In this document: in pieces, positions 1 to 64,000 of the stretch
Layout of the letters: each line of letters begins with the position of its first letter
Position numbering within the stretch: the first letter of the stretch is position 1
Translations under genes and position numbers: made by a program
Notes under the pieces: model-generated
Seen by the model: the letters and a program-made list of their open reading frames with translations, nothing else
Told to the model about the DNA's origin: nothing
Databases searched by the model: none
IMG/VR virus record: IMGVR_UViG_3300042330_000433
Coordinates: 1 to 64,000 of that record
Direction: 5' to 3' (one strand)
Source of the DNA: a virus
DNA: 64,000 nucleotides

Positions 1-27
1 CATAATATTATTAATTAGTTAAAATAA

Positions 28-60
28 TCAGTCAACCCAGCATTACCTGTAATTGACTGA
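28..60. repeat. inverted repeat at the window edge
   Basis: TCAGTCAA (28-35) and TTGACTGA (53-60) form a perfect 8-bp inverted repeat around a 17-nt loop. There is no T-run on either side, so it is not a typical terminator. The surrounding 1-295 holds no gene that I can support. Confidence 0.4.
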
Positions 61-295
61 CTAAAGTGTTGTTAAAGTTTGTTATGAGTTTTATATAATA
101 CACCTTCTGAAGACCAGCACATGTAATACATACTCCATACAGTTAATTTTATATCTTCTTAAACTATGACTAGGTCTGTAAATAAGGAAAACCATTTTAC
201 TATACAAAATGGCAAGGCGATTAATAAATAAAAATAAAGGCTGTTTATCCATCATGTATCCATTCACATGATATAACACTTTGTAGCACCTAAGT

Positions 296-541
296 TTATG
301 CACTTAATGCATATTTATCTTTGTCCATAACAGTTTTAAGCTGTTTTTGTAACAAATACATTTGATATTGTAATTGTTCTTCAGTTTGTGTTATTGTTAA
401 CACACCATTAGATATGCTTTTTAAATTACATATCTTTATAATACCACTCTTTAATACAATTTTATTTTCAATTGTACAATCATCAAATGATATTTCATTC
501 ATTGTATCTATATCACATAGATTAATTTCTTCTTTTAACAT
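296..541 (-). CDS. small hypothetical protein (81 aa)
   Basis: I do not recognise this protein. It is an ATG-started, mildly acidic 81-residue reading frame whose C-terminal half is rich in Gln and Leu and looks helical, perhaps a short coiled coil. It has no Cys cluster, signal peptide or membrane segment. It is the only credible gene in the first 1.3 kb and runs leftward like the next gene to its right, but the two are separated by a terminator and about 800 bases without a gene. It may be a small early protein. That it is a real gene is inferred from codon composition like its neighbours and from a clean ATG start. Confidence 0.5.
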   Translation of the reverse strand: MLKEEINLCDIDTMNEISFDDCTIENKIVLKSGIIKICNLKSISNGVLTITQTEEQLQYQMYLLQKQLKTVMDKDKYALSA

Positions 542-1330
542 AATGTTAGTTTTAGTCAGTTAGTATTATTGAGGACTCGCAGATTGGTATCTTACTTGTA
601 GAGATTTACTACCATTTAATTAAATTTTATATTAATGAAGATTCATATAATTACCAGTTATATTTCGTGTAGTCTAATACACATATTCTTCAAATTAGCT
701 TGGATTCTCACACCAATAGACAACATAACAGAGAGATTATTTGTTATGTAATTACATATCACGAATCATGTGAAATAGTATAAAGTTATGTAACTTCTAC
801 AACATATTAGGTTGTTTGAAACTGTATGGTTTTATAGTCTGCACTAACTTACAATTACACTTTAACAGAGTGTTTAGTATCTACATTTGCAAAATATTGC
901 TATTATCTGTTAAATAATTGTAGAAATTGTATAGTAGCCCCACATACTTGTCAAGGTTTACTAACCTTAAAGAATGAATAAAAATGCTATTAATATCATT
1001 TGATAATGATGAATGAATGAATGATGATGTGTGTGAATATGTTTGAGTTGGTATAAGCTCACATTTACACTATTAAAATACACAGACAATACGATAAGTT
1101 AATAAAAACAATAGTATAACTCTCTCACAATCAACAATTTAAATCATTTACCAAATGATATTATAAAATAAACTCCAATTAAGTGTATTACCACTCCACA
1201 ATAATTTGTGTTGTATCGAATTAAAGTTTATTAACTAAAAGGTATATTTATACTTTTTTTATATATAGATACGAAATGATCTACCGAGATGTAGACATAT
1301 TGACTACACGCAAAGTAGTCCGCAATAAAT
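542..1330. other. gene-free stretch with short inverted repeats and a GAATGAAT-type run
   Basis: No reading frame of useful length lies here on either strand. What can be seen: an 8-bp inverted repeat ACATAACA/TGTTATGT near 723-752; a 6-bp hairpin AAGGTT-TACT-AACCTT near 955-972; a short tandem run built on GAATGAAT/GATGATG near 1006-1030, next to two ATCATTTG-like half-sites (about 996 and 1143, the second forming the hairpin ATCATTT-acc-AAATGAT); and a hairpin followed by seven T near 1238-1262. No promoter with the spacing used elsewhere in this window was found. The stretch could be an origin, a regulatory region or untranslated RNA. The sequence alone does not decide. Confidence 0.4.
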
Positions 1331-1359
1331 TAAAAAGAAAGGACACCGAAGTGTCCTTT
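1331..1359 (-). terminator. rho-independent terminator with UUCG loop
   Basis: Read leftward, a 9-bp stem AAAGGACAC/GTGTCCTTT closes on a C(UUCG)G tetraloop and is followed by CTTTTTAA. It lies 8 nt beyond the stop of the 148-residue gene and ends its transcript. Confidence 0.85.
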
Positions 1360-1367
1360 AGTTAGGT

Positions 1368-1814
1368 TTAAGCACCAATTTTAGGTTGAGTTTCTTCTTT
1401 TTCCTCAACAGCAGGTTTAGCTGAAGCAACAGTTGGAACTACATATTGTCTATGTAAATCTGCATGTTTATCAGCAGGACATAATCTTACTTGGCTGTAA
1501 CGACCTAATGGTTCTTCAGTAGTTGGATTAATGTCTTCTTCTTGACCCTCATAGAATGGAGTTTCAGAGAAAGCTCTGTAAGGCTTAATTTGACCTTTGT
1601 TGATGGCTTTGATTACAGCGTCTTGTTGTTTTAATACAACAGCCTCATCAGAACCTTTCAACCACACCATTGATTTCTCAACTTGTGTGAATAGTGTGTT
1701 CATGTTAAGCACTTCATCAGTAACTTCAACACAAACAGAAGTGATAGTTCTACCGTCTTCTAAGTCTTTAGACCATACTGATTGGTCGTCTTTAACGAAT
1801 TTAATTGCATTCAT
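1368..1814 (-). CDS. hypothetical protein with acidic C-terminal tail (148 aa)
   Basis: The function is not recognised. The first 125 residues look like a compact alpha/beta domain. The end is a low-complexity stretch rich in Ala, Pro, Glu and Lys (about 126-148). A globular body with a flexible acidic tail is also the layout of phage single-stranded DNA-binding proteins, but I see no OB-fold motif that would prove it. Its base composition is less AT-rich than its neighbours and its codons look optimised, which suggests high expression. It has its own strong terminator and stands alone, facing away from the late promoters at 2007 and 2101. A long hairpin (1881-1923) lies in the interval upstream. 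Confidence 0.75.
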   Translation of the reverse strand: MNAIKFVKDDQSVWSKDLEDGRTITSVCVEVTDEVLNMNTLFTQVEKSMVWLKGSDEAVVLKQQDAVIKAINKGQIKPYRAFSETPFYEGQEEDINPTTEEPLGRYSQVRLCPADKHADLHRQYVVPTVASAKPAVEEKEETQPKIGA

Positions 1815-1880
1815 GGCGTCTTGTGGTATTATGTGTTAGTCTGACATTATTTAAGACAGTACTAACACGATTAGTAATAT

Positions 1881-1923
1881 ATTTTGGCATATCCGTAACA
1901 ACAGTACGGGTATAACCCAAAAT
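1881..1923. repeat. long imperfect hairpin in the divergent intergenic region
   Basis: ATTTTGG (1881-1887) pairs with CCAAAAT (1917-1923), and ATATCCGTA (1889-1897) pairs with TACGGGTAT (1905-1913, one G-T wobble). Together they give about 16 bp with a small internal bulge and a 7-nt loop. It sits between the leftward 148-residue gene and the rightward promoter at 2007. It could be a structured leader of the leftward transcript or an operator. Confidence 0.5.
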
Positions 1924-2006
1924 TTTGTTGAAGTCGGGGTATGATGTTGGCTTAGTCCGCATTTACATTAATAAAAAACATTTTCAAAAAAATTTTAAAA
2001 AAAAAA

Positions 2007-2038
2007 TTTGGAATTGTCAATTATTTGTTGTATCTTTG
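2007..2038 (+). promoter_or_regulatory. Bacteroidota-type promoter (first of tandem pair)
   Basis: TTTGG (2007-2011), 19 nt, TATCTTTG (2031-2038). This matches the -33/-7 pattern of Bacteroidota housekeeping promoters. Start of transcription would be near 2045, upstream of the second promoter and of the conserved element at 2056. Confidence 0.7.
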
Positions 2039-2055
2039 TAATATTAATAACGAAA

Positions 2056-2072
2056 TAGCTATTAGTAAATAA
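2056..2072 (+). promoter_or_regulatory. conserved upstream element, copy 1
   Basis: TAGCTATTAGTAAATAA lies exactly 28 nt before the TTTGG box of the promoter at 2101. The same 17-mer, with one T/C difference, is found at 10567 and 13076 at exactly the same distance from the promoter. It is the likely binding site of a transcription activator centred near -75. Confidence 0.75.
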
Positions 2073-2100
2073 GAATTTTTTAAAAATAATTGCAAAAACA

Positions 2101-2132
2101 TTTGGAATTTACAAATAAATGTTGTATATTTG
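2101..2132 (+). promoter_or_regulatory. late-class promoter of the noncoding RNA
   Basis: TTTGG (2101-2105), 19 nt, TATATTTG (2125-2132). The conserved element lies 28 nt upstream. Transcription should start near 2139-2141 and runs into a 260-nt stretch without an ORF. Confidence 0.8.
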
Positions 2133-2139
2133 CACTTAT

Positions 2140-2404
2140 TAAAATAAACAGCAACTAGTTTAGGATGCAGTTGCCTTAATTAACAGTGGACACGGCACTG
2201 ACGTATAGTTTTAAGGGGATGGGTTTTGCGAGGTATGACAACTTCTGTAACACTGGCTAGCCAAGAGGACATGATTTAACAAAATCGTGGAAACCTCGTT
2301 GTATCTATTAATTAAATAATTATATAAACTATAATATACGTTATAGTTATAGGAAACTTATATACTTTACCCACTATTTCTTATGATTTAGTGGGTTTTT
2401 TTTT
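2140..2404 (+). ncRNA. structured noncoding RNA of about 265 nt
   Basis: The stretch has its own late-class promoter and a strong terminator, and no ORF of note. At least five helices can be drawn: GCAACT/AGTTGC (2151-2156 with 2169-2174), CAGTG/CACTG (2184-2188 with 2196-2200), CGAGGT/ACCTCG (2229-2234 with 2293-2298), the nested CATGATTT/AAATCGTG (2270-2277 with 2282-2289) on an AACA loop, and AACTATAA/TTATAGTT (2327-2334 with 2341-2348). The terminator follows. The third helix encloses the fourth, so the RNA has a closed domain rather than a row of unrelated hairpins. A competing pairing ACAAC/GTTGT is possible in the same domain. I do not recognise it as tRNA, tmRNA, 6S RNA or a group I intron. 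Its role is unknown. The promoter class suggests it is made together with the portal and capsid genes. Confidence 0.7.
2369..2404 (+). terminator. rho-independent terminator of the noncoding RNA
   Basis: ACCCACTA (2369-2376) pairs with TAGTGGGT (2389-2396), followed by nine T residues. Confidence 0.9.
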
Positions 2405-2454
2405 GTGTCTAATAATTTATTTTAGGATATTTGTGAAAATAATTGGTAAAAAAC

Positions 2455-2485
2455 TTGTATAATTAAAATATATTTTGTATATTTG
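2455..2485 (+). promoter_or_regulatory. promoter of the endonuclease VII-like gene
   Basis: CTTG (TTG at 2455-2457), 20 nt, TATATTTG (2478-2485), 15 nt before the ATG at 2501. There is no conserved upstream element. Confidence 0.6.
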
Positions 2486-2500
2486 TAAAAAATTATTGAT

Positions 2501-2866
2501 ATGAGAATTTGTAGTTGTTGTAAACAAGAAAAAGAAACAAGTTATTTTAATAAACGTAAAAATGGTTATTATGCTTCTGTATGTACACCATGTTCTGTTG
2601 AAAATTATAGAGAAAAACATTTAATGTCTAAATATGGAATAACATTAGATTATTATGATAAATTATTAGAAAAACAAAATTATTGTTGTGAGATATGTAA
2701 ACATCCAAATAAATCAAAAAGAAGATTATCTGTAGACCATTGTCATATTACAGGAAATGTTAGAGGTTTATTATGTGACACTTGTAATACAGCATTAGGA
2801 AAATTTAGAGATAGTGTTGACTTATTAAATGAAGCTATAAAATATTTAAAAAAATATGAAAAATAA
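2501..2866 (+). CDS. recombination endonuclease VII-like HNH nuclease
   Basis: A 121-residue protein of the phage endonuclease VII family, whose T4 member (gp49) cuts Holliday junctions and branched DNA before packaging. A zinc-binding CxxC pair is split between residues 4-7 and 28-31. A second site is formed by C62/C63-C66 and C92-C95, around the catalytic core V-D-H-C-H (D79, H80, H82), followed by the typical G-x-V-R-G-L-L-C-x-x-C-N stretch (85-96). It has its own promoter and lies between two regulatory regions. It could be a resolvase serving the phage, or a mobile HNH gene like the other nuclease genes here. The N-terminal zinc knuckle is common to both. Confidence 0.85.
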   Translation: MRICSCCKQEKETSYFNKRKNGYYASVCTPCSVENYREKHLMSKYGITLDYYDKLLEKQNYCCEICKHPNKSKRRLSVDHCHITGNVRGLLCDTCNTALGKFRDSVDLLNEAIKYLKKYEK

Positions 2867-2877
2867 ATCACTTTTTA

Positions 2878-2909
2878 TTAGGATATATCAAAAATATGTT
2901 GTATCTTTG
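2878..2909 (+). promoter_or_regulatory. promoter of the small-gene/GroEL/TerL operon
   Basis: TTAGG (2878-2882), 19 nt, TATCTTTG (2902-2909). It uses a TTAGGATAT-type -33 box, like the promoter at 26409, and lacks the conserved upstream element. It is the only promoter seen before the run of genes 2933-10564. Confidence 0.7.
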
Positions 2910-2932
2910 TATAAGATTTAAAATTAGAAGTT

Positions 2933-3124
2933 ATGACATACCAAGAATGGTTCAAACAAATACAATGGTTAAAAGATAAAATAATATTACCTAATAACCA
3001 AACAATATCTAAATCAGATTATATAACTAAAGATGGTTTTGATATAAATAGATTTAACACAATGTTGTTTAAAACATATAATATGTTATACCCAGTTAAA
3101 GATGGAAGAAGATATAAGAAGTAA
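2933..3124 (+). CDS. small hypothetical protein (63 aa)
   Basis: Not recognised. A 63-residue protein with a Trp-rich N-terminal helix (YQEWFKQIQWL) and a basic end (GRRYKK). It is the first gene of a long operon of small overlapping genes and starts about 17 nt after the expected transcription start at 2916. A nested reading frame begins at 3102 within its last codons. Confidence 0.65.
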   Translation: MTYQEWFKQIQWLKDKIILPNNQTISKSDYITKDGFDINRFNTMLFKTYNMLYPVKDGRRYKK

Positions 3125-3215
3125 TTTATTTACTAAATTACAAAATGGAAAAATAGATTTATATACATTAATACAGATATTAACAAATGATAGAATATAT
3201 ACACGAAAAGATTAG
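3102..3215 (+). CDS. very small overlapping ORF (37 aa)
   Basis: ATG at 3102, stop TAG at 3213. The 37-residue product starts MEEDIRSNLF and looks like a single amphipathic helix. It bridges the only non-coding gap (3125-3186) in this operon and overlaps both neighbours, as many genes here do. No homologue is recognised, and it could be chance. Confidence 0.35.
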   Translation: MEEDIRSNLFTKLQNGKIDLYTLIQILTNDRIYTRKD

Positions 3216-3453
3216 ACAAGATTTAATTGTCAACCAAAAAGATTTATTTAACATGCGTCATTACTATACACATAAACATAGAAGTAATGATAGATTATTA
3301 GATGTTAATGTAGGGTTATTTAGAAATGACCAACAAGTATTAACAGCTCAAATATATGTAGCTGATAAGAATACTAAAATAAGAGAACAATTATTTTTAG
3401 ATGAAAACTTTAATATGATTGATAGTAATATAATAATTAAAAGATTAAACTAA
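3187..3453 (+). CDS. small hypothetical protein (88 aa)
   Basis: Not recognised. 88 residues, with a helical N-terminus followed by a stretch likely to be beta strands (LDVNVGLF, LTAQIYVAD). No membrane segment or Cys pair. Its stop overlaps the ATG of the next gene by one base (TAATG), which points to translational coupling in the operon. Confidence 0.65.
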   Translation: MIEYIHEKIRQDLIVNQKDLFNMRHYYTHKHRSNDRLLDVNVGLFRNDQQVLTAQIYVADKNTKIREQLFLDENFNMIDSNIIIKRLN

Positions 3454-3755
3454 TGAAAGATTATTTTTTATATAAAAAACAAACCCATAGTATTAATACC
3501 TTAAATGGTATTTTAAATGAAAGCAACTTAGAGTTTGCTAAAAAAACAATGTTATTTGATGTAATTAGAGATTACACAGAACTTGTTAAAACTAAACAAC
3601 ATTATCCACATAATGATATCTCTGATGTAGATATGACAATTGATTGTGTTATAATGACTAGAGATAATTATAATAAGATGATTAAACTTATTCCTGAATT
3701 ACCAGAAGAAAATAAAATTAATGAATTATTAAACTTTCCTAAATTAGACGTATAA
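3453..3755 (+). CDS. small hypothetical protein (100 aa)
   Basis: Not recognised. 100 residues, mostly helical, with no obvious motif. It is joined to both neighbours by TAATG overlaps, so it is surely part of the same translated operon. Confidence 0.65.
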   Translation: MKDYFLYKKQTHSINTLNGILNESNLEFAKKTMLFDVIRDYTELVKTKQHYPHNDISDVDMTIDCVIMTRDNYNKMIKLIPELPEENKINELLNFPKLDV

Positions 3756-4018
3756 TGAGTACATATAAAAAGAATGGTAAAAGGCAACTAGTTGTTAATA
3801 ATAAAAAACAAACTAAGTTACATGTTAAGAAGTTTTATGGTATATTAGCTCAAATGGAAACTATATCTAAAGAGTTAGATCAAACTATAGAATATACAGA
3901 AGATAATATTAATGATTACGTAAAACCTATCTTAGGTAGAGATTTAGACTCTATGGAAAAGTTTTTAGTATTAGGTAAATTACATCATGGAAAAGAAGCC
4001 ACAGATCAACCTTCATAA
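3755..4018 (+). CDS. small basic hypothetical protein (87 aa)
   Basis: Not recognised. A strongly basic N-terminus (about 1-28, many Lys and Arg) precedes a helical region. The basic end suggests nucleic-acid binding, but no motif proves it. The 3' end overlaps the next gene by 32 nt. Confidence 0.65.
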   Translation: MSTYKKNGKRQLVVNNKKQTKLHVKKFYGILAQMETISKELDQTIEYTEDNINDYVKPILGRDLDSMEKFLVLGKLHHGKEATDQPS

Positions 4019-4277
4019 TATTAAATCTTTTTTAGAAGGAAACGGGCAAAGAGTTTTAGAAGAATTAAAGTTACAACCTAAACATATACAAGAACAAATA
4101 GCATATCGTAGATTACTATGTAAAAATGATTGTGCTGTTCAAAACAAATGTATAAAATGTGGATGTGACTTTAAAGGTAAAACTTCAGTACAACAATCTT
4201 GTAATCCTGAAAGATTTCCTGATTTAATGAGTAAAATAGAATGGGATAAATATAAAGACACAAATGGAATTAATTAA
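3987..4277 (+). CDS. putative zinc-binding small protein (96 aa)
   Basis: 96 residues. The middle holds five cysteines (LLCKNDCAVQNKCIKCGC, about 44-61) and one more near residue 72 before a conserved-looking C-terminus (PERFPDLM). The spacing fits a zinc knuckle or treble-clef-like fold. Small Cys-rich proteins of this form are widespread in Bacteroidota phages next to packaging genes, but I know no assigned function. Confidence 0.7.
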   Translation: MEKKPQINLHNIKSFLEGNGQRVLEELKLQPKHIQEQIAYRRLLCKNDCAVQNKCIKCGCDFKGKTSVQQSCNPERFPDLMSKIEWDKYKDTNGIN

Positions 4278-4470
4278 CACATATGTTATAGAAAATAAAC
4301 CTCTTAAAGAGTTACTTGATAATATTGATAAAATAAGTTCTAATATAGAAGTATTTAAAGAAAAACATAAAGGATATAATTATGACATAAAAATTATAAA
4401 TAATGCACAGGATAGTGACTATTTTGATGCTGAAATAAATATAATGTATGAAAAGCAAGAAAACGCTTAG
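4264..4470 (+). CDS. small hypothetical protein (68 aa)
   Basis: Not recognised. A 68-residue acidic protein with a helical N-terminal half. It overlaps the gene before it by 14 nt and the gene after it by 23 nt. Confidence 0.6.
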   Translation: MELINTYVIENKPLKELLDNIDKISSNIEVFKEKHKGYNYDIKIINNAQDSDYFDAEINIMYEKQENA

Positions 4471-4759
4471 AAACTATACAGAGCTTCTTAAGCATATGAA
4501 ATATTATAATAATCTAGCACCATTCCCTGTGTATGATACAGATTATGTAAATGATGTAGAAAATAAAATTAAAGAAATAATGAATGATAAACTAAAAGAA
4601 TACGATGAAGAGCCAGTGTGGGCATGTAGATTTTGTAAAAAATTACACATTGAATCAGATGAAGTAGGTAATGATGTTTGTATGATATGTGGATCTATTA
4701 ATGAACTACAAGAATATAAAACAATTTTTGAATGGCAAAAAAATAAAAATAATGACTAA
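4448..4759 (+). CDS. small zinc-ribbon protein (103 aa)
   Basis: 103 residues. A helical N-terminal half is followed by a zinc ribbon: CRFC (about 60-63) and CMIC (about 78-81), with about 14 residues between the pairs. Zinc ribbons of this kind bind nucleic acid or protein. No closer assignment is possible. Confidence 0.65.
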   Translation: MKSKKTLRNYTELLKHMKYYNNLAPFPVYDTDYVNDVENKIKEIMNDKLKEYDEEPVWACRFCKKLHIESDEVGNDVCMICGSINELQEYKTIFEWQKNKNND

Positions 4760-5147
4760 TAATAAAGTTGCTAATATTAATGTTAAACTTAAAACTTTAT
4801 TTTTTAAATGGTTAGAACTATTAAAGCCTTGGCATTCATTAAATAATCAACAACAACAAGTATTAGCTCTTTTATTGTATTATCATTATTTATATAAAAA
4901 AGATACAACTAATAATAAAATACTTTGGAAAATTGTATTTGATTATGATACAAGATTAAAAATTGTAGAAGATGAAGTTTTTGAAAAAGGTATGACTACA
5001 AATACTCTAAATAATATATTTACTATATTAAGAAAGAAAGGTGTTATTATAGATAACCAAGTAGCTAGTGTTTATATTCCTGAACTTGAAATAAACAGTA
5101 AAAACTTTAAAGTATTATTCAATTTTAATATAGTTGATAATGAGTAA
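4752..5147 (+). CDS. conserved phage protein, possible winged-helix (131 aa)
   Basis: I place the start at the ATG at 4752, inside an ATGACTAA overlap with the previous stop, rather than at an in-frame ATG 63 nt upstream that would overlap the zinc-ribbon gene deeply. The 131-residue protein has an aromatic N-terminal helix (LFFKWLELLKPWHSL), a Leu/Tyr-rich helix, and then a segment (FEKGMTTNTLNNIFTILRKKGVI, about 77-99) that resembles a recognition helix plus wing. I recall similar proteins in Bacteroidota phages upstream of the terminase, of unknown function. The DNA-binding role is inference. Confidence 0.65.
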   Translation: MTNNKVANINVKLKTLFFKWLELLKPWHSLNNQQQQVLALLLYYHYLYKKDTTNNKILWKIVFDYDTRLKIVEDEVFEKGMTTNTLNNIFTILRKKGVIIDNQVASVYIPELEINSKNFKVLFNFNIVDNE

Positions 5148-5424
5148 ACCAGATGATGATAAAGTTAAAGCACTTATACATAGTATAGGTTTAAAACATA
5201 ATTTACAAGATGATGTTATTAAAAAGATAATAGGATCACCTTATAAGTTTACAAGAGATAAAATGGTTGAGTTATCAATTAATGATGACATGACAGAAGA
5301 AGAATATAATAAATTAAAAACAAACTTCATATATCTTTATATAGGAAAGTTATATACTACCTACGATATATGTACTAAATTTTATAAAATAAGAAAAGAA
5401 AGATGGAAGAAAGAAGAAATTTAA
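5140..5424 (+). CDS. small hypothetical protein (94 aa)
   Basis: Start taken at ATG 5140 (ATGAGTAA overlap with the previous stop) rather than at the TTG two codons earlier. A 94-residue helical, charged protein with a Tyr-rich stretch near residues 67-82 and a very basic tail (KIRKERWKKEE). Not recognised. It lies just before the GroES-like gene and overlaps it by 22 nt. Confidence 0.65.
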   Translation: MSKPDDDKVKALIHSIGLKHNLQDDVIKKIIGSPYKFTRDKMVELSINDDMTEEEYNKLKTNFIYLYIGKLYTTYDICTKFYKIRKERWKKEEI

Positions 5425-5762
5425 ATCAAGATGACGTATTAGACTTAATGCTAAATTTTCCTTTAGAACCAATGTTTAATGGTATTTATATTACAACAAA
5501 TAGAATTGAAGAAGAAGGATTAGAACTAAGTGATTCAGTATTATCAGATGTTCAATATGTAGTAGCTGCAGGTCCTACATCACAAGTCCCAGCAGGACAA
5601 AAAGTATTAATTGATATTGAAAAATTAATGGTTAATTCAAAAGCTGAACAAACTAATGCTTATGAGGCAGTTAAAGAAGTTAAAATTGATTTAATTGAAC
5701 TTAGTAATAATATGTTTGCTCTTGTAACAGATAGAGTAGTTAAAGCTAAAGATAACAGATAA
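5403..5762 (+). CDS. GroES-like co-chaperonin
   Basis: 119 residues, close to the size of GroES (97) and T4 gp31 (111). The layout matches the GroES beta-barrel: an opening PLEPMFNGIYITTNRIEEEG (compare the GroES start RPLHDRVVVKR), a mobile-loop region after residue 40, then VVAAGP and V-P-A-G-Q-K-V-L-I-D (about 51-68), which corresponds to VLAVG...VKVGDIVIF in GroES, and a final strand. Sequence identity is low, so the call rests on pattern and context: a GroEL gene follows two genes downstream in the same operon. Together they would form a folding chamber fitted to a phage protein, probably the capsid protein. Confidence 0.65.
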   Translation: MEERRNLNQDDVLDLMLNFPLEPMFNGIYITTNRIEEEGLELSDSVLSDVQYVVAAGPTSQVPAGQKVLIDIEKLMVNSKAEQTNAYEAVKEVKIDLIELSNNMFALVTDRVVKAKDNR

Positions 5763-6328
5763 TGAAATTATTTGAGATGAAAGACTTCTCGCTATTTGTA
5801 ACAGAAGAAGCGTGGGGTCTTTTGCCTTTCAAGGCAATATTAAAACGAGATAAAAGTAGAACTAAAGAAACGGCATTTAAAGAAATGTTATTTATTTATT
5901 ACTTTACAGATATCAGATCTGATTATGTTTATTTAGTAAACGATGCTGAAAGGACTAAAGAAATTATTAAAGATATTGGTTTACCATCAGATTGGAAAAT
6001 AGACCAAGTAATGAAAGATGCTATTGCTTTTTATAACTCAAGATCATTAAGTCCTATTGCTAAGTTATATAAATCATCTTTAAAAGCTGCTGATGATATA
6101 TCTAAGTATTTAGAAATGACAGATGTTTTATTAGCTGAAAGAACAGATAAAGGTGCTACAGTAACTACATTAGCTGTTATTACAGGATCACTTAAATCAG
6201 TTCCTATTATTATGAAAGATTTAAAAGCTGCTTATAAAGAAGTATTAGCTGAACAAAAAGAATTAGAAGGAAGAACTAAAGGAAGTAGAACAATGTCACT
6301 TTTTGAAGATGGTTTAGGAGAACTATAA
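5762..6328 (+). CDS. conserved phage protein of unknown function (188 aa)
   Basis: 188 residues, alpha-helical. The N-terminus (MKLFEMKDFSLFVTEEAWGL) and the segment FIYYFTDIRSDY are of a type I recall from several Bacteroidota phages upstream of packaging genes, without known function. The second half contains a helix-rich stretch ending in a basic KGSRTM and an acidic tail. Coupled to the GroES-like gene and to the following GIY-YIG gene by TAATG overlaps. The GIY-YIG gene probably entered between this gene and groEL. Confidence 0.7.
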   Translation: MKLFEMKDFSLFVTEEAWGLLPFKAILKRDKSRTKETAFKEMLFIYYFTDIRSDYVYLVNDAERTKEIIKDIGLPSDWKIDQVMKDAIAFYNSRSLSPIAKLYKSSLKAADDISKYLEMTDVLLAERTDKGATVTTLAVITGSLKSVPIIMKDLKAAYKEVLAEQKELEGRTKGSRTMSLFEDGLGEL

Positions 6329-6870
6329 TGAGGAAAACTAATAATAAATGTGTTTATTTACATAAACGATTAGATAATAATATTATATTTTATGTAGGTA
6401 TGGGTACATTAAAAAGACCTTATAAAACTACAGGTAGAAATATATATTGGAAAAGAATAGTTAGCAAAGTAGGATATTATATTGAAATAATAAAGGAAAA
6501 TTTATCTTGGTCTGAAGCATGTAAATTAGAATGTGATTTAATAAATAAATATCGTTCTGATAATCTGTGTAATATGACCGATGGTGGTGATGGATCAAAA
6601 GGAACTTCACCATCTAAAGAAACAAGATTAAAAATTAGTGAATTTCATAAAAATAAATCAAAATCTAATGAAGCTAAATTAAAAATGTCAAAAGCTAAAA
6701 AAGGATTATATTTATTAGAAAATAATCCTAATTCTAAAAAAGTAATAAACATTAATACAAATATAATTTTTAATACATTAAAAGAAGCCTCTATTTATGA
6801 AAATATGAATTATGGTACTTTTAAGTGGGCAATTAAAAATAAAATAAATTTTAATTACAAATACATATAA
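6328..6870 (+). CDS. GIY-YIG homing-type endonuclease 1
   Basis: 180 residues. The catalytic GIY-YIG domain is at the N-terminus in variant form: VYLH (9-12) and FYVG (21-24), then a Trp-Lys-Arg stretch and the glutamate-containing segment SWSEACKLECDLINKY. The MTDGGDG turn that usually ends the domain follows. The rest holds NUMOD-type DNA-binding repeats (SKETRLKISEFHKNK, EAKLKMSKAKKG) and a NUMOD1-like end (KVININTNIIFNTLKEAS). It cuts DNA to promote its own spread and has no role in the particle. Its ends reproduce the TATAATG junctions of its neighbours, so translation of groEL downstream is kept. Confidence 0.88.
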   Translation: MRKTNNKCVYLHKRLDNNIIFYVGMGTLKRPYKTTGRNIYWKRIVSKVGYYIEIIKENLSWSEACKLECDLINKYRSDNLCNMTDGGDGSKGTSPSKETRLKISEFHKNKSKSNEAKLKMSKAKKGLYLLENNPNSKKVININTNIIFNTLKEASIYENMNYGTFKWAIKNKINFNYKYI

Positions 6871-8327
6871 TGAAAGAAATATATTTTAAAAATGAAGCTG
6901 AAGAATTATTATTTGGTGGAATACAAAAATTTACAGATGCTATTGCATGTACTTTAGGACCTAATGGTAAAACAGTTATTATAACTGATGAATATGGTAA
7001 ACCTAAAGTTACTAAAGATGGTGTATCAGTAGCAAGAGAAATATCATTTAAAAATGCTGTTGAAAACATTGGAGCACAACTCGTAAAAGAAGTTTGTGAA
7101 TTACAAGTTAAGCAAGCAGGTGATGGAACAACTACAGCTATTGTATTAGCTAATGCTTTTATTCAAAATTTAAAAGGTTTTGAATCTAAAGATATTAACA
7201 AAGCTTTTGATGAAATTATTCCAAAAGTTATTGAACAATTAAAACTTAATTCAAAAGAATTAAAACGTGAAGATATTAAACATGTTGCTACTATATCTGC
7301 TAATAATGACGTACAGATTGGTGACATTATACAACAGGCTTATAACTTTTCTAATATAGTTAAAGCTGAAGAATCTAATAATTTAGAAGATACTCTAGAA
7401 ACTATAGAGGGAATGAAATTAGATGTATCATATATGTCTAAACTGTTTAGTAATACTAGCAAAGAAACCTGCGAGTTTACAAATCCTTATGTTCTTTTAT
7501 TAGATGGAAAACTAGAAGACCTTTTATTATTTAGACAAATACTTGAAAAAATTAGTTCTGAAAAAGAAAATTTACTTATCATTACAGAGTATATTGCTCC
7601 TAAAGAATTACGTAAGTTAGAAACATTAGTTCTTAATAAAAACATTAATGCTTGTGTTATTAAGACACCAGGATTTGGGCCTGTAAGAAAAGATTATCTT
7701 AGAGATTTATCTGACTTTACTGGAGCTGATATTATTGCTGTACAGTCAAACAAATCATACTTACCATCATGTTTAGGTAAGCTTGGTTCATGTGTTATTA
7801 ATAAAAACAATAGTTTACTAATAAAACATGAAGATGTTAATGTAGAAGATATTGTAGATAGTTTAACAAAGCTTTCTAAAAATAAAGAATTAACTGATTA
7901 TGATATAGAAATACTTAATAAACGTATTGCTAATCTTACAGCTAAAGCATCTATTATTAAAGTAGGTGGTGGTTCTGAAATAGAAATGAAAGAACGTAAG
8001 GATAGATATGATGATGCTATATTAGCTGTTGCATGTGCATTAGAAGAAGGAATTGTACAAGGTGGTGGTGAAGCATTAAGATCTATTGTAAATAATCTTT
8101 CAATTTTTAAAAGTGATCTTAATAATAGTATTAGAATATCTTTAACAGCTCCTGTTAATAGAATTATTGCAAATGGTGCAGTATTTAAAAATTCTGATAA
8201 TATGTTTGATGAAAATATTATAGATCCACTTAAAGTAACTAGATGTGCATTATTAAATGCAGTGTCTATAGCTAAAACAGTATTATCAACTGAAACAATT
8301 ATACTTAATGAACGACAATGGAATTAA
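6870..8327 (+). CDS. groEL: GroEL-type chaperonin
   Basis: 485 residues against 548 in E. coli GroEL. The equatorial ATP site is intact: TLGPNGKTVI (28-37), TKDGVSVARE with D50 (E. coli D52), AGDGTTTA with D85 (D87), and YDDA with D382 (D398) followed by LEEGIVQGGG. The apical domain is present (PGFGPVRKDYLRDL, 267-280). The missing length comes from small internal losses and from the absent Gly-Met tail; the protein ends ETIILNERQWN. The catalytic aspartates suggest an active, self-assembling chaperonin. It stands between a mobile GIY-YIG gene and terL, which it overlaps by 10 nt, in the same operon as a GroES-like gene. The likely client is a phage structural protein (inference). Confidence 0.95.
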   Translation: MKEIYFKNEAEELLFGGIQKFTDAIACTLGPNGKTVIITDEYGKPKVTKDGVSVAREISFKNAVENIGAQLVKEVCELQVKQAGDGTTTAIVLANAFIQNLKGFESKDINKAFDEIIPKVIEQLKLNSKELKREDIKHVATISANNDVQIGDIIQQAYNFSNIVKAEESNNLEDTLETIEGMKLDVSYMSKLFSNTSKETCEFTNPYVLLLDGKLEDLLLFRQILEKISSEKENLLIITEYIAPKELRKLETLVLNKNINACVIKTPGFGPVRKDYLRDLSDFTGADIIAVQSNKSYLPSCLGKLGSCVINKNNSLLIKHEDVNVEDIVDSLTKLSKNKELTDYDIEILNKRIANLTAKASIIKVGGGSEIEMKERKDRYDDAILAVACALEEGIVQGGGEALRSIVNNLSIFKSDLNNSIRISLTAPVNRIIANGAVFKNSDNMFDENIIDPLKVTRCALLNAVSIAKTVLSTETIILNERQWN

Positions 8328-10564
8328 ACAGGTATCAAACAAAGATAACACCTGAACTAAAAGAAAAGTTACCTAAAGAAGTATATGAAAATTTAATTGA
8401 ATATACATCAACTATTAAGTTTATTAAAAATTTAATAGCACCTGAACATATAAGAGGATTTGCTAAAGATAAACCTAAATCAGATTTATATGATGATGGT
8501 AGAATCCATGTAGATATAACTAATCCTCATATATTAGAGGATATGGATTATTTTAGACAACCTGCTATATTTTTTGAAAAGAATGGTAAGTATACTAATA
8601 TACCACCAAACAGTAATCCTAAATCTGAATATGCTGAATATTGGAAAGAAGAATTACGTAAATGGAAATATGGTATGGTACGTGAATCAGATGGTGAATG
8701 GATTCCTGGAGAGTTATATTTCTATTGGAATTATTCACCTATATGGTTAGTACAAACTATAGCAGTTAGTGGTGCAGGTGAAAGATCTCAAGGTGAACGT
8801 GTTAAGAAATTTGCTAAACCATGGTTAGGTGATTATTTATATTTTCATTATACAGCTAGAGCTAAACGTTTAGGTAAACATGGTAAAGTTCTTAAAACAA
8901 GGGGTATTGGATTTAGTTTTAAAAATGCATCTGAGTCACCTAGAAATATGTATGTGTTTCCAGGTTCAGGTAATCCTAATTTTCATTTAGCATCTGATAA
9001 AGGATTCTTATCTGGAGATAAAGGAATATGGGGTAAAGTACTAGATACTTTAGACTGGATTGCAGAACATACACCATTACCTCGTATGAGAACAATTGAT
9101 GCTACTAAAGAGATGAATATCCAGTTAGGATATAAAGATGAATACGGCTCACGTAAGGGCTTATTATCTTCAGTCTTTGGTATATCATTAAAAGATAATC
9201 CTGATAAAGCTAGGGGTATTAGAGGACCTTTAATTCACTATGAAGAAGATGGTTTGTTTCCTAACTTAGAAAAAGCATGGAACGTTAATAGAAAAGCTGT
9301 GGAAGATGGTGGTGTATCATTTGGATTTATGTTGGCAGGTGGAACAGGTGGTGTTGAAGGAGCTTCATTTGCAGGTTCTGAAAAACTATTTTATAAACCT
9401 GGAGCATATAACATATATGGTATACCTAATATATTTGATAAAGGAGCTAGTGGTGAAAATGAATGTGGTTTCTTTTGGGGAGCGTATTTAAATAGAAATG
9501 AATGTTATGATGAATCATGTGGTGAACCAGATGTTATTAAATCTTTAATAGAAATATTATTAGATAGGCACGAAGTTAAATACAATTCATCTGATGCAAG
9601 AGCTATTACTCAAAAGAAAGCTGAGGAACCTATTACACCTCAAGAAGCTATTATGCGTACTGAAGGTACAGTGTTTCCTGTAGCTGATATAAAAGATTAC
9701 TTAGAAAGTATTGGTCCTAAAAAAGAATCATTTCTTGCAGAACATTATGTTGGAGATATAGTTTATGACAATGCTGGTAATACTAAATGGGAAATGACAA
9801 CTGATAAATATCCACTTAGAGCTTATGATAGTTCTGATACAGATAGAACAGGTTGTTTAGAGATATTTGAAATGCCTAAAAAGAATGCTAATGGTGAAAT
9901 TGCTAGAGGAAGATACATATTTGGTATTGACCCTATTGATGCAGATACAGGAACTTCGTTATTTAGTATAATTGGTATGGATACTTTTACTGACAGAATA
10001 GTTTGTGAGTATACAGGTAGACCTAGATTAGCTAATGATGCTTATGAAACTGCATTACGTATACTAAAATTTTATAATGGTGAAGCTAACTATGAATCTA
10101 ACTTAAAAGGATTATTTAGTTATTTTGATGCTAGAAATTGTTTACATTATTTATGTGATGTACCACAGATATTAAAAGATATGGAATTAGTTAAAGCAAC
10201 TAATTTATATGGTAATAAAGCTAAAGGTACTCATGCTAATAAAGAAATAAATAAATGGGGTAGATTACTTCAAGCACAATATATGTTAACTCAATATAAT
10301 GAAAATGATGAAGAAGATAATAGCTTAAAACTACATCATATTAGAAGTATTCCTTATTTAGAAGAATGTATAGCTTGGAATAGTGATGGTAACTTTGATA
10401 GGGTTTCTGCCGCAGGTATGTTATTTTTATTAAGAGAAGATAGAGTTAAAAGAACTAACTCTATGATAGCTAATCAAAATAATAAAATTAAACAAGCTTC
10501 ACAAGATTCTTTTTTTGAAAAAAATTGGAATAATAATAAACTTAATAACAACTCAATGTACTAA
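8318..10564 (+). CDS. terL: terminase large subunit (TerL)
   Basis: 748 residues. It pumps DNA into the prohead and cuts it. The ATPase domain has the shifted Walker A typical of terminases, KTRGIGFS (193-200), with the Lys at the start, and Walker B LIHYEED (305-311). The RNase H-like nuclease follows with acidic residues D538 (GIDPIDAD), D604 (SYFDARN) and D694 (NFDRVSAAG). Length and layout fit crAss-like terminases. No small subunit is recognised nearby. The gene ends just before the conserved upstream element at 10567, and the portal has its own promoter, so packaging and capsid genes are partly uncoupled. Confidence 0.93.
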   Translation: MELNRYQTKITPELKEKLPKEVYENLIEYTSTIKFIKNLIAPEHIRGFAKDKPKSDLYDDGRIHVDITNPHILEDMDYFRQPAIFFEKNGKYTNIPPNSNPKSEYAEYWKEELRKWKYGMVRESDGEWIPGELYFYWNYSPIWLVQTIAVSGAGERSQGERVKKFAKPWLGDYLYFHYTARAKRLGKHGKVLKTRGIGFSFKNASESPRNMYVFPGSGNPNFHLASDKGFLSGDKGIWGKVLDTLDWIAEHTPLPRMRTIDATKEMNIQLGYKDEYGSRKGLLSSVFGISLKDNPDKARGIRGPLIHYEEDGLFPNLEKAWNVNRKAVEDGGVSFGFMLAGGTGGVEGASFAGSEKLFYKPGAYNIYGIPNIFDKGASGENECGFFWGAYLNRNECYDESCGEPDVIKSLIEILLDRHEVKYNSSDARAITQKKAEEPITPQEAIMRTEGTVFPVADIKDYLESIGPKKESFLAEHYVGDIVYDNAGNTKWEMTTDKYPLRAYDSSDTDRTGCLEIFEMPKKNANGEIARGRYIFGIDPIDADTGTSLFSIIGMDTFTDRIVCEYTGRPRLANDAYETALRILKFYNGEANYESNLKGLFSYFDARNCLHYLCDVPQILKDMELVKATNLYGNKAKGTHANKEINKWGRLLQAQYMLTQYNENDEEDNSLKLHHIRSIPYLEECIAWNSDGNFDRVSAAGMLFLLREDRVKRTNSMIANQNNKIKQASQDSFFEKNWNNNKLNNNSMY

Positions 10565-10566
10565 AT

Positions 10567-10583
10567 TAGCTATTAGTAAATAA
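10567..10583 (+). promoter_or_regulatory. conserved upstream element, copy 2
   Basis: TAGCTATTAGTAAATAA, identical to copy 1, starts 3 nt after the terL stop codon and ends 28 nt before the TTTGG box of the portal promoter. Confidence 0.75.
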
Positions 10584-10588
10584 AAAAA

Positions 10589-10627
10589 ATTGTGTTATTT
10601 CTTATAAATTATTTGGAATAACACAAT
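10589..10627 (+). repeat. 11-bp inverted repeat around the -33 box of the portal promoter
   Basis: ATTGTGTTATT (10589-10599) and AATAACACAAT (10617-10627) are perfect inverse copies with 17 nt between them, and the TTTGG box (10612-10616) lies in the loop. The other two promoters of this class lack it. It could be a dimeric operator or a DNA cruciform. Confidence 0.65.
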
Positions 10628-10643
10628 TAATTTTGTATATTAG
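10612..10643 (+). promoter_or_regulatory. late-class promoter of the portal gene
   Basis: TTTGG (10612-10616), 19 nt, TATATTAG (10636-10643, one mismatch to TAnnTTTG). The conserved element lies 28 nt upstream. Start of transcription is expected near 10650, 26 nt before the portal ATG. Confidence 0.75.
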
Positions 10644-10675
10644 TAAGTTATTAATAAATTTAATATAAATTATAT

Positions 10676-13078
10676 ATGCCAACACCAAGAATAAATAGTA
10701 TTATAATGCCTAGACAGCGTTTGAAATACAGCCAAAAAAATAAAGAATGGCGAAAAGATAATGTGGATCATGCAGATAAACATTCATTCTATAATAATGA
10801 GTATGTTAGGAAAAGTCTTCAAAACAAAGTTATAAATTTAAATTTATATAATGGTATTGTAGATATTAGAGATTTAACAAACGTAGTAAATCCACATCAA
10901 GTAGATGCTTCATTTGTACCTAACAATATTCCACATCACCCTATAATGGTACCAAAGATTGATTTGTTGGTAGGAGAAGAAATTAAACGTAGATTTGATT
11001 GGTCTGTAATTGTTACCAATGCTGATGCTATTAGTAAAAAAGAAGAAGATAAAAAAGCTTTTCTTCAACAAAAACTTACTGAATTTTTAGAGGCTAATTA
11101 TAAAGAAGATGAATTAAAAGTTAAAATGGATGAACTTGCTAAACATATGAAATATAGTTGGCAAGACATTCGTGAAAAAATGGCTAATCAAATTCTTAAA
11201 CATTATAGCCAAGAACAAAGATTTGATAGATTATTTAACGATGGATTTAAAGAAGCTTTAATTTTAGCTGAAGAAATTTATCAGTGTGATATTGTACATG
11301 ATGAACCATATTTAACTAAATTAAATCCACTAAAAGTACATAGTATTAGAAGTGGTAATTCAGATAGAATTGAAGATTCATCTATTATAATTATACAAGA
11401 TCACTGGAGTCCTAATAAAATTGTTGATGTTTATCACGATGAATTAAAACCTGAAGATATTGATTATATTATGGAATATACTCAAACATCATCTAAAGGC
11501 TCTTACTCCGATGATCAAAATAATCACGTTCTTTTACGTGATGCTTTGAACACTGGGGTTGAAGGAATGTATGATACAATCTTTAATTTAGCTGAAATTA
11601 ATGGTCACTTCTTTGGCTCTAACTTTACAGATGATACAGGTAATATACGTGTATTAAAAGTATTTTGGAAATCATTGAAACAAGTATACAAAGTTAAATA
11701 TTATGATGAATATGGAGAAGAACAATATAAAATTGCTTCTGAAGAATATATTCCTAATAAAGATTTAGGTGAAGAATTAACTTCTATGTGGGTTAATGAA
11801 TGGTGGGAAGGTGTTAAGATAGGTAAAGATGTTTATTTAAATATTAAACCTAGAAGAATACAATATAATAAAATTAATAATCCATCATTATGTCATCCAG
11901 GTATTATTGGACAAATATATAATACTACTCAATCTAAAGCAGTATCATTAGTTGATAGATGTAAAAACTATCAATATATGTATGATGTTATTTGGGATAG
12001 ACTTAATAAAGCTATATCTACTAATTATGGTAAAATATTTGAATTAGATTTAGCTAAAGTTCCTGAAAATTGGGAAATAGAAAAATGGTTACACTTTGCA
12101 GTAGTAAATAAGATTGCTGTAATAGATTCATTTAAAGAAGGTAATCAAGGTGCAGCAACTGGTAAATTAGCTGGTGGTTTTTCTGGACAAGGTGGTAGAG
12201 TTATGGATATGGAAACAGGTTCATATATTCAACAACATATCCAGTTACTTGAGTTTATTAAAATGGAAATGGGTGAGATTGCAGGAGTATCTGCACAACG
12301 TCAAGGACAAATTTCTAATAGAGAAACTGTTGGTGGTGTAGAAAGATCTGTTAATCAATCATCTCATATTACAGAGTATTGGTTTATGTTACATGAACAA
12401 TGTAAAATTAGAGTATTAGAATGTTTTCTAGAAACTGCTAAGATTGCACTAAAAGGTAATAATAAAAAAGTACAATATATATTAGATGATCAATCTATTG
12501 AAATTTTAAATTTAGATGCTGATGAATTTTGTGAAAATGATTATGGATTAGTATTAACTTCTAGTTCTAAAACACAAGAGTTAGAATCTATGATTAAACA
12601 AAATGCTCAAGCTTTCTTACAGAATGGTGGAAGTATGTCAACTATTATGGATATATATTTTAGTCCATCTTTATCAGATATGAGAAGAAGACTTGAAGAA
12701 GCTGAAGAACAAACACATCAAAGAAATTCTGAAGCATCTCAACAACAATCTAAAGATGCTCAAGCTGCAATGGCTCAAACAATGGAATTAGAAAATAGAA
12801 AATTAGAACTTGAAGATATAAAAAATCAAAGAGATAATGAAACTAAACGCTATATTGCTGAGTTATCAAATGAGTTAAATGGTGAAGAAGTTTCAGATGA
12901 TGGTATTGTTAATCCTTTAGATGAAGCAAAGTTTCAATTAGATAGTCAAAAAAGAAAAGATGATTATTTACTAAAAATAAAAGCTTTAGATCAAGACATG
13001 ATTAAACATAAAGATCAAATGGAGGCTAAAAAAATAGATCAAAGTATAAATAGAATAAAAAAGAAAAGTACGAATTAG
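10676..13078 (+). CDS. portal protein
   Basis: 800 residues. It forms the ring at the capsid vertex through which DNA enters and leaves. The assignment rests on crAss-type portal features: a basic N-terminus, the region KIDLLVGEEIKRRFDW (about 95-110), the IAGVSAQRQGQISNRETVGGVE stretch (about 535-555) typical of this family, and a long C-terminal coiled coil rich in Gln, Glu and Lys (about 675-800). Position directly after terL and before the scaffold and capsid genes agrees. It ends with TAG, which is also the first three bases of the third conserved upstream element. Confidence 0.92.
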   Translation: MPTPRINSIIMPRQRLKYSQKNKEWRKDNVDHADKHSFYNNEYVRKSLQNKVINLNLYNGIVDIRDLTNVVNPHQVDASFVPNNIPHHPIMVPKIDLLVGEEIKRRFDWSVIVTNADAISKKEEDKKAFLQQKLTEFLEANYKEDELKVKMDELAKHMKYSWQDIREKMANQILKHYSQEQRFDRLFNDGFKEALILAEEIYQCDIVHDEPYLTKLNPLKVHSIRSGNSDRIEDSSIIIIQDHWSPNKIVDVYHDELKPEDIDYIMEYTQTSSKGSYSDDQNNHVLLRDALNTGVEGMYDTIFNLAEINGHFFGSNFTDDTGNIRVLKVFWKSLKQVYKVKYYDEYGEEQYKIASEEYIPNKDLGEELTSMWVNEWWEGVKIGKDVYLNIKPRRIQYNKINNPSLCHPGIIGQIYNTTQSKAVSLVDRCKNYQYMYDVIWDRLNKAISTNYGKIFELDLAKVPENWEIEKWLHFAVVNKIAVIDSFKEGNQGAATGKLAGGFSGQGGRVMDMETGSYIQQHIQLLEFIKMEMGEIAGVSAQRQGQISNRETVGGVERSVNQSSHITEYWFMLHEQCKIRVLECFLETAKIALKGNNKKVQYILDDQSIEILNLDADEFCENDYGLVLTSSSKTQELESMIKQNAQAFLQNGGSMSTIMDIYFSPSLSDMRRRLEEAEEQTHQRNSEASQQQSKDAQAAMAQTMELENRKLELEDIKNQRDNETKRYIAELSNELNGEEVSDDGIVNPLDEAKFQLDSQKRKDDYLLKIKALDQDMIKHKDQMEAKKIDQSINRIKKKSTN

Positions 13079-13092
13079 CTATTAGCAAATAA
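13076..13092 (+). promoter_or_regulatory. conserved upstream element, copy 3
   Basis: TAGCTATTAGCAAATAA, one base different from the other copies. It overlaps the portal stop codon and ends 28 nt before the TTTGG box at 13121. Confidence 0.75.
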
Positions 13093-13120
13093 CAAAAAAT
13101 TGAATATTTTTTAATATTTA

Positions 13121-13152
13121 TTTGGAATTATTTATAAAATAGTTTATATTTG
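13121..13152 (+). promoter_or_regulatory. late-class promoter of the scaffold/capsid genes
   Basis: TTTGG (13121-13125), 19 nt, TATATTTG (13145-13152). Transcription start is expected near 13159, so translation of the next gene cannot begin at the upstream in-frame TTG at 13150, which lies inside the -7 box. Confidence 0.8.
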
Positions 13153-13179
13153 CAAACTTTATATAACACGGGAGAAATT

Positions 13180-14256
13180 ATGGAAGAAAATGAAGATTTA
13201 ACATCAATCTTTAGTTCAGCAATGGATTTAAATTTTGATAGTACATATTTTGAATCTGATGAAGATCAAAATGATGAAAACAACAATGATGATTTGGATG
13301 AAGATCCAGAAAAAAATAAAGCTATTGAGGGTGAAGATCCAGAGGACGTAGATAGTGAAGAAGACGATAATAATGAAGGTGATGATTCAGGTGATGAATC
13401 TTCTCCCAACTTATATTCTTCCATCTCTAACGTTCTATTTGAACAAGGTCTATTACCTTCATTAGAGTCTTCTGAAAATATTAAAACAGTAGATGATTTT
13501 ACAAATGCTTTAAAAGTTGAAATTGACACTCAAGCTAAACTAAAAATTGAAGAGCATTTAAATAATTTAGATTTAGAAACAATTGCTACTTCTAAAAAGC
13601 AAATTCTAGATTTAGATAAAATTGATGAAGATTATTTAAAAGATAATCTTGAAGTTGCAAAAGATATTATTTTTAGAGATTATGTAAATCAAGGACTATC
13701 TGAAGATAGAGCTAAAAAAATGTTAAGAAAGACTATTGATTTAGGTGAAGACATTTTATTAGAAGATGCTTTAGAATCTAAAGAAAGTTTAAAAGCATTT
13801 GAAAATAAACAAATAGCTCTTGAATTACAACGAGTAGAGCAAAACAAAATTAATCAAGCTAGAGAACAAGAAAAAATTGATAATTCAATTAAACAATTTA
13901 TTTTTGAATCTAAAGAAGTAATTAAAGGAATACCTAATACTAAAGCAATTAGTGATAAAGTATTCAAGACAATGACTGAAGTTGTTAGTAAGAATCCTGA
14001 AACAGGTGAATTAGAAAACAAATTCATGAATGAAAGATCTAAAGACCCAATTCGATTTGATACAAAAATGTATTACTTATATGAATTAACAAATGGTTTT
14101 ACAGATTTAAGTAAAATAAAAACAACAGTTAAATCAAGTGCTACTAGAGATCTAGAAAAAGCATTAAGAAAAACTAAGTTTGAAGATAATGGACAACCAG
14201 GTTATTTAACAGATCCTAATAGTTACTCAGGTGGATTTGGAAGTGAGTTGGTTTAA
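13180..14256 (+). CDS. acidic scaffold-like capsid assembly protein
   Basis: 358 residues from ATG 13180. That start is fixed by the promoter and by a rare Shine-Dalgarno-like GGGAG at 13170-13174, 5 nt before the ATG. The first 90 residues are extremely acidic and of low complexity (Asp, Glu, Asn, Ser). The middle and end are helical with coiled-coil character (about 195-260). Size, composition and position between portal and major capsid protein fit a phage scaffolding protein, which shapes the prohead and then leaves or is cut. No protease motif is seen. The functional call is inference from context. Confidence 0.75.
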   Translation: MEENEDLTSIFSSAMDLNFDSTYFESDEDQNDENNNDDLDEDPEKNKAIEGEDPEDVDSEEDDNNEGDDSGDESSPNLYSSISNVLFEQGLLPSLESSENIKTVDDFTNALKVEIDTQAKLKIEEHLNNLDLETIATSKKQILDLDKIDEDYLKDNLEVAKDIIFRDYVNQGLSEDRAKKMLRKTIDLGEDILLEDALESKESLKAFENKQIALELQRVEQNKINQAREQEKIDNSIKQFIFESKEVIKGIPNTKAISDKVFKTMTEVVSKNPETGELENKFMNERSKDPIRFDTKMYYLYELTNGFTDLSKIKTTVKSSATRDLEKALRKTKFEDNGQPGYLTDPNSYSGGFGSELV

Positions 14257-14297
14257 ATAAATGAATGACAAATAAAAACAATTAAAAATTAAATTAA

Positions 14298-15803
14298 ATG
14301 AGTTTAGGAAAGTATGTAATGACCAAAGGTAAAGCATGGTCAGGTTTAACACTAAAAAATCACATCGGTGCAATTTTTGGATTACAACCACAATTAGTTT
14401 CACCATTAACAACTGTGTTGTTACAAAGCTCTGGAATGAAAAATTTAGATACAACATTATCTATGTTCCCAGAAAAAGTTTTAAACAGTGCGGATGATTT
14501 TGTATGGAAAGTAGTAGGTAGTGATGAAAGAAATATACCACTTGTTGAAGCAAGATTTCAAGGCGCAGTAGTTACTTCAAGTACAACTGGTGTTGGTCAA
14601 GCTAGAACACAATTCCAAATGGTATTTGGAGAAAAATGGTTTACTAAAATGCATGTTATTGCAGGTCCTAGACCAGATGTATATCAAATTAGAATTTTAG
14701 AAGATGCTTTTGAAGAAGGATCATTGTATGTTTATAACTGTGAAGTATGGGGTGGTCAAGAATCACTTGCTGGTATTCCTGGAGATGAACTTGTAGGTGG
14801 AAATAGATTTAGTATTGAATCTGCATATTCTGAAGATGAACTTTCTATTCAAGGTGCTGGAATTCAATTTACTTCACCTTACTTAATGAGAAACTCAGTT
14901 TCTACATTACGTATGGAACATAAAGTTTCTGGTGCAATGATTGATTGTAAAGTAGAACCAGTTTATTTTGCTGGTATTGAAACAAGAGATCCTAACACAG
15001 GTAAAGTACATAAGTCTACAACTTGGATGCAAGAAGTTTACTGGCAGTTTGAAAAATCATTTTCACGAATTAAATCTCGTACAATCATGTTTGGTAAAAC
15101 AAACCGTGATGAAAATGGTGGATATTTAAACGTTGGTGCATCAGGTATCAAAATTAAAGCAGGTTCTGGTATTAGAGAACAAATGGAAGTTTCAAATACA
15201 ATTACGTATAACTTCTTCTCAATGCGTTTACTTGAAGATGCTCTTTCAGAATTATCAGAAGGTAAATTAGATTTCTCTGAACGTAAATTTATGTTACGTA
15301 CAGGTGAAAGAGGAGCTGCTCAATTTAATAGAGCTGCTACTGCTGCTGCTTCTGGTTGGAAATCATTATTTGATAATACCAATCAAAATGCAATCAATAA
15401 AGTACAATCTAAATTCCATGAAAATGCATTTAAAGGTGGATTCCAATTCACTGAATGGTTAGCACCTAATAACATTCATATTATGTTAGAGGTAGATCCA
15501 GCTTATGATGATAAAGTTCGTAACAAAATTTTACATCCAGATGGTGGAGTTGCTGAATCTTACAGATATGATATTCTTTACATTGGTTCAATGGAAGAGC
15601 CTAACATCCAAAAAATCAAAGTTAAAGGCGATGATGAATTGAGAGGTTATATGGCAGGTATTAGAGATCCATTTTCTGGACGTAGAGGTGGAATCATGCA
15701 ATTAATGGAAGATAGTGCTACTATGACAGCTATGTGTGGTACAGGAGCGATGGTTAAAGATCCTTCTAGAACACTAACTTTCAAACCAGCATTGTTAGAT
15801 TAA
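14298..15803 (+). CDS. major capsid protein (crAss-like, HK97-type)
   Basis: 501 residues. It starts MSLGKYVMTKGKAWSGLTL and contains PLTTVLLQSSGMKNLD, GEKWFTKMHVIAGPRPDVYQIRI and a Trp-rich WMQEVYWQFEKSFSRIKSRT segment (about 237-256), all of the kind I know from crAss-like capsid proteins. The HK97 fold cannot be read from sequence directly but is established for the family. The gene is less AT-rich than its surroundings and uses more uniform codons, as expected for the most abundant virion protein. It ends at a strong terminator (15820-15849), giving a short scaffold-capsid transcript from the promoter at 13121. Confidence 0.93.
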   Translation: MSLGKYVMTKGKAWSGLTLKNHIGAIFGLQPQLVSPLTTVLLQSSGMKNLDTTLSMFPEKVLNSADDFVWKVVGSDERNIPLVEARFQGAVVTSSTTGVGQARTQFQMVFGEKWFTKMHVIAGPRPDVYQIRILEDAFEEGSLYVYNCEVWGGQESLAGIPGDELVGGNRFSIESAYSEDELSIQGAGIQFTSPYLMRNSVSTLRMEHKVSGAMIDCKVEPVYFAGIETRDPNTGKVHKSTTWMQEVYWQFEKSFSRIKSRTIMFGKTNRDENGGYLNVGASGIKIKAGSGIREQMEVSNTITYNFFSMRLLEDALSELSEGKLDFSERKFMLRTGERGAAQFNRAATAAASGWKSLFDNTNQNAINKVQSKFHENAFKGGFQFTEWLAPNNIHIMLEVDPAYDDKVRNKILHPDGGVAESYRYDILYIGSMEEPNIQKIKVKGDDELRGYMAGIRDPFSGRRGGIMQLMEDSATMTAMCGTGAMVKDPSRTLTFKPALLD

Positions 15804-15819
15804 TTATATTAAGGCTTTT

Positions 15820-15849
15820 AAAGGTTGTGCCACAACAACCTTTATTTTT
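15820..15849 (+). terminator. rho-independent terminator after the major capsid gene
   Basis: AAAGGTTGT (15820-15828) pairs with ACAACCTTT (15835-15843), followed by ATTTTT. Confidence 0.88.
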
Positions 15850-15876
15850 ATAAACTAATAAGAAGAATAAAATACA

Positions 15877-16734
15877 ATGGGAGAAGTATTAGAAAATAAA
15901 TTTACATTACCAAATGAAACAGTAATTGTAAAATATATTAAAAGAAAAAAAGGAATGGCTTCGGGTGGTCACATTGGTGAAGATCACGTTATTGCAGGGG
16001 GAATGTTAAGTGGTTCTGTTAAGAAATATTCAACGCCTCGTTTAAGAAATGGTGGTTTAGCAAATGTATTAACTAAAGATGAAAAAGATTATCTTGAAAA
16101 TGCAACAGGTTTAAAACTTTCAATTTATGAAGACTTTTGGAAAGAACATCAAGTTTCTTTATTTAAAGATGATAATAAATTGGATCTTAGTAATCCTTTA
16201 GATTACATTTCATATAAAATATTATCATGTTTAAAAGATGATATTTGTTTAAATTGGAATGAAAGAACTCAGAAACAAAGTTATGATTTTGTTATTGTAA
16301 AAGGTGATGAAGAATTTAATGATAAAAAAGTTAAATTTGATGATAAAAAAGAAGCTTTTAAACTGTATGGTAAAATTGAAGATGATAGAGATAAATTGTT
16401 AGGTATATTAAAACTTTTAAGTAACCAAGCAATTTCACCTGATACTCCATTAAACTGGATACAAGGTAAAGTTGAAGAATTCATTGATAGTAAACCAAAA
16501 GCATTTGTTGAATTAATTAAAGATAAACAAATTGAAACTAAATTATTAGTTAAGAATGCAGAAGATAAAGGTGTTATCCTTAAAAAAGGTAATAAGTATT
16601 CTACTGTTGATGGTTTAGATTTATGTGAAAACAGTCAAATTCCAACTTTTGAAAATACAATTGCTTATTTAGATAATCCTAAACATCAAGATGTAAGGGA
16701 TATTATTGAAGCTAAACTTTTAAAACTAAAATAA
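15877..16734 (+). CDS. head-associated structural protein, function unknown (285 aa)
   Basis: 285 residues. The N-terminal 65 residues are rich in Gly and basic (KKGMASGGHIGEDH, IAGGMLSGSVKK). The remainder is helical and charged. Proteins with a similar Gly-rich start occur directly after the capsid gene in Bacteroidota phages, and I take it to be a virion protein by position. It could be a head-completion or auxiliary protein. It comes after the capsid terminator, so it depends on readthrough or a promoter I did not find. Confidence 0.65.
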   Translation: MGEVLENKFTLPNETVIVKYIKRKKGMASGGHIGEDHVIAGGMLSGSVKKYSTPRLRNGGLANVLTKDEKDYLENATGLKLSIYEDFWKEHQVSLFKDDNKLDLSNPLDYISYKILSCLKDDICLNWNERTQKQSYDFVIVKGDEEFNDKKVKFDDKKEAFKLYGKIEDDRDKLLGILKLLSNQAISPDTPLNWIQGKVEEFIDSKPKAFVELIKDKQIETKLLVKNAEDKGVILKKGNKYSTVDGLDLCENSQIPTFENTIAYLDNPKHQDVRDIIEAKLLKLK

Positions 16735-16739
16735 TATAA

Positions 16740-17477
16740 ATGACCGTACAAGAATTTAGAAATGAATTTCAGATCCTCTATGATTCAATAGCAACACAGA
16801 GTGCTCCTAATATAGATGATTATGAATTATCTGTCTATCTTACTAAAGCACAATTAGAAATAGTTAAAAATTATTATGATCCTGCTAGTAATAAAAAACA
16901 GAAAGGTTTTGAAAATTCTGAAAAAAGACGGATTGATTTAAAAGAATTAATTAAAGATTTTGAAACCGATACTGTAATAACTACAGAATTAGGATTGACA
17001 AATGATTCTAAATTTTATAAAATTCCAGACGAAGTATTTTTAATTATATATGAGGCTGTAAAAAGTAAAGTTGGAAGTTGTAATAATTCTAGCAAATTAA
17101 ATGTAATACCTAAAACATACGATGAATTTAATGTTCAGTATGATAATCCATTCAAAAGACCAAATGATTCTAAAGTATGGAGATTAGATATTTCTAAAAT
17201 AGGTGTTGATAAAGTGGTTGAATTAATTACTCCTTATGAAATTGAAGAGTATAAAATGAGATATATAAAATATCCTAAACCAATCATTGTATCAAATTTA
17301 GCAACTACTTTCCCTGGGGAAGGTTTAACCATAGATGGTATTTCTACTTTAACTCAATGTGAATTAGATCAAGAAATACATCGTGAAATATTAGATAGAG
17401 CTGTTGAATTAGCACTAAGAGATTATAAACCATCTAACTTAGAATCAAAAATTCTGTTAGATAATAGAAATGAATAA
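16740..17477 (+). CDS. putative head-tail connector/adaptor protein (245 aa)
   Basis: 245 residues. It starts with a helical segment (QEFRNEFQILYDSIATQSAPNIDDYELSVYLTKAQLEIVKNYY) followed by a mixed alpha/beta body with KPIIVSN and HREILDRAVELALRDYKP near the end. This order (helical bundle, strands, closing helix) is like small ring or adaptor proteins that sit below the portal. The family is not recognised with certainty. Only 5 nt separate it from the gene before, so the two are co-translated. Confidence 0.6.
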   Translation: MTVQEFRNEFQILYDSIATQSAPNIDDYELSVYLTKAQLEIVKNYYDPASNKKQKGFENSEKRRIDLKELIKDFETDTVITTELGLTNDSKFYKIPDEVFLIIYEAVKSKVGSCNNSSKLNVIPKTYDEFNVQYDNPFKRPNDSKVWRLDISKIGVDKVVELITPYEIEEYKMRYIKYPKPIIVSNLATTFPGEGLTIDGISTLTQCELDQEIHREILDRAVELALRDYKPSNLESKILLDNRNE

Positions 17478-17503
17478 ATTAAAAATTAAAATTAAAATAA
17501 ATT

Positions 17504-18526
17504 ATGTACGGACCAAATCAGGTAGGTGAATTAATTATAGGTAACACTGCTGCTAGTGAAGCAACTATTCAAACATTTATTGCTACAGCTGCTGACAAGT
17601 CGCTAAAAGTATTAAGTGATAGTGGAGTTGCAGTTGCAGCAAATGTACCATTTAAATTACTTCAAAAAACAGCAGGTGATGCTGGAAAAGGATTAAACTA
17701 TGAATTTTCAGATGTTATCGATCCAAAATATGTTGATAAAGTAACATTAAAAGCATACGCTCCAGAAGTTCAAAAAACAGTAGCTGTTGTTGGATTTACA
17801 GGAAATGTATTACCTAATACTACTTATGCAGTAAGTATTAGATTATATAATGAAAGTGGCTCATTATCAACTGAAAACTTTGCAATTATTACAGGTTATT
17901 ATGCAACAGGTTCAAGTGTTGCAGGTATTACAGATGTAATCATTAGAGATGGAGTTTTAAACTCATTACGTAAAAATCTTATTCGTAGAGGAGATTTTGA
18001 ATTTGTAACTGCTACTACTGCAGGACCAGTTGGTTTTACAATTGCAGGTAAAGTTCAAAATTACAATCCTGGTAAAATTGATGGTAGAATGATTGAGTTT
18101 GATGTTACTCCAAAAACATATCAAACTTATCAAGACTTAGCACAACCACAACAAAACTTAAATTTGCTTACATCTAGTGTGACTGTTGTTCCATCTATTG
18201 GTTCAGGTACTGCTAAGCAAATAGCTAACTATGAATGGTTTGTTAAAGGAAATAAATATGAAGTTTATAGAACTACTGGTTATCCTGTAGATTTTAATAC
18301 TCCATATTATACAGATCGTAATGGAGTGTATAATGTTATTAACGTAATTTATTACAGTCCACGTAAAGAAACATCTGTTGAAAGACAATACAAAGTATTA
18401 ACTATTGCAGTTAATAAAGGTACAGATACATTAGCAAACAATGCTGCTACAAATACTATTCTAACAAGTATTAGAACAGCTGTTGGTACAAATGCAGTAG
18501 TTCCTGCTAACTTACCAGTAGCATAA
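17504..18526 (+). CDS. abundant virion structural protein, possibly auxiliary capsid (340 aa)
   Basis: 340 residues with a high content of Thr, Val, Ala and Gly and predicted beta-strand repeats, e.g. VAVVGFTGNVLPNTTYAVSI. A helical segment RDGVLNSLRKNLIRRGDFEF lies near 148-167. Codon use and base composition resemble the major capsid gene, which suggests high expression. It is followed at once by a strong terminator. Head decoration or a major tail component are the likeliest roles; I cannot tell them apart from sequence. Confidence 0.6.
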   Translation: MYGPNQVGELIIGNTAASEATIQTFIATAADKSLKVLSDSGVAVAANVPFKLLQKTAGDAGKGLNYEFSDVIDPKYVDKVTLKAYAPEVQKTVAVVGFTGNVLPNTTYAVSIRLYNESGSLSTENFAIITGYYATGSSVAGITDVIIRDGVLNSLRKNLIRRGDFEFVTATTAGPVGFTIAGKVQNYNPGKIDGRMIEFDVTPKTYQTYQDLAQPQQNLNLLTSSVTVVPSIGSGTAKQIANYEWFVKGNKYEVYRTTGYPVDFNTPYYTDRNGVYNVINVIYYSPRKETSVERQYKVLTIAVNKGTDTLANNAATNTILTSIRTAVGTNAVVPANLPVA

Positions 18527-18546
18527 TATTAAAATAAAATTAACCC

Positions 18547-18583
18547 AAAAGAGGACGAGGATTTTTCCTTTTCCTCTTTTTTT
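18547..18583 (+). terminator. rho-independent terminator
   Basis: AAAAGAGGA (18547-18555) pairs with TCCTCTTTT (18572-18580), with further pairing inside, followed by T residues. A GIY-YIG gene starts 15 nt downstream. Confidence 0.8.
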
Positions 18584-18597
18584 ATATCAAAAAATAA

Positions 18598-19176
18598 ATG
18601 GCAATAGTGTATCAACATTTAAAACCAAATGGTCAAGTTTTTTATGTGGGAATAGGTAAAGAAAAATCTAGAGCTTATTCAAAATGTAATAGAAGTAAAT
18701 ATTGGAAAAATTATATAAAAAATTGTGAGTATGAAGTTCAAATATTAAAATCTGATTTAAATTGGAATGATGCTTGTGAATTAGAAAAAATATTAATTTC
18801 ACATTATGGTCGTAAAGATTTAGGAACAGGTTTTTTAATAAATATGACAAATGGTGGTGATGGTACTTATGGTTTAATAATGTCAGAAGAATCAAATATA
18901 AAAAGAAAACTTGCAATGTCAGGTAGAACTTTTACAAAAGAACATGTTCAAAAATTACGAAATAAAAAATTAGGAACTATTCAAACAAAAGAACAAAAAA
19001 TAAATAGAGGTATTTATAAAAGTAAACAAATAATAAATACTAAAACTAATGAAATTTATAATTCAGTATTAGAACTTTCAATAATTTTAAATGTTAAAGT
19101 TAAAACATTACAAAAAAAACTTAATGGACAATTAAAAAATAATACTAATTTTAAATATACTGGAATATGGCTATAA
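18598..19176 (+). CDS. GIY-YIG homing-type endonuclease 2
   Basis: 192 residues. Variant GIY-YIG motifs VYQH and FYVGIGK lie near residues 4-25. They are followed by YWKN, the glutamate helix NWNDACELEKILI and MTNGGDG. NUMOD-like DNA-binding segments fill the second half, with a NUMOD1-like end (IINTKTNEIYNSVLELS). It is very similar to endonuclease 3 (21116-21670), including near-identical DNA over about 94 bases (18730-18823). It starts right after a terminator, and its last codons overlap the start of the next structural gene by 10 nt. Both begin ATGGC(A/T)ATA. Confidence 0.88.
   Translation: MAIVYQHLKPNGQVFYVGIGKEKSRAYSKCNRSKYWKNYIKNCEYEVQILKSDLNWNDACELEKILISHYGRKDLGTGFLINMTNGGDGTYGLIMSEESNIKRKLAMSGRTFTKEHVQKLRNKKLGTIQTKEQKINRGIYKSKQIINTKTNEIYNSVLELSIILNVKVKTLQKKLNGQLKNNTNFKYTGIWL
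18730..18823 (+). repeat. dispersed direct repeat, copy A (inside GIY-YIG gene 2)
   Basis: About 94 bases match 21272-21365 with roughly six differences, including silent and coding positions. It marks recent common descent of the two endonuclease genes. Confidence 0.85.
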
Positions 19177-19748
19177 TAATAAATAATTTTTCTATAATTA
19201 ATAATGGAGAAAATTTAGCAATTGATGTTGAAACAAATGTAGGATTTGAAATTTCTCATATTAATTTATGGAAAATGGATGACTTTAAAGACTATTCTTT
19301 AAAAATTAATTTAGATTATAAATTAGAACAAATAAACAACAGAGAGGTTTTTATTGTATCTGCATCAGAATTAAATATTTCTAAATTTGAAGATATATTA
19401 TTTATTGAAATAGAAAGTACTTATATCGATGAAGAAAGTAATTGTAGTACTTGTCAAGATCCTGCATTAGGAATTACTTATAATTTAGGTGGTTATATTC
19501 AATGCCTTTTAGCTTATTTTTTAGAATCCGGAATTGGAATATGTAAAGATTGTAATGACAATCCTAATAAAAATATTATGATTACAATCAATCTTTTATT
19601 AGATATGGTTGAACATGCTATTGAAGTAGGTTATTATGCACAAGCTATTCAAATGATTCATCAACTAAAAAAATTATGTTCTACTAAACAATGTAAAAAT
19701 TGTGAAACTTTAGAATGTAATTCTTGTAATAAATTTAAACAATATTAA
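19167..19748 (+). CDS. Cys-rich virion protein, function unknown (193 aa)
   Basis: 193 residues. The first 90 look like a beta domain (INNFSIINNGENLAIDVETN). The second half is helical and carries four Cys pairs: CSTC (near 93), CKDC (near 132) and CKNC...CNSC near the end (172-185). They could bind zinc or form disulphides. Position just before the fibre and spike genes suggests a neck, collar or fibre-base component. The family is not recognised. The next gene starts directly after its stop codon. Confidence 0.6.
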   Translation: MAIIINNFSIINNGENLAIDVETNVGFEISHINLWKMDDFKDYSLKINLDYKLEQINNREVFIVSASELNISKFEDILFIEIESTYIDEESNCSTCQDPALGITYNLGGYIQCLLAYFLESGIGICKDCNDNPNKNIMITINLLLDMVEHAIEVGYYAQAIQMIHQLKKLCSTKQCKNCETLECNSCNKFKQY

Positions 19749-19749
19749 T

Positions 19750-20457
19750 ATGTATATAAATGATAAAACACATATTTCTGTTATTATTAAATCACTTAAC
19801 AATATTTATAATCAATCTAAAATATATGGTAAATTAAATGTTGAAGATATTAATTATTTAAATATAATTTATAAATTATTAAATACATGTTATTTAGATT
19901 TATCTGTAGATGAAATTAATACTTTATCAAATTTATATGAAAATATACAATTTCATTCTAAATACATATGTCCTGTTTTAAAATATCCAAAACATATTCA
20001 AACTAAACCAACATTTGTACAAGCTGAAACAAATGATTGTAATAATAATCCTATTACAGATAGAATTTTTTATTGGGAAGATAGAAGATTTTTTGATACT
20101 GATTATAATTTAACAATTGCAACACAAGCTTCAAATACTACATTTTTGTTTGCTCAAGATTCTGAAACGTATGATTTTTTTAATGCGGGTTATGAATGGC
20201 CTCTTGAATCAGGTGATACTAGAGTAATGTGTATTAACATTTATGATATACCACAAACTAATCAATATAAGCTATATAATGAATTTGAGCAAGATGTAAC
20301 AAATTCATTTTATTATCATTATATAACACAAACAAATTCTATACTTTACATTGGTAAAATTGATGTAAATGCTTTAGAATATATTAAAATAAAAAAAATA
20401 GAATCAATTCAACCTCAAAGTATTTTTAATAATACTTTTAATAACATATTTATATAA
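19750..20457 (+). CDS. tail/collar structural protein, function unknown (235 aa)
   Basis: 235 residues. A helical first third is followed by a beta-rich region (FYWEDRRFFDTDYNLTIATQ and on), which suggests a helical anchor with a beta domain, as in fibre-base proteins. It overlaps the fibre gene by one base (TAATG). Not recognised at family level. Confidence 0.6.
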   Translation: MYINDKTHISVIIKSLNNIYNQSKIYGKLNVEDINYLNIIYKLLNTCYLDLSVDEINTLSNLYENIQFHSKYICPVLKYPKHIQTKPTFVQAETNDCNNNPITDRIFYWEDRRFFDTDYNLTIATQASNTTFLFAQDSETYDFFNAGYEWPLESGDTRVMCINIYDIPQTNQYKLYNEFEQDVTNSFYYHYITQTNSILYIGKIDVNALEYIKIKKIESIQPQSIFNNTFNNIFI

Positions 20458-21095
20458 TGCCTACAAACATTCAATTAAAACAAAGTATTGATACAGATGT
20501 GACAAATAAAACATCACCTGCTAGTATTAGTCCTACAAATGTTGGAATATCTATTAAATCAGCAATAGATTATACAGATCAACAAGATTTATTAAAAGAA
20601 GCATTGTTAAATAAATCAATTAATGTAATAACAGACGGTGCCAGTAATACTAAATATCCTAGTGTAAAAGCAATAAAAGATTATGTTGATAATAATTTAA
20701 GTACTGTTAAAGTATTAAAAACAACTATAACAAGTGCTGAAATATTAAATATATTTTCAGCACCTAAAGTTATAGTACCAGCTATTGCTGGAAAAATAAT
20801 TATTCCTACTCATATATGTATTGTTATTGATTTTAACAATACTCAATACTCAGATGTAGGAGGTTCTTGGAAAATTAGATATGGTAGTGGAAATACTGCA
20901 ATATCTACAGTAATTAATTATTTAGGTTCTGCAACATATGATCAAGAAGTATTACAAACTTTATTTTATTCATCTTTTACAACAAGTGGTTCTTTTATTA
21001 ATTCGCCAATATTATTAACTACAACAGGTAATAATCCAATAGGAGGAAACAGCGGAATTAATGTTTATGTAACTTACACAGAAATAACCTTATAA
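20457..21095 (+). CDS. tail fibre protein (212 aa)
   Basis: 212 residues. The N-terminal part contains the module NVITDGASNTKYPSVKAIKDYVD (about 56-78), which I recognise from tail fibre proteins of Bacteroidota phages, where it links to the trunk. The C-terminal half is beta-rich, with Thr, Ser and Gly (SSFTTSGSFINSPILLTTTGNN), like a small receptor-binding head. The spike gene follows, but a mobile GIY-YIG gene now lies between them. Confidence 0.75.
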   Translation: MPTNIQLKQSIDTDVTNKTSPASISPTNVGISIKSAIDYTDQQDLLKEALLNKSINVITDGASNTKYPSVKAIKDYVDNNLSTVKVLKTTITSAEILNIFSAPKVIVPAIAGKIIIPTHICIVIDFNNTQYSDVGGSWKIRYGSGNTAISTVINYLGSATYDQEVLQTLFYSSFTTSGSFINSPILLTTTGNNPIGGNSGINVYVTYTEITL

Positions 21096-21115
21096 TTAAA
21101 AAAAATATTTAAATA

Positions 21116-21670
21116 ATGATAAATTGCAACGAAATACAATCTATTGTATTATATCAACACATAAGATTAGATAAAAATAAAGTATTTTATATTGGTATTG
21201 GTAAGAAAAAAAGAGCATACGATAAAATAACTAGAAATAAATATTGGAAAAATATTGTTAATAAAACTCAATATGAAGTTCAAATATTAAAATCTGATTT
21301 AACTTGGAATGATGCTTGTGAATTAGAAAAAATATTAATTGATTATTATGGTCGTAAAGATTTAAATACTGGAATCTTGTGTAATATGACAAATGGTGGA
21401 GAAGGACGATTTAATTCAAGAAATTCAAATGAATCTATAGAAAAAACTAGATTATCACATGTTGGTAAAATAGTTTCAGAAGAAACAAAATTAAAAATGT
21501 CTAAATCCAGTTATAAAAATAAAAAAGTTATAGATACTATTACTAATATAGAATATAGATCTGCAAAAGAAGTGTCTGATTTGTTTAATATAAATCAAAA
21601 TACATTAAGATGTTATTTAATAGGCACTAGAAAAAATAAAACAACCTTTAAATATATAAACAATGATTAA
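21116..21670 (+). CDS. GIY-YIG homing-type endonuclease 3
   Basis: 184 residues. LYQH and FYIGIGKKK form the variant GIY-YIG pair. YWKN, TWNDACELEKILI and MTNGGEG follow as in endonuclease 2, then NUMOD-like repeats and a NUMOD1-like end. The first nine codons (MINCNEIQS) are not part of the domain and nearly copy the start of the downstream spike gene (MINCSEIQQ). This suggests that the endonuclease gene entered at the start of the spike gene and kept its old translation start. Confidence 0.88.
   Translation: MINCNEIQSIVLYQHIRLDKNKVFYIGIGKKKRAYDKITRNKYWKNIVNKTQYEVQILKSDLTWNDACELEKILIDYYGRKDLNTGILCNMTNGGEGRFNSRNSNESIEKTRLSHVGKIVSEETKLKMSKSSYKNKKVIDTITNIEYRSAKEVSDLFNINQNTLRCYLIGTRKNKTTFKYINND
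21272..21365 (+). repeat. dispersed direct repeat, copy B (inside GIY-YIG gene 3)
   Basis: Partner of 18730-18823. About 94 bases with only a few differences, concentrated near the Ser-His/Asp-Tyr codons after the glutamate helix. Confidence 0.85.
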
Positions 21671-24341
21671 TTGTTCAGAAATACAACAAAATATAAATGC
21701 ATTACTGATAGCATTTGCAGATTGTAACAAAATAAAAAATTCAGATTTAACTACTTTAGTAGAATTAATACAAGCTTTAAATGACTGTGATTCTTCAGGG
21801 AGTTTAGAACAAGATAATAAATTTGTAATAATTAATTATACATTAGCTCAAATAGGAGCTACTTCTTTTGAAGATGATATTGAAACATTATTAGCTGAAT
21901 ATATTGTATTACAAAACATTGAAGTTAATGAAATACAATTATATATATTTAAAATACAAGATGGTTTAAATAACCAAATATATATTTTAAATAATAAAGG
22001 TAAAGGTGAACTTAATGATATTAATAATGATGATTTGTTTTTATTAGTAAACGACACTAATAGAAGTAATTATATCAAATCTAATGAAAGTTTAGCTTTA
22101 GCTCAAAGAGTAGATAATACTTTATATGGTATTTTAGACCAATACACAGGAGAAGAAATTACTTTAGAAAAAACCACTAATACTAATGACGCTGATGGTA
22201 TTATTTATTTTGATTTAGGAGCTGAAAAATTTAAAAGAGTTTTTACTTTTTTAAATGTAAAATGGTTTGGTGCAAAAGGAGATGGTGTTACTGATGATAC
22301 AATTGCTTTTAGAAATGCTAATTCAACAGCCTACAATTTTAATGGAGTAAATTCAAATCAAAATCCAAATATTGTAGTTAGGACTTCAATTAGTTTAATT
22401 ATACCTAGTGGAGTTTATATTGTAAAAGGAGATAGGATATTAGGTTCTCCTTTAGAAAAAGATGATACCGCTATTTTTGATAATAGAATTGCATTTAACT
22501 TAATATCTGATTCAGCTACTATAAAATGGGATATTTTAAATTCTTCGGATGTATTATTTAATTTTGATGGAACAATAGATAATCCATTTGTAAAAGGATT
22601 AAATATACTAACAACATCTGAAAGCAATACAATTGAAGTTGGAGGTACTATTTTTAATTTTTATAGCAATACATCTCCAGGAGAAAGCGGAGCTTCTAAA
22701 AGTCATTTTGAGGATGTTTACGTTTTGAGTGGTTTAGCAACATCTAATCCTAGTTTTGCTACTAAACCAGAAGTGATTTTTAATATTACAGGAAACACTC
22801 AAGCCGACCAGGGTTTGATTTTAAACTGTAGGTTTTCTTATTTTAAAACTTTTTTTAAGTGCGAAAATCAAGAAGCTGTTAGTTGGAGTGTTTATAATTC
22901 TGGTTTTTTTGGAGGTGGAGTTCCTAATTGCATTTATTTTGATTTTGAAGCAATGGGAGATAGCTTTAATGTTTCTAATTGTTCTTTTAGTGTTTCTACA
23001 GATGAAATATTGTTAAAAACAAGAGCTAAAATTGTAGGAGGTATTTCTACTCAAACAGGAGGTTTTGGATTTAATTTTGATAATAATAGAATTGAGATAT
23101 ATGGGGATGCTGATGATTCTTGGTTTTTAACTGACATGGATTTTGGTAGATTGAATTTTAGAAATACCAATTTTCTTTTAGGTTCTGGAACGGCTGTTAA
23201 AACAATAATTTCTACTTTTGGACAAGCAAGTGTTAATTTTGAAAATACAATATTTAACGAGGCTGAATTTAGAATGCCTATATTAACAACGCCTTATATA
23301 ACTGGAAATTCTTTATCTTATGGTGGTGTTTTTCAAAATTGTGCTTTTTTAAATGATTTGGTAGAATTTAAGTATTATGATGGAACAACTATTTATCCTT
23401 TAAAAGATATTTTAATATCAGATTTATTATATAGAAGTGTATTAGTTAAAAATTGTCATTATTATAGCGGAAATGGTTTTTTAAATTTTGAAATATCAAA
23501 TAACAATGAATTTTTAGACATTGCACCAAAAAATAATGAAATTATTTCTTTATCTAAAAACGGAGTGGCACTTACTAATACTTTTATTTTACCTCCTTAT
23601 CAAATATTAAAAAATATAAGCATTTCAATAGGAATACTCCCTTCTACTTTTGACAAGTTTAGAATTTATTTTGGAGATAAGACTATTTATAATAATTATA
23701 TAGATGTGGATAATCCAAGACCAGGAGAAGTTAAGTCTAATTTAGTTTTGTTTTCGGGGATGGCTACAGTTTTTACGAAAAACTTAAATCACCAATCTAT
23801 AACTGTTTATGCTTTAGATTCAGGAGTAGAAGCAGGTGCGTTAATATCGTCTTTAACAATTGAATACGAAGCTATTGATTGTAATTTATTAGGAATAGCA
23901 GATAACGATGATGTTATAATAGTTAATCAAAACACAAAAGAATTTTCAATACCTTTATTCTCAAAAGGATTTACAGCAACAGGTTCAAATAGCTATAATG
24001 GTAGTTTAAACTTTAATTTTTTTAATTTTATAACTGATGATTTAGCTTACTATGGAGGTGGAGCTGTAAGACAGTTTTCCGTAGATCCTAACGGTAATGG
24101 AATGTTTAATGGAAAAGTTTCTGGAGCAGCCGCAACTGCTTCAAATGATTTTATAAATTTAGGTCAACTAACTGCTGTAAACACAACTACTTCTTTATTG
24201 AGTTTAGCTACATTAAACGCTACTTATCCAGCAGCATTTTCAGGATTTGAAGTGCATTGTAGATTGATTTCTACTGGTCCAATAATTTATAAAAAAGATG
24301 TAAGTGGATGGTTAGAAATAAAACCAACTATTGTTGTGTAA
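21663..24341 (+). CDS. tail spike with pectate-lyase-like beta-helix
   Basis: 892 residues. A helical N-terminal domain (1-150) probably anchors it to the tail. The motif VKWFGAKGDGVTDDTIAFRNA (about 199-219) is the classic opening of pectate-lyase-like beta-helix spikes that bind or cut surface polysaccharide. The following 400 residues show the short strand repeats of such a helix (FENTIFNEAEFRM, FQNCAFLND). The C-terminal part (about 790-892) resembles a small trimerisation or receptor domain and ends WLEIKPTIVV. Base composition in 22200-24300 looks different from the flanks, with more G runs and more Phe and Gly codons, in line with exchange of receptor-binding modules between phages. 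Confidence 0.85.
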   Translation: MINCSEIQQNINALLIAFADCNKIKNSDLTTLVELIQALNDCDSSGSLEQDNKFVIINYTLAQIGATSFEDDIETLLAEYIVLQNIEVNEIQLYIFKIQDGLNNQIYILNNKGKGELNDINNDDLFLLVNDTNRSNYIKSNESLALAQRVDNTLYGILDQYTGEEITLEKTTNTNDADGIIYFDLGAEKFKRVFTFLNVKWFGAKGDGVTDDTIAFRNANSTAYNFNGVNSNQNPNIVVRTSISLIIPSGVYIVKGDRILGSPLEKDDTAIFDNRIAFNLISDSATIKWDILNSSDVLFNFDGTIDNPFVKGLNILTTSESNTIEVGGTIFNFYSNTSPGESGASKSHFEDVYVLSGLATSNPSFATKPEVIFNITGNTQADQGLILNCRFSYFKTFFKCENQEAVSWSVYNSGFFGGGVPNCIYFDFEAMGDSFNVSNCSFSVSTDEILLKTRAKIVGGISTQTGGFGFNFDNNRIEIYGDADDSWFLTDMDFGRLNFRNTNFLLGSGTAVKTIISTFGQASVNFENTIFNEAEFRMPILTTPYITGNSLSYGGVFQNCAFLNDLVEFKYYDGTTIYPLKDILISDLLYRSVLVKNCHYYSGNGFLNFEISNNNEFLDIAPKNNEIISLSKNGVALTNTFILPPYQILKNISISIGILPSTFDKFRIYFGDKTIYNNYIDVDNPRPGEVKSNLVLFSGMATVFTKNLNHQSITVYALDSGVEAGALISSLTIEYEAIDCNLLGIADNDDVIIVNQNTKEFSIPLFSKGFTATGSNSYNGSLNFNFFNFITDDLAYYGGGAVRQFSVDPNGNGMFNGKVSGAAATASNDFINLGQLTAVNTTTSLLSLATLNATYPAAFSGFEVHCRLISTGPIIYKKDVSGWLEIKPTIVV

Positions 24342-24363
24342 TTAATTATTAATAAATATAAAA

Positions 24364-24477
24364 ATGGCAAATGCAATTTTCAACTTTTTTAAAACTAAAA
24401 TAATAGATGAAAATAATTTAGTATCTATTGGTAAACCATCTATAATAAATGTATTAGTGCAAGAAATAACACTATAA
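24364..24477 (+). CDS. very small protein (37 aa) between spike and lysis genes
   Basis: ATG 24364, stop TAA 24475. The product starts MANAIFNFFKTK and ends VLVQEITL. The end is similar in character to the last residues of the fibre protein (YTEITL), so it may be a remnant or a tiny fibre partner. It fills most of an otherwise empty gap of 167 bases and has an A-rich leader like its neighbours. Not recognised. Confidence 0.45.
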   Translation: MANAIFNFFKTKIIDENNLVSIGKPSIINVLVQEITL

Positions 24478-24508
24478 AATAATTAATAAACTAACTAAAA
24501 CAATAAGA

Positions 24509-24880
24509 ATGATAGATAGCGGAGATGCTAAGGATATCGCAATTAAAGTTATTGATACAGAACCTAAGAATAGATCTTGGGTTCTGTCTTTAATATTAAT
24601 GGTAATAATGGCTACAGGTAATTTCTTTTTTTATTCAAGAGCTAATAAAGCTGAAGAAAGAGAAAATGAAGTAAAAAGAGAATTATCAATCCAAAAAGCA
24701 TTAAACCTTTCAGATAGTAAAGATTGTTTAAAAGCAATCAGAGAAGCTGAAAAAAATAAAGAAATTGAAAACAAAGCTGAATTAGATAATCTTAGAGATA
24801 ACTACAATAAAGAACTAAAAGAAAAAGCTGATAAATTAGAAAAAGATTTAAATAGAATACGTAAAAAATTAGAAGAATGA
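24509..24880 (+). CDS. inner-membrane spanin-like protein (i-spanin candidate)
   Basis: 123 residues. A short cytoplasmic start, one membrane segment (about 23-43, WVLSLILMVIMATGNFFFY), then a long charged coiled coil (about 46-123, rich in Lys, Glu and Asn). This is the layout of lambda Rz. The next gene overlaps its stop (ATGA) and has a signal sequence, as in Rz/Rz1 pairs, and the endolysin follows. A holin role is less likely because of the long soluble helix. The role is inferred from topology and neighbours. Confidence 0.6.
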   Translation: MIDSGDAKDIAIKVIDTEPKNRSWVLSLILMVIMATGNFFFYSRANKAEERENEVKRELSIQKALNLSDSKDCLKAIREAEKNKEIENKAELDNLRDNYNKELKEKADKLEKDLNRIRKKLEE

Positions 24881-25065
24881 AGAAATTAGAATTAATATTT
24901 GTTTCATTTATTTTTTTAATATGTACAAGTTATAATCAAGATACTAAATTAACACTAGATGAAGAAACTTTACAAATTAAAGAAAGTTTAGATAAAACAG
25001 AAAAAGGATTAATTGAAATTGAAAAAATTTTAAATGATCCTTATTACAAACATAAAATTAAATAA
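24877..25065 (+). CDS. small secreted or lipoprotein-like spanin partner (62 aa)
   Basis: 62 residues. N-terminal signal-like segment ([17 protein letters not shown]) with a Cys at position 16 that could be lipidated, although FLIC is a weak lipobox. The mature part is a short charged helix. It overlaps the previous gene by four bases (ATGA). It could be an o-spanin that links to the outer membrane. Confidence 0.5.
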
Positions 25066-25067
25066 TT

Positions 25068-25532
25068 ATGATTACTACAAAAGAAGCAATTACTAAATAT
25101 GGAAAACCAACTCAAGAAGGAAAATATTTAGTATCGATTGATTTACCATATCCAATGAGATTAGCATGGGATTTAAAAACTACAGTTAATAAAATGAGAT
25201 GTCATAAATTAGTTGCTGATAATTTTAAAAAAGTATTTTTAGAATTAAAAGAAGTATATGGTTATGAAAAATTAAAAGAATTAGGAATTGATTTATTTGG
25301 TGGTTGTTTTAATTTTAGAGCAATGCGTGGAGGTTCAGATTATTCTCGTCATAGTTGGGGAATAGCAATTGATTTAGATCCTGAAAGAAATTTATTAAAA
25401 GAAACTTCAAAAACAGCAAGATTTGCACGTCCAGAATATAAAGCAATGATAGATATTTTCTACAAACATGGATTTGTTTCTTTAGGACGTGAAAAAAATT
25501 ATGATTGGATGCATTTTGAAATAAAAAATTAA
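25068..25532 (+). CDS. endolysin, M15-family peptidase
   Basis: 154 residues. It carries the zinc site of the M15 (VanY/L-Ala-D-Glu peptidase) family: [13 protein letters not shown] with H95 and D102, and DWMHFE with H149; the Glu after it (E151) and the conserved Gly-rich approach fit too. It cleaves the peptide part of peptidoglycan at the end of infection. It has no signal peptide, so it needs a holin or holin-like hole. It sits in the middle of the lysis cassette. Confidence 0.9.
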
Positions 25533-25534
25533 AT

Positions 25535-26137
25535 ATGAATACAAATATAAAATATATTATAATTGGAATAGCAATTTTACTGTTATCTTTTTTTATAGGT
25601 AGATGGACTAGTCCAAAAGAAATTAAAAATATCAAAGTAACTGTACCTGAAATATCAGGTAAATCACCTATTATAATCAATCCTAAGCCACTTATTCAAG
25701 TAAAAGATAGTTTGATATACAAAGACAGTTTAATTGTCACAGAAAACCCTTTTAATAAAGAATTAGCTGATAAATATATTAGTTTAGAATCTGAAACAGC
25801 ACGTTTAAAAGAATATATAAATTCAATTCAAATTAGAAAATATCAAATTCCTTTTGAAAATGATACTATTAAAATTGTTGGTGATGTTGAAGTACAAGGT
25901 ACATTAAATTCTTTAAAATATAATTGGACAATTAAAGAAAGAAAATTAGATGTTCCTGTAAAAATTAATAAATCAACTTTTAAAGTATTAGTTGGTGGTG
26001 GTATATCTAACACTAAAGAATTAGATAAATTTAACTTTACTGGTAATGCAGGTATTCAAACAACAAATGGTAATGTTATATTAGGTGGTTATAGTTTTGA
26101 TCAATCTATATCATTAACATATTTAATAAAATTATAA
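25535..26137 (+). CDS. membrane-anchored lysis-cassette protein (200 aa)
   Basis: 200 residues. An N-terminal membrane segment (about 6-23, KYIIIGIAILLLSFFIGRW) precedes a long periplasmic part with a helical stretch near 66-95. The last 50 residues alternate polar and apolar residues with many Gly (VGGGISNTKEL, LGGYSFDQSISLTYLIKL), the pattern of outer-membrane beta-hairpins. I recall proteins with this general layout beside endolysin genes in Bacteroidota phages, without a proven role. It could be a holin accessory, or a one-piece spanin reaching both membranes (inference). Confidence 0.6.
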   Translation: MNTNIKYIIIGIAILLLSFFIGRWTSPKEIKNIKVTVPEISGKSPIIINPKPLIQVKDSLIYKDSLIVTENPFNKELADKYISLESETARLKEYINSIQIRKYQIPFENDTIKIVGDVEVQGTLNSLKYNWTIKERKLDVPVKINKSTFKVLVGGGISNTKELDKFNFTGNAGIQTTNGNVILGGYSFDQSISLTYLIKL

Positions 26138-26379
26138 TGAAAATAAGTACACTAGATGGTGAATTTTTTATACTTAATGGTTTACCATACAAAATAAATG
26201 ATCATTCATATACTTTTTTAAGTGAAAGATTTGATATAGTTAATAAATATACAGGTATATCATTGTTAACAAGAGGTTCACATTATTCAAATGTGGAAGT
26301 TAACACAATATTTTATAATACAATTGAAGATTTTGGTCTTGCAATAATACCTGTTTTTACAACTAGAAAAGTTGTTTAA
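26137..26379 (+). CDS. small hypothetical protein (80 aa)
   Basis: Not recognised. 80 residues, beta-rich (ISTLDGEFFILNGLPYKIND), with no membrane segment. One-base overlap (TAATG) with the previous gene, so it is translated with the lysis cassette. It is the last gene before a new promoter. Confidence 0.6.
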   Translation: MKISTLDGEFFILNGLPYKINDHSYTFLSERFDIVNKYTGISLLTRGSHYSNVEVNTIFYNTIEDFGLAIIPVFTTRKVV

Positions 26380-26408
26380 AATATTTATATAAAATAATTA
26401 CAAAAAAA

Positions 26409-26440
26409 TTAGGATATGTTAAATATTTTTTGTATATTTG
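26409..26440 (+). promoter_or_regulatory. promoter of the exonuclease gene
   Basis: TTAGG (26409-26413), 19 nt, TATATTTG (26433-26440). Same TTAGGATAT-type -33 box as at 2878, and no conserved upstream element. Confidence 0.75.
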
Positions 26441-26465
26441 CATATAAATTATTAAAAAATAAAAT

Positions 26466-27398
26466 ATGAATTTATTAGAAATTAAAGAATTTTTACGAAA
26501 TCGTCCAGGATATATTAAAGAAGGTGGTAAAAGATTAAGAGATCATTTAAGAAATAAAGGTTTTGAAACTACAATAAAAGATTGTAAAGAAGCTTTAAGA
26601 CAATGTAGACAAGAAAATACAAACATTACAAATAAAGTTAAAACAAAAACAGCAAGAGTATTAATTTATGATTTAGAAACATCACCTAATATTGGTTGGT
26701 TTTGGAGAGCTGGTTATAAACAAAATATAATGCCTAATCAAATTACAAAAGAAAGAGCTATTATATGTGTATCATATAAATGGTTAGGTGAAGATCAAGT
26801 TTATAATTTATCTTGGGATAAAAATCAAAATGATAAATTTTTAATTGAACAATTTGTAGAAGTATTAAATGAAGCAGATTTAATTGTAGCTCACAACGGA
26901 GATAATTTTGATATTAAATGGTTAAAAACTAGAGCTTTATATCATAGAATTCCAATGCTTCCAAATTATAAACAATTTGATACTTTAAAATTAGCTAAAT
27001 CTAAATTATATTTAAATTCAAATAGATTAGATTATATATCTAAATTTTTAGGATTTGAAGGTAAAATACAAACTACACCTGATTTATGGAATAAAGTAGT
27101 TATGTTAAATGATAGATCTGCAATGAAAGATATGTTAGATTATTGTGATGAAGATGTTAGACAACTTGAAAAAGTATATAATGAATTACAATATTTAGAT
27201 AACCCTAGAGTTCATGCAGGTGTTTTAAATGGTGAAGTTAAATACAGTTCACCAATTAGTGGTAATTACAATTTAGAATTAGTTAAATCAGTAACTACTA
27301 ATACAGGAACTATTAAAAGAATAATGAAAGATTTAGACAATGATAGAATATTTGAAATGTCTAATACAAACTATTTAAAATATAAATTAAATAAATAA
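26466..27398 (+). CDS. DEDDy-family 3'-5' exonuclease
   Basis: 310 residues. An N-terminal helical domain (1-60) is basic and may bind DNA. The exonuclease core has all four acidic motifs: Y-D-L-E-T (D69, E71), H-N-G-D-N-F-D (D146, D149), and a final Y-x-x-x-D (Y226, D230) of the DEDDy type found in DNA polymerase proofreading domains. No polymerase domain follows, so it is a free-standing exonuclease, perhaps for recombination, host DNA breakdown or trimming of ends. It has its own promoter and terminator, standing as an independent unit inside the structural gene block. Its C-terminal 80 residues are not assigned. Confidence 0.85.
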   Translation: MNLLEIKEFLRNRPGYIKEGGKRLRDHLRNKGFETTIKDCKEALRQCRQENTNITNKVKTKTARVLIYDLETSPNIGWFWRAGYKQNIMPNQITKERAIICVSYKWLGEDQVYNLSWDKNQNDKFLIEQFVEVLNEADLIVAHNGDNFDIKWLKTRALYHRIPMLPNYKQFDTLKLAKSKLYLNSNRLDYISKFLGFEGKIQTTPDLWNKVVMLNDRSAMKDMLDYCDEDVRQLEKVYNELQYLDNPRVHAGVLNGEVKYSSPISGNYNLELVKSVTTNTGTIKRIMKDLDNDRIFEMSNTNYLKYKLNK

Positions 27399-27406
27399 AT
27401 ATTAAC

Positions 27407-27445
27407 GAAGCCTCTTGACTCATTGTTGAGAGGCTTCTGTTTTTT
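27407..27445 (+). terminator. rho-independent terminator after the exonuclease
   Basis: GAAGCCTCT (27407-27415) pairs with AGAGGCTTC (27429-27437), followed by TGTTTTTT. An HNH gene starts 9 nt downstream. Confidence 0.9.
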
Positions 27446-27453
27446 ATAGATAT

Positions 27454-27939
27454 ATGAAAATTTGTAATAAATGTAAATTGGAAAAAGACTTTATAGAATT
27501 TTATAAAAATAATGCAACTAAAGATAATTATACTTATTATTGTAAAGATTGTATAAAAAAATATAAAGAGGATAATAAAGATAAAATTAATAAAAAAAGA
27601 AGAGAATATAAATTAAAACAAAAATTAATTAATCCTAAGTTTAATTTAATAAAAAATTTAAGACATAGAATAGGAATGGCTTTTAAAGCTAAATATTGGA
27701 GAAAAGATAATACAACTCAATATATATTAGGTTCTGATTTTAATACTGTTAAAGAATATTTAGAATCTAAATTTTTAGAAAATATGTCTTGGGAAAATAG
27801 AAATTTATGGCATATAGATCATATCATTCCTTTATCTTTAGCAAATACTGAAGAAGAATTAATAAAATTATGCCATTACACAAATCTTCAACCACTTTGG
27901 GCAGAAGATAATATTAAAAAATCAAATAAATTAATATGA
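27454..27939 (+). CDS. HNH homing-type endonuclease
   Basis: 161 residues. An N-terminal zinc knuckle (CNKCKLEKDFIEFY, with a second pair CKDC near 31-34) precedes a basic linker and the HNH core WHIDHIIPLSLA (about 122-133), closed by N-L-Q-P-L-W-A-E-D-N and K-S-N-K. This is the typical layout of free-standing phage HNH nucleases. Directly after a terminator and overlapping the next gene by 4 nt (ATGA), it looks like an insertion between the exonuclease unit and the tail genes. How the downstream genes are transcribed is unclear, because no promoter is left in the 8-nt gap. Confidence 0.85.
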   Translation: MKICNKCKLEKDFIEFYKNNATKDNYTYYCKDCIKKYKEDNKDKINKKRREYKLKQKLINPKFNLIKNLRHRIGMAFKAKYWRKDNTTQYILGSDFNTVKEYLESKFLENMSWENRNLWHIDHIIPLSLANTEEELIKLCHYTNLQPLWAEDNIKKSNKLI

Positions 27940-28625
27940 TATTAGAAAAAATTATTTATGACGTAAGAGAGTCATTAAAACAGTATACTGATGATTCAGA
28001 ATTATCAAATGAATATATTACATATTTGTATGGTATTAAACGCGCAAAATATCTTCGCCAAGATTTGAACAATTATCAAAGAACTACAGATTTATCTATC
28101 ACCCAAACATTATGTTTAGGATTAGAGGAAGTTTCAGTTAATGAATGTGGTTTAGATTTTGATTGTGAAACTATATTAAGAACTAAAAAACAAATACCTC
28201 AACCATTAGAATTACATATTAAATCAGCTTTAACAACTGTTAAACCAACTGTTAGAACAGCTATACCTTTTAATTTTGTAAGTAAGCAACGTGCTATATA
28301 TAGTAAAAATTCACCTTTTAATAAAGCTGTATTTGCTTTTTTAGATAATGATAGATATATTTACATATTGAGTACAAATAATGCTCATAAATTAATAGAG
28401 TGTTTAACAATTACTGGTATATTTGAAGATCCATTAGAATTATTAAATTATACAAATTGTTGTGATTGTAATGATGCTATACCTTGTTTTAATAAAATGA
28501 CAAGTAATTATCCATTACAACCTCATTATATTGATTTAATTAAAAATGAAATTGTAAGTGAAGAACTTAAAAAATTAAGAATTTCAGAAGATGAAATAAA
28601 TAATAGTGTAGATGACAAGCAATAA
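27936..28625 (+). CDS. tail/neck structural protein (229 aa)
   Basis: 229 residues. A helical start with YLYGIKRAKYLRQDLN is followed by a central alpha/beta part and a Cys-rich patch CCDCND (about 177-182). crAss-like phages encode a protein of this size and start in the same place, before the tube gene. I take it as a ring or tail-hub component. The acidic C-terminus overlaps the next gene by 14 nt. Confidence 0.6.
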   Translation: MILEKIIYDVRESLKQYTDDSELSNEYITYLYGIKRAKYLRQDLNNYQRTTDLSITQTLCLGLEEVSVNECGLDFDCETILRTKKQIPQPLELHIKSALTTVKPTVRTAIPFNFVSKQRAIYSKNSPFNKAVFAFLDNDRYIYILSTNNAHKLIECLTITGIFEDPLELLNYTNCCDCNDAIPCFNKMTSNYPLQPHYIDLIKNEIVSEELKKLRISEDEINNSVDDKQ

Positions 28626-29136
28626 AAATCCTAGAACTGAAGGCAAAATTAAAACACATTTTGGAATGAAAGATTATTTTAAATATTTTAAAAAAGAATA
28701 TCCTACTATAGATATTACCAATAAAAAATATTATGACATAATTGCAGATTTTAATGAAAAAATATGTGAATTAATTATTAATGATAATGTTGAATATAAC
28801 TTACCAAATTTAGGTTCTTCATTATGTGTTAAAAAAACTAAAAAAGTACCTAAGATTGTAGATGGTAAATTACTAAATACAACTCCTGTAGATTGGGTAG
28901 CTACAAATAAATTATGGAATGAAGATGAAGAAGCTAAAGAAAAGAAACTTTTAGTTAGATATAGTAATTATCATACTTCAAAATATGTTTTTAGAATTTA
29001 TTTTAAAAAATATGTTTATCCATTTAAAAACAAAAAATATTTCAAATTTAAATCTAATAGAACATTCGCAAGATTATTAGCTAAAAGAATTAAAGATGAA
29101 GAACAAGACAAATATGATGCATTTTTATTATACTAA
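28612..29136 (+). CDS. putative HU/IHF-like DNA-binding or structural protein (174 aa)
   Basis: 174 residues, very basic. Residues 38-72 (KKYYDIIADFNEKICELIIND, then YNLPNLGSSLCVKKTKK) follow the HU/IHF pattern of a helix pair and then a strand with L-P-x-L-G-x-x-x-V. The C-terminal half is rich in Lys, Phe and Tyr. IHF-like proteins are reported in the tail gene region of crAss-like phages, which agrees. The similarity is weak, and it may instead be a structural protein that uses the same fold. Confidence 0.5.
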   Translation: MTSNKNPRTEGKIKTHFGMKDYFKYFKKEYPTIDITNKKYYDIIADFNEKICELIINDNVEYNLPNLGSSLCVKKTKKVPKIVDGKLLNTTPVDWVATNKLWNEDEEAKEKKLLVRYSNYHTSKYVFRIYFKKYVYPFKNKKYFKFKSNRTFARLLAKRIKDEEQDKYDAFLLY

Positions 29137-29139
29137 AAT

Positions 29140-29853
29140 ATGACAAATTCAAATTACAAATCGTTAGGTTCAATTATATGGTCTTTATTAAAGAATCCAT
29201 TAGCTGAACAATTAACATACGAAGAAGCTGCTGAGTATGCTTTAGAAGGAATTAAATTACTTGGTGCGCCAGTTATATATTTATCTAAAGTAGAACGGAA
29301 AGTTTTACAATTACATAAAACAGATATACCTTGTGATTTATTATACATAGAAGGTGTTAAATATTTTGGAAATAACAGTGAAGGTGTAGCTATGAGAGAA
29401 GCTACAAATTCTTTTCATATTGATTCAAATCAATTAGAATCAAATGATTATGGAAATAATGAGTTTACTTATAAAATACAAAAAGGTATTTTGTTTAGTT
29501 CAATGGCTGAAGGGTGTGTAGATATTGCTTATAAAGGTATTGCTACAGATGATGAAGGTTATCCTTTAATACCAGATAATCAAAAAGTTCAATTAGCTTT
29601 AGAATACTATATTTTAAGTAGATATTTAGAACCACTATGGTTAATGGGTAAAGTAACAGATAAAGCTTTTGAATATATTCAACAAAAAAGATTTTTCTAT
29701 ATGGCTAGTGCACAAACAGGTGTAATGATGCCTAGTATAGATAAAATGGAAAGTTTAATGAATGGTATTAATAGATTGATTGTAAATACAACTTCTCACA
29801 AAGATAGCTTTAAAAAATTAGGAGAAAAAGAATATATAAAAAAATATAATTAA
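29140..29853 (+). CDS. putative tail connector/ring protein (237 aa)
   Basis: 237 residues. A helical N-terminus (AEQLTYEEAAEYALEGIKLLGAP), a central beta-rich stretch, then helices with VQLALEYYILSRYLEPLWLMGKV and a basic end. Position directly before the tube/muzzle gene and this secondary-structure order fit a podovirus-type adaptor (P22 gp4 or T7 gp11 class). Assignment by analogy only. Confidence 0.6.
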   Translation: MTNSNYKSLGSIIWSLLKNPLAEQLTYEEAAEYALEGIKLLGAPVIYLSKVERKVLQLHKTDIPCDLLYIEGVKYFGNNSEGVAMREATNSFHIDSNQLESNDYGNNEFTYKIQKGILFSSMAEGCVDIAYKGIATDDEGYPLIPDNQKVQLALEYYILSRYLEPLWLMGKVTDKAFEYIQQKRFFYMASAQTGVMMPSIDKMESLMNGINRLIVNTTSHKDSFKKLGEKEYIKKYN

Positions 29854-29855
29854 CA

Positions 29856-32800
29856 ATGAATAAATCCGTAACTCAGACTTATAATGGAATGCAACAAGAC
29901 CTTACTAAGTCTAAATTCTCAAATAATTTTTATTTTGAAGGTAAAAATATTAGAATTGTTACAACTGATTCACAAAGTACAAATTCTGTAACTAATGAAA
30001 AAGGTAATTCTTTAATACTTTCTATACCTACTCCTATAATAAATTATACTACAAAAATTATAACTTATGGTTTAAACACTTTAAGTTATACAACTGATGA
30101 AATTAATAATACTTATTTTATATCTGGATTTTCATATGGACAATCTGGAAATCAAGTAATTGTTGGTCATTGTACAATAAGAAATAATATTATTTTATTT
30201 ACAACTGATAATAATGGTTTTGATTGTATTTGGAAAGTAAATGATACTACTTATAATATAGAATTATTATATTTAAGAAATTTAGGTTTTAGTACAAATA
30301 ATCCTATACAATGTATTAATAATTATGAAAATGAAATAATTGATAAAATATATTGGGTAGATGGTAAACATCAAACAAGATTTTTAAATATATATAATTC
30401 AATTGCAAATTTAGATGCTGAAAATTTAATAGATTTAAGTATTAATAATATTCAATTTGTTGGAACTTTTAATTTAGATCAACCTGAAATAATTGATGTA
30501 TTACAAGGTAGTATTCATACTGCAGGTGTTATACAATATGCTTATAATTTATATAGAATAAATGGAACTCAAACTAAAATTAGTCCGCTAAGTGAACAAG
30601 TTGCTTTAGATAAAGGAACTGATAGTGGAGGCGGTGGTGTTAATGAAATTGTAGGTTCATTACCTGTTATAAAAATTGATAATATTGATCCAACTTATAC
30701 TAATATAAGATTATATGCTGTAAAATACACTTCATTCAATGAAACACCTGAAATATCTCTAATATTAGATAGAAGTATAAATGATGTAAGTGAGATTATA
30801 TATTATGATGATGGTAATATTATAAATACAATTAGTTTAGAAGAATTTTTATTTTTAGGTTCTGATATAATTATACCTAAACATATTAATACTAAAGAAA
30901 ACAGATTATTTTTTGCAAATTATAAAGAAAATAATTTTGATATAAATACATATGGTGAAGTAAATAGTATTGATACTAGAGCATATTCTTTTCCAACAAG
31001 TTCAACAACAGTTAATGTTTATAATTCATTATATGATAACTCTGGTATACTAGATTCATTAGAAGCACCAATAACAATTAATTCTTCCGTAATATCTGGA
31101 GCAACAATTGTACCTTATGAAAATTCTACTATTAATATTAATTATGATGTTAATAATAAACAATTTAATAATAATATTATTGGTGGTGAAGGTGCTTATT
31201 TAAAATATAAACTTGTAAGAAATCAAGTTGGCGGTATCAATTTTACAACTGAAGATACTAAAGGTAAGTTTTTAAAAGATAATGAGATATACAGATTAGG
31301 TATTCAATTTTATAATAAATATGGTCAAAATAGTTTACCTAAATGGATTGCTGATTTTAAAACAATTGTTGTAGGAAACCAATCTAATTTAAATGGATAT
31401 TATGCTTCTATTGAAATTACATTAAAACCTTTATTTTATACATGGTTAGCTAATAATAATAATTTTTTAGATGAAAATGGTAATTATGATGATGCTTTAA
31501 AACCAGTAGGTTATAAATTATTAAGAGCTGAAAGAACATTATTAGATAAAACTATTATTTGTCAAGGTTTAATTAACGGTATGTTATCTCAAGTTATTGG
31601 TGATGATACTGGTGGTTCTGGTGGAATTGATGCAGCGGCTATTATACGAGCAAACAATGGTTTAAAAATACCGTCAATGATGCGTAGATTTGATGAATAT
31701 TTATGTCCAATGTGGAGAAATGAATGTTATTCTAGACTTGATAAATTTACAGGTGATCATCCTGAATTTGTTAATAATTTTATACCTTTTGAAGTAAATG
31801 GAGATGCTGCTAATGAAGTTTATAAAGCTACAGAAGCTGATCGATGGACTGCTGGTACATATCAATTTACTAAATTAATGCAATTATTTTCACCTGAAGT
31901 AATGTTTAATAGTTTACAATCACTTGGGGATTGCACTTTAGTTAATATAGGTGGATTTGAAAATGATTTTAATTCTTCTTGGGCTCAAGTAAGACAAGTA
32001 AAAACTAAAGAAGTTACAACAGATGGTAAAACTTTTAATGCAATATCTCCACATGATATTAAAGCTTATGATACTGGAAACTTTCAATTAAATTTTGGTG
32101 AAAGAGATCAAATTCAATTTCATGGTTTTTTTGGACACGGTCAAGATGATGAAATAAATTTTGTTCAAACATTTAGAAAATATACTGGTAATTTTATAAA
32201 TTCAAATACATTAAACACTCATAAAAATATTTATGGTATACCTTTACTTGTTGAAAAAGGTCAAGGTAGAACTAGTTATAATAATGACCCAGATATGGTT
32301 TTCTATAATTCTTTAGAAAATTTATCAGCAGATAGAGTTTTAAACTTTGTAAATACTTGGGGTGCTAAAAATATTACATTTGCTTTAGGTAATGATACTT
32401 TAGATACTGAAAATAGAGAAGGTATGGAAGAATTATATACAAATTCTGGTATAATGGATAGTGGTACAGGTTTAATATGTGAATTTAGAATACCTCAAGC
32501 ATTAGTATATCTTGGAAATATATACGGTGGTAATTCTTATGAGTCTAAAAAAAGAACTAATTATATTGAAATTGGAACATATAATGATATTATCAATAAT
32601 ATATATAATTGTAAACACGCAGGTGATACTTTTATATCTAATTTTAAATTTACAAAATTAGTAAAAACAGATACTGAAGTTTATTCAAAAAATTCTTTTC
32701 AATTTACAGAAATTGTAGAATTTAGAGTTGAAACAACTGTTGATTTAAAAAATAGAAATGATCTTTCAATAGAAGAATGGGATGCTAGATTTCAACCAAG

Positions 32801-33944
32801 ATATGAAGAATATCAAAAATATAATAAAGTGTATTCACAAGAACCTACTTTAATATTAAGAAGAGATTTGGATTATAAATTTAAAAGAGTAGATTCTTTT
32901 GACACTAATGTAATATGTAGTAAATTAAAATCTCCAGGTGAAGTAATTGATAATTGGACAGATATTGAAGTTAATAATATATTAACATTAAAAGGACAGT
33001 TTGGACCAATCAATTGTTTACATTCTCATAAAGATGAATTATATACTTTACAAGATACAGGTTTTGCAAGATTATCAATTAATCCTAGAGTTCAAGTTCA
33101 AGGTGATGATGGTTTAGCTTTACAATTAGGAACTGGTCAAGTATTAGATGATTACAATTATATTTCTACAGAATCAGGAACTTTAAATAAATGGTCAGTA
33201 ATTAGCTCACCATCTACACTATATTACTACGATACTTTAAATAAGTCATTAAATAGTTTTACAGGTGGTTTAAAAGGATTGTCTGATGAAAAAGGTATGC
33301 ATATATACTTTACAAATAATACTGTCTTAAATAGTCTTAAAATAGATAATCCATTAATTGGTACAGGTGTAAGTGCAGGATATGATTATATTAATAATGA
33401 ATTATTTATGAGTTTTCATCAACCTAATCCATTTACAATATGTTACAATGAAAGTAAACAATATTTTACAAGTTTTTATGATTATATTCCTAATAGATAT
33501 ATTTCAAAAGGTCATTATTTAATTACTACAAATCCTGCTAATAATAGTATTTACTTACAATATGCAGGAGAATATAATACTTTTTATGGTGTTAAATATC
33601 CTTCTAGTGTTACATTTAATGTTAATCCAGAACCAACTAAAGATTGTGTATTTAACAATATTAATTTTAAATCTGATGTTACTTTAAATAATGTAGATCA
33701 AGTAAATAGAACATTAACTCATATACAAGCTTATAATGACTATCAAGATAGTGGTTTAATACCATTAATTGTTGGTAGAAATAATAATCTTAGACGTAAG
33801 TTTAGAGATTGGAATGCTTTAATACCTAGACAAAGTAGAAATAGAATTAGATCTCCTTATATGAAACTTAAAGTTCAGTTTACAAATCCTGATAATTTAA
33901 AAATGATATTACACGATTTAAACATTTATTATACAACATATTAA
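29856..33944 (+). CDS. tail tubular/muzzle protein (P22 gp10-like stabilisation protein)
   Basis: 1362 residues. The opening (TYNGMQQDLTKSKFSNNFYFEGKNIRIVT) is characteristic of the large crAss-like tail tube protein, called muzzle in phi-crAss001 and related to P22 gp10 and T7 gp12. The body is made of beta-propeller-like repeats with many Asn, Tyr and Thr. The C-terminal region includes GRNNNLRRKFRDWNALIPRQ (about 1308-1327) and ends in a beta strand. It forms the wide lower tail tube through which DNA and cargo proteins leave. It shares an operon with the small connector genes before it. A promoter and terminator follow. Confidence 0.88.
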   Translation: MNKSVTQTYNGMQQDLTKSKFSNNFYFEGKNIRIVTTDSQSTNSVTNEKGNSLILSIPTPIINYTTKIITYGLNTLSYTTDEINNTYFISGFSYGQSGNQVIVGHCTIRNNIILFTTDNNGFDCIWKVNDTTYNIELLYLRNLGFSTNNPIQCINNYENEIIDKIYWVDGKHQTRFLNIYNSIANLDAENLIDLSINNIQFVGTFNLDQPEIIDVLQGSIHTAGVIQYAYNLYRINGTQTKISPLSEQVALDKGTDSGGGGVNEIVGSLPVIKIDNIDPTYTNIRLYAVKYTSFNETPEISLILDRSINDVSEIIYYDDGNIINTISLEEFLFLGSDIIIPKHINTKENRLFFANYKENNFDINTYGEVNSIDTRAYSFPTSSTTVNVYNSLYDNSGILDSLEAPITINSSVISGATIVPYENSTININYDVNNKQFNNNIIGGEGAYLKYKLVRNQVGGINFTTEDTKGKFLKDNEIYRLGIQFYNKYGQNSLPKWIADFKTIVVGNQSNLNGYYASIEITLKPLFYTWLANNNNFLDENGNYDDALKPVGYKLLRAERTLLDKTIICQGLINGMLSQVIGDDTGGSGGIDAAAIIRANNGLKIPSMMRRFDEYLCPMWRNECYSRLDKFTGDHPEFVNNFIPFEVNGDAANEVYKATEADRWTAGTYQFTKLMQLFSPEVMFNSLQSLGDCTLVNIGGFENDFNSSWAQVRQVKTKEVTTDGKTFNAISPHDIKAYDTGNFQLNFGERDQIQFHGFFGHGQDDEINFVQTFRKYTGNFINSNTLNTHKNIYGIPLLVEKGQGRTSYNNDPDMVFYNSLENLSADRVLNFVNTWGAKNITFALGNDTLDTENREGMEELYTNSGIMDSGTGLICEFRIPQALVYLGNIYGGNSYESKKRTNYIEIGTYNDIINNIYNCKHAGDTFISNFKFTKLVKTDTEVYSKNSFQFTEIVEFRVETTVDLKNRNDLSIEEWDARFQPRYEEYQKYNKVYSQEPTLILRRDLDYKFKRVDSFDTNVICSKLKSPGEVIDNWTDIEVNNILTLKGQFGPINCLHSHKDELYTLQDTGFARLSINPRVQVQGDDGLALQLGTGQVLDDYNYISTESGTLNKWSVISSPSTLYYYDTLNKSLNSFTGGLKGLSDEKGMHIYFTNNTVLNSLKIDNPLIGTGVSAGYDYINNELFMSFHQPNPFTICYNESKQYFTSFYDYIPNRYISKGHYLITTNPANNSIYLQYAGEYNTFYGVKYPSSVTFNVNPEPTKDCVFNNINFKSDVTLNNVDQVNRTLTHIQAYNDYQDSGLIPLIVGRNNNLRRKFRDWNALIPRQSRNRIRSPYMKLKVQFTNPDNLKMILHDLNIYYTTY

Positions 33945-33973
33945 AATATAATATAAAATAAATAATAAAAAAC

Positions 33974-34004
33974 TTGTTTTATATATAAATATTTTGTATA
34001 TTTG
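33974..34004 (+). promoter_or_regulatory. promoter directly followed by a terminator
   Basis: CTTG (TTG 33974-33976), 20 nt, TATATTTG (33997-34004). Same CTTG-type -33 as at 2455. Transcription should start near 34011, only about 22 nt before a strong terminator hairpin. Confidence 0.7.
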
Positions 34005-34032
34005 TATATAACTCATTTAATAATAAATAACT

Positions 34033-34065
34033 AAGGAGAAGAATTAATTTTCTTCTCCTTTTTTT
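34033..34065 (+). terminator. rho-independent terminator / attenuator
   Basis: AAGGAGAAGAA (34033-34043) pairs with TTCTTCTCCTT (34050-34060), followed by TTTTT. It could end the muzzle transcript, or act as an attenuator for the promoter at 33974. Confidence 0.88.
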
Positions 34066-34081
34066 ATAACTAATAAATAAT

Positions 34082-34666
34082 ATGATAGGTATTTATAAAA
34101 TAACTTCTCCAACTAATAGAATTTATATAGGTCAAAGTAATAATATAGAACTTAGATTTAAATTTTATAAAAATTTAAGATGTAAATCTCAAATACGATT
34201 ATATCGTTCATTTTTAAAACATAATGTTGATCAACACAAATTTGAAATAATTGAAGAATGTGATATTAAAGAATTAAATAATAAAGAACGATATTGGCAA
34301 GATTATTATGATGTAATATCTAACAAAGGTATGAATTGTATATTAACTAATGCAGATAATAAATCTGGAAAATTATCAAAATTTACAAAAAATAAATTAA
34401 GTAAATCTACAAAAGGTGTTAAAAAATCTCCAGAACATTGTAAAAAATTAGGTTTAGCTAAAAAAGGTATTAAATTATCAGAAAACCATAAATTAAAAGT
34501 AAGTTTAAATAGTAAACAATCTAAAAAAGTAATAAATTTAGAAACAAATACGATATATAATTCAATAAAAGAAGCTTCTATTAAATTAAATATAAATTAT
34601 AGAACGTTATCTTGGAGAATAAATAATAATCATAAAACATTAAAATTTTTAAATAATGAACAATAA
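34082..34666 (+). CDS. GIY-YIG homing-type endonuclease 4
   Basis: 194 residues. A classical motif pair GIYKI (3-7) and RIYIGQ (13-18), unlike the variant VYxH/FYVG form of the other three. The catalytic glutamate lies in ELNNKERYWQDYY. NUMOD3 repeats follow (SPEHCKKLGLAKKGIKLSENHK), with a NUMOD1-like end (KVINLETNTIYNSIKEAS). It lies right after a terminator and overlaps the next cargo gene by 11 nt. It is a separate lineage of mobile endonuclease. Confidence 0.9.
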   Translation: MIGIYKITSPTNRIYIGQSNNIELRFKFYKNLRCKSQIRLYRSFLKHNVDQHKFEIIEECDIKELNNKERYWQDYYDVISNKGMNCILTNADNKSGKLSKFTKNKLSKSTKGVKKSPEHCKKLGLAKKGIKLSENHKLKVSLNSKQSKKVINLETNTIYNSIKEASIKLNINYRTLSWRINNNHKTLKFLNNEQ

Positions 34667-36314
34667 ATTAACAGAATTTAATACTGGAGGAACACATTCA
34701 GAAAACAAATATGGTGGAATACCAATTGGATCAAATACTACTGTTGAAGAAAATGAAAGTAAAAAAGATAATTTTATTTATAGTGACAGAATTCCTATAA
34801 ATGAAGATACAATTAAACAATTTAATCTTCCAAATTATATAAAAAATAAAAGTATTTCTGGAGCTGCAAAAAGTATCAATGATAAATTTAAAGATAGGCA
34901 AGATAAATATGCAACAGAAACTAAAAATACTTTATTAGATAGATTAGCTCAAGCACAAGAATCTATTAAAGCACAAGAAGCTCAAATGAATCAGTCTATG
35001 ATGGCTAATTCACAACAAGTTCCAGATATGATGAATGGTGAAATACCAGCAGGTATGGAAGAATTTACACAAACAGAACAAATGTTTATGGGTGGTGAAG
35101 TTCCTACAGAAGGTGTTGCTGGAGCAGAAGGAATGGATCCTATGTTATCTGCAGGTACTAAAATGTTACCTAGTTTACTTAGTGGAGATAAAAATCAAAT
35201 GATCACATCAGGTGTTGAAACAGGTTTTGGTTTAGCAGGTACAGCTATTGGTGGTCCTGTAGGTGGTATGATTGGTAGCACTGTAGGTAAAGCTGTATCT
35301 CCAATGATTTCTAAATTACTAAATGATAAGAAACAACAAAAAATGTTAAACCAACAAGCTATTAAAGCAAGTTCTACTTTTTCTAGTGATTTTGCATTAG
35401 GTGGACCAATTTATCCTAATTTTACTAAAGTTAATCCATATGAAGGAGAACTTGGTAGTTCTAAATTTGATTATCCATTTACAAAATTTCCTAAACCAGA
35501 TTTACCAGCAATTGAAGCACCTAATTTAGAAGGTTTAGATCCTGGTATTGAAATAAATGATTTGTCTGAAAGAAATGGATATTCTAATCCTAATTTAGCA
35601 CCAGATCCTAAAACTACTAATATGGGTAAAATGTATCCTAAAGCAGATTTATCAAAAGTAGGTGATTATTTAGATAAAAATGGTGGTAAATTTTTAAAAT
35701 ATGCACCAGTTGCTATGAATGCTTATCAACTATCTAAATTAAAACCTGCTGAAAATAAAAGATTAGATAGAATGTCTGGTAGATATAATCCAGAATATGT
35801 TGATGAAAAAACATTACAAAATATTGCAGGTAATGATATGGATAATACTGTTAATGCAATTACTCAAAGTGGTGGTTCACAAGGTGCTGTTAGAAATGCA
35901 ATTCTTGGAGCAGGATTAAATAGAACTAAAGGTTTATCAAATGCTTACATTTCAGCTAATGCTCAAAATAGAGCTACTAATGATAAAGCTCAAAGTTTTA
36001 ATAGTAATATTGATCAGTTTAATGCACAAACACAACATCAAGAACAACAAAACTGGGAACAAAATGAAGCTGCTGTTAGAAATGAAAAATCTAAATATTT
36101 AGCTGCTATTGGAAATGATCTTGGTGAAGTTGGTAAAGAAGAAGTTAATAAAAATCAAATTGCTGAATCTTTAGGTTACTCTTGGGATGGTAAATATATG
36201 GTTGATAAAAAAACTGGAGAAAAAATAGCATATGAAGATGCAATTGCACAATCAAAAATGCAAACAAAAGCATATGGTGGATTTATAAAAATGAATAAAA
36301 TAGGAAGAAAATAA
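34656..36314 (+). CDS. virion cargo/ejection protein with glycine-rich membrane-like segment (552 aa)
   Basis: 552 residues. A polar N-terminus, a Gln/Met/Ala-rich helix (about 95-120), then a Gly-rich hydrophobic stretch (GFGLAGTAIGGPVGGMIGSTVG, about 190-211) of the glycine-zipper kind, which could insert in a membrane. Further on there are Pro-rich and Gln/Asn-rich low-complexity parts, and a C-terminal AYGGFIKMNK. Proteins of this kind come first in the crAss-like cargo gene set and are packed in the head or tail for ejection. Function inferred from context. One-base overlap with the next gene. Confidence 0.65.
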   Translation: MNNKLTEFNTGGTHSENKYGGIPIGSNTTVEENESKKDNFIYSDRIPINEDTIKQFNLPNYIKNKSISGAAKSINDKFKDRQDKYATETKNTLLDRLAQAQESIKAQEAQMNQSMMANSQQVPDMMNGEIPAGMEEFTQTEQMFMGGEVPTEGVAGAEGMDPMLSAGTKMLPSLLSGDKNQMITSGVETGFGLAGTAIGGPVGGMIGSTVGKAVSPMISKLLNDKKQQKMLNQQAIKASSTFSSDFALGGPIYPNFTKVNPYEGELGSSKFDYPFTKFPKPDLPAIEAPNLEGLDPGIEINDLSERNGYSNPNLAPDPKTTNMGKMYPKADLSKVGDYLDKNGGKFLKYAPVAMNAYQLSKLKPAENKRLDRMSGRYNPEYVDEKTLQNIAGNDMDNTVNAITQSGGSQGAVRNAILGAGLNRTKGLSNAYISANAQNRATNDKAQSFNSNIDQFNAQTQHQEQQNWEQNEAAVRNEKSKYLAAIGNDLGEVGKEEVNKNQIAESLGYSWDGKYMVDKKTGEKIAYEDAIAQSKMQTKAYGGFIKMNKIGRK

Positions 36315-38299
36315 TGGCAAATAGATTTGATAATGGTTCAGTTTCAGCATATAAACCTCAAAGTTTTCAAGAACTGGCGTTTGTTCCTATGATGAAACGT
36401 AAACAACATGATGAATTAGAAGCAGCTTATATAAATGCTAAAGTTAATACGGATCCTTTAGATGTACATAAAGATGAAGCACTTCGTCTTAAAAATGAAA
36501 TTGAAGGTAAAGTAAGTTCTTTATCAGAACAACTTTCTACAAAAGGTATTACACCAGAAGCTAGAAGTTCATTTTTAAAATTTAATAAAGAATATCAAGA
36601 CTTAATTTCACCAACTGGTAGAATAGGTCAAATAAATAATGCTAAAAAAGTATATGCTGAAGAATTTAAAGAATATTTAGAAGATGCTACTAAAAATAAA
36701 GGATTTTCAAGAGAAGATGCTTTATATAATTGGCAAACACAACATCATCCTAAATATACAGGATATAATGATGCTAGAGAAATTAAAAATATTGATTCAT
36801 ATGGTGCACCAAAAAGACATATTTTACAAGAAGATTTAAAATTAGTTAAATCTTTATTAGGAGAAAACACACAAACTATTATGAAAAATAATGGTTTCAG
36901 TTTTGGAGAAGGACCAAATGGTAGTATAATTATACAAGATGGTAAAGGAAGACTTGTTGAAACTAGCAATTATCCTCAATTAAAAGAAGCTCAAGAATAT
37001 TTAACTAGTAGATGGATTCAACCTACAGGTGAAGGAACAATATCTGCTAGATTTGAAAGACAAGATCCTAAAAGAATTATTGATGAAATTAATAATGGTT
37101 TAGGTATGATGAAATCTTACAAATTAGATGACACTAGAGAAACTGATTATTCAATTCAAGGATATACTGCTCCAGAGAAAAATGTAGATCCAACAGGAGT
37201 TATTATTAGTAATGATAGTACTTTAACTTCAGATGCTGTAGCACAACCTACTTATACTAATGCTTTAGATGAAATTAAAAGATTAAGTTCTTCAAAAAGT
37301 AGAAATTCAGCAGATCAAGCTAAATTAGAAGATTTAATTGAATTAAGACAAAATGCTGATAAAAAATTAAATGCTAATCCTAAATATAATGAATTAACAA
37401 AATCTTATAATAATGCTCAAAAAGCTTATGAAGATTATGCTAATAAAATGGGAACATTTAAAGATGGTAAATGGCAAAGAGATCCTAATAAAAAAGATCC
37501 AACTACATCAAATGTTGCTTTTAAATTATCACAATTAAAAGTAAAAGCTGATGAAATTAATACTCAAAGAAGTAAAATAAAAGATAAAGCTTGGGCAAAA
37601 TCTTCTTCATTAAGACATAATTATTCATATATGCCATCTACTCCAAAAGAAGAATCTAATTGGAATTTACATAATGAAAATATATTCAATGTAATGAAAG
37701 GTGTTGATTTAGGTAATGTATTAGATTTAACAAGTATTCATACAGCAAGTGGTAGTAAGAAAAATATTGAAGATGTTGATGTTCAAAATATTCAAGAATT
37801 ATTAAAACATGGTGATCCAAAATCATTTAAAATTAATAATATTAAAACATATGGTAATAGTAAAACACCTGAAATAACAATGACTTTTAATACTACAGAA
37901 AAAGCTTCAGGATATGATTTAAAAGGTACAACTGGTTTATTTTCATCAGGTGATGATAATTATGGTGGAGCTAACAAACCAGTTACTGTTACTTTTAAAT
38001 TGAAAAAATTAACTAACTCACCAGATACTGGTTCTGCAGTAGGTTATAAAAATTTAAGTGGTGCTATTGCAGATGCTTGGAAAGATAAAGGTAGAATAAA
38101 TCAAGTTACTGGAAATTTCCAAGGAGCGGAAATTTCAACAGCTTTAATTAGTAATAGTTATGCTGATTTAACTAATGATCAATTAGCTCAACGTGCTAGT
38201 AGAGATTCTGATGCATTAACAGCTTTATATTTAAGAGCTTCAAAAAAAGGAGTTACACCAAAAGTATTACTTCAAAAATACAAAAATAATAAAAGATAA
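36314..38299 (+). CDS. virion cargo/ejection protein (661 aa)
   Basis: 661 residues. Starts MANRFDNGSVSAYKPQSFQELAFVPMMKRKQHDELEAAY; a start rich in Tyr, Pro and Phe followed by a basic helix is common in crAss-like cargo proteins. The middle is a long Lys/Glu/Asn-rich helical region with coiled-coil stretches (about 35-120 and 320-430). The last third is beta-rich, with FNTTEKASGYDLKGTTGLF and a basic tail. No enzyme motif is seen. It is translated together with the genes on both sides (spacings -1 and +3 nt). Confidence 0.65.
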   Translation: MANRFDNGSVSAYKPQSFQELAFVPMMKRKQHDELEAAYINAKVNTDPLDVHKDEALRLKNEIEGKVSSLSEQLSTKGITPEARSSFLKFNKEYQDLISPTGRIGQINNAKKVYAEEFKEYLEDATKNKGFSREDALYNWQTQHHPKYTGYNDAREIKNIDSYGAPKRHILQEDLKLVKSLLGENTQTIMKNNGFSFGEGPNGSIIIQDGKGRLVETSNYPQLKEAQEYLTSRWIQPTGEGTISARFERQDPKRIIDEINNGLGMMKSYKLDDTRETDYSIQGYTAPEKNVDPTGVIISNDSTLTSDAVAQPTYTNALDEIKRLSSSKSRNSADQAKLEDLIELRQNADKKLNANPKYNELTKSYNNAQKAYEDYANKMGTFKDGKWQRDPNKKDPTTSNVAFKLSQLKVKADEINTQRSKIKDKAWAKSSSLRHNYSYMPSTPKEESNWNLHNENIFNVMKGVDLGNVLDLTSIHTASGSKKNIEDVDVQNIQELLKHGDPKSFKINNIKTYGNSKTPEITMTFNTTEKASGYDLKGTTGLFSSGDDNYGGANKPVTVTFKLKKLTNSPDTGSAVGYKNLSGAIADAWKDKGRINQVTGNFQGAEISTALISNSYADLTNDQLAQRASRDSDALTALYLRASKKGVTPKVLLQKYKNNKR

Positions 38300-38302
38300 A
38301 AA

Positions 38303-41300
38303 ATGGAAGATGAAGAATTAAATAGTTATGATAAGAATTTTTTAGATTCTTTAGATGCTGGATATAAAAAATTTAATACTCCTAAAAATAAAAAATTAGC
38401 AACTAGAAATGCTTTTGATTCAGAAATACATCGTGTTAATTTTGATAGTTCTAATCAAGATGAATTAAGAGAAGGAATTAATCCTTTTCTTAATCAATTT
38501 GTAGATTTAAATGCTGAAGATCCATACAATGAAATAAGAGCTTCTAATCAATCAGGTGGTGAGCAATTAATGAAAGGTTTTGGTAGAGCTACTTCTAAAG
38601 CATTAACTGAAGTAGCTAAATTACCAGGGGTTGTAGCAGGTTCACTTGCAGCTCCATTTGTGGAAGATGGTAAAGGAATGGATATGGCATTTAATAATGC
38701 TTGGATAAGATCTTTGGATGAAATACATGAAAAAATAAATACTGATTTATTACCTGTGTATACTGCAAAAGCAGTTTCAGAAGGTAATTTATGGGATAAT
38801 ATATCTTCTACTTCATTTTGGGCAACTGATGGAGCTGATGGTATTGGTTTCGTTGCTGCAATGTTTGTTCCTGGAGCAATATTTCAATATGCAGGTTTAG
38901 GTGGTAAATTAATTAACACCTTAGCTAATTCTTCTAAATTAGCTAAATATACATCAATGGTTGGTAAAGCTGAAGATGCTGTAAACACTTTAAAGTTTAT
39001 GGGTGTTAGTGGTAGAAATATTGATAGTGGTATGGCTATCTTTGGAAATACTATATTTGAAGCAGGTGCTGAAGCAAAAGGTGTGGGTGATGATTTAGAT
39101 TCTAAAAAAGAAGATTTTTTAAATACTTATATTAATAAAGGTTATAGTCCTGAAGAAGCTGAAGAATTATTTAATGAACAAAGAGCTCTTGCAATGAAAG
39201 ATACTTTTATAGCAAATGTTGGAATATTACTTGGACCAAATGCTATAATGCATAAAGCTATTTGGGGCAAAGCTGCTCAAAAATATGAAAAAACTACAGA
39301 ACAAGGTATAAAAAGTATTGCAGAAAGAACAGGAACTAGTCTTGGTAGAGTAGGTGGTGCGTTTGCTTCTGAAGGTTTTTGGGAAGAAGGTTCTCAAACT
39401 ACTGTTGAAAATATGTATGTTGATAAAGCAATGCGTGGTGAACTTGGTAAAAATTTTACAAGTGATGCTTCTATTGGTGATTTTACTAAAGAATATATAA
39501 ATACTATAAGTAGTACAGATGGTCAAAAAGCAATATTCTTAGGTGGAGCAATTGGTGGACCAATGATGTCATATCAAGGTAGGAAACAAGATGTAGCTAA
39601 TAGAAAAAGTACAAATTTAATTTTAGATAATATTGATAAACAAATTACTAATTTTAATACAACTTTTGATAATGATATTTATTTAAAAAATGAAGATGGT
39701 ACATTTCAATTTGAAGTTGATGAAAATAATGAACCAACTACTAAAAGAAAATTAAATTATAAAAAAGTAAGAGAAGTAGCAAAAGCTTTAAACTATACAG
39801 AACAACAATCTGAATTATTAGATTTAGCAATTGAATCAGGTAATATAGATGTAGTTGAACAAATAAAACAAGATGCTATTTTTAATTTAATTATACCTGC
39901 AATATTTAATGGTGAAGCAGGATTAACTGCTTTAGAACAAAAACTTACTGCAGATAGTAAATTTAATGAACTAGTTGAAAGAGATAATATTTCAGATGAA
40001 AAGAATAAAACAAAAACTTTTGTTAAAGAAACTTTAGAAACTGCAAAATATCTTCAAAAACAAAATGAAAAATTTACAGATTTTAGTAAAGATGTAATTC
40101 AATTAGAAAATGAAAAAGCAACTTTTGAACAAAAAACTGATTTTTTAAATAAATTAAATACAAGTTATTTAAATACAAAACATGTTTTAAGACAACTTGA
40201 AAAAAACTTAAAAACTGAAGAAACTAAAAGAAGTAATATTTTAGAAGAACTTGGTTTAGAAACTAATTTACAAACTGAAGATGAATTATTAGTTAATGCT
40301 GAAACAAATAATGAATTACTAAAACAAACTAATGATAAAATTAGAGAAATAGAATCTAACATAAAAGATAATAAAAAATCTATTTCTGAAATTTGGCAAA
40401 GTAAATTAATTAATAAAAGTTTTAATGATTATATAAAAGCAGATGAAGCTGAAACTAAAGAAGCATCTGAAGAAAAAGTTTTAGAAGCTCAAGAAGTTTT
40501 AGATACAATTAAATCATTTGAAGATGAAGAAGATTTAAAAAATTACTTTTCTAAATTACCTCAAATTCAAAAAGATAATCATATTATTAGTGAAGAAGTT
40601 CAAGAACAATTTAGAAAAATTAAAGAAGCTCAAGCTTTACAAAAACAAATTAATGAAGTTGAAGCTTTAGATAAAGATAAAGAAAAGTTTGAAAAAGATT
40701 CATTTATACCAACTGATACAACACCTGAAACTAAAGAATCTATAGTAGAAACAACAGTACAAGGTTTAGAAACATTACAAACTTCTGATAATCCAGAAGT
40801 TGATAAGTCTGATAATATTATAGATAAAAGTGCAAATGGTATTCAGTCAGTAAATGAAGCTACTAATCCAACAAATGTTGCTAAAAATCAAGGTGCTGCT
40901 AGAATTATAAGTACAAATCTTACTACTGGTAAAGCATTATTTCCTAATTTAGAAAGTTTTGTAACTTATGAAAAAGAACCTAGAGATAAAACTAAAGATA
41001 GAGTAACTTTTGATGTAGGTGATATTAATCCTAAAAATGAATCTTTTACTGCAAATGAAATTTTTAAAAGAATTAAAAATGGTGAAATTTTAACTAAAGA
41101 TGAAATTGAATATGCTGCTAAGTATTTACCAATTAGTGTTACTTTATCTAATAAAGGTAATTCAGCAACATCATTTATTGATTCTATGTCAAGTCAATCA
41201 CCAAAAATTGTAGAAATAGAAACGTTACCACTTCGTAGAAGTATTATAAATGCTTTAATTGAAAACAAAGGTTCTTTTGATGGTATTATAGGTAAAGTTA

Positions 41301-42529
41301 ATAAACAATTCACAGGAGCTCTTAAATTAGGTGAACAAAATTCTAATATATTAGAGTTAGATGTATTTAAAAATATGTCTGAAGAAGATAAAATTAAATA
41401 TTTTAAAAAAAATACCGTATATGTTACTAATAAAGGAGAAGTTAAATATACTTCTAATAATGTAACTGATAATACTAAAGTTTTATCAAGTAGTAATAAA
41501 GGTGAAGTGTTTCTTAAAATACCAATGGTTAATGGTGAAATATTTTATTTAAAATTAAATACTAGTAGATTAAGTGATGAAAAAGCTGAATCTGTATTAG
41601 ATTTAATTATACTACGTTCTAATATATTAAATAAACAACAAGAATTTAATATAGATGAATTAGAAAAATATATTACAGATAACTTACCAAGTTTATTAAC
41701 TGAATTTAATTTTGTTAAAAATAATAATGATAGCATTGATGTTACTTTAGAAAAAGTAATTAATTTTGTAGTGTTTTCTCAAAATACAAATGCTAAAACT
41801 AAATTAATTTTAGGTAATGACGGTAAATTAGTATTAGGAGAATTATTACATAAAGTTAATTCACAAATTCCAGAATGGAGTGGTCAATTAGAAAGTTATA
41901 CTTATACTACCGATAGTTTAAATAATTTAGACAGTAATCAAAAACAAGCAATTGTAGAGTATCTTAAATATAAAAGACATAATGTTTTAATTACTAAAGA
42001 TAGCTCTGCTACATTTAATAATGATGATTATATTAAATATTTATTAGGTATTAATTCAGATTATGCTGTATTAACAACTAATGCTGTAGTGAATGAACCA
42101 ACATTTCAAGGTTATTCTAATATATATTTAGATCAAACTGTTGTAAATAAAAAAGCTAAAAAACAAGTTGTAGCTGAAGAAACTAAAGAAGTTAAACTGG
42201 ATACTACTGAAGATTTATTAGGTTCATTAGAAGGTATGTTTGGTGATGATGTTGTTCAAACAGTTAAACCAATAGCACCACCAGAAGTTGTTGCTCAACA
42301 AGAATTAGATTTTGAAACTAAAAAAATTAAATCTAATAAACTAAATGATATATTTAAAAATGCAGATGCTAAAACTAAAGCTAAAATAGTTGCTGTAATA
42401 GCTAAACAATTAGGAATGATGGATAAAGTTAATCCTAAAGATATGAATAGTAGTTTTAATGAATTATTTAAAGAACTTAAAGATAACGAAACTTTACAAC
42501 AAGAAATTAAAAAAATATGTGGATTATAA
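38303..42529 (+). CDS. large virion cargo/ejection protein (1408 aa)
   Basis: 1408 residues. The first 450 contain hydrophobic, Gly- and Ala-rich helices (GVVAGSLAAPF, GIGFVAAMFVPGAIFQYAGLGGK, AIFLGGAIGGPMM) and the segment FASEGFWEEGSQTTVE, features shared with polyvalent phage ejection proteins that contact membranes. A long coiled coil follows (about 560-850). The rest is alpha/beta with an acidic linker before a helical end. It lies directly upstream of the virion RNA polymerase gene and is probably packed and ejected with it. No catalytic motif is recognised. Confidence 0.65.
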   Translation: MEDEELNSYDKNFLDSLDAGYKKFNTPKNKKLATRNAFDSEIHRVNFDSSNQDELREGINPFLNQFVDLNAEDPYNEIRASNQSGGEQLMKGFGRATSKALTEVAKLPGVVAGSLAAPFVEDGKGMDMAFNNAWIRSLDEIHEKINTDLLPVYTAKAVSEGNLWDNISSTSFWATDGADGIGFVAAMFVPGAIFQYAGLGGKLINTLANSSKLAKYTSMVGKAEDAVNTLKFMGVSGRNIDSGMAIFGNTIFEAGAEAKGVGDDLDSKKEDFLNTYINKGYSPEEAEELFNEQRALAMKDTFIANVGILLGPNAIMHKAIWGKAAQKYEKTTEQGIKSIAERTGTSLGRVGGAFASEGFWEEGSQTTVENMYVDKAMRGELGKNFTSDASIGDFTKEYINTISSTDGQKAIFLGGAIGGPMMSYQGRKQDVANRKSTNLILDNIDKQITNFNTTFDNDIYLKNEDGTFQFEVDENNEPTTKRKLNYKKVREVAKALNYTEQQSELLDLAIESGNIDVVEQIKQDAIFNLIIPAIFNGEAGLTALEQKLTADSKFNELVERDNISDEKNKTKTFVKETLETAKYLQKQNEKFTDFSKDVIQLENEKATFEQKTDFLNKLNTSYLNTKHVLRQLEKNLKTEETKRSNILEELGLETNLQTEDELLVNAETNNELLKQTNDKIREIESNIKDNKKSISEIWQSKLINKSFNDYIKADEAETKEASEEKVLEAQEVLDTIKSFEDEEDLKNYFSKLPQIQKDNHIISEEVQEQFRKIKEAQALQKQINEVEALDKDKEKFEKDSFIPTDTTPETKESIVETTVQGLETLQTSDNPEVDKSDNIIDKSANGIQSVNEATNPTNVAKNQGAARIISTNLTTGKALFPNLESFVTYEKEPRDKTKDRVTFDVGDINPKNESFTANEIFKRIKNGEILTKDEIEYAAKYLPISVTLSNKGNSATSFIDSMSSQSPKIVEIETLPLRRSIINALIENKGSFDGIIGKVNKQFTGALKLGEQNSNILELDVFKNMSEEDKIKYFKKNTVYVTNKGEVKYTSNNVTDNTKVLSSSNKGEVFLKIPMVNGEIFYLKLNTSRLSDEKAESVLDLIILRSNILNKQQEFNIDELEKYITDNLPSLLTEFNFVKNNNDSIDVTLEKVINFVVFSQNTNAKTKLILGNDGKLVLGELLHKVNSQIPEWSGQLESYTYTTDSLNNLDSNQKQAIVEYLKYKRHNVLITKDSSATFNNDDYIKYLLGINSDYAVLTTNAVVNEPTFQGYSNIYLDQTVVNKKAKKQVVAEETKEVKLDTTEDLLGSLEGMFGDDVVQTVKPIAPPEVVAQQELDFETKKIKSNKLNDIFKNADAKTKAKIVAVIAKQLGMMDKVNPKDMNSSFNELFKELKDNETLQQEIKKICGL

Positions 42530-42561
42530 TTTGGTTATATCAAATTAATTTCGTATATTTG
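42530..42561 (+). promoter_or_regulatory. promoter of the giant-protein genes
   Basis: TTTGG (42530-42534), 19 nt, TATATTTG (42554-42561), 15 nt before the ATG at 42577. The -33 box begins right at the stop of the preceding gene. No conserved upstream element. Confidence 0.75.
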
Positions 42562-42576
42562 TATAAATTATAAAAT

Positions 42577-45500
42577 ATGGCATGTACAAGAGTATCAATT
42601 ACAGGTAAATCCGAATCAATATTATTTGATACAATCTATAATAATTTAGCAAATCAAAATGAACAGCTTGCTGATGAAATGTTTAGTCATTTTAAAAGTG
42701 AGCTTTTTAAAAAAGATTTTGGTAATTTTATTGAAGATTATAATAATAATATTATATCTGATAGAACAGACGAAAATGGTGAACCAAAACTGTTTTATAA
42801 TGAAACAGCTAAAAAATATTATTATCTAAATAAAGATAATGAAACAATATATTTTCCTTTAGTTAATAGAGGACTTCGTTCTATTTGGAATTATGACCAA
42901 ATTAATAAAATTAAATCTAGATTAGCATTAGCTTATTTTAGTAAATCTAAATTAGATTTTAATAATATTAATTTTGATAAAGCTTCACCATTACCTAAAT
43001 TAAAAGATTTTATTCTTAAAGAAATTCAAGATAAAATTAATTCTTTAGAAGAAGAAGGTGAATACTTTTCAGCAATGTCATTAGAAGAGTCTTTAAATAA
43101 TTTAGATGAATTAGTTTCAAATGTAGAAAGTTTCTTTAAAGAAATGAATCTTGAAATTAAAGAAGATGAAGAAAATGGTGAATGGATAGTTGAAGAAGAA
43201 GGTAAAGATCCAGTATTTAATCAACATTCTGCTGAAAGAAATACTAAAAAAAGTGTAAGTACAAATGTGAAACTAAGATTAAGTTTACTTAAAGATAATG
43301 AAAACTTAGATCCTATTTGGAATGAACCTACTTTTCTTAACAGAGATATGGTTTATGCTGCATTACAGGGTGTTTTATGTGAAGAAATTCCACTTCCTGG
43401 TGAAGATATATTTGAATTGCATAAAAGTGCTTTAAATCGCATATTAGCAAAGAAACCATTTCTTAAAGAATTACATAGTTATTTAAATAGTCCTGACATT
43501 ACTGAAAATCAAAAAAGTGAATTTAGTCAAGCTTTTAATTTAATTAAAAATAATCATATTGTTAGTCAGTATATTACTGATAAAAATAATGTAGTTACAC
43601 ATAAAAATTTACAAATTTCAGATACAGGTTCTAAAACTACAAAAGTTAAAGAACAATGGGATGAAAATTTTCAAAATATATTTTTATCTAAAACTAATAA
43701 ATTAAAAGATGATTCTGTAAAAAGAATAATTAATGCAGGTAAAGTTATTAAATCTAATATTGATAATATTCAAGAATTTAATAAATCTATTAAAACTGGT
43801 GTTGAATCTGAATTACAACCTAAATTTACTAAATTAGTTGAAGATATAAATTTATTTTTAAAAGCATTAGGTATTGAAACTACTCAAGAAGGTTTACAAA
43901 TATATTTAGATAATTATGGTAAAGATATTTCTTTACAAGATATGACTAATAATTTACTTACATTAGCTATTCAAACAGAATATGTAGTTAAAGGACTTAG
44001 TTCTAAATATGAAAAAGAAACTAAAGATTATAGTAGCTTTTTAACATTATCTCAAACATTTAATAAATTAGCAGCTGCTGAAGCATTTATGTTAACTGAA
44101 GGTTCTGATGCAACTATATTAACAGGTGGTAAACAAAAATGGATTTATTCTTATCCATCTTATTTATCTAGTACTATTAATCAATGGAAGAGAAATCCTC
44201 AAATATTATTAGATTTATATAAATCAGGTCAATATCAATTAGGTTCTTATTATATGGGAGTTTTAACAGCTTCTACTGATGTTAATGGTAATAAACTAGG
44301 ATATAATTCAAATGCTGAACAAATTGAAGCATCTCGTAAATTACTTGATAAAATTGATTTAGGTATCATGAATCAAATGAGTACTGAAACTGATTTTAAA
44401 AAGACTACTGATTTATCATATAAAGATTATCTTACAGATTATATTAATAAAGTAATTATTGGAGAATTTTCAAGAACGACTACACCTGCTGATAAAACTA
44501 CAGATTTACAGATTAAATTTAATTTACCTGTATCTTCTTATAATGGAATAGTAGATGGTCAGTTACAATTAAAAAAACAAACTAAAGATATATTCTTTAA
44601 TTATTTTGCATCTGAATATCATAGAATGTTAGAAGCAAGTAATGAAGTTGATAATGCTAATAATGGAGTAAGTAATGATAAATTAACACCTCATTATCAT
44701 TATCAGTATCAAGTTAAAAATTCTAAAGGTGAATCAATAGTTAATCCAAATCCTTATGATAAATCAGGTAATGCTTTTAAATCTCAATACTTTGAAAATT
44801 TATCACCTAATTCTAAAAATCAAACTGAATTAGAAAAACAATTAACTGATCGTTTATATACAGGTAGTAAATTTAATTATAGTTTGTTAGAAAGAGGATT
44901 AGATCCTGAATTAGATCAATTATTTGATTCATATCTTCAAGAAAACTTTCATAAAAGATTTACTGAAACTTTAAATTATTTACAAAGTTCTGATATTTTT
45001 ATTAGAAATGCTAAAGGATTTATTGTTCCTAATAAAATAGATAAAAATACATTAGATACTCAATATAAAAACATATCTGAATTACAAAAAGCTTATGCTA
45101 TTACTTCAGATTTTATGGTTAATGGATTAATTAACAATATTGAATTTTCTAAAATGTTTAGTGGTGATGTTGCTTACTATAAAAATATGGTAGATTATAA
45201 AAAACGTGTACCTGCAACATATACTGATGGATTACAATTAAGAATAAATAAAGATAATGAAACATTTAAAATTGCTACAATTGAAAGTGTTAATCGTAAA
45301 TCACCATTTTATGATTTATTAGTTGAATCTTTAGGTAAAAATGAAGCTAAACCATATGAATCTATAAATAGTGCTGATGCACAAGCTTGGATTACTCCTG
45401 CAAGATGGAAATTTTTAATTAAAGCTTTAGGTAAATGGACTACAGGTGCAGACAGTCATGAATCTGTATATCATAAAATGATGGATACTAGTGGTAAAAA

Positions 45501-48500
45501 TTTAATTTATACTCAAAAAGAACTTAAATTAGCTGCTCAACCATTAAAAGGTGTATATTTTTATAGAGATGCTTCTGGTAAACCTGTTTATTTAAAATAT
45601 TCGCAAGCTGTTTTATCACAAGCATTAGTTAAAAATTCTGATTTAGAAAAGTTATTCAATAAAATGAATGCTGATAAAATTGATGAAGTTATTACATTTG
45701 ATGGTGTAAAAGTAGGATCTATTGAACCAACTAAAATACATGATGATAATGGAAATATTAAAGATGAATTTGAGTTAAATAGTCAAACTTTATTTAATAG
45801 AGGGTGGAAACTTCAACAAGATTTACCAACTAAAACATTTAAAGATTTAGATGTTGGTTCACAAATTCAGAAAAATATATTTGCAGGTTTATTACATAAT
45901 AAAACTCTTGAAGGATTTGAATTAGATGGTAATCTATATAATGGTCAACAAATTATTACTGAAATAGTAAAAGCTGTCACAGGTTTAACTAATGAAGGTT
46001 TGAATTCACTTAAAAAAGAATTTAAAATTGATGATAATTTTAAAATTGGTAATATATCAGGTTTTTATAAATCATTAATTGCTGAATTAGTTAAAAGAGG
46101 TGGTTCTGAGAATGTAGTAACTGCTTTAAATGCAGAAACAACTATTGTAGGTATTCCACAATCAGCAGGTAAATTATTTAATATATTTGCTTCAGTGATG
46201 AATAGCAGACTTATTAAAATTAAAACTAATGGTGGTTCATTTATTCAAATGAGTAACTTTGGTTTAAATAAAATTGAAGCTGAATCACAAGGAGTTAGAT
46301 GGTCGCCATTAGCAGATAATACTACTAATGAACCTTATATTTATGTAAATCCAGATACAAATAGACCAACTGTTAAACCAGGTGGAATATTATTGTCAGG
46401 ATCATTTTTATCAAAACATGTTCCTAATTGGAGAAAATATTCTAATGAAGAATTATTTGTTAGTTATGATGGTGGTGAACCTATTATTAATAAAAAAATA
46501 CAAGAAACTATAATTGGTTATAGAATTCCTAATCAAGGTCTTGCATCCAATGATGCATTAAGAATTGTAGGAATACTTCCAGAAGCATCTGGAGATACTG
46601 TTGTAGCTTATACAGGTATTACTACTAAAACAGGTTCAGATTTTGACGTTGATAAAATGTATGTAATGTTTCCATCTTATAGTAAAAACTCTGAAACTGA
46701 TAGATTAGAATATAATAATTATGATGAAAACAATATTACTAAAAAAGGATTACAAAATAGATTAATTGAATTATATAAATCTGTATTAACACATCTTGAA
46801 GTATATAAATCTGTAATGAAACCAATTGATATTGATTTTATACAGAATGAACTTAATGCTTTATTTCCAGGTACATCTACTATATTTATGAATCATTTTG
46901 ATCCAGAAGTAGATCTTAAATTAAGATATTCTTTTTTAGGTGGTAAAGCTGGAGTTGGTCAAGAGGCTAATGCAATGGTTGATATTAGTAGAGAAGGTAA
47001 TCTATCTTTATTAGGAGTTAAAAATATATTATGGGGTCATCACAATGAATTAAATGAATCTAAATTTGATGAAGAATTTTCAGAAGAATTATCTGAAGAA
47101 GAATTAGATTATTATGCAGCTCAAATGCTTAAACCTAATAGTTCTACAGAACGTATTAATGAATTTAAAGATGAACTACGTAAAGTAAAAATTGGTGATT
47201 CATTAACAGCTATTTTGAATGCATTTGTAGATATTGCAAAAGATCCTTATATTTCAAAAGGTAACTGGATTATGTCAACAACTAATGTTGGTAATATGTT
47301 ACTTAGATTAGGAGCACATCCATTATATGTAGTTAACTTTTTAGCAAATCCAATTATTAAACAATATGTAGATTTTCAAAAATCTAAAGAGGGTTTAACA
47401 GATGTTCAAGATAGTGGTGATACAATTGAAAAATTTAAAAAAGAAATTGTAATTAATGCACTTGATAAAGTAGAAGGTTATACAATTAGTCTTGGTAATA
47501 TATATAAAGATTACTTTAGTCAATTAAATATAGATTATAAAAAAGAAAGATTAGCTTATCAATTAGATAATAAAATTATTACATTGCAAGAATATAATAG
47601 TTCTATTGAAAGTATAGATAAAAGTTTTAAAAATGTATCTGAAGTTTTATTAAAAAAATTAAAAATTCCTGTTGAAGAATTAACAAGGGTTATTGATAAT
47701 ATGAAACAACAACATGATATAGCTTTTAATCCTAATAAATTAAATATATTTGATAGAAAAACTAATCAATGGGATAAATATAAATTAAATTTAGAATATT
47801 TTAGAAATCAAAATACTACTAAAACACCAGATATTAACTTTCAAATTAATTTACTTAATGCTTTTAAAGAATTACAAGAGTATAGTAAAAATGTAAGAGA
47901 AAATGTTGTTGTATCTAAACTAGATACTGATGGTATGGGTAAAAGTCATAATGATTTATTTGCATTATTTAATCAAAAAGAACAAATAATGACTAAAGTT
48001 AATAATGAAGTAATAGGAGCTATAAAAGGCTTTAATACTAAGTTTGAAGGTACAACATTAGAAGCTTATTATAATAGCTTAAAATGGGTTAAAAACGTAG
48101 TAGAAAACAATGCTTTGTTATTTCCTACAGGTACATCTCAAATACAATCTATATTTAATGAAGTTTCTAATGATTTATACGGTACTAATTTAGTTAACTC
48201 TGAATTAGTAACAAAGTTATCTAAAGATTATAATACATATTTGTTAAACAAAGTATTTGATATATCTATTGAAGAAAATGATGATATACTTACTAATTTA
48301 CCTAAAAGATTACATGATTTTAATGAAGAAAATAAAGGTAAGTACTTTTTATTAGATGAATTAAATATTAAAATTTCTAAATCTAAAAAATATCAATCTA
48401 GTATTGAATTAAATAATAGAAAGAAATCTACAACATATGAAACATTATTTACTAATTCATGGAAAGATTTAATGATAGATAATCCATCATTAGCTGAAGA

Positions 48501-50058
48501 TTTAATTAAATATTCTTTTATTACTTCTGGGTTTCAAATGAATACTACTCAATTTTTTACTTATATTCCAGCTGAATATTTTATTCAAAAAGATATAAAT
48601 AATAGAGTTAATGAAATTAATAATCAAAATCAATATGATTTTTTAGATAAATTTTATTTAAATAATTTAACTGATAAAAAATTAGTAAGAAAGGTATTTA
48701 AAGATAATATTGTAGCTGATGGTGTAAATATAAATAATGGTTTTGTTAATTTATATGACAAAAAAGGAAATTATTATGTAGAATTACATACTGCACCTTC
48801 AGTAGATGCTGATCCAACTGTTAAAATTAAACCTAGATATTATAAATTAATAGGTTATGATACAGAACAAAAAGGTGTTTATGCTAGAATTCAAGAATTA
48901 GATAAAAAGTTAAATAACAAAATTTTATATAACTTTAATGACTATACAGAATTAATTAATGATGATATTATAAAACTTCAAAAATTAGTATCATTTGATA
49001 GAAATATGCAAAGTATTGATAATGAAATTGAAACTAATAATATTAAAGTTGAACAAGTATCTGAAGTTAAAGAAGTTGTTAAATCTGAAGTTATTGAATC
49101 TGATCTTTATAAAAAATATGGTATAAAAGGAATTGAAATTGTAAACAGATATTCTATTGAAGATACTAAAAATAATCTAGATAAAATTTATGTTTTTGGT
49201 GATAATACTAAAAGAGTAGGTACTGCAGGACAAGCTTCTATAAGAAATAGTGTAAATGCTGTAGGAATTGCTACAAAATTAATACCATCAAATAATGAAA
49301 GTTCATTTATGTCTGATAATGATTTTGAATCAAATAAACAATTTATAGATAGTGATATAAATAAATTAATAGAAAAATCAGATGAAAAAATAATTGTATT
49401 TCCAAAAGATGGTTTAGGTACAGGTTTAGCTAAATTGAAAGAAAAAGCTCCTCAAACTTATCAATATTTAAAAGATCAATTATTAGAAAATTTTGGTTTT
49501 GATAATGATACTGGAGAAATAACTAATTTAATAAAAACAGAATCTATTAAAAAAGAAATAGTAAATAAATCTGAAATATTAAAACCATTATTTATTAAAG
49601 ATACCACTGCTAATGTAGTTAAAGGTTCTGTTGTAAATTATAATGGTAAAAAATGGATTGTTTGGAATATAACAGACAAAGATAAAGCTCAGCTAATAGA
49701 TACTGAAGGTAATAAATTTAGTGGTACACCTAATTTAGATAAATTAAGTCCAATTGGTAATTATATTACTACTGAATTTAATGGTACTGATTATATTGTA
49801 ACACAAAATGAAAATATTTATTCATTAGATACTGGTAAGCAAGTATTTACTAATTTAGATGGTTCAACTAAATCTAAAAAAGAAAAAATTATTAATCAGA
49901 TAATTGAAGAAAATAATTTAATGCCAGAAGATAATACATCAGAAGAAGAATTTGATTTAGATTCTTTAGATTATGGTGAGATTACTGAAAGTGAATTAAA
50001 TACTTTAACAGAAGAAGAAAAAGCTACAATAGCTTGGCAAAAATTAAATTGTAAATAA
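42577..50058 (+). CDS. virion RNA polymerase (phi14:2 gp66-like) with C-terminal extension
   Basis: 2493 residues. The sequence TGSDFDVDKMYVMFP carries a DxDxD motif (D1355, D1357, D1359), the Mg-binding catalytic signature of the two-barrel RNA polymerases. In the single-chain virion RNA polymerase of phage phi14:2 (gp66, about 2180 residues) I recall DFDID at almost the same position. A Gly-rich stretch RGGSENVVTALNAETTIVGI (about 1175-1194) lies before it. The enzyme is carried in the particle and transcribes early genes after ejection. Residues about 2178-2305 form an extra domain (IYVFGDNTKRVGTAGQASIR, FPKDGLGTGLAKL) that resembles the phage family I know as DUF7831. A small SH3-like beta domain (about 2345-2430) and an acidic tail follow. 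The extra length equals the difference from gp66. Confidence 0.85.
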   Translation: MACTRVSITGKSESILFDTIYNNLANQNEQLADEMFSHFKSELFKKDFGNFIEDYNNNIISDRTDENGEPKLFYNETAKKYYYLNKDNETIYFPLVNRGLRSIWNYDQINKIKSRLALAYFSKSKLDFNNINFDKASPLPKLKDFILKEIQDKINSLEEEGEYFSAMSLEESLNNLDELVSNVESFFKEMNLEIKEDEENGEWIVEEEGKDPVFNQHSAERNTKKSVSTNVKLRLSLLKDNENLDPIWNEPTFLNRDMVYAALQGVLCEEIPLPGEDIFELHKSALNRILAKKPFLKELHSYLNSPDITENQKSEFSQAFNLIKNNHIVSQYITDKNNVVTHKNLQISDTGSKTTKVKEQWDENFQNIFLSKTNKLKDDSVKRIINAGKVIKSNIDNIQEFNKSIKTGVESELQPKFTKLVEDINLFLKALGIETTQEGLQIYLDNYGKDISLQDMTNNLLTLAIQTEYVVKGLSSKYEKETKDYSSFLTLSQTFNKLAAAEAFMLTEGSDATILTGGKQKWIYSYPSYLSSTINQWKRNPQILLDLYKSGQYQLGSYYMGVLTASTDVNGNKLGYNSNAEQIEASRKLLDKIDLGIMNQMSTETDFKKTTDLSYKDYLTDYINKVIIGEFSRTTTPADKTTDLQIKFNLPVSSYNGIVDGQLQLKKQTKDIFFNYFASEYHRMLEASNEVDNANNGVSNDKLTPHYHYQYQVKNSKGESIVNPNPYDKSGNAFKSQYFENLSPNSKNQTELEKQLTDRLYTGSKFNYSLLERGLDPELDQLFDSYLQENFHKRFTETLNYLQSSDIFIRNAKGFIVPNKIDKNTLDTQYKNISELQKAYAITSDFMVNGLINNIEFSKMFSGDVAYYKNMVDYKKRVPATYTDGLQLRINKDNETFKIATIESVNRKSPFYDLLVESLGKNEAKPYESINSADAQAWITPARWKFLIKALGKWTTGADSHESVYHKMMDTSGKNLIYTQKELKLAAQPLKGVYFYRDASGKPVYLKYSQAVLSQALVKNSDLEKLFNKMNADKIDEVITFDGVKVGSIEPTKIHDDNGNIKDEFELNSQTLFNRGWKLQQDLPTKTFKDLDVGSQIQKNIFAGLLHNKTLEGFELDGNLYNGQQIITEIVKAVTGLTNEGLNSLKKEFKIDDNFKIGNISGFYKSLIAELVKRGGSENVVTALNAETTIVGIPQSAGKLFNIFASVMNSRLIKIKTNGGSFIQMSNFGLNKIEAESQGVRWSPLADNTTNEPYIYVNPDTNRPTVKPGGILLSGSFLSKHVPNWRKYSNEELFVSYDGGEPIINKKIQETIIGYRIPNQGLASNDALRIVGILPEASGDTVVAYTGITTKTGSDFDVDKMYVMFPSYSKNSETDRLEYNNYDENNITKKGLQNRLIELYKSVLTHLEVYKSVMKPIDIDFIQNELNALFPGTSTIFMNHFDPEVDLKLRYSFLGGKAGVGQEANAMVDISREGNLSLLGVKNILWGHHNELNESKFDEEFSEELSEEELDYYAAQMLKPNSSTERINEFKDELRKVKIGDSLTAILNAFVDIAKDPYISKGNWIMSTTNVGNMLLRLGAHPLYVVNFLANPIIKQYVDFQKSKEGLTDVQDSGDTIEKFKKEIVINALDKVEGYTISLGNIYKDYFSQLNIDYKKERLAYQLDNKIITLQEYNSSIESIDKSFKNVSEVLLKKLKIPVEELTRVIDNMKQQHDIAFNPNKLNIFDRKTNQWDKYKLNLEYFRNQNTTKTPDINFQINLLNAFKELQEYSKNVRENVVVSKLDTDGMGKSHNDLFALFNQKEQIMTKVNNEVIGAIKGFNTKFEGTTLEAYYNSLKWVKNVVENNALLFPTGTSQIQSIFNEVSNDLYGTNLVNSELVTKLSKDYNTYLLNKVFDISIEENDDILTNLPKRLHDFNEENKGKYFLLDELNIKISKSKKYQSSIELNNRKKSTTYETLFTNSWKDLMIDNPSLAEDLIKYSFITSGFQMNTTQFFTYIPAEYFIQKDINNRVNEINNQNQYDFLDKFYLNNLTDKKLVRKVFKDNIVADGVNINNGFVNLYDKKGNYYVELHTAPSVDADPTVKIKPRYYKLIGYDTEQKGVYARIQELDKKLNNKILYNFNDYTELINDDIIKLQKLVSFDRNMQSIDNEIETNNIKVEQVSEVKEVVKSEVIESDLYKKYGIKGIEIVNRYSIEDTKNNLDKIYVFGDNTKRVGTAGQASIRNSVNAVGIATKLIPSNNESSFMSDNDFESNKQFIDSDINKLIEKSDEKIIVFPKDGLGTGLAKLKEKAPQTYQYLKDQLLENFGFDNDTGEITNLIKTESIKKEIVNKSEILKPLFIKDTTANVVKGSVVNYNGKKWIVWNITDKDKAQLIDTEGNKFSGTPNLDKLSPIGNYITTEFNGTDYIVTQNENIYSLDTGKQVFTNLDGSTKSKKEKIINQIIEENNLMPEDNTSEEEFDLDSLDYGEITESELNTLTEEEKATIAWQKLNCK

Positions 50059-53000
50059 ATGGCAAATTGCATAAATACAAGCTCAAAAGAATATATTGAG
50101 TTATTAGAACAATCAAAATTAAATCCATTAATCCTGAAGGCTAGAATTTCTATCTTTCAGGATAAAAATGGTTTAGATTCATATCCTAAATTAGAAGATA
50201 TTTTAAAATCCAATCAAGTTAATACAACTTTAAAAGCTGTAGATATTTTACAATCTGATAAAGCTAAACAAATATTTGAAAAAGGTAAAAAAGCTGGTTG
50301 GGATTTAAATAAAATTCTTACAGAACTTCAAATACCTAAAGAACAGAAGCAATTACTTTTAGATTTAAATATTACTGATAGAGAACAATTAGCTGTAGAA
50401 TTAGCTTTTAAATATAGCTACAGTGTTGAAGTTAATACTACTAAAAGTAAAGGTAATGAAGATGGTTTTAGTTTAGATGATCATTATGATTTAGATTTTA
50501 AAGATCAATACAGAGAAAGTAATGGTAAGTATTATGAAATAAATATTTACGGTGATAATGAAGCTCAAGAAATAAGTAAAGAAGTTTATGATATAGCTAA
50601 ACAAAATTATAAAAATAATGAATTAGAAAAAGAAAATAATAAACCTAATAGTTCATATTATTCTAACCTAACAGTTCCAGGTGGTACTAATTATACAGAA
50701 AATGAAATAGCTACACCATTAATTACACCTAGTATTAAAGGTCATGCTCAATTTAGCACAGATAATGGAATAGGATGGTTTAGAAGTGATGATGCTTTAG
50801 TTAATAATGGTTTAACACAAGAAGAATTAGATAATATTCCACAAGAATATTTAGAAGAAGCTTTACATACAACTAAAACTAGAAGAATACTTGAAGTACA
50901 ATCTGATTTATTTCAGAAAGGTAGAGATAAAGAATGGTTATCTAGAGAAATGAATAGTTTAACTCCAGAAGAAGTAGCTAATGAACCTGAATGGCTTAGA
51001 CCTATTGGAACAATTGTTAAAAGTGATAGTAAAAAAAATGCATTTTTAAATCTATTAATAAAAGATTCTAACTGGGTTACATTCTTTGTTAAATCTATTA
51101 TACAAGATAGTGCTAAAAAAGGATATGAGAAAGTGTTATTTCCAAGTGGAGATACAGCTAGTAAAGTTGAAGGTCATACAACATTAGAAGAGTTTAAAAA
51201 ACAGAAAGAAGATAGAATTAAAGAACTTGAAAAAACAAAAAATAAAGTTAAAAATTCTAATAAAGATGAATATGCTGATGCTGCTTACGGTGAAGTTTTA
51301 GGAAAAAATGATTATTTAAATAGTGTAAATAATGAAATAAATCAACTTAAACAAGAACTTGAAAGAGTTGAAGGACCAGAAGGATTTGGTGCTTTAAAAC
51401 CTATTTATAGCTTCTATGAAAATACTGTAACTAATATTCTTAATAAAACTTACGGTAAAGATAATGTAAATGTTATTACTGATGAATATGGTAATACTTG
51501 GAATGAAATTACTTTAGATAATAAAAGAGATACTTCTACTATTTTTATGAAACAAGATTTATCTGAATTTGTAAATGAAACAGGTGAAAATTTATTTCAA
51601 GATAATCAAAGTCAAGGTATCCAATCTAATAAAATTTATAAATCTAATGAATTATTATTTGGTAATAAATCTAAAATTACAGTTGATGAAGTATTAGATA
51701 ATATTATTACTAATTTTCCTAATTTAGATAGTACAACTAAAGAATTAATTAAAAGATCAAAAAAATTACTTAACAAATCTAAAGCGACTGTTAAGTTTAT
51801 TAATGAATCTGAATTATCTGATGATTTAACTATTATGCAATATGAATCAGATAATAATGAAATTCAAATTAGTAAAGCTAGATTATCTAAATATAATGAA
51901 AAAGAATCTGTAATTGCATTTTTACATGAAGTAGTACATGGTCAAACTGTACAAGCTATGTTAAAACCTGCAAATGAAAGAACTTTTGCGGAACAAGACT
52001 TAGTTGATGTAATTGAAGCATTTTTATCTAAATATAAAAATAGTGATATAAAATCAGAATATGGTTTTACTGATAAATTTGAATTTGTAGCTGAATTTTA
52101 TGCTAATCCTGATTTTAGAAATAAAGTTAAAGAAACTTCAGAAGTTTGGTGGCAAAAAATAATGAATGCTATTAGAAGATTATTTGATATTCCAGCTAAT
52201 CCTGAATATAAAAAGTTATTTGATACAATTATTAATTATGTTGAATTAGAATCTCAAGATTATGTTGGTATTAAAAGATATGATAATATTTTTCAAAAAC
52301 AAGTTCAACCTGAAAATATTGAATTAGATACTATTGAAAAACAATTACAACATACAGTTAATCAAGCTAAAGATAGGATTACTCAATTAATTAAAAGAAC
52401 TAAAGCTGCAGCTAATGTTAAAAATAAAGAAGAACATAAAAACTTTATTAAATTATTTGAAGCTTTATTAGATGAAATTGTTTTAGCTGAAAGAAATAAT
52501 AAATGGAAATCTATTACTTCATATGCTAAATCATTTTCTAGTGCTGTAAGTAAGCTTAATAATAGTTTAAATAAAGCATTACGTATTGGAGTAGTAACTC
52601 ATAATAATATAATTTATCATAAAGAACAATTTGATTTATTTAGACCTGTAAGTGTTGCTGGTAAATATATAATTGCTGAAGATATATATGAATTATATAA
52701 AAATGATCCTTTTATTGAAAATTTAGTTAAAGCTGATAATTTAGATATTAATGATGATTTATATAATACTTTAGATAATTTATCTACAAAAGATTTAGAT
52801 ACTTTTGAAATGTTAAAACTTGTTGATAGTTATGAAGAATATTTATCAGCATATGATTTATTAGATGAAATTAATTCTTTAATTACTAGAAGTCAAAATG
52901 ATAAAACATTAGAAAGAAAAGATAAAGTTCAAATTGAAGAAATTAAAAAAGTATTACATAATTTAAAAGATGGTCATCAAAATTTAACAGATTCATTTAT

Positions 53001-55674
53001 AAATATTAAAAAAGCATATGCTGTTACAGAATTTTCTAAGCCTGAAAATAACACTAAAGTTGTTACAGAATGGAAAAATAAATTGTTTGCAGAACATACT
53101 AAATTAAATATTAAATCTGAAACTAAAGAAGAATATTTTGGTAGAATGATTCAAACAAAACATAAATCTGATTATCAAAATGCTTTAAGAGAAAGTGCTC
53201 GTAAAATTGTATATGATCCTTACTTTGATATTTCAACATTTGATAGAAATACTACAGATATTTTAAATATAAATTCTCCATTAATCAATCTTATATCAAA
53301 TACTATTGGTAAAATGAGAGATAATATTATAAATGCTTATCATGATAAACAATTTCAACTAAATAAAATATTTAAAAAATATTCTAAAGAAAAAGGACAA
53401 AATAAGCAATCTGAAATGTATGGAAATATTATTGAATTAAGTCAAAATGATCAATATTATTTAAAAGGAGAATACTCTACTAAATTTTTAGATTCTGTTC
53501 AAAATGAATTATATCCTATATTAGATAAAATAACTGAATTAAAAGAAAAATATAGTTCACAATTTGATACTAAAAAAGAAGCTTTAAAAGCATTAAATAA
53601 AGATGTAGAATATAAAGCTTTAAAATCTAAAAGAAAAGCTTGGTTTAGTGCTAATACTATTTCTATTAATGAAGAAACTGTTCCACATCCTAAATACAAG
53701 AATGCTGAAGTTACAGGTGTTGAAAAAGAATTATTAGATTATTTTAAATCTGAAACAGATAATAATAATGTAACTGTTTATAATAATCATGTTAGTTTAG
53801 TTAAATCTGTATATGGTGCTAAATTTTACAAAATTCCTTCTGTTACTAAATCTAATTTAGAAAGAACACTTGAGGGTGATGTTAAAGGTCAACTAAAAGA
53901 TAAATGGACTGATTTAACAGAAGTTAAAGTTGATGATGTAAATTATGGTGAAGCGGTAGATAGTAAAAACAAAGAAAAAAGAACTGTTAAAATTGGATTT
54001 AGAGGTAAGCTTGATTCAAAAGATCAATCTTTAGATTTATTTACTGTATATAGAAAAGAAGCTTTAAATGCAATTAATTATAAAGAAAAAAAATCTAATG
54101 AAATAAAACTTAAATTATTTGTAAATATAGCTTCATCTAAAGAATATAAAAAACGTTCTATTCAAACTGGTAAATGGTTACAAAATAAATATGCAACACA
54201 TGCTCCAGGAACTACATTTAGTGGTGAATTTTCTCAAGAACTTAAAAAAATTGAAGGTCTTTTAGAAACTCATTTATATGATGTGTTATCTTATAGTGGT
54301 GGTAAAATATTTGGTTCAAAATTAGAAGCAACTAAATTAGCATCTATGGTAAATGGATTTGCTGCAAATATTGCAATGACTGCTAACTTAGGTTCAGGAG
54401 TTGTCAATGTGTTAAATGGTGTTACTCAAATGTTTTTAACTTCTGCTGGTGGATATACATTTAATAAAACAGACTTATTAAAAGCTGAAGCTCATTATAG
54501 TAAAAATATAATGAATATATTAGCTGATTTAAATCAACCTGTTAAACAATCATTTCATAACCAAATGTTAGATATGTTTGATATATTTGGTGGATTTGAT
54601 ACTGCTACTCAAGAATTTATACGCAATAGTTATGCTAAAAAAATCATTTCAACTCATTCAATGAATGGATTAAATGAAATGGGTGAGCATATGATGAATG
54701 CTATATTAACTGAATCTATCTTAAGAGGTATTAAAGTTATGAATTCTGAAAGAAAATATATTAATAAAGAAGGAACTATAGTTGAAGAATCAAATGCAGC
54801 TTCATTATTTGATATGTTATCATTAAATTCTGATGGTAAACTTGTTATGAGTGATAAAGTTGTTTATACTAAAAAGAATATTGATTCTAAATATCATGAA
54901 GGTGGTAAACAACATATTAATTATGTAATTAAAAAGAAAGCTCATGATATATTTGGTGTATACGACCCATTAATGAAAGCTGAAATTGCTAAAACATGGT
55001 GGGGTAAAACACTAATGATGTTTAAAAACTTCTTTTTATCTTCTTTAAAACATAGATATAAAGGAATTCAAACTTCATTAACAGCTAAAGAAGATTTAAC
55101 TGAAGATGATATGTCATTTAATAATGCAGAACAAGAGTTTACAGAAGGTATTTATACTACATTCATACGTTTTATAAGACAAGGTGTTATACCTAACTTA
55201 AATGGTTTTAAATTAGCTTATATGAGAGATAATTATAATGCTTTATCTGATTATGAAAAAGCTAATTTAAAAAATACTACATTAGAGGTTTGTTTAACTA
55301 TGGTTATACTTCCTTTATTAGGTATGCTTTTAGGTGCAGCTGCAGGAGATGATGATGATGAATTATTTTTTGCAATGTATGCTTTTAGAAGACTTGAATC
55401 AGAACTTTCACAATTTAGAAATCCAATGGAGTTACAAAGAATGATTGCTAATCCAGTTGCAGCTAACAGATTTATTCAAAACTGTGCAAACGTAGTAAAT
55501 GATGTTGTAACACCTATTAATTTTAATCCTCAAAGAAATGAAACTTTCTTTGATTATTTTAGTGAAGATTCAAAACATAACAATGTATTAGTAAAACATG
55601 TTAAAAAAATAACTCCTTTCTACGCTCAATTAGACAAAGAATATAAAAATCTCTACAATCTATTGAATAAATAA
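50059..55674 (+). CDS. giant polyvalent virion protein with zincin motif and C-terminal membrane segment
   Basis: 1871 residues. The N-terminal third contains a domain I know from polyvalent ejection proteins (RRILEVQSDLFQKGRDKEWL, then NWVTFFVKSIIQDSAKKGYEKVLFPSGD, about 275-500). Next comes a zinc metallopeptidase motif HEVVH (H623, E624, H627) with a following EFVAEF (E675, E678) that could give the third ligand. Long helical and coiled-coil regions fill 750-1350. The C-terminal part has Gly- and Ala-rich helices (about 1440-1470) and a clear membrane segment (VCLTMVILPLLGMLLGAAAG, about 1743-1762). It is probably ejected with the polymerase and may cut a host or phage protein (inference). 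It begins at the base after the polymerase stop. Confidence 0.75.
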   Translation: MANCINTSSKEYIELLEQSKLNPLILKARISIFQDKNGLDSYPKLEDILKSNQVNTTLKAVDILQSDKAKQIFEKGKKAGWDLNKILTELQIPKEQKQLLLDLNITDREQLAVELAFKYSYSVEVNTTKSKGNEDGFSLDDHYDLDFKDQYRESNGKYYEINIYGDNEAQEISKEVYDIAKQNYKNNELEKENNKPNSSYYSNLTVPGGTNYTENEIATPLITPSIKGHAQFSTDNGIGWFRSDDALVNNGLTQEELDNIPQEYLEEALHTTKTRRILEVQSDLFQKGRDKEWLSREMNSLTPEEVANEPEWLRPIGTIVKSDSKKNAFLNLLIKDSNWVTFFVKSIIQDSAKKGYEKVLFPSGDTASKVEGHTTLEEFKKQKEDRIKELEKTKNKVKNSNKDEYADAAYGEVLGKNDYLNSVNNEINQLKQELERVEGPEGFGALKPIYSFYENTVTNILNKTYGKDNVNVITDEYGNTWNEITLDNKRDTSTIFMKQDLSEFVNETGENLFQDNQSQGIQSNKIYKSNELLFGNKSKITVDEVLDNIITNFPNLDSTTKELIKRSKKLLNKSKATVKFINESELSDDLTIMQYESDNNEIQISKARLSKYNEKESVIAFLHEVVHGQTVQAMLKPANERTFAEQDLVDVIEAFLSKYKNSDIKSEYGFTDKFEFVAEFYANPDFRNKVKETSEVWWQKIMNAIRRLFDIPANPEYKKLFDTIINYVELESQDYVGIKRYDNIFQKQVQPENIELDTIEKQLQHTVNQAKDRITQLIKRTKAAANVKNKEEHKNFIKLFEALLDEIVLAERNNKWKSITSYAKSFSSAVSKLNNSLNKALRIGVVTHNNIIYHKEQFDLFRPVSVAGKYIIAEDIYELYKNDPFIENLVKADNLDINDDLYNTLDNLSTKDLDTFEMLKLVDSYEEYLSAYDLLDEINSLITRSQNDKTLERKDKVQIEEIKKVLHNLKDGHQNLTDSFINIKKAYAVTEFSKPENNTKVVTEWKNKLFAEHTKLNIKSETKEEYFGRMIQTKHKSDYQNALRESARKIVYDPYFDISTFDRNTTDILNINSPLINLISNTIGKMRDNIINAYHDKQFQLNKIFKKYSKEKGQNKQSEMYGNIIELSQNDQYYLKGEYSTKFLDSVQNELYPILDKITELKEKYSSQFDTKKEALKALNKDVEYKALKSKRKAWFSANTISINEETVPHPKYKNAEVTGVEKELLDYFKSETDNNNVTVYNNHVSLVKSVYGAKFYKIPSVTKSNLERTLEGDVKGQLKDKWTDLTEVKVDDVNYGEAVDSKNKEKRTVKIGFRGKLDSKDQSLDLFTVYRKEALNAINYKEKKSNEIKLKLFVNIASSKEYKKRSIQTGKWLQNKYATHAPGTTFSGEFSQELKKIEGLLETHLYDVLSYSGGKIFGSKLEATKLASMVNGFAANIAMTANLGSGVVNVLNGVTQMFLTSAGGYTFNKTDLLKAEAHYSKNIMNILADLNQPVKQSFHNQMLDMFDIFGGFDTATQEFIRNSYAKKIISTHSMNGLNEMGEHMMNAILTESILRGIKVMNSERKYINKEGTIVEESNAASLFDMLSLNSDGKLVMSDKVVYTKKNIDSKYHEGGKQHINYVIKKKAHDIFGVYDPLMKAEIAKTWWGKTLMMFKNFFLSSLKHRYKGIQTSLTAKEDLTEDDMSFNNAEQEFTEGIYTTFIRFIRQGVIPNLNGFKLAYMRDNYNALSDYEKANLKNTTLEVCLTMVILPLLGMLLGAAAGDDDDELFFAMYAFRRLESELSQFRNPMELQRMIANPVAANRFIQNCANVVNDVVTPINFNPQRNETFFDYFSEDSKHNNVLVKHVKKITPFYAQLDKEYKNLYNLLNK

Positions 55675-55683
55675 AAGGTAAAA

Positions 55684-55717
55684 AAAAAGGCACATACTTA
55701 ATTGTATGTGCCTTTTT
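55684..55717. terminator. bidirectional terminator between late and early blocks
   Basis: A 14-bp stem AAAAAGGCACATAC (55684-55697)/GTATGTGCCTTTTT (55704-55717). Poly-A on the left and poly-T on the right make it work both ways, between the convergent giant-protein gene and the leftward small genes. Confidence 0.92.
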
Positions 55718-55731
55718 GCATTTATAATAAT

Positions 55732-55947
55732 TTATTCTACATGAAATTGAAGAGGTTTTACTAACTTACCATTTTCAATTTCAATTTCAATTTCTTCCAT
55801 GTAACCATGTTCATAAAAATTACCACTTTCAACTTCTTCTTTAGTACTACCTAATTGTTTTAATGCATCTTCTTCAGTGTTTTGCATTGTTACAAAATAA
55901 GAACCATCTTGTCCATCACTATATGTTAAAAATACTTTTAATTTCAT
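55732..55947 (-). CDS. small acidic hypothetical protein (71 aa)
   Basis: 71 residues, acidic. It starts MKLKVFLTYSDGQDGSYFV, a beta hairpin, then a helix with EEDALKQLGSTKEEVE. The pattern (beta strands plus a DALKQLG-type helix) is common among small phage proteins of unknown role. It is the last gene of the leftward operon, ended by the bidirectional terminator. Confidence 0.65.
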   Translation of the reverse strand: MKLKVFLTYSDGQDGSYFVTMQNTEEDALKQLGSTKEEVESGNFYEHGYMEEIEIEIENGKLVKPLQFHVE

Positions 55948-55948
55948 A

Positions 55949-56134
55949 TTAATTTAATTTTGTAATGTCATATGTTTCATGAACAATAGTATCATTATTA
56001 TCTTCTAATTCTTCAAGAGTTATACCTCTTTCATCAGCAATATGTTGTAAAACTTGTTCTTCATTATCTGCTTCATAAATAGTTCCACTGACACAATCCC
56101 ATCCGTTTTGTGGATTTGTTACAACAAACAACAT
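55949..56134 (-). CDS. small acidic hypothetical protein (61 aa)
   Basis: 61 residues. FVVTNPQNGWDCVSG opens as a beta hairpin, then an acidic helix (NEEQVLQHIADERGITLEELE). Its layout is like that of the next gene downstream, so the two may be related by old duplication. One nucleotide separates them. Function unknown. Confidence 0.65.
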   Translation of the reverse strand: MLFVVTNPQNGWDCVSGTIYEADNEEQVLQHIADERGITLEELEDNNDTIVHETYDITKLN

Positions 56135-56367
56135 TATTTAATTAATTTTAAACAAGTTAATGCTTCATTTTTTTTAATATGTAAATTAAAGAAACTACCT
56201 TTACTTTCAGCTTTATTTAACTTATTAAAAAATTGTTGTGATACGGGTGTGTAAACATATTGTTTACCTGATTTAAAATCTACAGTTAAATCTTTTCTAC
56301 CTTTATCATATGTCAAACTCTTAATTACAGAGCTTTTTGGTGTATTTATTTTATTATTCATAATCAA
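56134..56367 (-). CDS. KTSC-domain protein
   Basis: 77 residues. The central part (about 12-66) matches the KTSC domain: S-S-V-I-K-S-L-T-Y-D, then LTVDFKSGKQYVYTPVSQQFFNKL and A-E-S-K-G-S-F-F-N. This small beta-barrel-like domain is found in phage and bacterial proteins and in the lysyl-tRNA synthetase region that gave its name. A nucleic-acid contact is suspected but unproven. It overlaps its upstream neighbour by 14 nt. Confidence 0.8.
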   Translation of the reverse strand: MIMNNKINTPKSSVIKSLTYDKGRKDLTVDFKSGKQYVYTPVSQQFFNKLNKAESKGSFFNLHIKKNEALTCLKLIK

Positions 56368-56659
56368 TTATTTCTATTTTTTTAGGTTTAACTTCTTTCC
56401 AAGTTTGTTTAGCATTAAATTCTTCTTGCATATACCAAGGACTTTTACCAAGATGTGCAGAATAGCATTTACCAGTTTCAACATCTTTAATTACATATTT
56501 AAGAGTAACTGAGGATTTCTCTTGGTCAAATTCAACTTGTTTTTCACTTACAGTTTCATATAACATTTCTTCAGTATCATAATCTTTATAAACACCACCT
56601 TCATACATTATATCACTTATTTCTTCTTCTGTAAATTTTCTTTCTAAAGTATTACTCAT
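56354..56659 (-). CDS. small acidic hypothetical protein (101 aa)
   Basis: 101 residues, strongly acidic. A helical N-terminus (KFTEEEISDIMYEG) is followed by a beta-rich half with a Trp-rich SPWYMQEEF stretch. No motif recognised. Member of the leftward operon. Confidence 0.65.
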   Translation of the reverse strand: MSNTLERKFTEEEISDIMYEGGVYKDYDTEEMLYETVSEKQVEFDQEKSSVTLKYVIKDVETGKCYSAHLGKSPWYMQEEFNAKQTWKEVKPKKIEIIDYE

Positions 56660-56696
56660 ATTATTTTATTTGTATATTTAATTCATTAACAACCAT

Positions 56697-56838
56697 TCAT
56701 TGACAATTACTTATATCTAAGTCTATTTCTTCAGATGTTAAAAAATGTTCAACATCTTCCCACATATTCATATCATATTCATAAACTAAAACTTCTTGAG
56801 TACTTGAACATAATATTATTATTTTTTTTTATAAACAT
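56697..56838 (-). CDS. small gene with apparent frameshift at an A9 run (about 46 aa)
   Basis: The ATG (56838-56836) overlaps the thyX stop as TAATG, a sign of translational coupling. Read without shift, the frame leaves MFIKK at a run of nine A (plus strand T9, 56822-56830) and ends after 18 residues. Removing one A (or a +1 shift there) gives a sensible protein that starts MFIKKIIILCSSTQEVLVYE and goes on through MNMWEDVEHFLTSEEIDLDI to a stop at 56697-56699. The second frame has the acidic, helical character of neighbouring small proteins. It may use slippage on the A-run, or the run length may be a sequencing error. Function unknown. Confidence 0.55.
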
Positions 56839-57575
56839 TATTCTAATGACATTATTAATTCTTTGTATTTTTCACATTTTTCTTCAAACTTAATTCTATC
56901 ATCAATAACTTTAAGTACATTATCAAATTTACCTTTAGTTTCAGTTTGAACTAAATTCCACATTTGTTGTGCAATTTCTCTAATTTCTAATTGAGCATGT
57001 TCACTATTTCTTAATTTAATAAAATTAGCAAAACTTCTCATATTAAAAGTTACATCAGCTTGAATTTGTGAATTATATGTTTTAAAAAATCTAGCACTTT
57101 CTTTAGCTCTTTTACGACCTAATACTGGTGTAATTTGTTCTAAAGAGGCATGATATAATTTATTACCTAATTCATTATATCTTTCTAAAAGTTGTTTCCA
57201 AGTTTCATAACCTGAAGTAAATTTTTTAGTAAACTTATTAAATTTAGAATCATCAAATTCAATTCCAATCCAATCTTCAGGTAAATAAAATTTATCTTCT
57301 TTTAATTCTTTATATCTAGCTGATTCACCATTGATATTAGCCATTCTATGTTTTAATAAATGAATATGACTAGCTATTTCAGTATCAACTAAAAAGTGTA
57401 CTGAAACTTTCTCGAATGGTGTTTCGTGATGATTAGACCAAAGCATTTCTAATAAATTAGGAATTCTTTCTCTTTTAGCATCTGTAATATCTCTTGATGT
57501 ACTAGTCCAAGCAGATTGTGCTACAACTTCATCACTTCCATAGAATCCTAATAATTCTACTTTATTGTTATTCAT
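56838..57575 (-). CDS. thyX: flavin-dependent thymidylate synthase ThyX
   Basis: 245 residues, within the normal size range. It methylates dUMP to dTMP using methylene-tetrahydrofolate and FAD/NADPH. The family signature RHR(x7)S is present as HRMANINGES with H76, R77 and S85, followed by A-R-Y. The Arg before the His is Lys here. An early helix with SAWTSTSRD and the LEMLWSNHHETPFEKVS stretch (41-58) fit ThyX substrate and flavin sites. It sits in the leftward nucleotide gene block with the two ribonucleotide reductase subunits and two pyrophosphohydrolases, and supplies dTTP for a very AT-rich genome. Coupled to the next gene by TAATG. Confidence 0.93.
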   Translation of the reverse strand: MNNNKVELLGFYGSDEVVAQSAWTSTSRDITDAKRERIPNLLEMLWSNHHETPFEKVSVHFLVDTEIASHIHLLKHRMANINGESARYKELKEDKFYLPEDWIGIEFDDSKFNKFTKKFTSGYETWKQLLERYNELGNKLYHASLEQITPVLGRKRAKESARFFKTYNSQIQADVTFNMRSFANFIKLRNSEHAQLEIREIAQQMWNLVQTETKGKFDNVLKVIDDRIKFEEKCEKYKELIMSLE

Positions 57576-57891
57576 TCTTTATATTTTTATCAACATATCT
57601 ATCATCCATATCTTTTTTAAAAAGATACATATAAGATAAAAACATTGCATTACACAATATATGACCTACATGTGAAAGTTTACTTTCAGGGTCATCATTT
57701 TCTCCTTCCATAAAAGCATTTAAATGTCTTTGTAAACTTTCTGTTACTTCAGAGTATTTAAGTCCTTTTTTCCAATTATTAGCTGAATATTTATTAGCAC
57801 CAAACATTAATACTTTAACCATTGGTTCTAATGATTTCCAACTAACTAAACTCCATTTTATTTTTCCTTCATTATATCTCTCTGCATTCAT
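57568..57891 (-). CDS. dATP/dGTP pyrophosphohydrolase-like protein (MazZ-type N-terminal family)
   Basis: 107 residues. It matches the phage dATP/dGTP diphosphohydrolase family in its order of motifs: a basic start with KIKWSLV, FGANKYSANNW (30-40), a central RHL (55-57), EGENDDPES (62-70) and SHVGH (73-77) before a closing helix. Members hydrolyse dGTP or dATP to the monophosphate and pyrophosphate, and some act in the 2-aminoadenine pathway. The partner enzymes of that pathway are not in this window. It overlaps thyX by 8 nt. Confidence 0.75.
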   Translation of the reverse strand: MNAERYNEGKIKWSLVSWKSLEPMVKVLMFGANKYSANNWKKGLKYSEVTESLQRHLNAFMEGENDDPESKLSHVGHILCNAMFLSYMYLFKKDMDDRYVDKNIKNE

Positions 57892-57900
57892 ATTTTAAAT

Positions 57901-57934
57901 AAAGCCACTACCTAATTGATAGTGGCTTTTTTTT
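57901..57934 (-). terminator. terminator hairpin between leftward genes
   Basis: AAAGCCACTA (57901-57910) pairs with TAGTGGCTTT (57920-57929). Leftward it is followed by only a short T/A stretch; rightward it is followed by eight T. It lies 10 nt before the start of the pyrophosphohydrolase gene, so it probably attenuates rather than fully stops the leftward operon. Confidence 0.75.
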
Positions 57935-57945
57935 GTTTCTATTTA

Positions 57946-58692
57946 TTAACCTTGTACTTCAACATGGTTATTATTAATAACAGTTGCATCATCTTCATTT
58001 ACAACAAATGTCCAAGTGCTAATTCTGTTTCCACTATTAGGATTATTTGCAGTAATAACTGAACTAGACAATTCATTTAATACATCACGAAATACAGGTA
58101 ATTCATTAAAAACATTTGTAGTAGTTGACATAATAAATACAGCACATCTACTACCTTGGTTACCTTGAAAACTTGCAATAATATCTTGAATAATAGATAC
58201 ATAAATATCTCTAAAAGTTTCATCAATATTAATTTCAGGATTTAAAGTAAATGCAGTAGTGTGTTGTCTTAAATAGTTAGTAAAATTTTCCTTCATTGCT
58301 AGTAAATGATCAACTATATTATTTAATCCTAAAAAAGAAAATACTCCACAACTTGCTGCAATTCTACTAAAATTTACAATTTGTCTTGAATCGTAATTAA
58401 ATACATTCCTTCCAATAAATGGACAACTAACTGTAAAACCAAAAGTATCATTTTCTTTTACCACAGCTGTAGTAATGTTTAATTCATTAATTACTGGAAT
58501 TACTGGTGTTGGTGGTGGAACTGGTCGAGCAGGTCTTTCAGCAATTACTCTAAATAAATTTTTAGCATAATTTTTTTGAACACCATTATCATTTATTAAA
58601 GTGTATCTAGTTTCTGATTCTTCAATTAAATCGTAATCTTCATTTACACTAATTGATTTATTATTTCCAGTTTTTAAACATTTTAATCTCAT
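57946..58692 (-). CDS. unrecognised two-domain protein with proline-rich linker (248 aa)
   Basis: 248 residues. The first 50 (MRLKCLKTGNNKSISVNEDYDL, then a second half with NYAKNLFRVI) look like a small SH3-like beta domain seen in several phage proteins. A Pro-rich linker (RPARPVPPPTPVIP, about 54-67) joins it to a 180-residue alpha/beta domain with FGFTVSCPFIGRNVFNYDSRQ and CAVFIMSTTTNVFNEL. No enzyme motif is recognised. The base composition is slightly less AT-rich than its neighbours. It could be an early regulatory or host-takeover protein; this is only a guess from its place. Confidence 0.65.
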   Translation of the reverse strand: MRLKCLKTGNNKSISVNEDYDLIEESETRYTLINDNGVQKNYAKNLFRVIAERPARPVPPPTPVIPVINELNITTAVVKENDTFGFTVSCPFIGRNVFNYDSRQIVNFSRIAASCGVFSFLGLNNIVDHLLAMKENFTNYLRQHTTAFTLNPEINIDETFRDIYVSIIQDIIASFQGNQGSRCAVFIMSTTTNVFNELPVFRDVLNELSSSVITANNPNSGNRISTWTFVVNEDDATVINNNHVEVQG

Positions 58693-58693
58693 A

Positions 58694-58996
58694 TTATATA
58701 TTTTTGTATTTTTTTGTTGTTATGTATTTGTAAAATTTCTTTAGTTTGAAATTAATACGTTCTTTAATTAATTCATTAGAAAATATTTCAGTAATAACTT
58801 TTAGTCTTATTTTAACATCTCCTATTTCTTCTATAATTTTTAAATCTGATACTAAATCAGGTTTATTTTGTTTTTGTTTTAAAATTAAAGCTAATTCTAA
58901 TAACTCTTCTATTGTTTTAGAAATTGTATAATCTCTATCATTAACATTAAGTAAATGATCATATACAATGTCTTTTTCATTTTGTTCCATTAGCAA
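58694..58996 (-). CDS. MazG-like NTP pyrophosphohydrolase
   Basis: 100 residues, all helical. It carries the two acidic motifs of the MazG/all-alpha NTP pyrophosphatase fold: E30-E31-x-x-E34 (TIEELLELALIL) and E56-E57-x-x-D60 (IIEEIGDVKIRL), with the usual spacing. Such phage enzymes clear unwanted nucleotides or lower host ppGpp. It is followed after 1 nt by the two-domain protein, in the same leftward operon. Confidence 0.78.
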   Translation of the reverse strand: MLMEQNEKDIVYDHLLNVNDRDYTISKTIEELLELALILKQKQNKPDLVSDLKIIEEIGDVKIRLKVITEIFSNELIKERINFKLKKFYKYITTKKYKNI

Positions 58997-59259
58997 TAAT
59001 TATTTTTTAGTAACCATTCATATTCTTCAACATTCCAAATATAATTTTCGATATCAATATCTGGAATTAATCTTAAATTGCACAATAATTGACCAAATCT
59101 TAAGTCTGGATTATTATTCCACATTTTTTCAATATCATCCCAAGTATCATAAATATTATGAATTATTTCAGGATTGTTTGTATTTAAAAAATGAGATAAT
59201 ATTTTATCATTATTTTCAAATAAATACAAACAAATTGGTATTCTTGTTTTACTTCGCAT
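58990..59259 (-). CDS. small hypothetical protein (89 aa), DUF1040-like pattern
   Basis: 89 residues. The middle reads WNNNPDLRFGQLLCNL (about 47-62), the pattern of a small family of phage and bacterial proteins (I recall DUF1040) whose role is unknown. Trp- and Tyr-rich end (WNVEEYEWLLKNNYC). It overlaps both neighbours by 7 and 11 nt. Confidence 0.65.
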   Translation of the reverse strand: MRSKTRIPICLYLFENNDKILSHFLNTNNPEIIHNIYDTWDDIEKMWNNNPDLRFGQLLCNLRLIPDIDIENYIWNVEEYEWLLKNNYC

Positions 59260-60520
59260 TATCTCTATATTTTGTTAAACAATCTTGAACTCCATCACAA
59301 TAAATTATATTGTAATCAGTTACATCTTGAATCATTTTATTAAACCACACAACTTCTTGTGTACCTTGTGTTACAATAATAAATACATTGCCAACTTTAT
59401 CTTTATTTTGTCTTAATCTACCCATCATTTGAATAAGTTTCACTTGTGAGCTATAATAAGACATTATAAAGCAATTATCTAAATCTGGTAAGTTAGCACC
59501 TTGAACTAATTTTTTAAAAGATCCAATTACAGTAATTATATCTTTTTCAAAATTATTTAAAATTACATTATTTACACTATCTGAATTTAAAGATGATACT
59601 ATATTTGGTGTAATTTTTTTTAAAGATTCTAAACTTGTTCCAAAAACAATACTTTTAGTTTTAATATTAGCTAATAAAACTTTAATAATACAAACTTTAC
59701 TTAATAAATTATAAAGTATATTACTTCTTTTATTAGAAGCTTGAATTATTTTTAATTGTCTTTTTTCTTCAAATCTAACCCAATCTTCATTTTCTTTAGG
59801 TTCTAAATTTACAGCTTCATTAAATAGTTTAGTTGCATATGAATAAGCACTAGCTTCAGTTTGATAAAAAGGTGAATGTTTTGCACCACCTAATACATTC
59901 TTATTAACACTATCCAATTTATTTTGTATAACATAAATATTTAATTTACGAGAAGTGTTATCTAGTTGTCCTTGATTAACTGTGTATTTAAAGCAAATAG
60001 GAGCGATTTTAGCAATCATTTCATATTTGTTAATCATATCTTTACCAAAGAAATTTCGAAGCGGCAAATCCTTTTTAATTGTATAATATTGTTCACTTTT
60101 TAATAATGCTGTTAATCCAATAACTGCATCATATTTATTATAAATGTGAAATTTAATATATTCAGGTGTTAATTGTTCGTGAATTTCATCACAACCAACT
60201 AAACCAAATTTATAATTTTTCCATTTATAAACTTCTTGATAGCAATGAAACTGTAAATTATACATTGCTAGAACGTCAACATTATAAATTTTATTAAAAA
60301 CTTTAATTTGTTCTTGTAAATCTCTATCTCTGGCAGTTGTTTCAGCTAAAAATAAATGTACAGTATCTTGTTGATGTTTTGGCATAGTCATTAATGCTTT
60401 TAAAAATATAAACATTTTTCCAATACCTGTAATAGCTTCAACTGTACCTCTTTTACCTAAATAAATCCATTTTTCTATCGCATCATCTTGTATTCTATTT
60501 TTCTTTTCGTTTAATTCCAT
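59249..60520 (-). CDS. superfamily 2 DNA helicase (DEAD/SNF2-like)
   Basis: 423 residues. Motif I is TGIGKM (31-36), where the usual Thr after Lys is Met. Motif II is DEIH (111-114), a DExH box. Motif III-like GLTALLKS follows. In the second RecA domain, LVQGANLPDLDNCFIM is followed by motif VI QMMGRLRQ (364-371). These are the marks of SF2 helicases that open or remodel duplex DNA in phage replication and recombination; crAss-like phages carry one near their nucleotide genes. A tRNA-like element lies just upstream of its start. Confidence 0.88.
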   Translation of the reverse strand: MELNEKKNRIQDDAIEKWIYLGKRGTVEAITGIGKMFIFLKALMTMPKHQQDTVHLFLAETTARDRDLQEQIKVFNKIYNVDVLAMYNLQFHCYQEVYKWKNYKFGLVGCDEIHEQLTPEYIKFHIYNKYDAVIGLTALLKSEQYYTIKKDLPLRNFFGKDMINKYEMIAKIAPICFKYTVNQGQLDNTSRKLNIYVIQNKLDSVNKNVLGGAKHSPFYQTEASAYSYATKLFNEAVNLEPKENEDWVRFEEKRQLKIIQASNKRSNILYNLLSKVCIIKVLLANIKTKSIVFGTSLESLKKITPNIVSSLNSDSVNNVILNNFEKDIITVIGSFKKLVQGANLPDLDNCFIMSYYSSQVKLIQMMGRLRQNKDKVGNVFIIVTQGTQEVVWFNKMIQDVTDYNIIYCDGVQDCLTKYRDNAK

Positions 60521-60534
60521 TTATGTTAAAATAA

Positions 60535-60606
60535 AGAGAGAAGTTGGGATTTGAACCCTTTTTTCCTGGAAATTTACCATGTGGTGAACGTTACACCCTT
60601 CTCTCT
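60535..60606 (-). tRNA. tRNA-like element, degenerate (isotype not assigned)
   Basis: Read leftward, 72 nt. The T-arm holds a perfect tRNA B-box (GGTTCAAATCC), and the two ends pair over nine bases (AGAGAGAAG/CTTCTCTCT). A D-arm-like hairpin GGTG/CACC and an anticodon-arm-like hairpin CATGG/CCAGG (loop TAAATTT) fill the middle. Odd points: the D-loop lacks the GG pair, position 33 is A instead of T, only three T-stem pairs hold, and CCA is not encoded. It may be a decayed tRNA, a tRNA mimic used for processing of the transcript, or a very divergent tRNA. Confidence 0.5.
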
Positions 60607-60655
60607 ATTATTAATTAATTATTTATAACAATTTTTTATTAGATATTAATATCAT

Positions 60656-61222
60656 TTATTCACATGATTTACATTCGTTAATCTTATTGTAAACATTTTT
60701 AATCCAAGTTTTAAATTGATCTAAAGTCATATCTGATTTACATCTATTACATATTCTACAACATGGTACAACATTATTTTCAATATAACCTTTTGTATTA
60801 TCAATTCTATCTACTCCATTATAAATGTAAGTTCCAGTTTTATTTTGATTTTTTGCTTTATTTGAAGGTACTTGATCACAATAATGACAATTTTTATTTA
60901 CAATTTCTAAAAACTTTTCTTTTGATATTTTAAATTCGTAATTTCTATTTCTAGCATGTCTAAGATATTGTGTGAAAACACCATTGATAGCAGATTCACC
61001 ATTAGGTAATGTTTTTAATAATTTTTTACAATTATTACACATTTTACCTTTTAAAGATCTTAATGTCCATAATCCAATAATTGATTCTTTATCACATTTA
61101 CAAAGACATTTATAAAAAGGTTGTCTAGATTTATTATAGTTTTTAAGATATTCAAAAGATATTATTTGATAATTATTATAAATTTTACCAATATAACTTT
61201 CAATATTAATTACCCCTGACAT
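60656..61222 (-). CDS. HNH homing-type endonuclease inserted at the end of nrdA
   Basis: 188 residues. A zinc-binding N-terminal part (CLCKCDKES, 39-47, with CNNC, 62-65) comes before the HNH core: CHYC (112-115), G-V-D-R-I-D-N (136-142), N-N-V-V-P-C-C-R-I-C-N (149-159) and K-S-D-M. Its first codons overlap the nrdA stop by 13 nt. Its last residues INECKSCE resemble the C-terminal INNCDSCQG of NrdA in protein and in DNA (16 of 21 bases), which suggests that it took over the old 3' end of nrdA on insertion. Confidence 0.88.
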   Translation of the reverse strand: MSGVINIESYIGKIYNNYQIISFEYLKNYNKSRQPFYKCLCKCDKESIIGLWTLRSLKGKMCNNCKKLLKTLPNGESAINGVFTQYLRHARNRNYEFKISKEKFLEIVNKNCHYCDQVPSNKAKNQNKTGTYIYNGVDRIDNTKGYIENNVVPCCRICNRCKSDMTLDQFKTWIKNVYNKINECKSCE

Positions 61223-62835
61223 GAATCACAATTATTAATATCTCTTGCAAATGATTGAGCTGCATTTTGACTAAATTGATAATACAAAGTTTTAACACCT
61301 TCTTCCCAAGCATAAATATAAAGTTTATTTATATCTTTAGCTGATACAGAAGGGTGAATTGTTAAATTAACACTTTGTGATTGATCAATAAATTGTTGTC
61401 TTTGAGCAGCTTGTAAAATTACTTCTTTAGGTGTTATTTCAATAAATGATTTAAATACTTCTTTAGTTGGAAAATCTAAATGTTGAACAGATCCATCATT
61501 TTTTAAAATAGATTCCCAAACTTCTGTTGTATTTAAATTATATTTATCTAATTCCTCAATTAATTTAGGATTTTTATAAACACTCTTAATTTTAGCTAAA
61601 TCTTTTACAAAATAATTAGATTTGATTGGTTCAATACCCATAGAAACTTGTCCTAAAATATATGAACTTGACTTAGTTGGAGCAATTGCTAATAATGTTG
61701 TATTAGCAAAACCTTTTCTAAGTGATTTCATACCTAAATATTCACAACAAAATTGCGATGCTAAATCACTTTTTTCTTTTAAAGTTTTAAAGATTTTATA
61801 ATTTTTTTGTTTAGCTTCTAAAGATTCAAAAGGTATTAAATTTTCTTGTAAATAACTATGATAACCTAATACACCTAAACCAATGGCTCTATGTTCTTTA
61901 GCAAATCTCCATGCTCTTTTCATTCCAGGTAATGTTTCAGATTTAGTAATAAAATCTGACATAACTGCATTTAAAAATAAAACATAAGTTTCAATAGCTT
62001 CAGTTTTTTCTATTTCATCCCAATGAAGTAAATTAATAGAACCTAAACAACATACAAATGAATTGTAAGTATCATTAGGTAAAGCTATTTCTGAACATAA
62101 ATTACTATGATTGATAGTTAATCCTAATTCTTTATAAGGAGTATTATTATTAACATTATCTTTAAAGAATAAATATGGAAAACCAAATTCACTTCTTCTT
62201 TGAATAACTTTTGCCCAAATAATTCTTTTATCAGAATCACCTGCAATCATAGATTTCATCCATTCATCTGTAATGGTAATACCATACTGTAAATTTTGGA
62301 TTGGATTACCTTCTGTACCAATATCTAATAATTCATTAATATCAGCATGTTCAATTGGTAAATATACTGCACATGAACCACGTCTTGTATCAGATTGCTT
62401 AAATACATCAACTACTGTATCATATATTCTTGCATAATGAACTGGTCCATCAGCTTGTCCACCAATTGATATTTTAGAACCTCTTTTTCTAATATTTCCC
62501 AAATATGCAGATGTACCTCCGCCATATTTAGACATCATACCAATTTCTCTACCAGCATTTAAAATACTATCAGATGAATCATCAATATTAGTTCCAAAAC
62601 AACTAATTGCAAGACCTTTTTCTTTTCCAAAATTAACCCATACTGGTGTAGATAAAGAATAAAATCCTTTTTTCATATATCCTAAAAATTTCATGGCATA
62701 ATCTTTTATACCTAATATTTTTTCAGCATGGTTTGCAATTTCTATTAATCTTTCTTCTGGACTTTGTCCTTCACTTAAATAACCACGAGATAAAAATTTT
62801 CTCGAGTCATCATTTAACCACTTATATTCACTCAT
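61210..62835 (-). CDS. nrdA: class I ribonucleotide reductase large subunit
   Basis: 541 residues, shorter than E. coli NrdA (761) because the N-terminal ATP-cone is missing; allosteric activity control is therefore probably absent. The catalytic set is intact: AISCFG (C79), the N-x-C-x-E triad NLCSE (N245, C247, E249), the second redox Cys in CCLGSIN (262-263), and the radical-transfer pair Y518-Y519 in TLYYQFS. The C-terminal redox tail CDSC (C536, C539) is present. It reduces NDPs to dNDPs with NrdB. An HNH gene overlaps its 3' end, and nrdB lies directly upstream with adjoining ends. Confidence 0.95.
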   Translation of the reverse strand: MSEYKWLNDDSRKFLSRGYLSEGQSPEERLIEIANHAEKILGIKDYAMKFLGYMKKGFYSLSTPVWVNFGKEKGLAISCFGTNIDDSSDSILNAGREIGMMSKYGGGTSAYLGNIRKRGSKISIGGQADGPVHYARIYDTVVDVFKQSDTRRGSCAVYLPIEHADINELLDIGTEGNPIQNLQYGITITDEWMKSMIAGDSDKRIIWAKVIQRRSEFGFPYLFFKDNVNNNTPYKELGLTINHSNLCSEIALPNDTYNSFVCCLGSINLLHWDEIEKTEAIETYVLFLNAVMSDFITKSETLPGMKRAWRFAKEHRAIGLGVLGYHSYLQENLIPFESLEAKQKNYKIFKTLKEKSDLASQFCCEYLGMKSLRKGFANTTLLAIAPTKSSSYILGQVSMGIEPIKSNYFVKDLAKIKSVYKNPKLIEELDKYNLNTTEVWESILKNDGSVQHLDFPTKEVFKSFIEITPKEVILQAAQRQQFIDQSQSVNLTIHPSVSAKDINKLYIYAWEEGVKTLYYQFSQNAAQSFARDINNCDSCQG

Positions 62836-63809
62836 TAAAACAAATCATTTTCAGTTATACTCTTACTTTTTTTATTGTAATCAATGGATTTCTTATAAAA
62901 GAAGTCACCTTCTTTTGTTGAACTGATTTCCACATCAAACCATAATGTTGGTTCAAGTAATTCTATGTTTGTTTCAAATGCGTTTTTTAAGTTAATTTTA
63001 TTTAGTGAATTATTAAACCTATTTTTTATAAATTCTTTAATTTGAGCTTTAGATATAAAATCTAATTCTCCTTTTTCAAATATCCAATCTAATATTTCAC
63101 ATTCTGCAGTATAAGCTTTCTTACAAGCAGAATATATTAAATCTTCAAATTCTTTGTCGAACCATTCAGGAAATTCAGACTGAATAATGTTAATTATTTC
63201 AGCACCAAAATTACCATGAATATCTTCTTCTTTACTAGTAGATTCTACTACATTTGATATACCTTTAAATAAATTTTTATCTTTATTAAAAGACATCATT
63301 ATTAAAAATTGACTAAATAAAGATACGTGTTCAATAAATAATGAAAATAACAATACTGATTTAGTATACATTTTATTATCACCACTTCTAGCACCGCTTA
63401 AATATTTTTCAAGATATTTAATTCTATTCTTTATTGCAGGAATTTCAACAACTGTTTCAAATTCTTTTTGTAGACCTAATATAGTTAACAATTTTGCATA
63501 AGCATCTTTATGTCTAACTTCTGATTCTGCAAATGTCATACCAACATCACCAATTTCAGGAATTGGCATATGTTTGTACATATCTGCCCAAAAAGTTTTA
63601 ACATTAACTTCTATTTGTGCAATAGCTAACATTGTTTTTTTTATTACATCTTTTTCTACATCAGTAGTTTTAACATAATAATCTGAGATATCTGTAGTAA
63701 AATTATACTCAGTATCTATCCAATATGAATGTCTGATTGCATCTTTGTATTTGAGCAATTCAGGATACTCATAGGGCATTATATTTATTCTCTTATCGAA
63801 TATACTCAT
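62835..63809 (-). CDS. nrdB: class I ribonucleotide reductase small subunit
   Basis: 324 residues. It holds the di-metal site and radical. Likely ligands are E67, E97 and H100 (ESEVRH), E160, and E195 with H198 (EEDIH). The radical Tyr is Y104, seven residues after E97 as in E. coli (E115/Y122). The first ligand is Glu where E. coli has Asp84, as in Chlamydia-type enzymes, but unlike those the Tyr is kept. The start overlaps the stop of an upstream partial gene by one base (TAATG). Confidence 0.93.
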   Translation of the reverse strand: MSIFDKRINIMPYEYPELLKYKDAIRHSYWIDTEYNFTTDISDYYVKTTDVEKDVIKKTMLAIAQIEVNVKTFWADMYKHMPIPEIGDVGMTFAESEVRHKDAYAKLLTILGLQKEFETVVEIPAIKNRIKYLEKYLSGARSGDNKMYTKSVLLFSLFIEHVSLFSQFLIMMSFNKDKNLFKGISNVVESTSKEEDIHGNFGAEIINIIQSEFPEWFDKEFEDLIYSACKKAYTAECEILDWIFEKGELDFISKAQIKEFIKNRFNNSLNKINLKNAFETNIELLEPTLWFDVEISSTKEGDFFYKKSIDYNKKSKSITENDLF

Positions 63810-64000
63810 TAATTATTTTTATCATTCAACATTTGTGCTGTTGCACTCTCTTTCAACTTTAAAGTTTCGTTACTAACTTCAACTTTTTCTCCGAGTTCTG
63901 AATGTAAATCTAATTTTATTTTTAGTTTTTCTTCGAGTTGTTTTTTTAATTTTTCATCCTTATAAAGGATTTGTTTGATCTTTAAAATCAGATTTATTCC
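63809..64000 (-). CDS. partial gene at the window edge, coiled-coil protein
   Basis: The frame is open from the window edge to a TAA at 63809-63811 (63 codons seen). The product is rich in Lys, Glu and Leu (DEKLKKQLEEKLKIKLDLH), a likely coiled coil, and ends ATAQMLNDKNN. Its start lies beyond the window. It is coupled to nrdB by TAATG, so it belongs to the nucleotide operon. No function can be given. Confidence 0.7.
   Translation of the reverse strand, partial: GINLILKIKQILYKDEKLKKQLEEKLKIKLDLHSELGEKVEVSNETLKLKESATAQMLNDKNN

Follow-up and report, generated by a model that had tools for sequence, protein, structure and literature searches.

Three promoters of a crAss-like phage share a short DNA element at a fixed distance upstream, to which a phage protein probably binds in order to turn on the virion genes. 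The phage was studied in a window of 64,000 bases, contained in a viral record of 92,212 bases, and its nearest named relative by DNA is the Cellulophaga phage phi14:2 (Steigviridae). The element is read here as the upstream activator-binding site of a regulon formed by the promoters of a noncoding RNA, of the portal gene and of the scaffold/capsid genes, and a probability of about 0.7 is assigned to this reading. In the proposed mechanism, a putative phage protein would bind the GCTAT-containing site and activate late promoters read by the host RNA polymerase. Binding by a protein, an activating and not a repressing effect, late timing and the use of the host enzyme are inferred, the last two from the gene content, from the Bacteroidota-type -33/-7 boxes and from transcription studies of crAss001 and phi14:2. 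Activation of late promoters of this kind is suggested because the element precedes virion genes, the portal promoter has an off-consensus core, and the site is distant and fixed.

The crAss-like phages are among the commonest gut viruses, and the element bears on how they switch on their virion genes once an injected polymerase has read the early ones. For crAss001 and phi14:2, the injected polymerase is believed to transcribe the early genes first and the host enzyme to take over for the late ones (PMC8375218, PMC10136315).

The element and its three promoters

The first-pass annotation had described the 17-mer TAGCTATTAG(T/C)AAATAA at three places, and exact copies are indeed found at 2056-2072, 10567-10583 and 13076-13092. 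The spacers that it gave are also identical at all three: the element is followed after 28 nt by TTTGG (starting at 2101, 10612 and 13121), and TTTGG after a further 19 nt by the -7 box (2125, 10636 and 13145). Counted from the start of the GCTAT core, the -7 box follows after exactly 67 bp at each promoter. The TAnnTTTG box claimed for all three is present at 2125 and 13145, but not at 10636, where the portal box TATATTAG differs from it by one base. Besides these three copies, the 17-mer with up to two mismatches does not occur anywhere in the whole 92,212-base record; with up to three mismatches there are nine matches where 3.7 are expected, a count that none of 100 shuffles reached, and the above-chance status of the element rests decisively on its conserved sequence, spacing and place in relatives.

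Element 1 (TAGCTATTAGTAAATAA, 2056-2072, with the core from 2058; plus strand, like the other two elements, their promoters, the promoter at 2007-2038, and the RNA, the hairpins, the virion genes and the three candidate regulator genes described below) stands upstream of promoter 1 (2101-2132), which consists of TTTGG at 2101-2105, N19 and the -7 box TATATTTG at 2125-2132. Behind it lies a conserved structured noncoding RNA (2141-2404) that ends in a terminator-like hairpin (2370-2404); in an alignment with 10 relatives, compensatory changes appear in 12 of its 22 predicted pairs, and no Rfam family was found for it. A structured RNA without a family name thus shares apparent control with the portal and the capsid. 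Element 2 (TAGCTATTAGTAAATAA, 10567-10583), kept upstream of the portal gene in relatives, precedes promoter 2 (10612-10643: TTTGG at 10612-10616, N19, TATATTAG at 10636-10643) and the portal gene (10676-13078), which was recognised by DNA similarity to annotated portal genes and has 76 protein relatives. Element 3 (TAGCTATTAGCAAATAA, 13076-13092), kept upstream of the scaffold gene in relatives, begins at the portal stop codon and precedes promoter 3 (13121-13152: TTTGG at 13121-13125, N19, TATATTTG at 13145-13152). This promoter leads to a putative scaffold gene (13180-14256), located between the portal and the major head protein in the same gene order as in phi14:2, and then to the major head protein itself (14298-15803; PHROG 11589, E 1.7e-142). 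The scaffold gene more likely starts at the ATG at 13180, which follows GGGAG, than as the listed open reading frame (13150-14256). Two of the three element-bearing promoters therefore precede virion structural genes, and the third precedes the noncoding RNA.

Four strong promoters (2878, 26409, 33974 and 42530) had been reported to lack the element, and this is upheld. At 2878, a GCTAT is located at -68 and was considered as a fourth site, but it lies inside an HNH gene and relatives have GCTGT or GCAAT there, so that this promoter counts as element-less because its GCTAT is coding and not conserved. The list of strong promoters had left out a further element-less one, TTTGG-N19-TATCTTTG at 2007-2038, which lies just upstream of element 1 and has a counterpart in three related loci (L003, L005 and L007). 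Its expected transcript start is just before element 1.

Conservation in related phages

The comparison set comprised 76 contigs with a gene for a portal relative, together with the window (1.18 Mb, both strands). In this set, a TAnnTT(T/A)G box stands downstream of GCTATT 93 times with 61 intervening bases, 14 times with 60 and 8 times with 62, over a background of about 2 at other distances. The sites of the relatives fall upstream of the same three places: the portal site was found in 58 loci, the scaffold site in 66 (one of them, in L071, doubtful with a spacing of 72), and the arrangement before the noncoding RNA locus in 12 (L003, L005, L007, L011, L012, L023, L026, L040, L044, L045, L049 and L052). 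Five whole records (G001, G002, G015, G016 and G018) contain just these three sites, and beyond the promoter sites the whole records show scattered matches within coding sequence. The search for element and spacing in related genomes, which the first-pass annotation had proposed, reveals the three-site arrangement and the fixed spacing in many relatives, so that the idea withstood the refutation by lack of conservation that the annotation had set for it.

The cultured phage phi14:2 carries two copies, at the portal and at the scaffold, which lie on the minus strand of its record (89178-89253 and 86721-86796). A possible counterpart of the noncoding RNA site in this phage (GCTATAAG, L077 position 3193) has about 5 bp of extra spacing and no recognisable noncoding RNA behind it, and was left uncounted. 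In distant relatives the place is kept and the core has changed to GTTAT (GYTAT overall): in L070, AGTTATTAGAAAACCTAT precedes the portal and recurs immediately after it (GTTAT at -69), and L071 and L074 have AGTTATCGCT at the scaffold (GTTAT at -67). Among viral contigs, the element plus promoter matches 21 stretches, most of them from relatives in the comparison set; out of seven further contigs with matches, three encode the portal, and in the other four none of five test proteins had a match.

A conserved core with co-changing flanks

In alignments of 36 portal, 42 scaffold and 11 noncoding RNA sites, all different in sequence from one another, GCTAT is nearly invariant and TTA(G/C) is common, and conservation fades further out. 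As GCTAT served to anchor the alignments, part of its invariance comes from the way in which the sets were built; this effect does not touch the spacing peak or the GYTAT variants. Judged from these comparisons, deep conservation is confined to GCTAT, or GYTAT when distant relatives are included, and the 17-mer is the version of a shorter core that this phage carries, because conservation fades outside GCTAT and TTA(G/C).

The flanks change in parallel within genomes. When the portal site is compared with the scaffold site, positions -3 to -1 match at 2.50 of 3 bases within a genome and at 1.80 of 3 between genomes, and positions +5 to +15 match at 7.65 of 11 and 4.92 of 11, respectively; neither difference was reached in 5000 permutations. 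From +16 on, the agreement within genomes is only slightly higher. This parallel change supports a sequence-specific binding factor that would co-evolve with a site of about 18 bp. Gene conversion among the sites is a weaker alternative source of the agreement, as the bases neighbouring the sites differ. The first-pass annotation had proposed a DNA-bound, probably phage-encoded activator; a sequence-specific factor finds support in the flanks, and a host regulon appears unlikely (see below), but the conserved unit is GCTAT and not the 17-mer. A dyad-symmetric operator was also considered and ruled out, as the symmetry search at the sites gave no signal beyond the core consensus.

The sequence pattern fits repression as well as activation. 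It is rather unlikely, though, that a phage or host protein on the element represses the promoters until late, with relief of repression setting the timing. All the sequence evidence for a co-evolving binding protein would fit this arrangement equally, and element 1 lies just past the promoter at 2007-2038, where a bound protein would block. Against it, the site is well upstream of the polymerase footprint, from where direct repression is uncommon, and the portal core (TATATTAG) departs from the consensus, as the cores of activated promoters do.

If the element is instead the binding site of an activator, this could be a transcription factor borrowed from the host, whose variety might be followed by flanks that differ among related phages of different hosts. 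This origin is improbable: in 84,980 prokaryote genomes the element plus promoter matches 11 stretches, although host sites with flanks outside the tested pattern are possible. A host regulon behind the element is considered unlikely because none of these 11 stretches looks like a promoter site.

Relation to gene ends, hairpins and other promoters

At the portal sites, the position of the upstream stop codon relative to the core varies between -27 and +36 nt, and in 16 of 35 cases the core is inside the terL coding sequence. The distance from core to -7 box, by contrast, is 67 or 68 in all but two cases. Because the distance is constant to the promoter and variable to the stop codon, the element is best read as belonging to the promoter, and neither to a gene end nor to a terminator.

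A predicted terminator-like hairpin for terL transcripts lies between element 2 and its -7 box (10580-10636; -17.5 kcal/mol and z -5.2 in the fold of the near-identical sequence of L001). Many portal and scaffold regions have such a hairpin between element and -7 box (median z -2.7 at the scaffold), but the noncoding RNA sites do not (median z -0.1). Since the noncoding RNA sites carry the element without a hairpin, the two are separate, and the hairpin was ruled out as part of the element. These data also make it very improbable that the element acts at the RNA level, as a terminator flank or as a signal for processing or antitermination where the upstream transcript ends, beside the hairpin. 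The location of elements 2 and 3 at gene ends and the hairpins behind many portal and scaffold sites would agree with such a role, but the noncoding RNA sites have both element and spacing with no hairpin, and the distance is fixed to the promoter, not to a gene end, with the element in coding sequence at the 16 portal sites mentioned above.

The loci of the relatives contain 91 promoters with a recognisable core, 53 of which have no element and show no base preference at -67; these 53 share AAAATAA near -40 and TGTCA in the spacer. Promoter 1 has the strong core of this element-less class too, and may need no activator. There is very little chance that the element is an extended promoter feature read by the RNA polymerase itself (a UP-like element, or one for an alternative sigma factor) with no separate activator, in spite of the AT-rich region and the fixed spacing to the core boxes, as its invariant bases include GC and lie farther upstream than UP elements (A/T tracts around -40 to -60), and its flanks vary from lineage to lineage, changing together at several sites.

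Comparison with known systems

Promoters of the Bacteroidota primary sigma factor have TTTG at -33 and TAnnTTTG at -7, and the core boxes of all these phage promoters fit this scheme. What differs is the added element at -67, absent from the 53 other promoters of the same phages.

The late promoters of phage P2 are activated by Ogr (delta in P4, B in 186), which binds upstream of them at the site TGT-N12-ACA (PMC3931495). As in that system, a few late operons would have a short site in common, placed upstream of promoters of the host type, with a small phage protein as the activator. TGT-N12-ACA is absent from the conserved sites here, and the core is the asymmetric GCTAT, farther upstream than the P2 sites, which are centred near -55. 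A zinc-ribbon-like protein encoded at 4448-4759 is the Ogr-like suspect; its cysteine spacing (CX2C-X17-CX2C) differs from that of the zinc finger of Ogr (CX2CX22CX4C), and the divergence comparison gave no link between it and the site.

Protein p4 of phi29 binds upstream of the late promoter A3, which has a poor -35 box, and simultaneously represses neighbouring early promoters (PMC3100819). The tandem layout of the promoter at 2007-2038 and element 1 is similar, and a protein bound at element 1 could also close that promoter, as p4 does in phi29. Unlike here, p4 binds inverted repeats as a dimer, whereas these sites show no dyad beyond the core, and one site is common to several promoters. 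None of the searches made found a relationship between p4 and the winged-helix-like candidate described below (4752-5147).

In crAss001, frurule and other gut Steigviridae, CAGTAAATTTAG(T/C)A is found, and its TTTAG starts 67 bp upstream of the portal promoter's -7 box. This GTAAATTTAG site occupies the same place before the portal, but its sequence is another one, and it usually occurs once per genome and not three times. It may belong to the same system with changed specificity or to an analogous one; either would fit.

The kind of site is known from P2 Ogr and phi29 p4; as far as can be told, the sequence, the set of three promoters that includes an RNA, and the phage group are new. The upstream site is real and, as a probable activator site, apparently undescribed: no description of it was found in the literature searched, outside of which the phi14:2 transcription study (Drobysheva 2021) could hold an earlier one, and the word "promoter" is absent from the main texts of PMC7886860 and PMC10136315. 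The question of how these phages turn on their virion genes becomes directly testable, given a defined site, a set of three promoters, a cultured phage (phi14:2) that has this site, its analogue in crAss001 and a named candidate protein.

Candidate activator proteins

The main candidate is a winged-helix-like protein of 131 amino acids encoded at 4752-5147, a homologue of crAss001 Gp13 ("putative VpsT-like transcriptional regulator") that is present in all 13 genomes compared. Its predicted structure (pLDDT 92.5) is a helical domain with a small wing, with helices at 32-49, 55-62, 65-72 and 83-95, the last being the likely recognition helix and followed by short strands. Pfam winged-helix matches are weak and scattered, and no PDB fold match was obtained at E<=0.001. 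Sequence matches are weak as well, those to transcription factors being of MarR type, and the significant structural matches are phage proteins only, the best one a crAss-like "VpsT-like putative transcriptional regulator". No solved VpsT-type (LuxR/FixJ) regulator matched it in these sequence and fold searches, and the VpsT-like name comes from crAss-phage annotation.

In nearly every genome with GCTAT or GTTAT sites the likely recognition helix reads xNxxT, versus a QVIMG-like sequence in the gut phages with GTAAATTTAG; compared with the type of site, this counts as one change on the tree. Among 26 genomes, the divergence of the candidate tracks that of the site beyond the divergence of the virion proteins (partial r 0.43, reached in none of 2000 permutations), and it is the best tracker of eight late-region proteins (zinc ribbon 0.05, HU-like protein 0.23). 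A genome-wide covariation scan of 51 families in 10 genomes gave no clear winner, with the candidate in 16th place (11th without phi14:2). The chance that it is the activator is put at about one in three, because the tracking in 26 genomes is favourable, the helix change is a single tree event, and its place in the 51-family scan is not outstanding.

Genes 2933-10564, with this candidate and terL among them, lie downstream of promoter 1, and the terminator-like hairpin (2370-2404) and promoter 2878 stand in between. If the candidate activates promoter 1, positive feedback would be possible, because its own gene lies downstream of that promoter. A tentative extension is that the Gp13-like protein encoded upstream of terL might be the master late activator of the Steigviridae crAss-like phages, which would act on GCTAT at three promoters including its own (a feedback loop) in one large clade, would have switched to GTAAATTTAG at the portal promoter of the gut phages, and would shut the upstream promoter at site 1.

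Searches of the other early and middle proteins against Pfam and PHROGs gave no clear transcription factor. The protein encoded at 58694-58996, considered for its weak Pfam match to the Trp repressor, looks like a MazG-type nucleotide pyrophosphohydrolase. Two neighbours of the main candidate are possible factors: the zinc-ribbon-like protein (4448-4759), whose homologue in crAss001 is Gp11 ("putative transcription factor, zinc-finger fold") and whose divergence does not track the site, and, as a possible accessory factor, a homologue of crAss001 Gp14 (5134-5424), annotated as protein HU.

RNAs and hairpins at the element-bearing promoters

The ncRNA promoter that holds the GCTAT element (promoter 1, 2101-2132) is followed by a conserved structured RNA (window 2141-2404, + strand) with covarying stems, counterparts of which are present in the related phage contigs L003, L007, L011, L012, L023, L026, L040, L044, and L052. 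Compensatory change is seen in 12 of the 22 predicted pairs, and no Rfam family was matched by this RNA. In some other relatives, the element-bearing promoter drives RNA-like sequences unrelated to it (L005 from ~1307, L045 from ~630, and L049 from ~204), of which one is common to L005 and L045, while L049 holds a different one. It is as if RNA cassettes had been swapped behind this promoter.

An HNH-type endonuclease reading frame (2501-2866, + strand) lies between the ncRNA and the promoter at 2878. L007 and L023 also encode such a frame behind the ncRNA, with C-terminal codons identical to those of the window, and it is apparently missing from some relatives.

At the portal site, a terminator-like hairpin (10580-10636) has counterparts at the portal and scaffold sites of relatives. 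In these hairpins, the 3' arm extends into the -33 box of the promoter that follows, and pairing is kept across relatives despite differing arm sequences.

On the - strand, positions 824-974 match the Hatchet self-cleaving ribozyme over its full length (RF02678, 75.1 bits, E 1.2e-13); few genes surround it, and it lies on the margin of the late region.

Portal site of gut Steigviridae and element-less promoters

In gut Steigviridae, CAGTAAATTTAG(T/C)A occurs at the terL end, usually as one copy per genome, with TTTAG located 66-67 bp ahead of the -7 box of the portal promoter (site regions L085 11540-11617 and W04 2303-2380; also L092, L100, L101, L107, and L116).

Promoters that lack the element (among them those at 2878 and 26409 in the window, L003 2548, L011 1955, and L044 1601) form a second class, perhaps a middle one, with AAAATAA near -40, a conserved GGATATGTCAAA spacer, in which TGTCA reaches 0.8-1.4 bits per position, and then TATCTTTG. 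In several relatives, the ncRNA promoters exhibit both the GCTAT element and the TGTCA spacer of this class.
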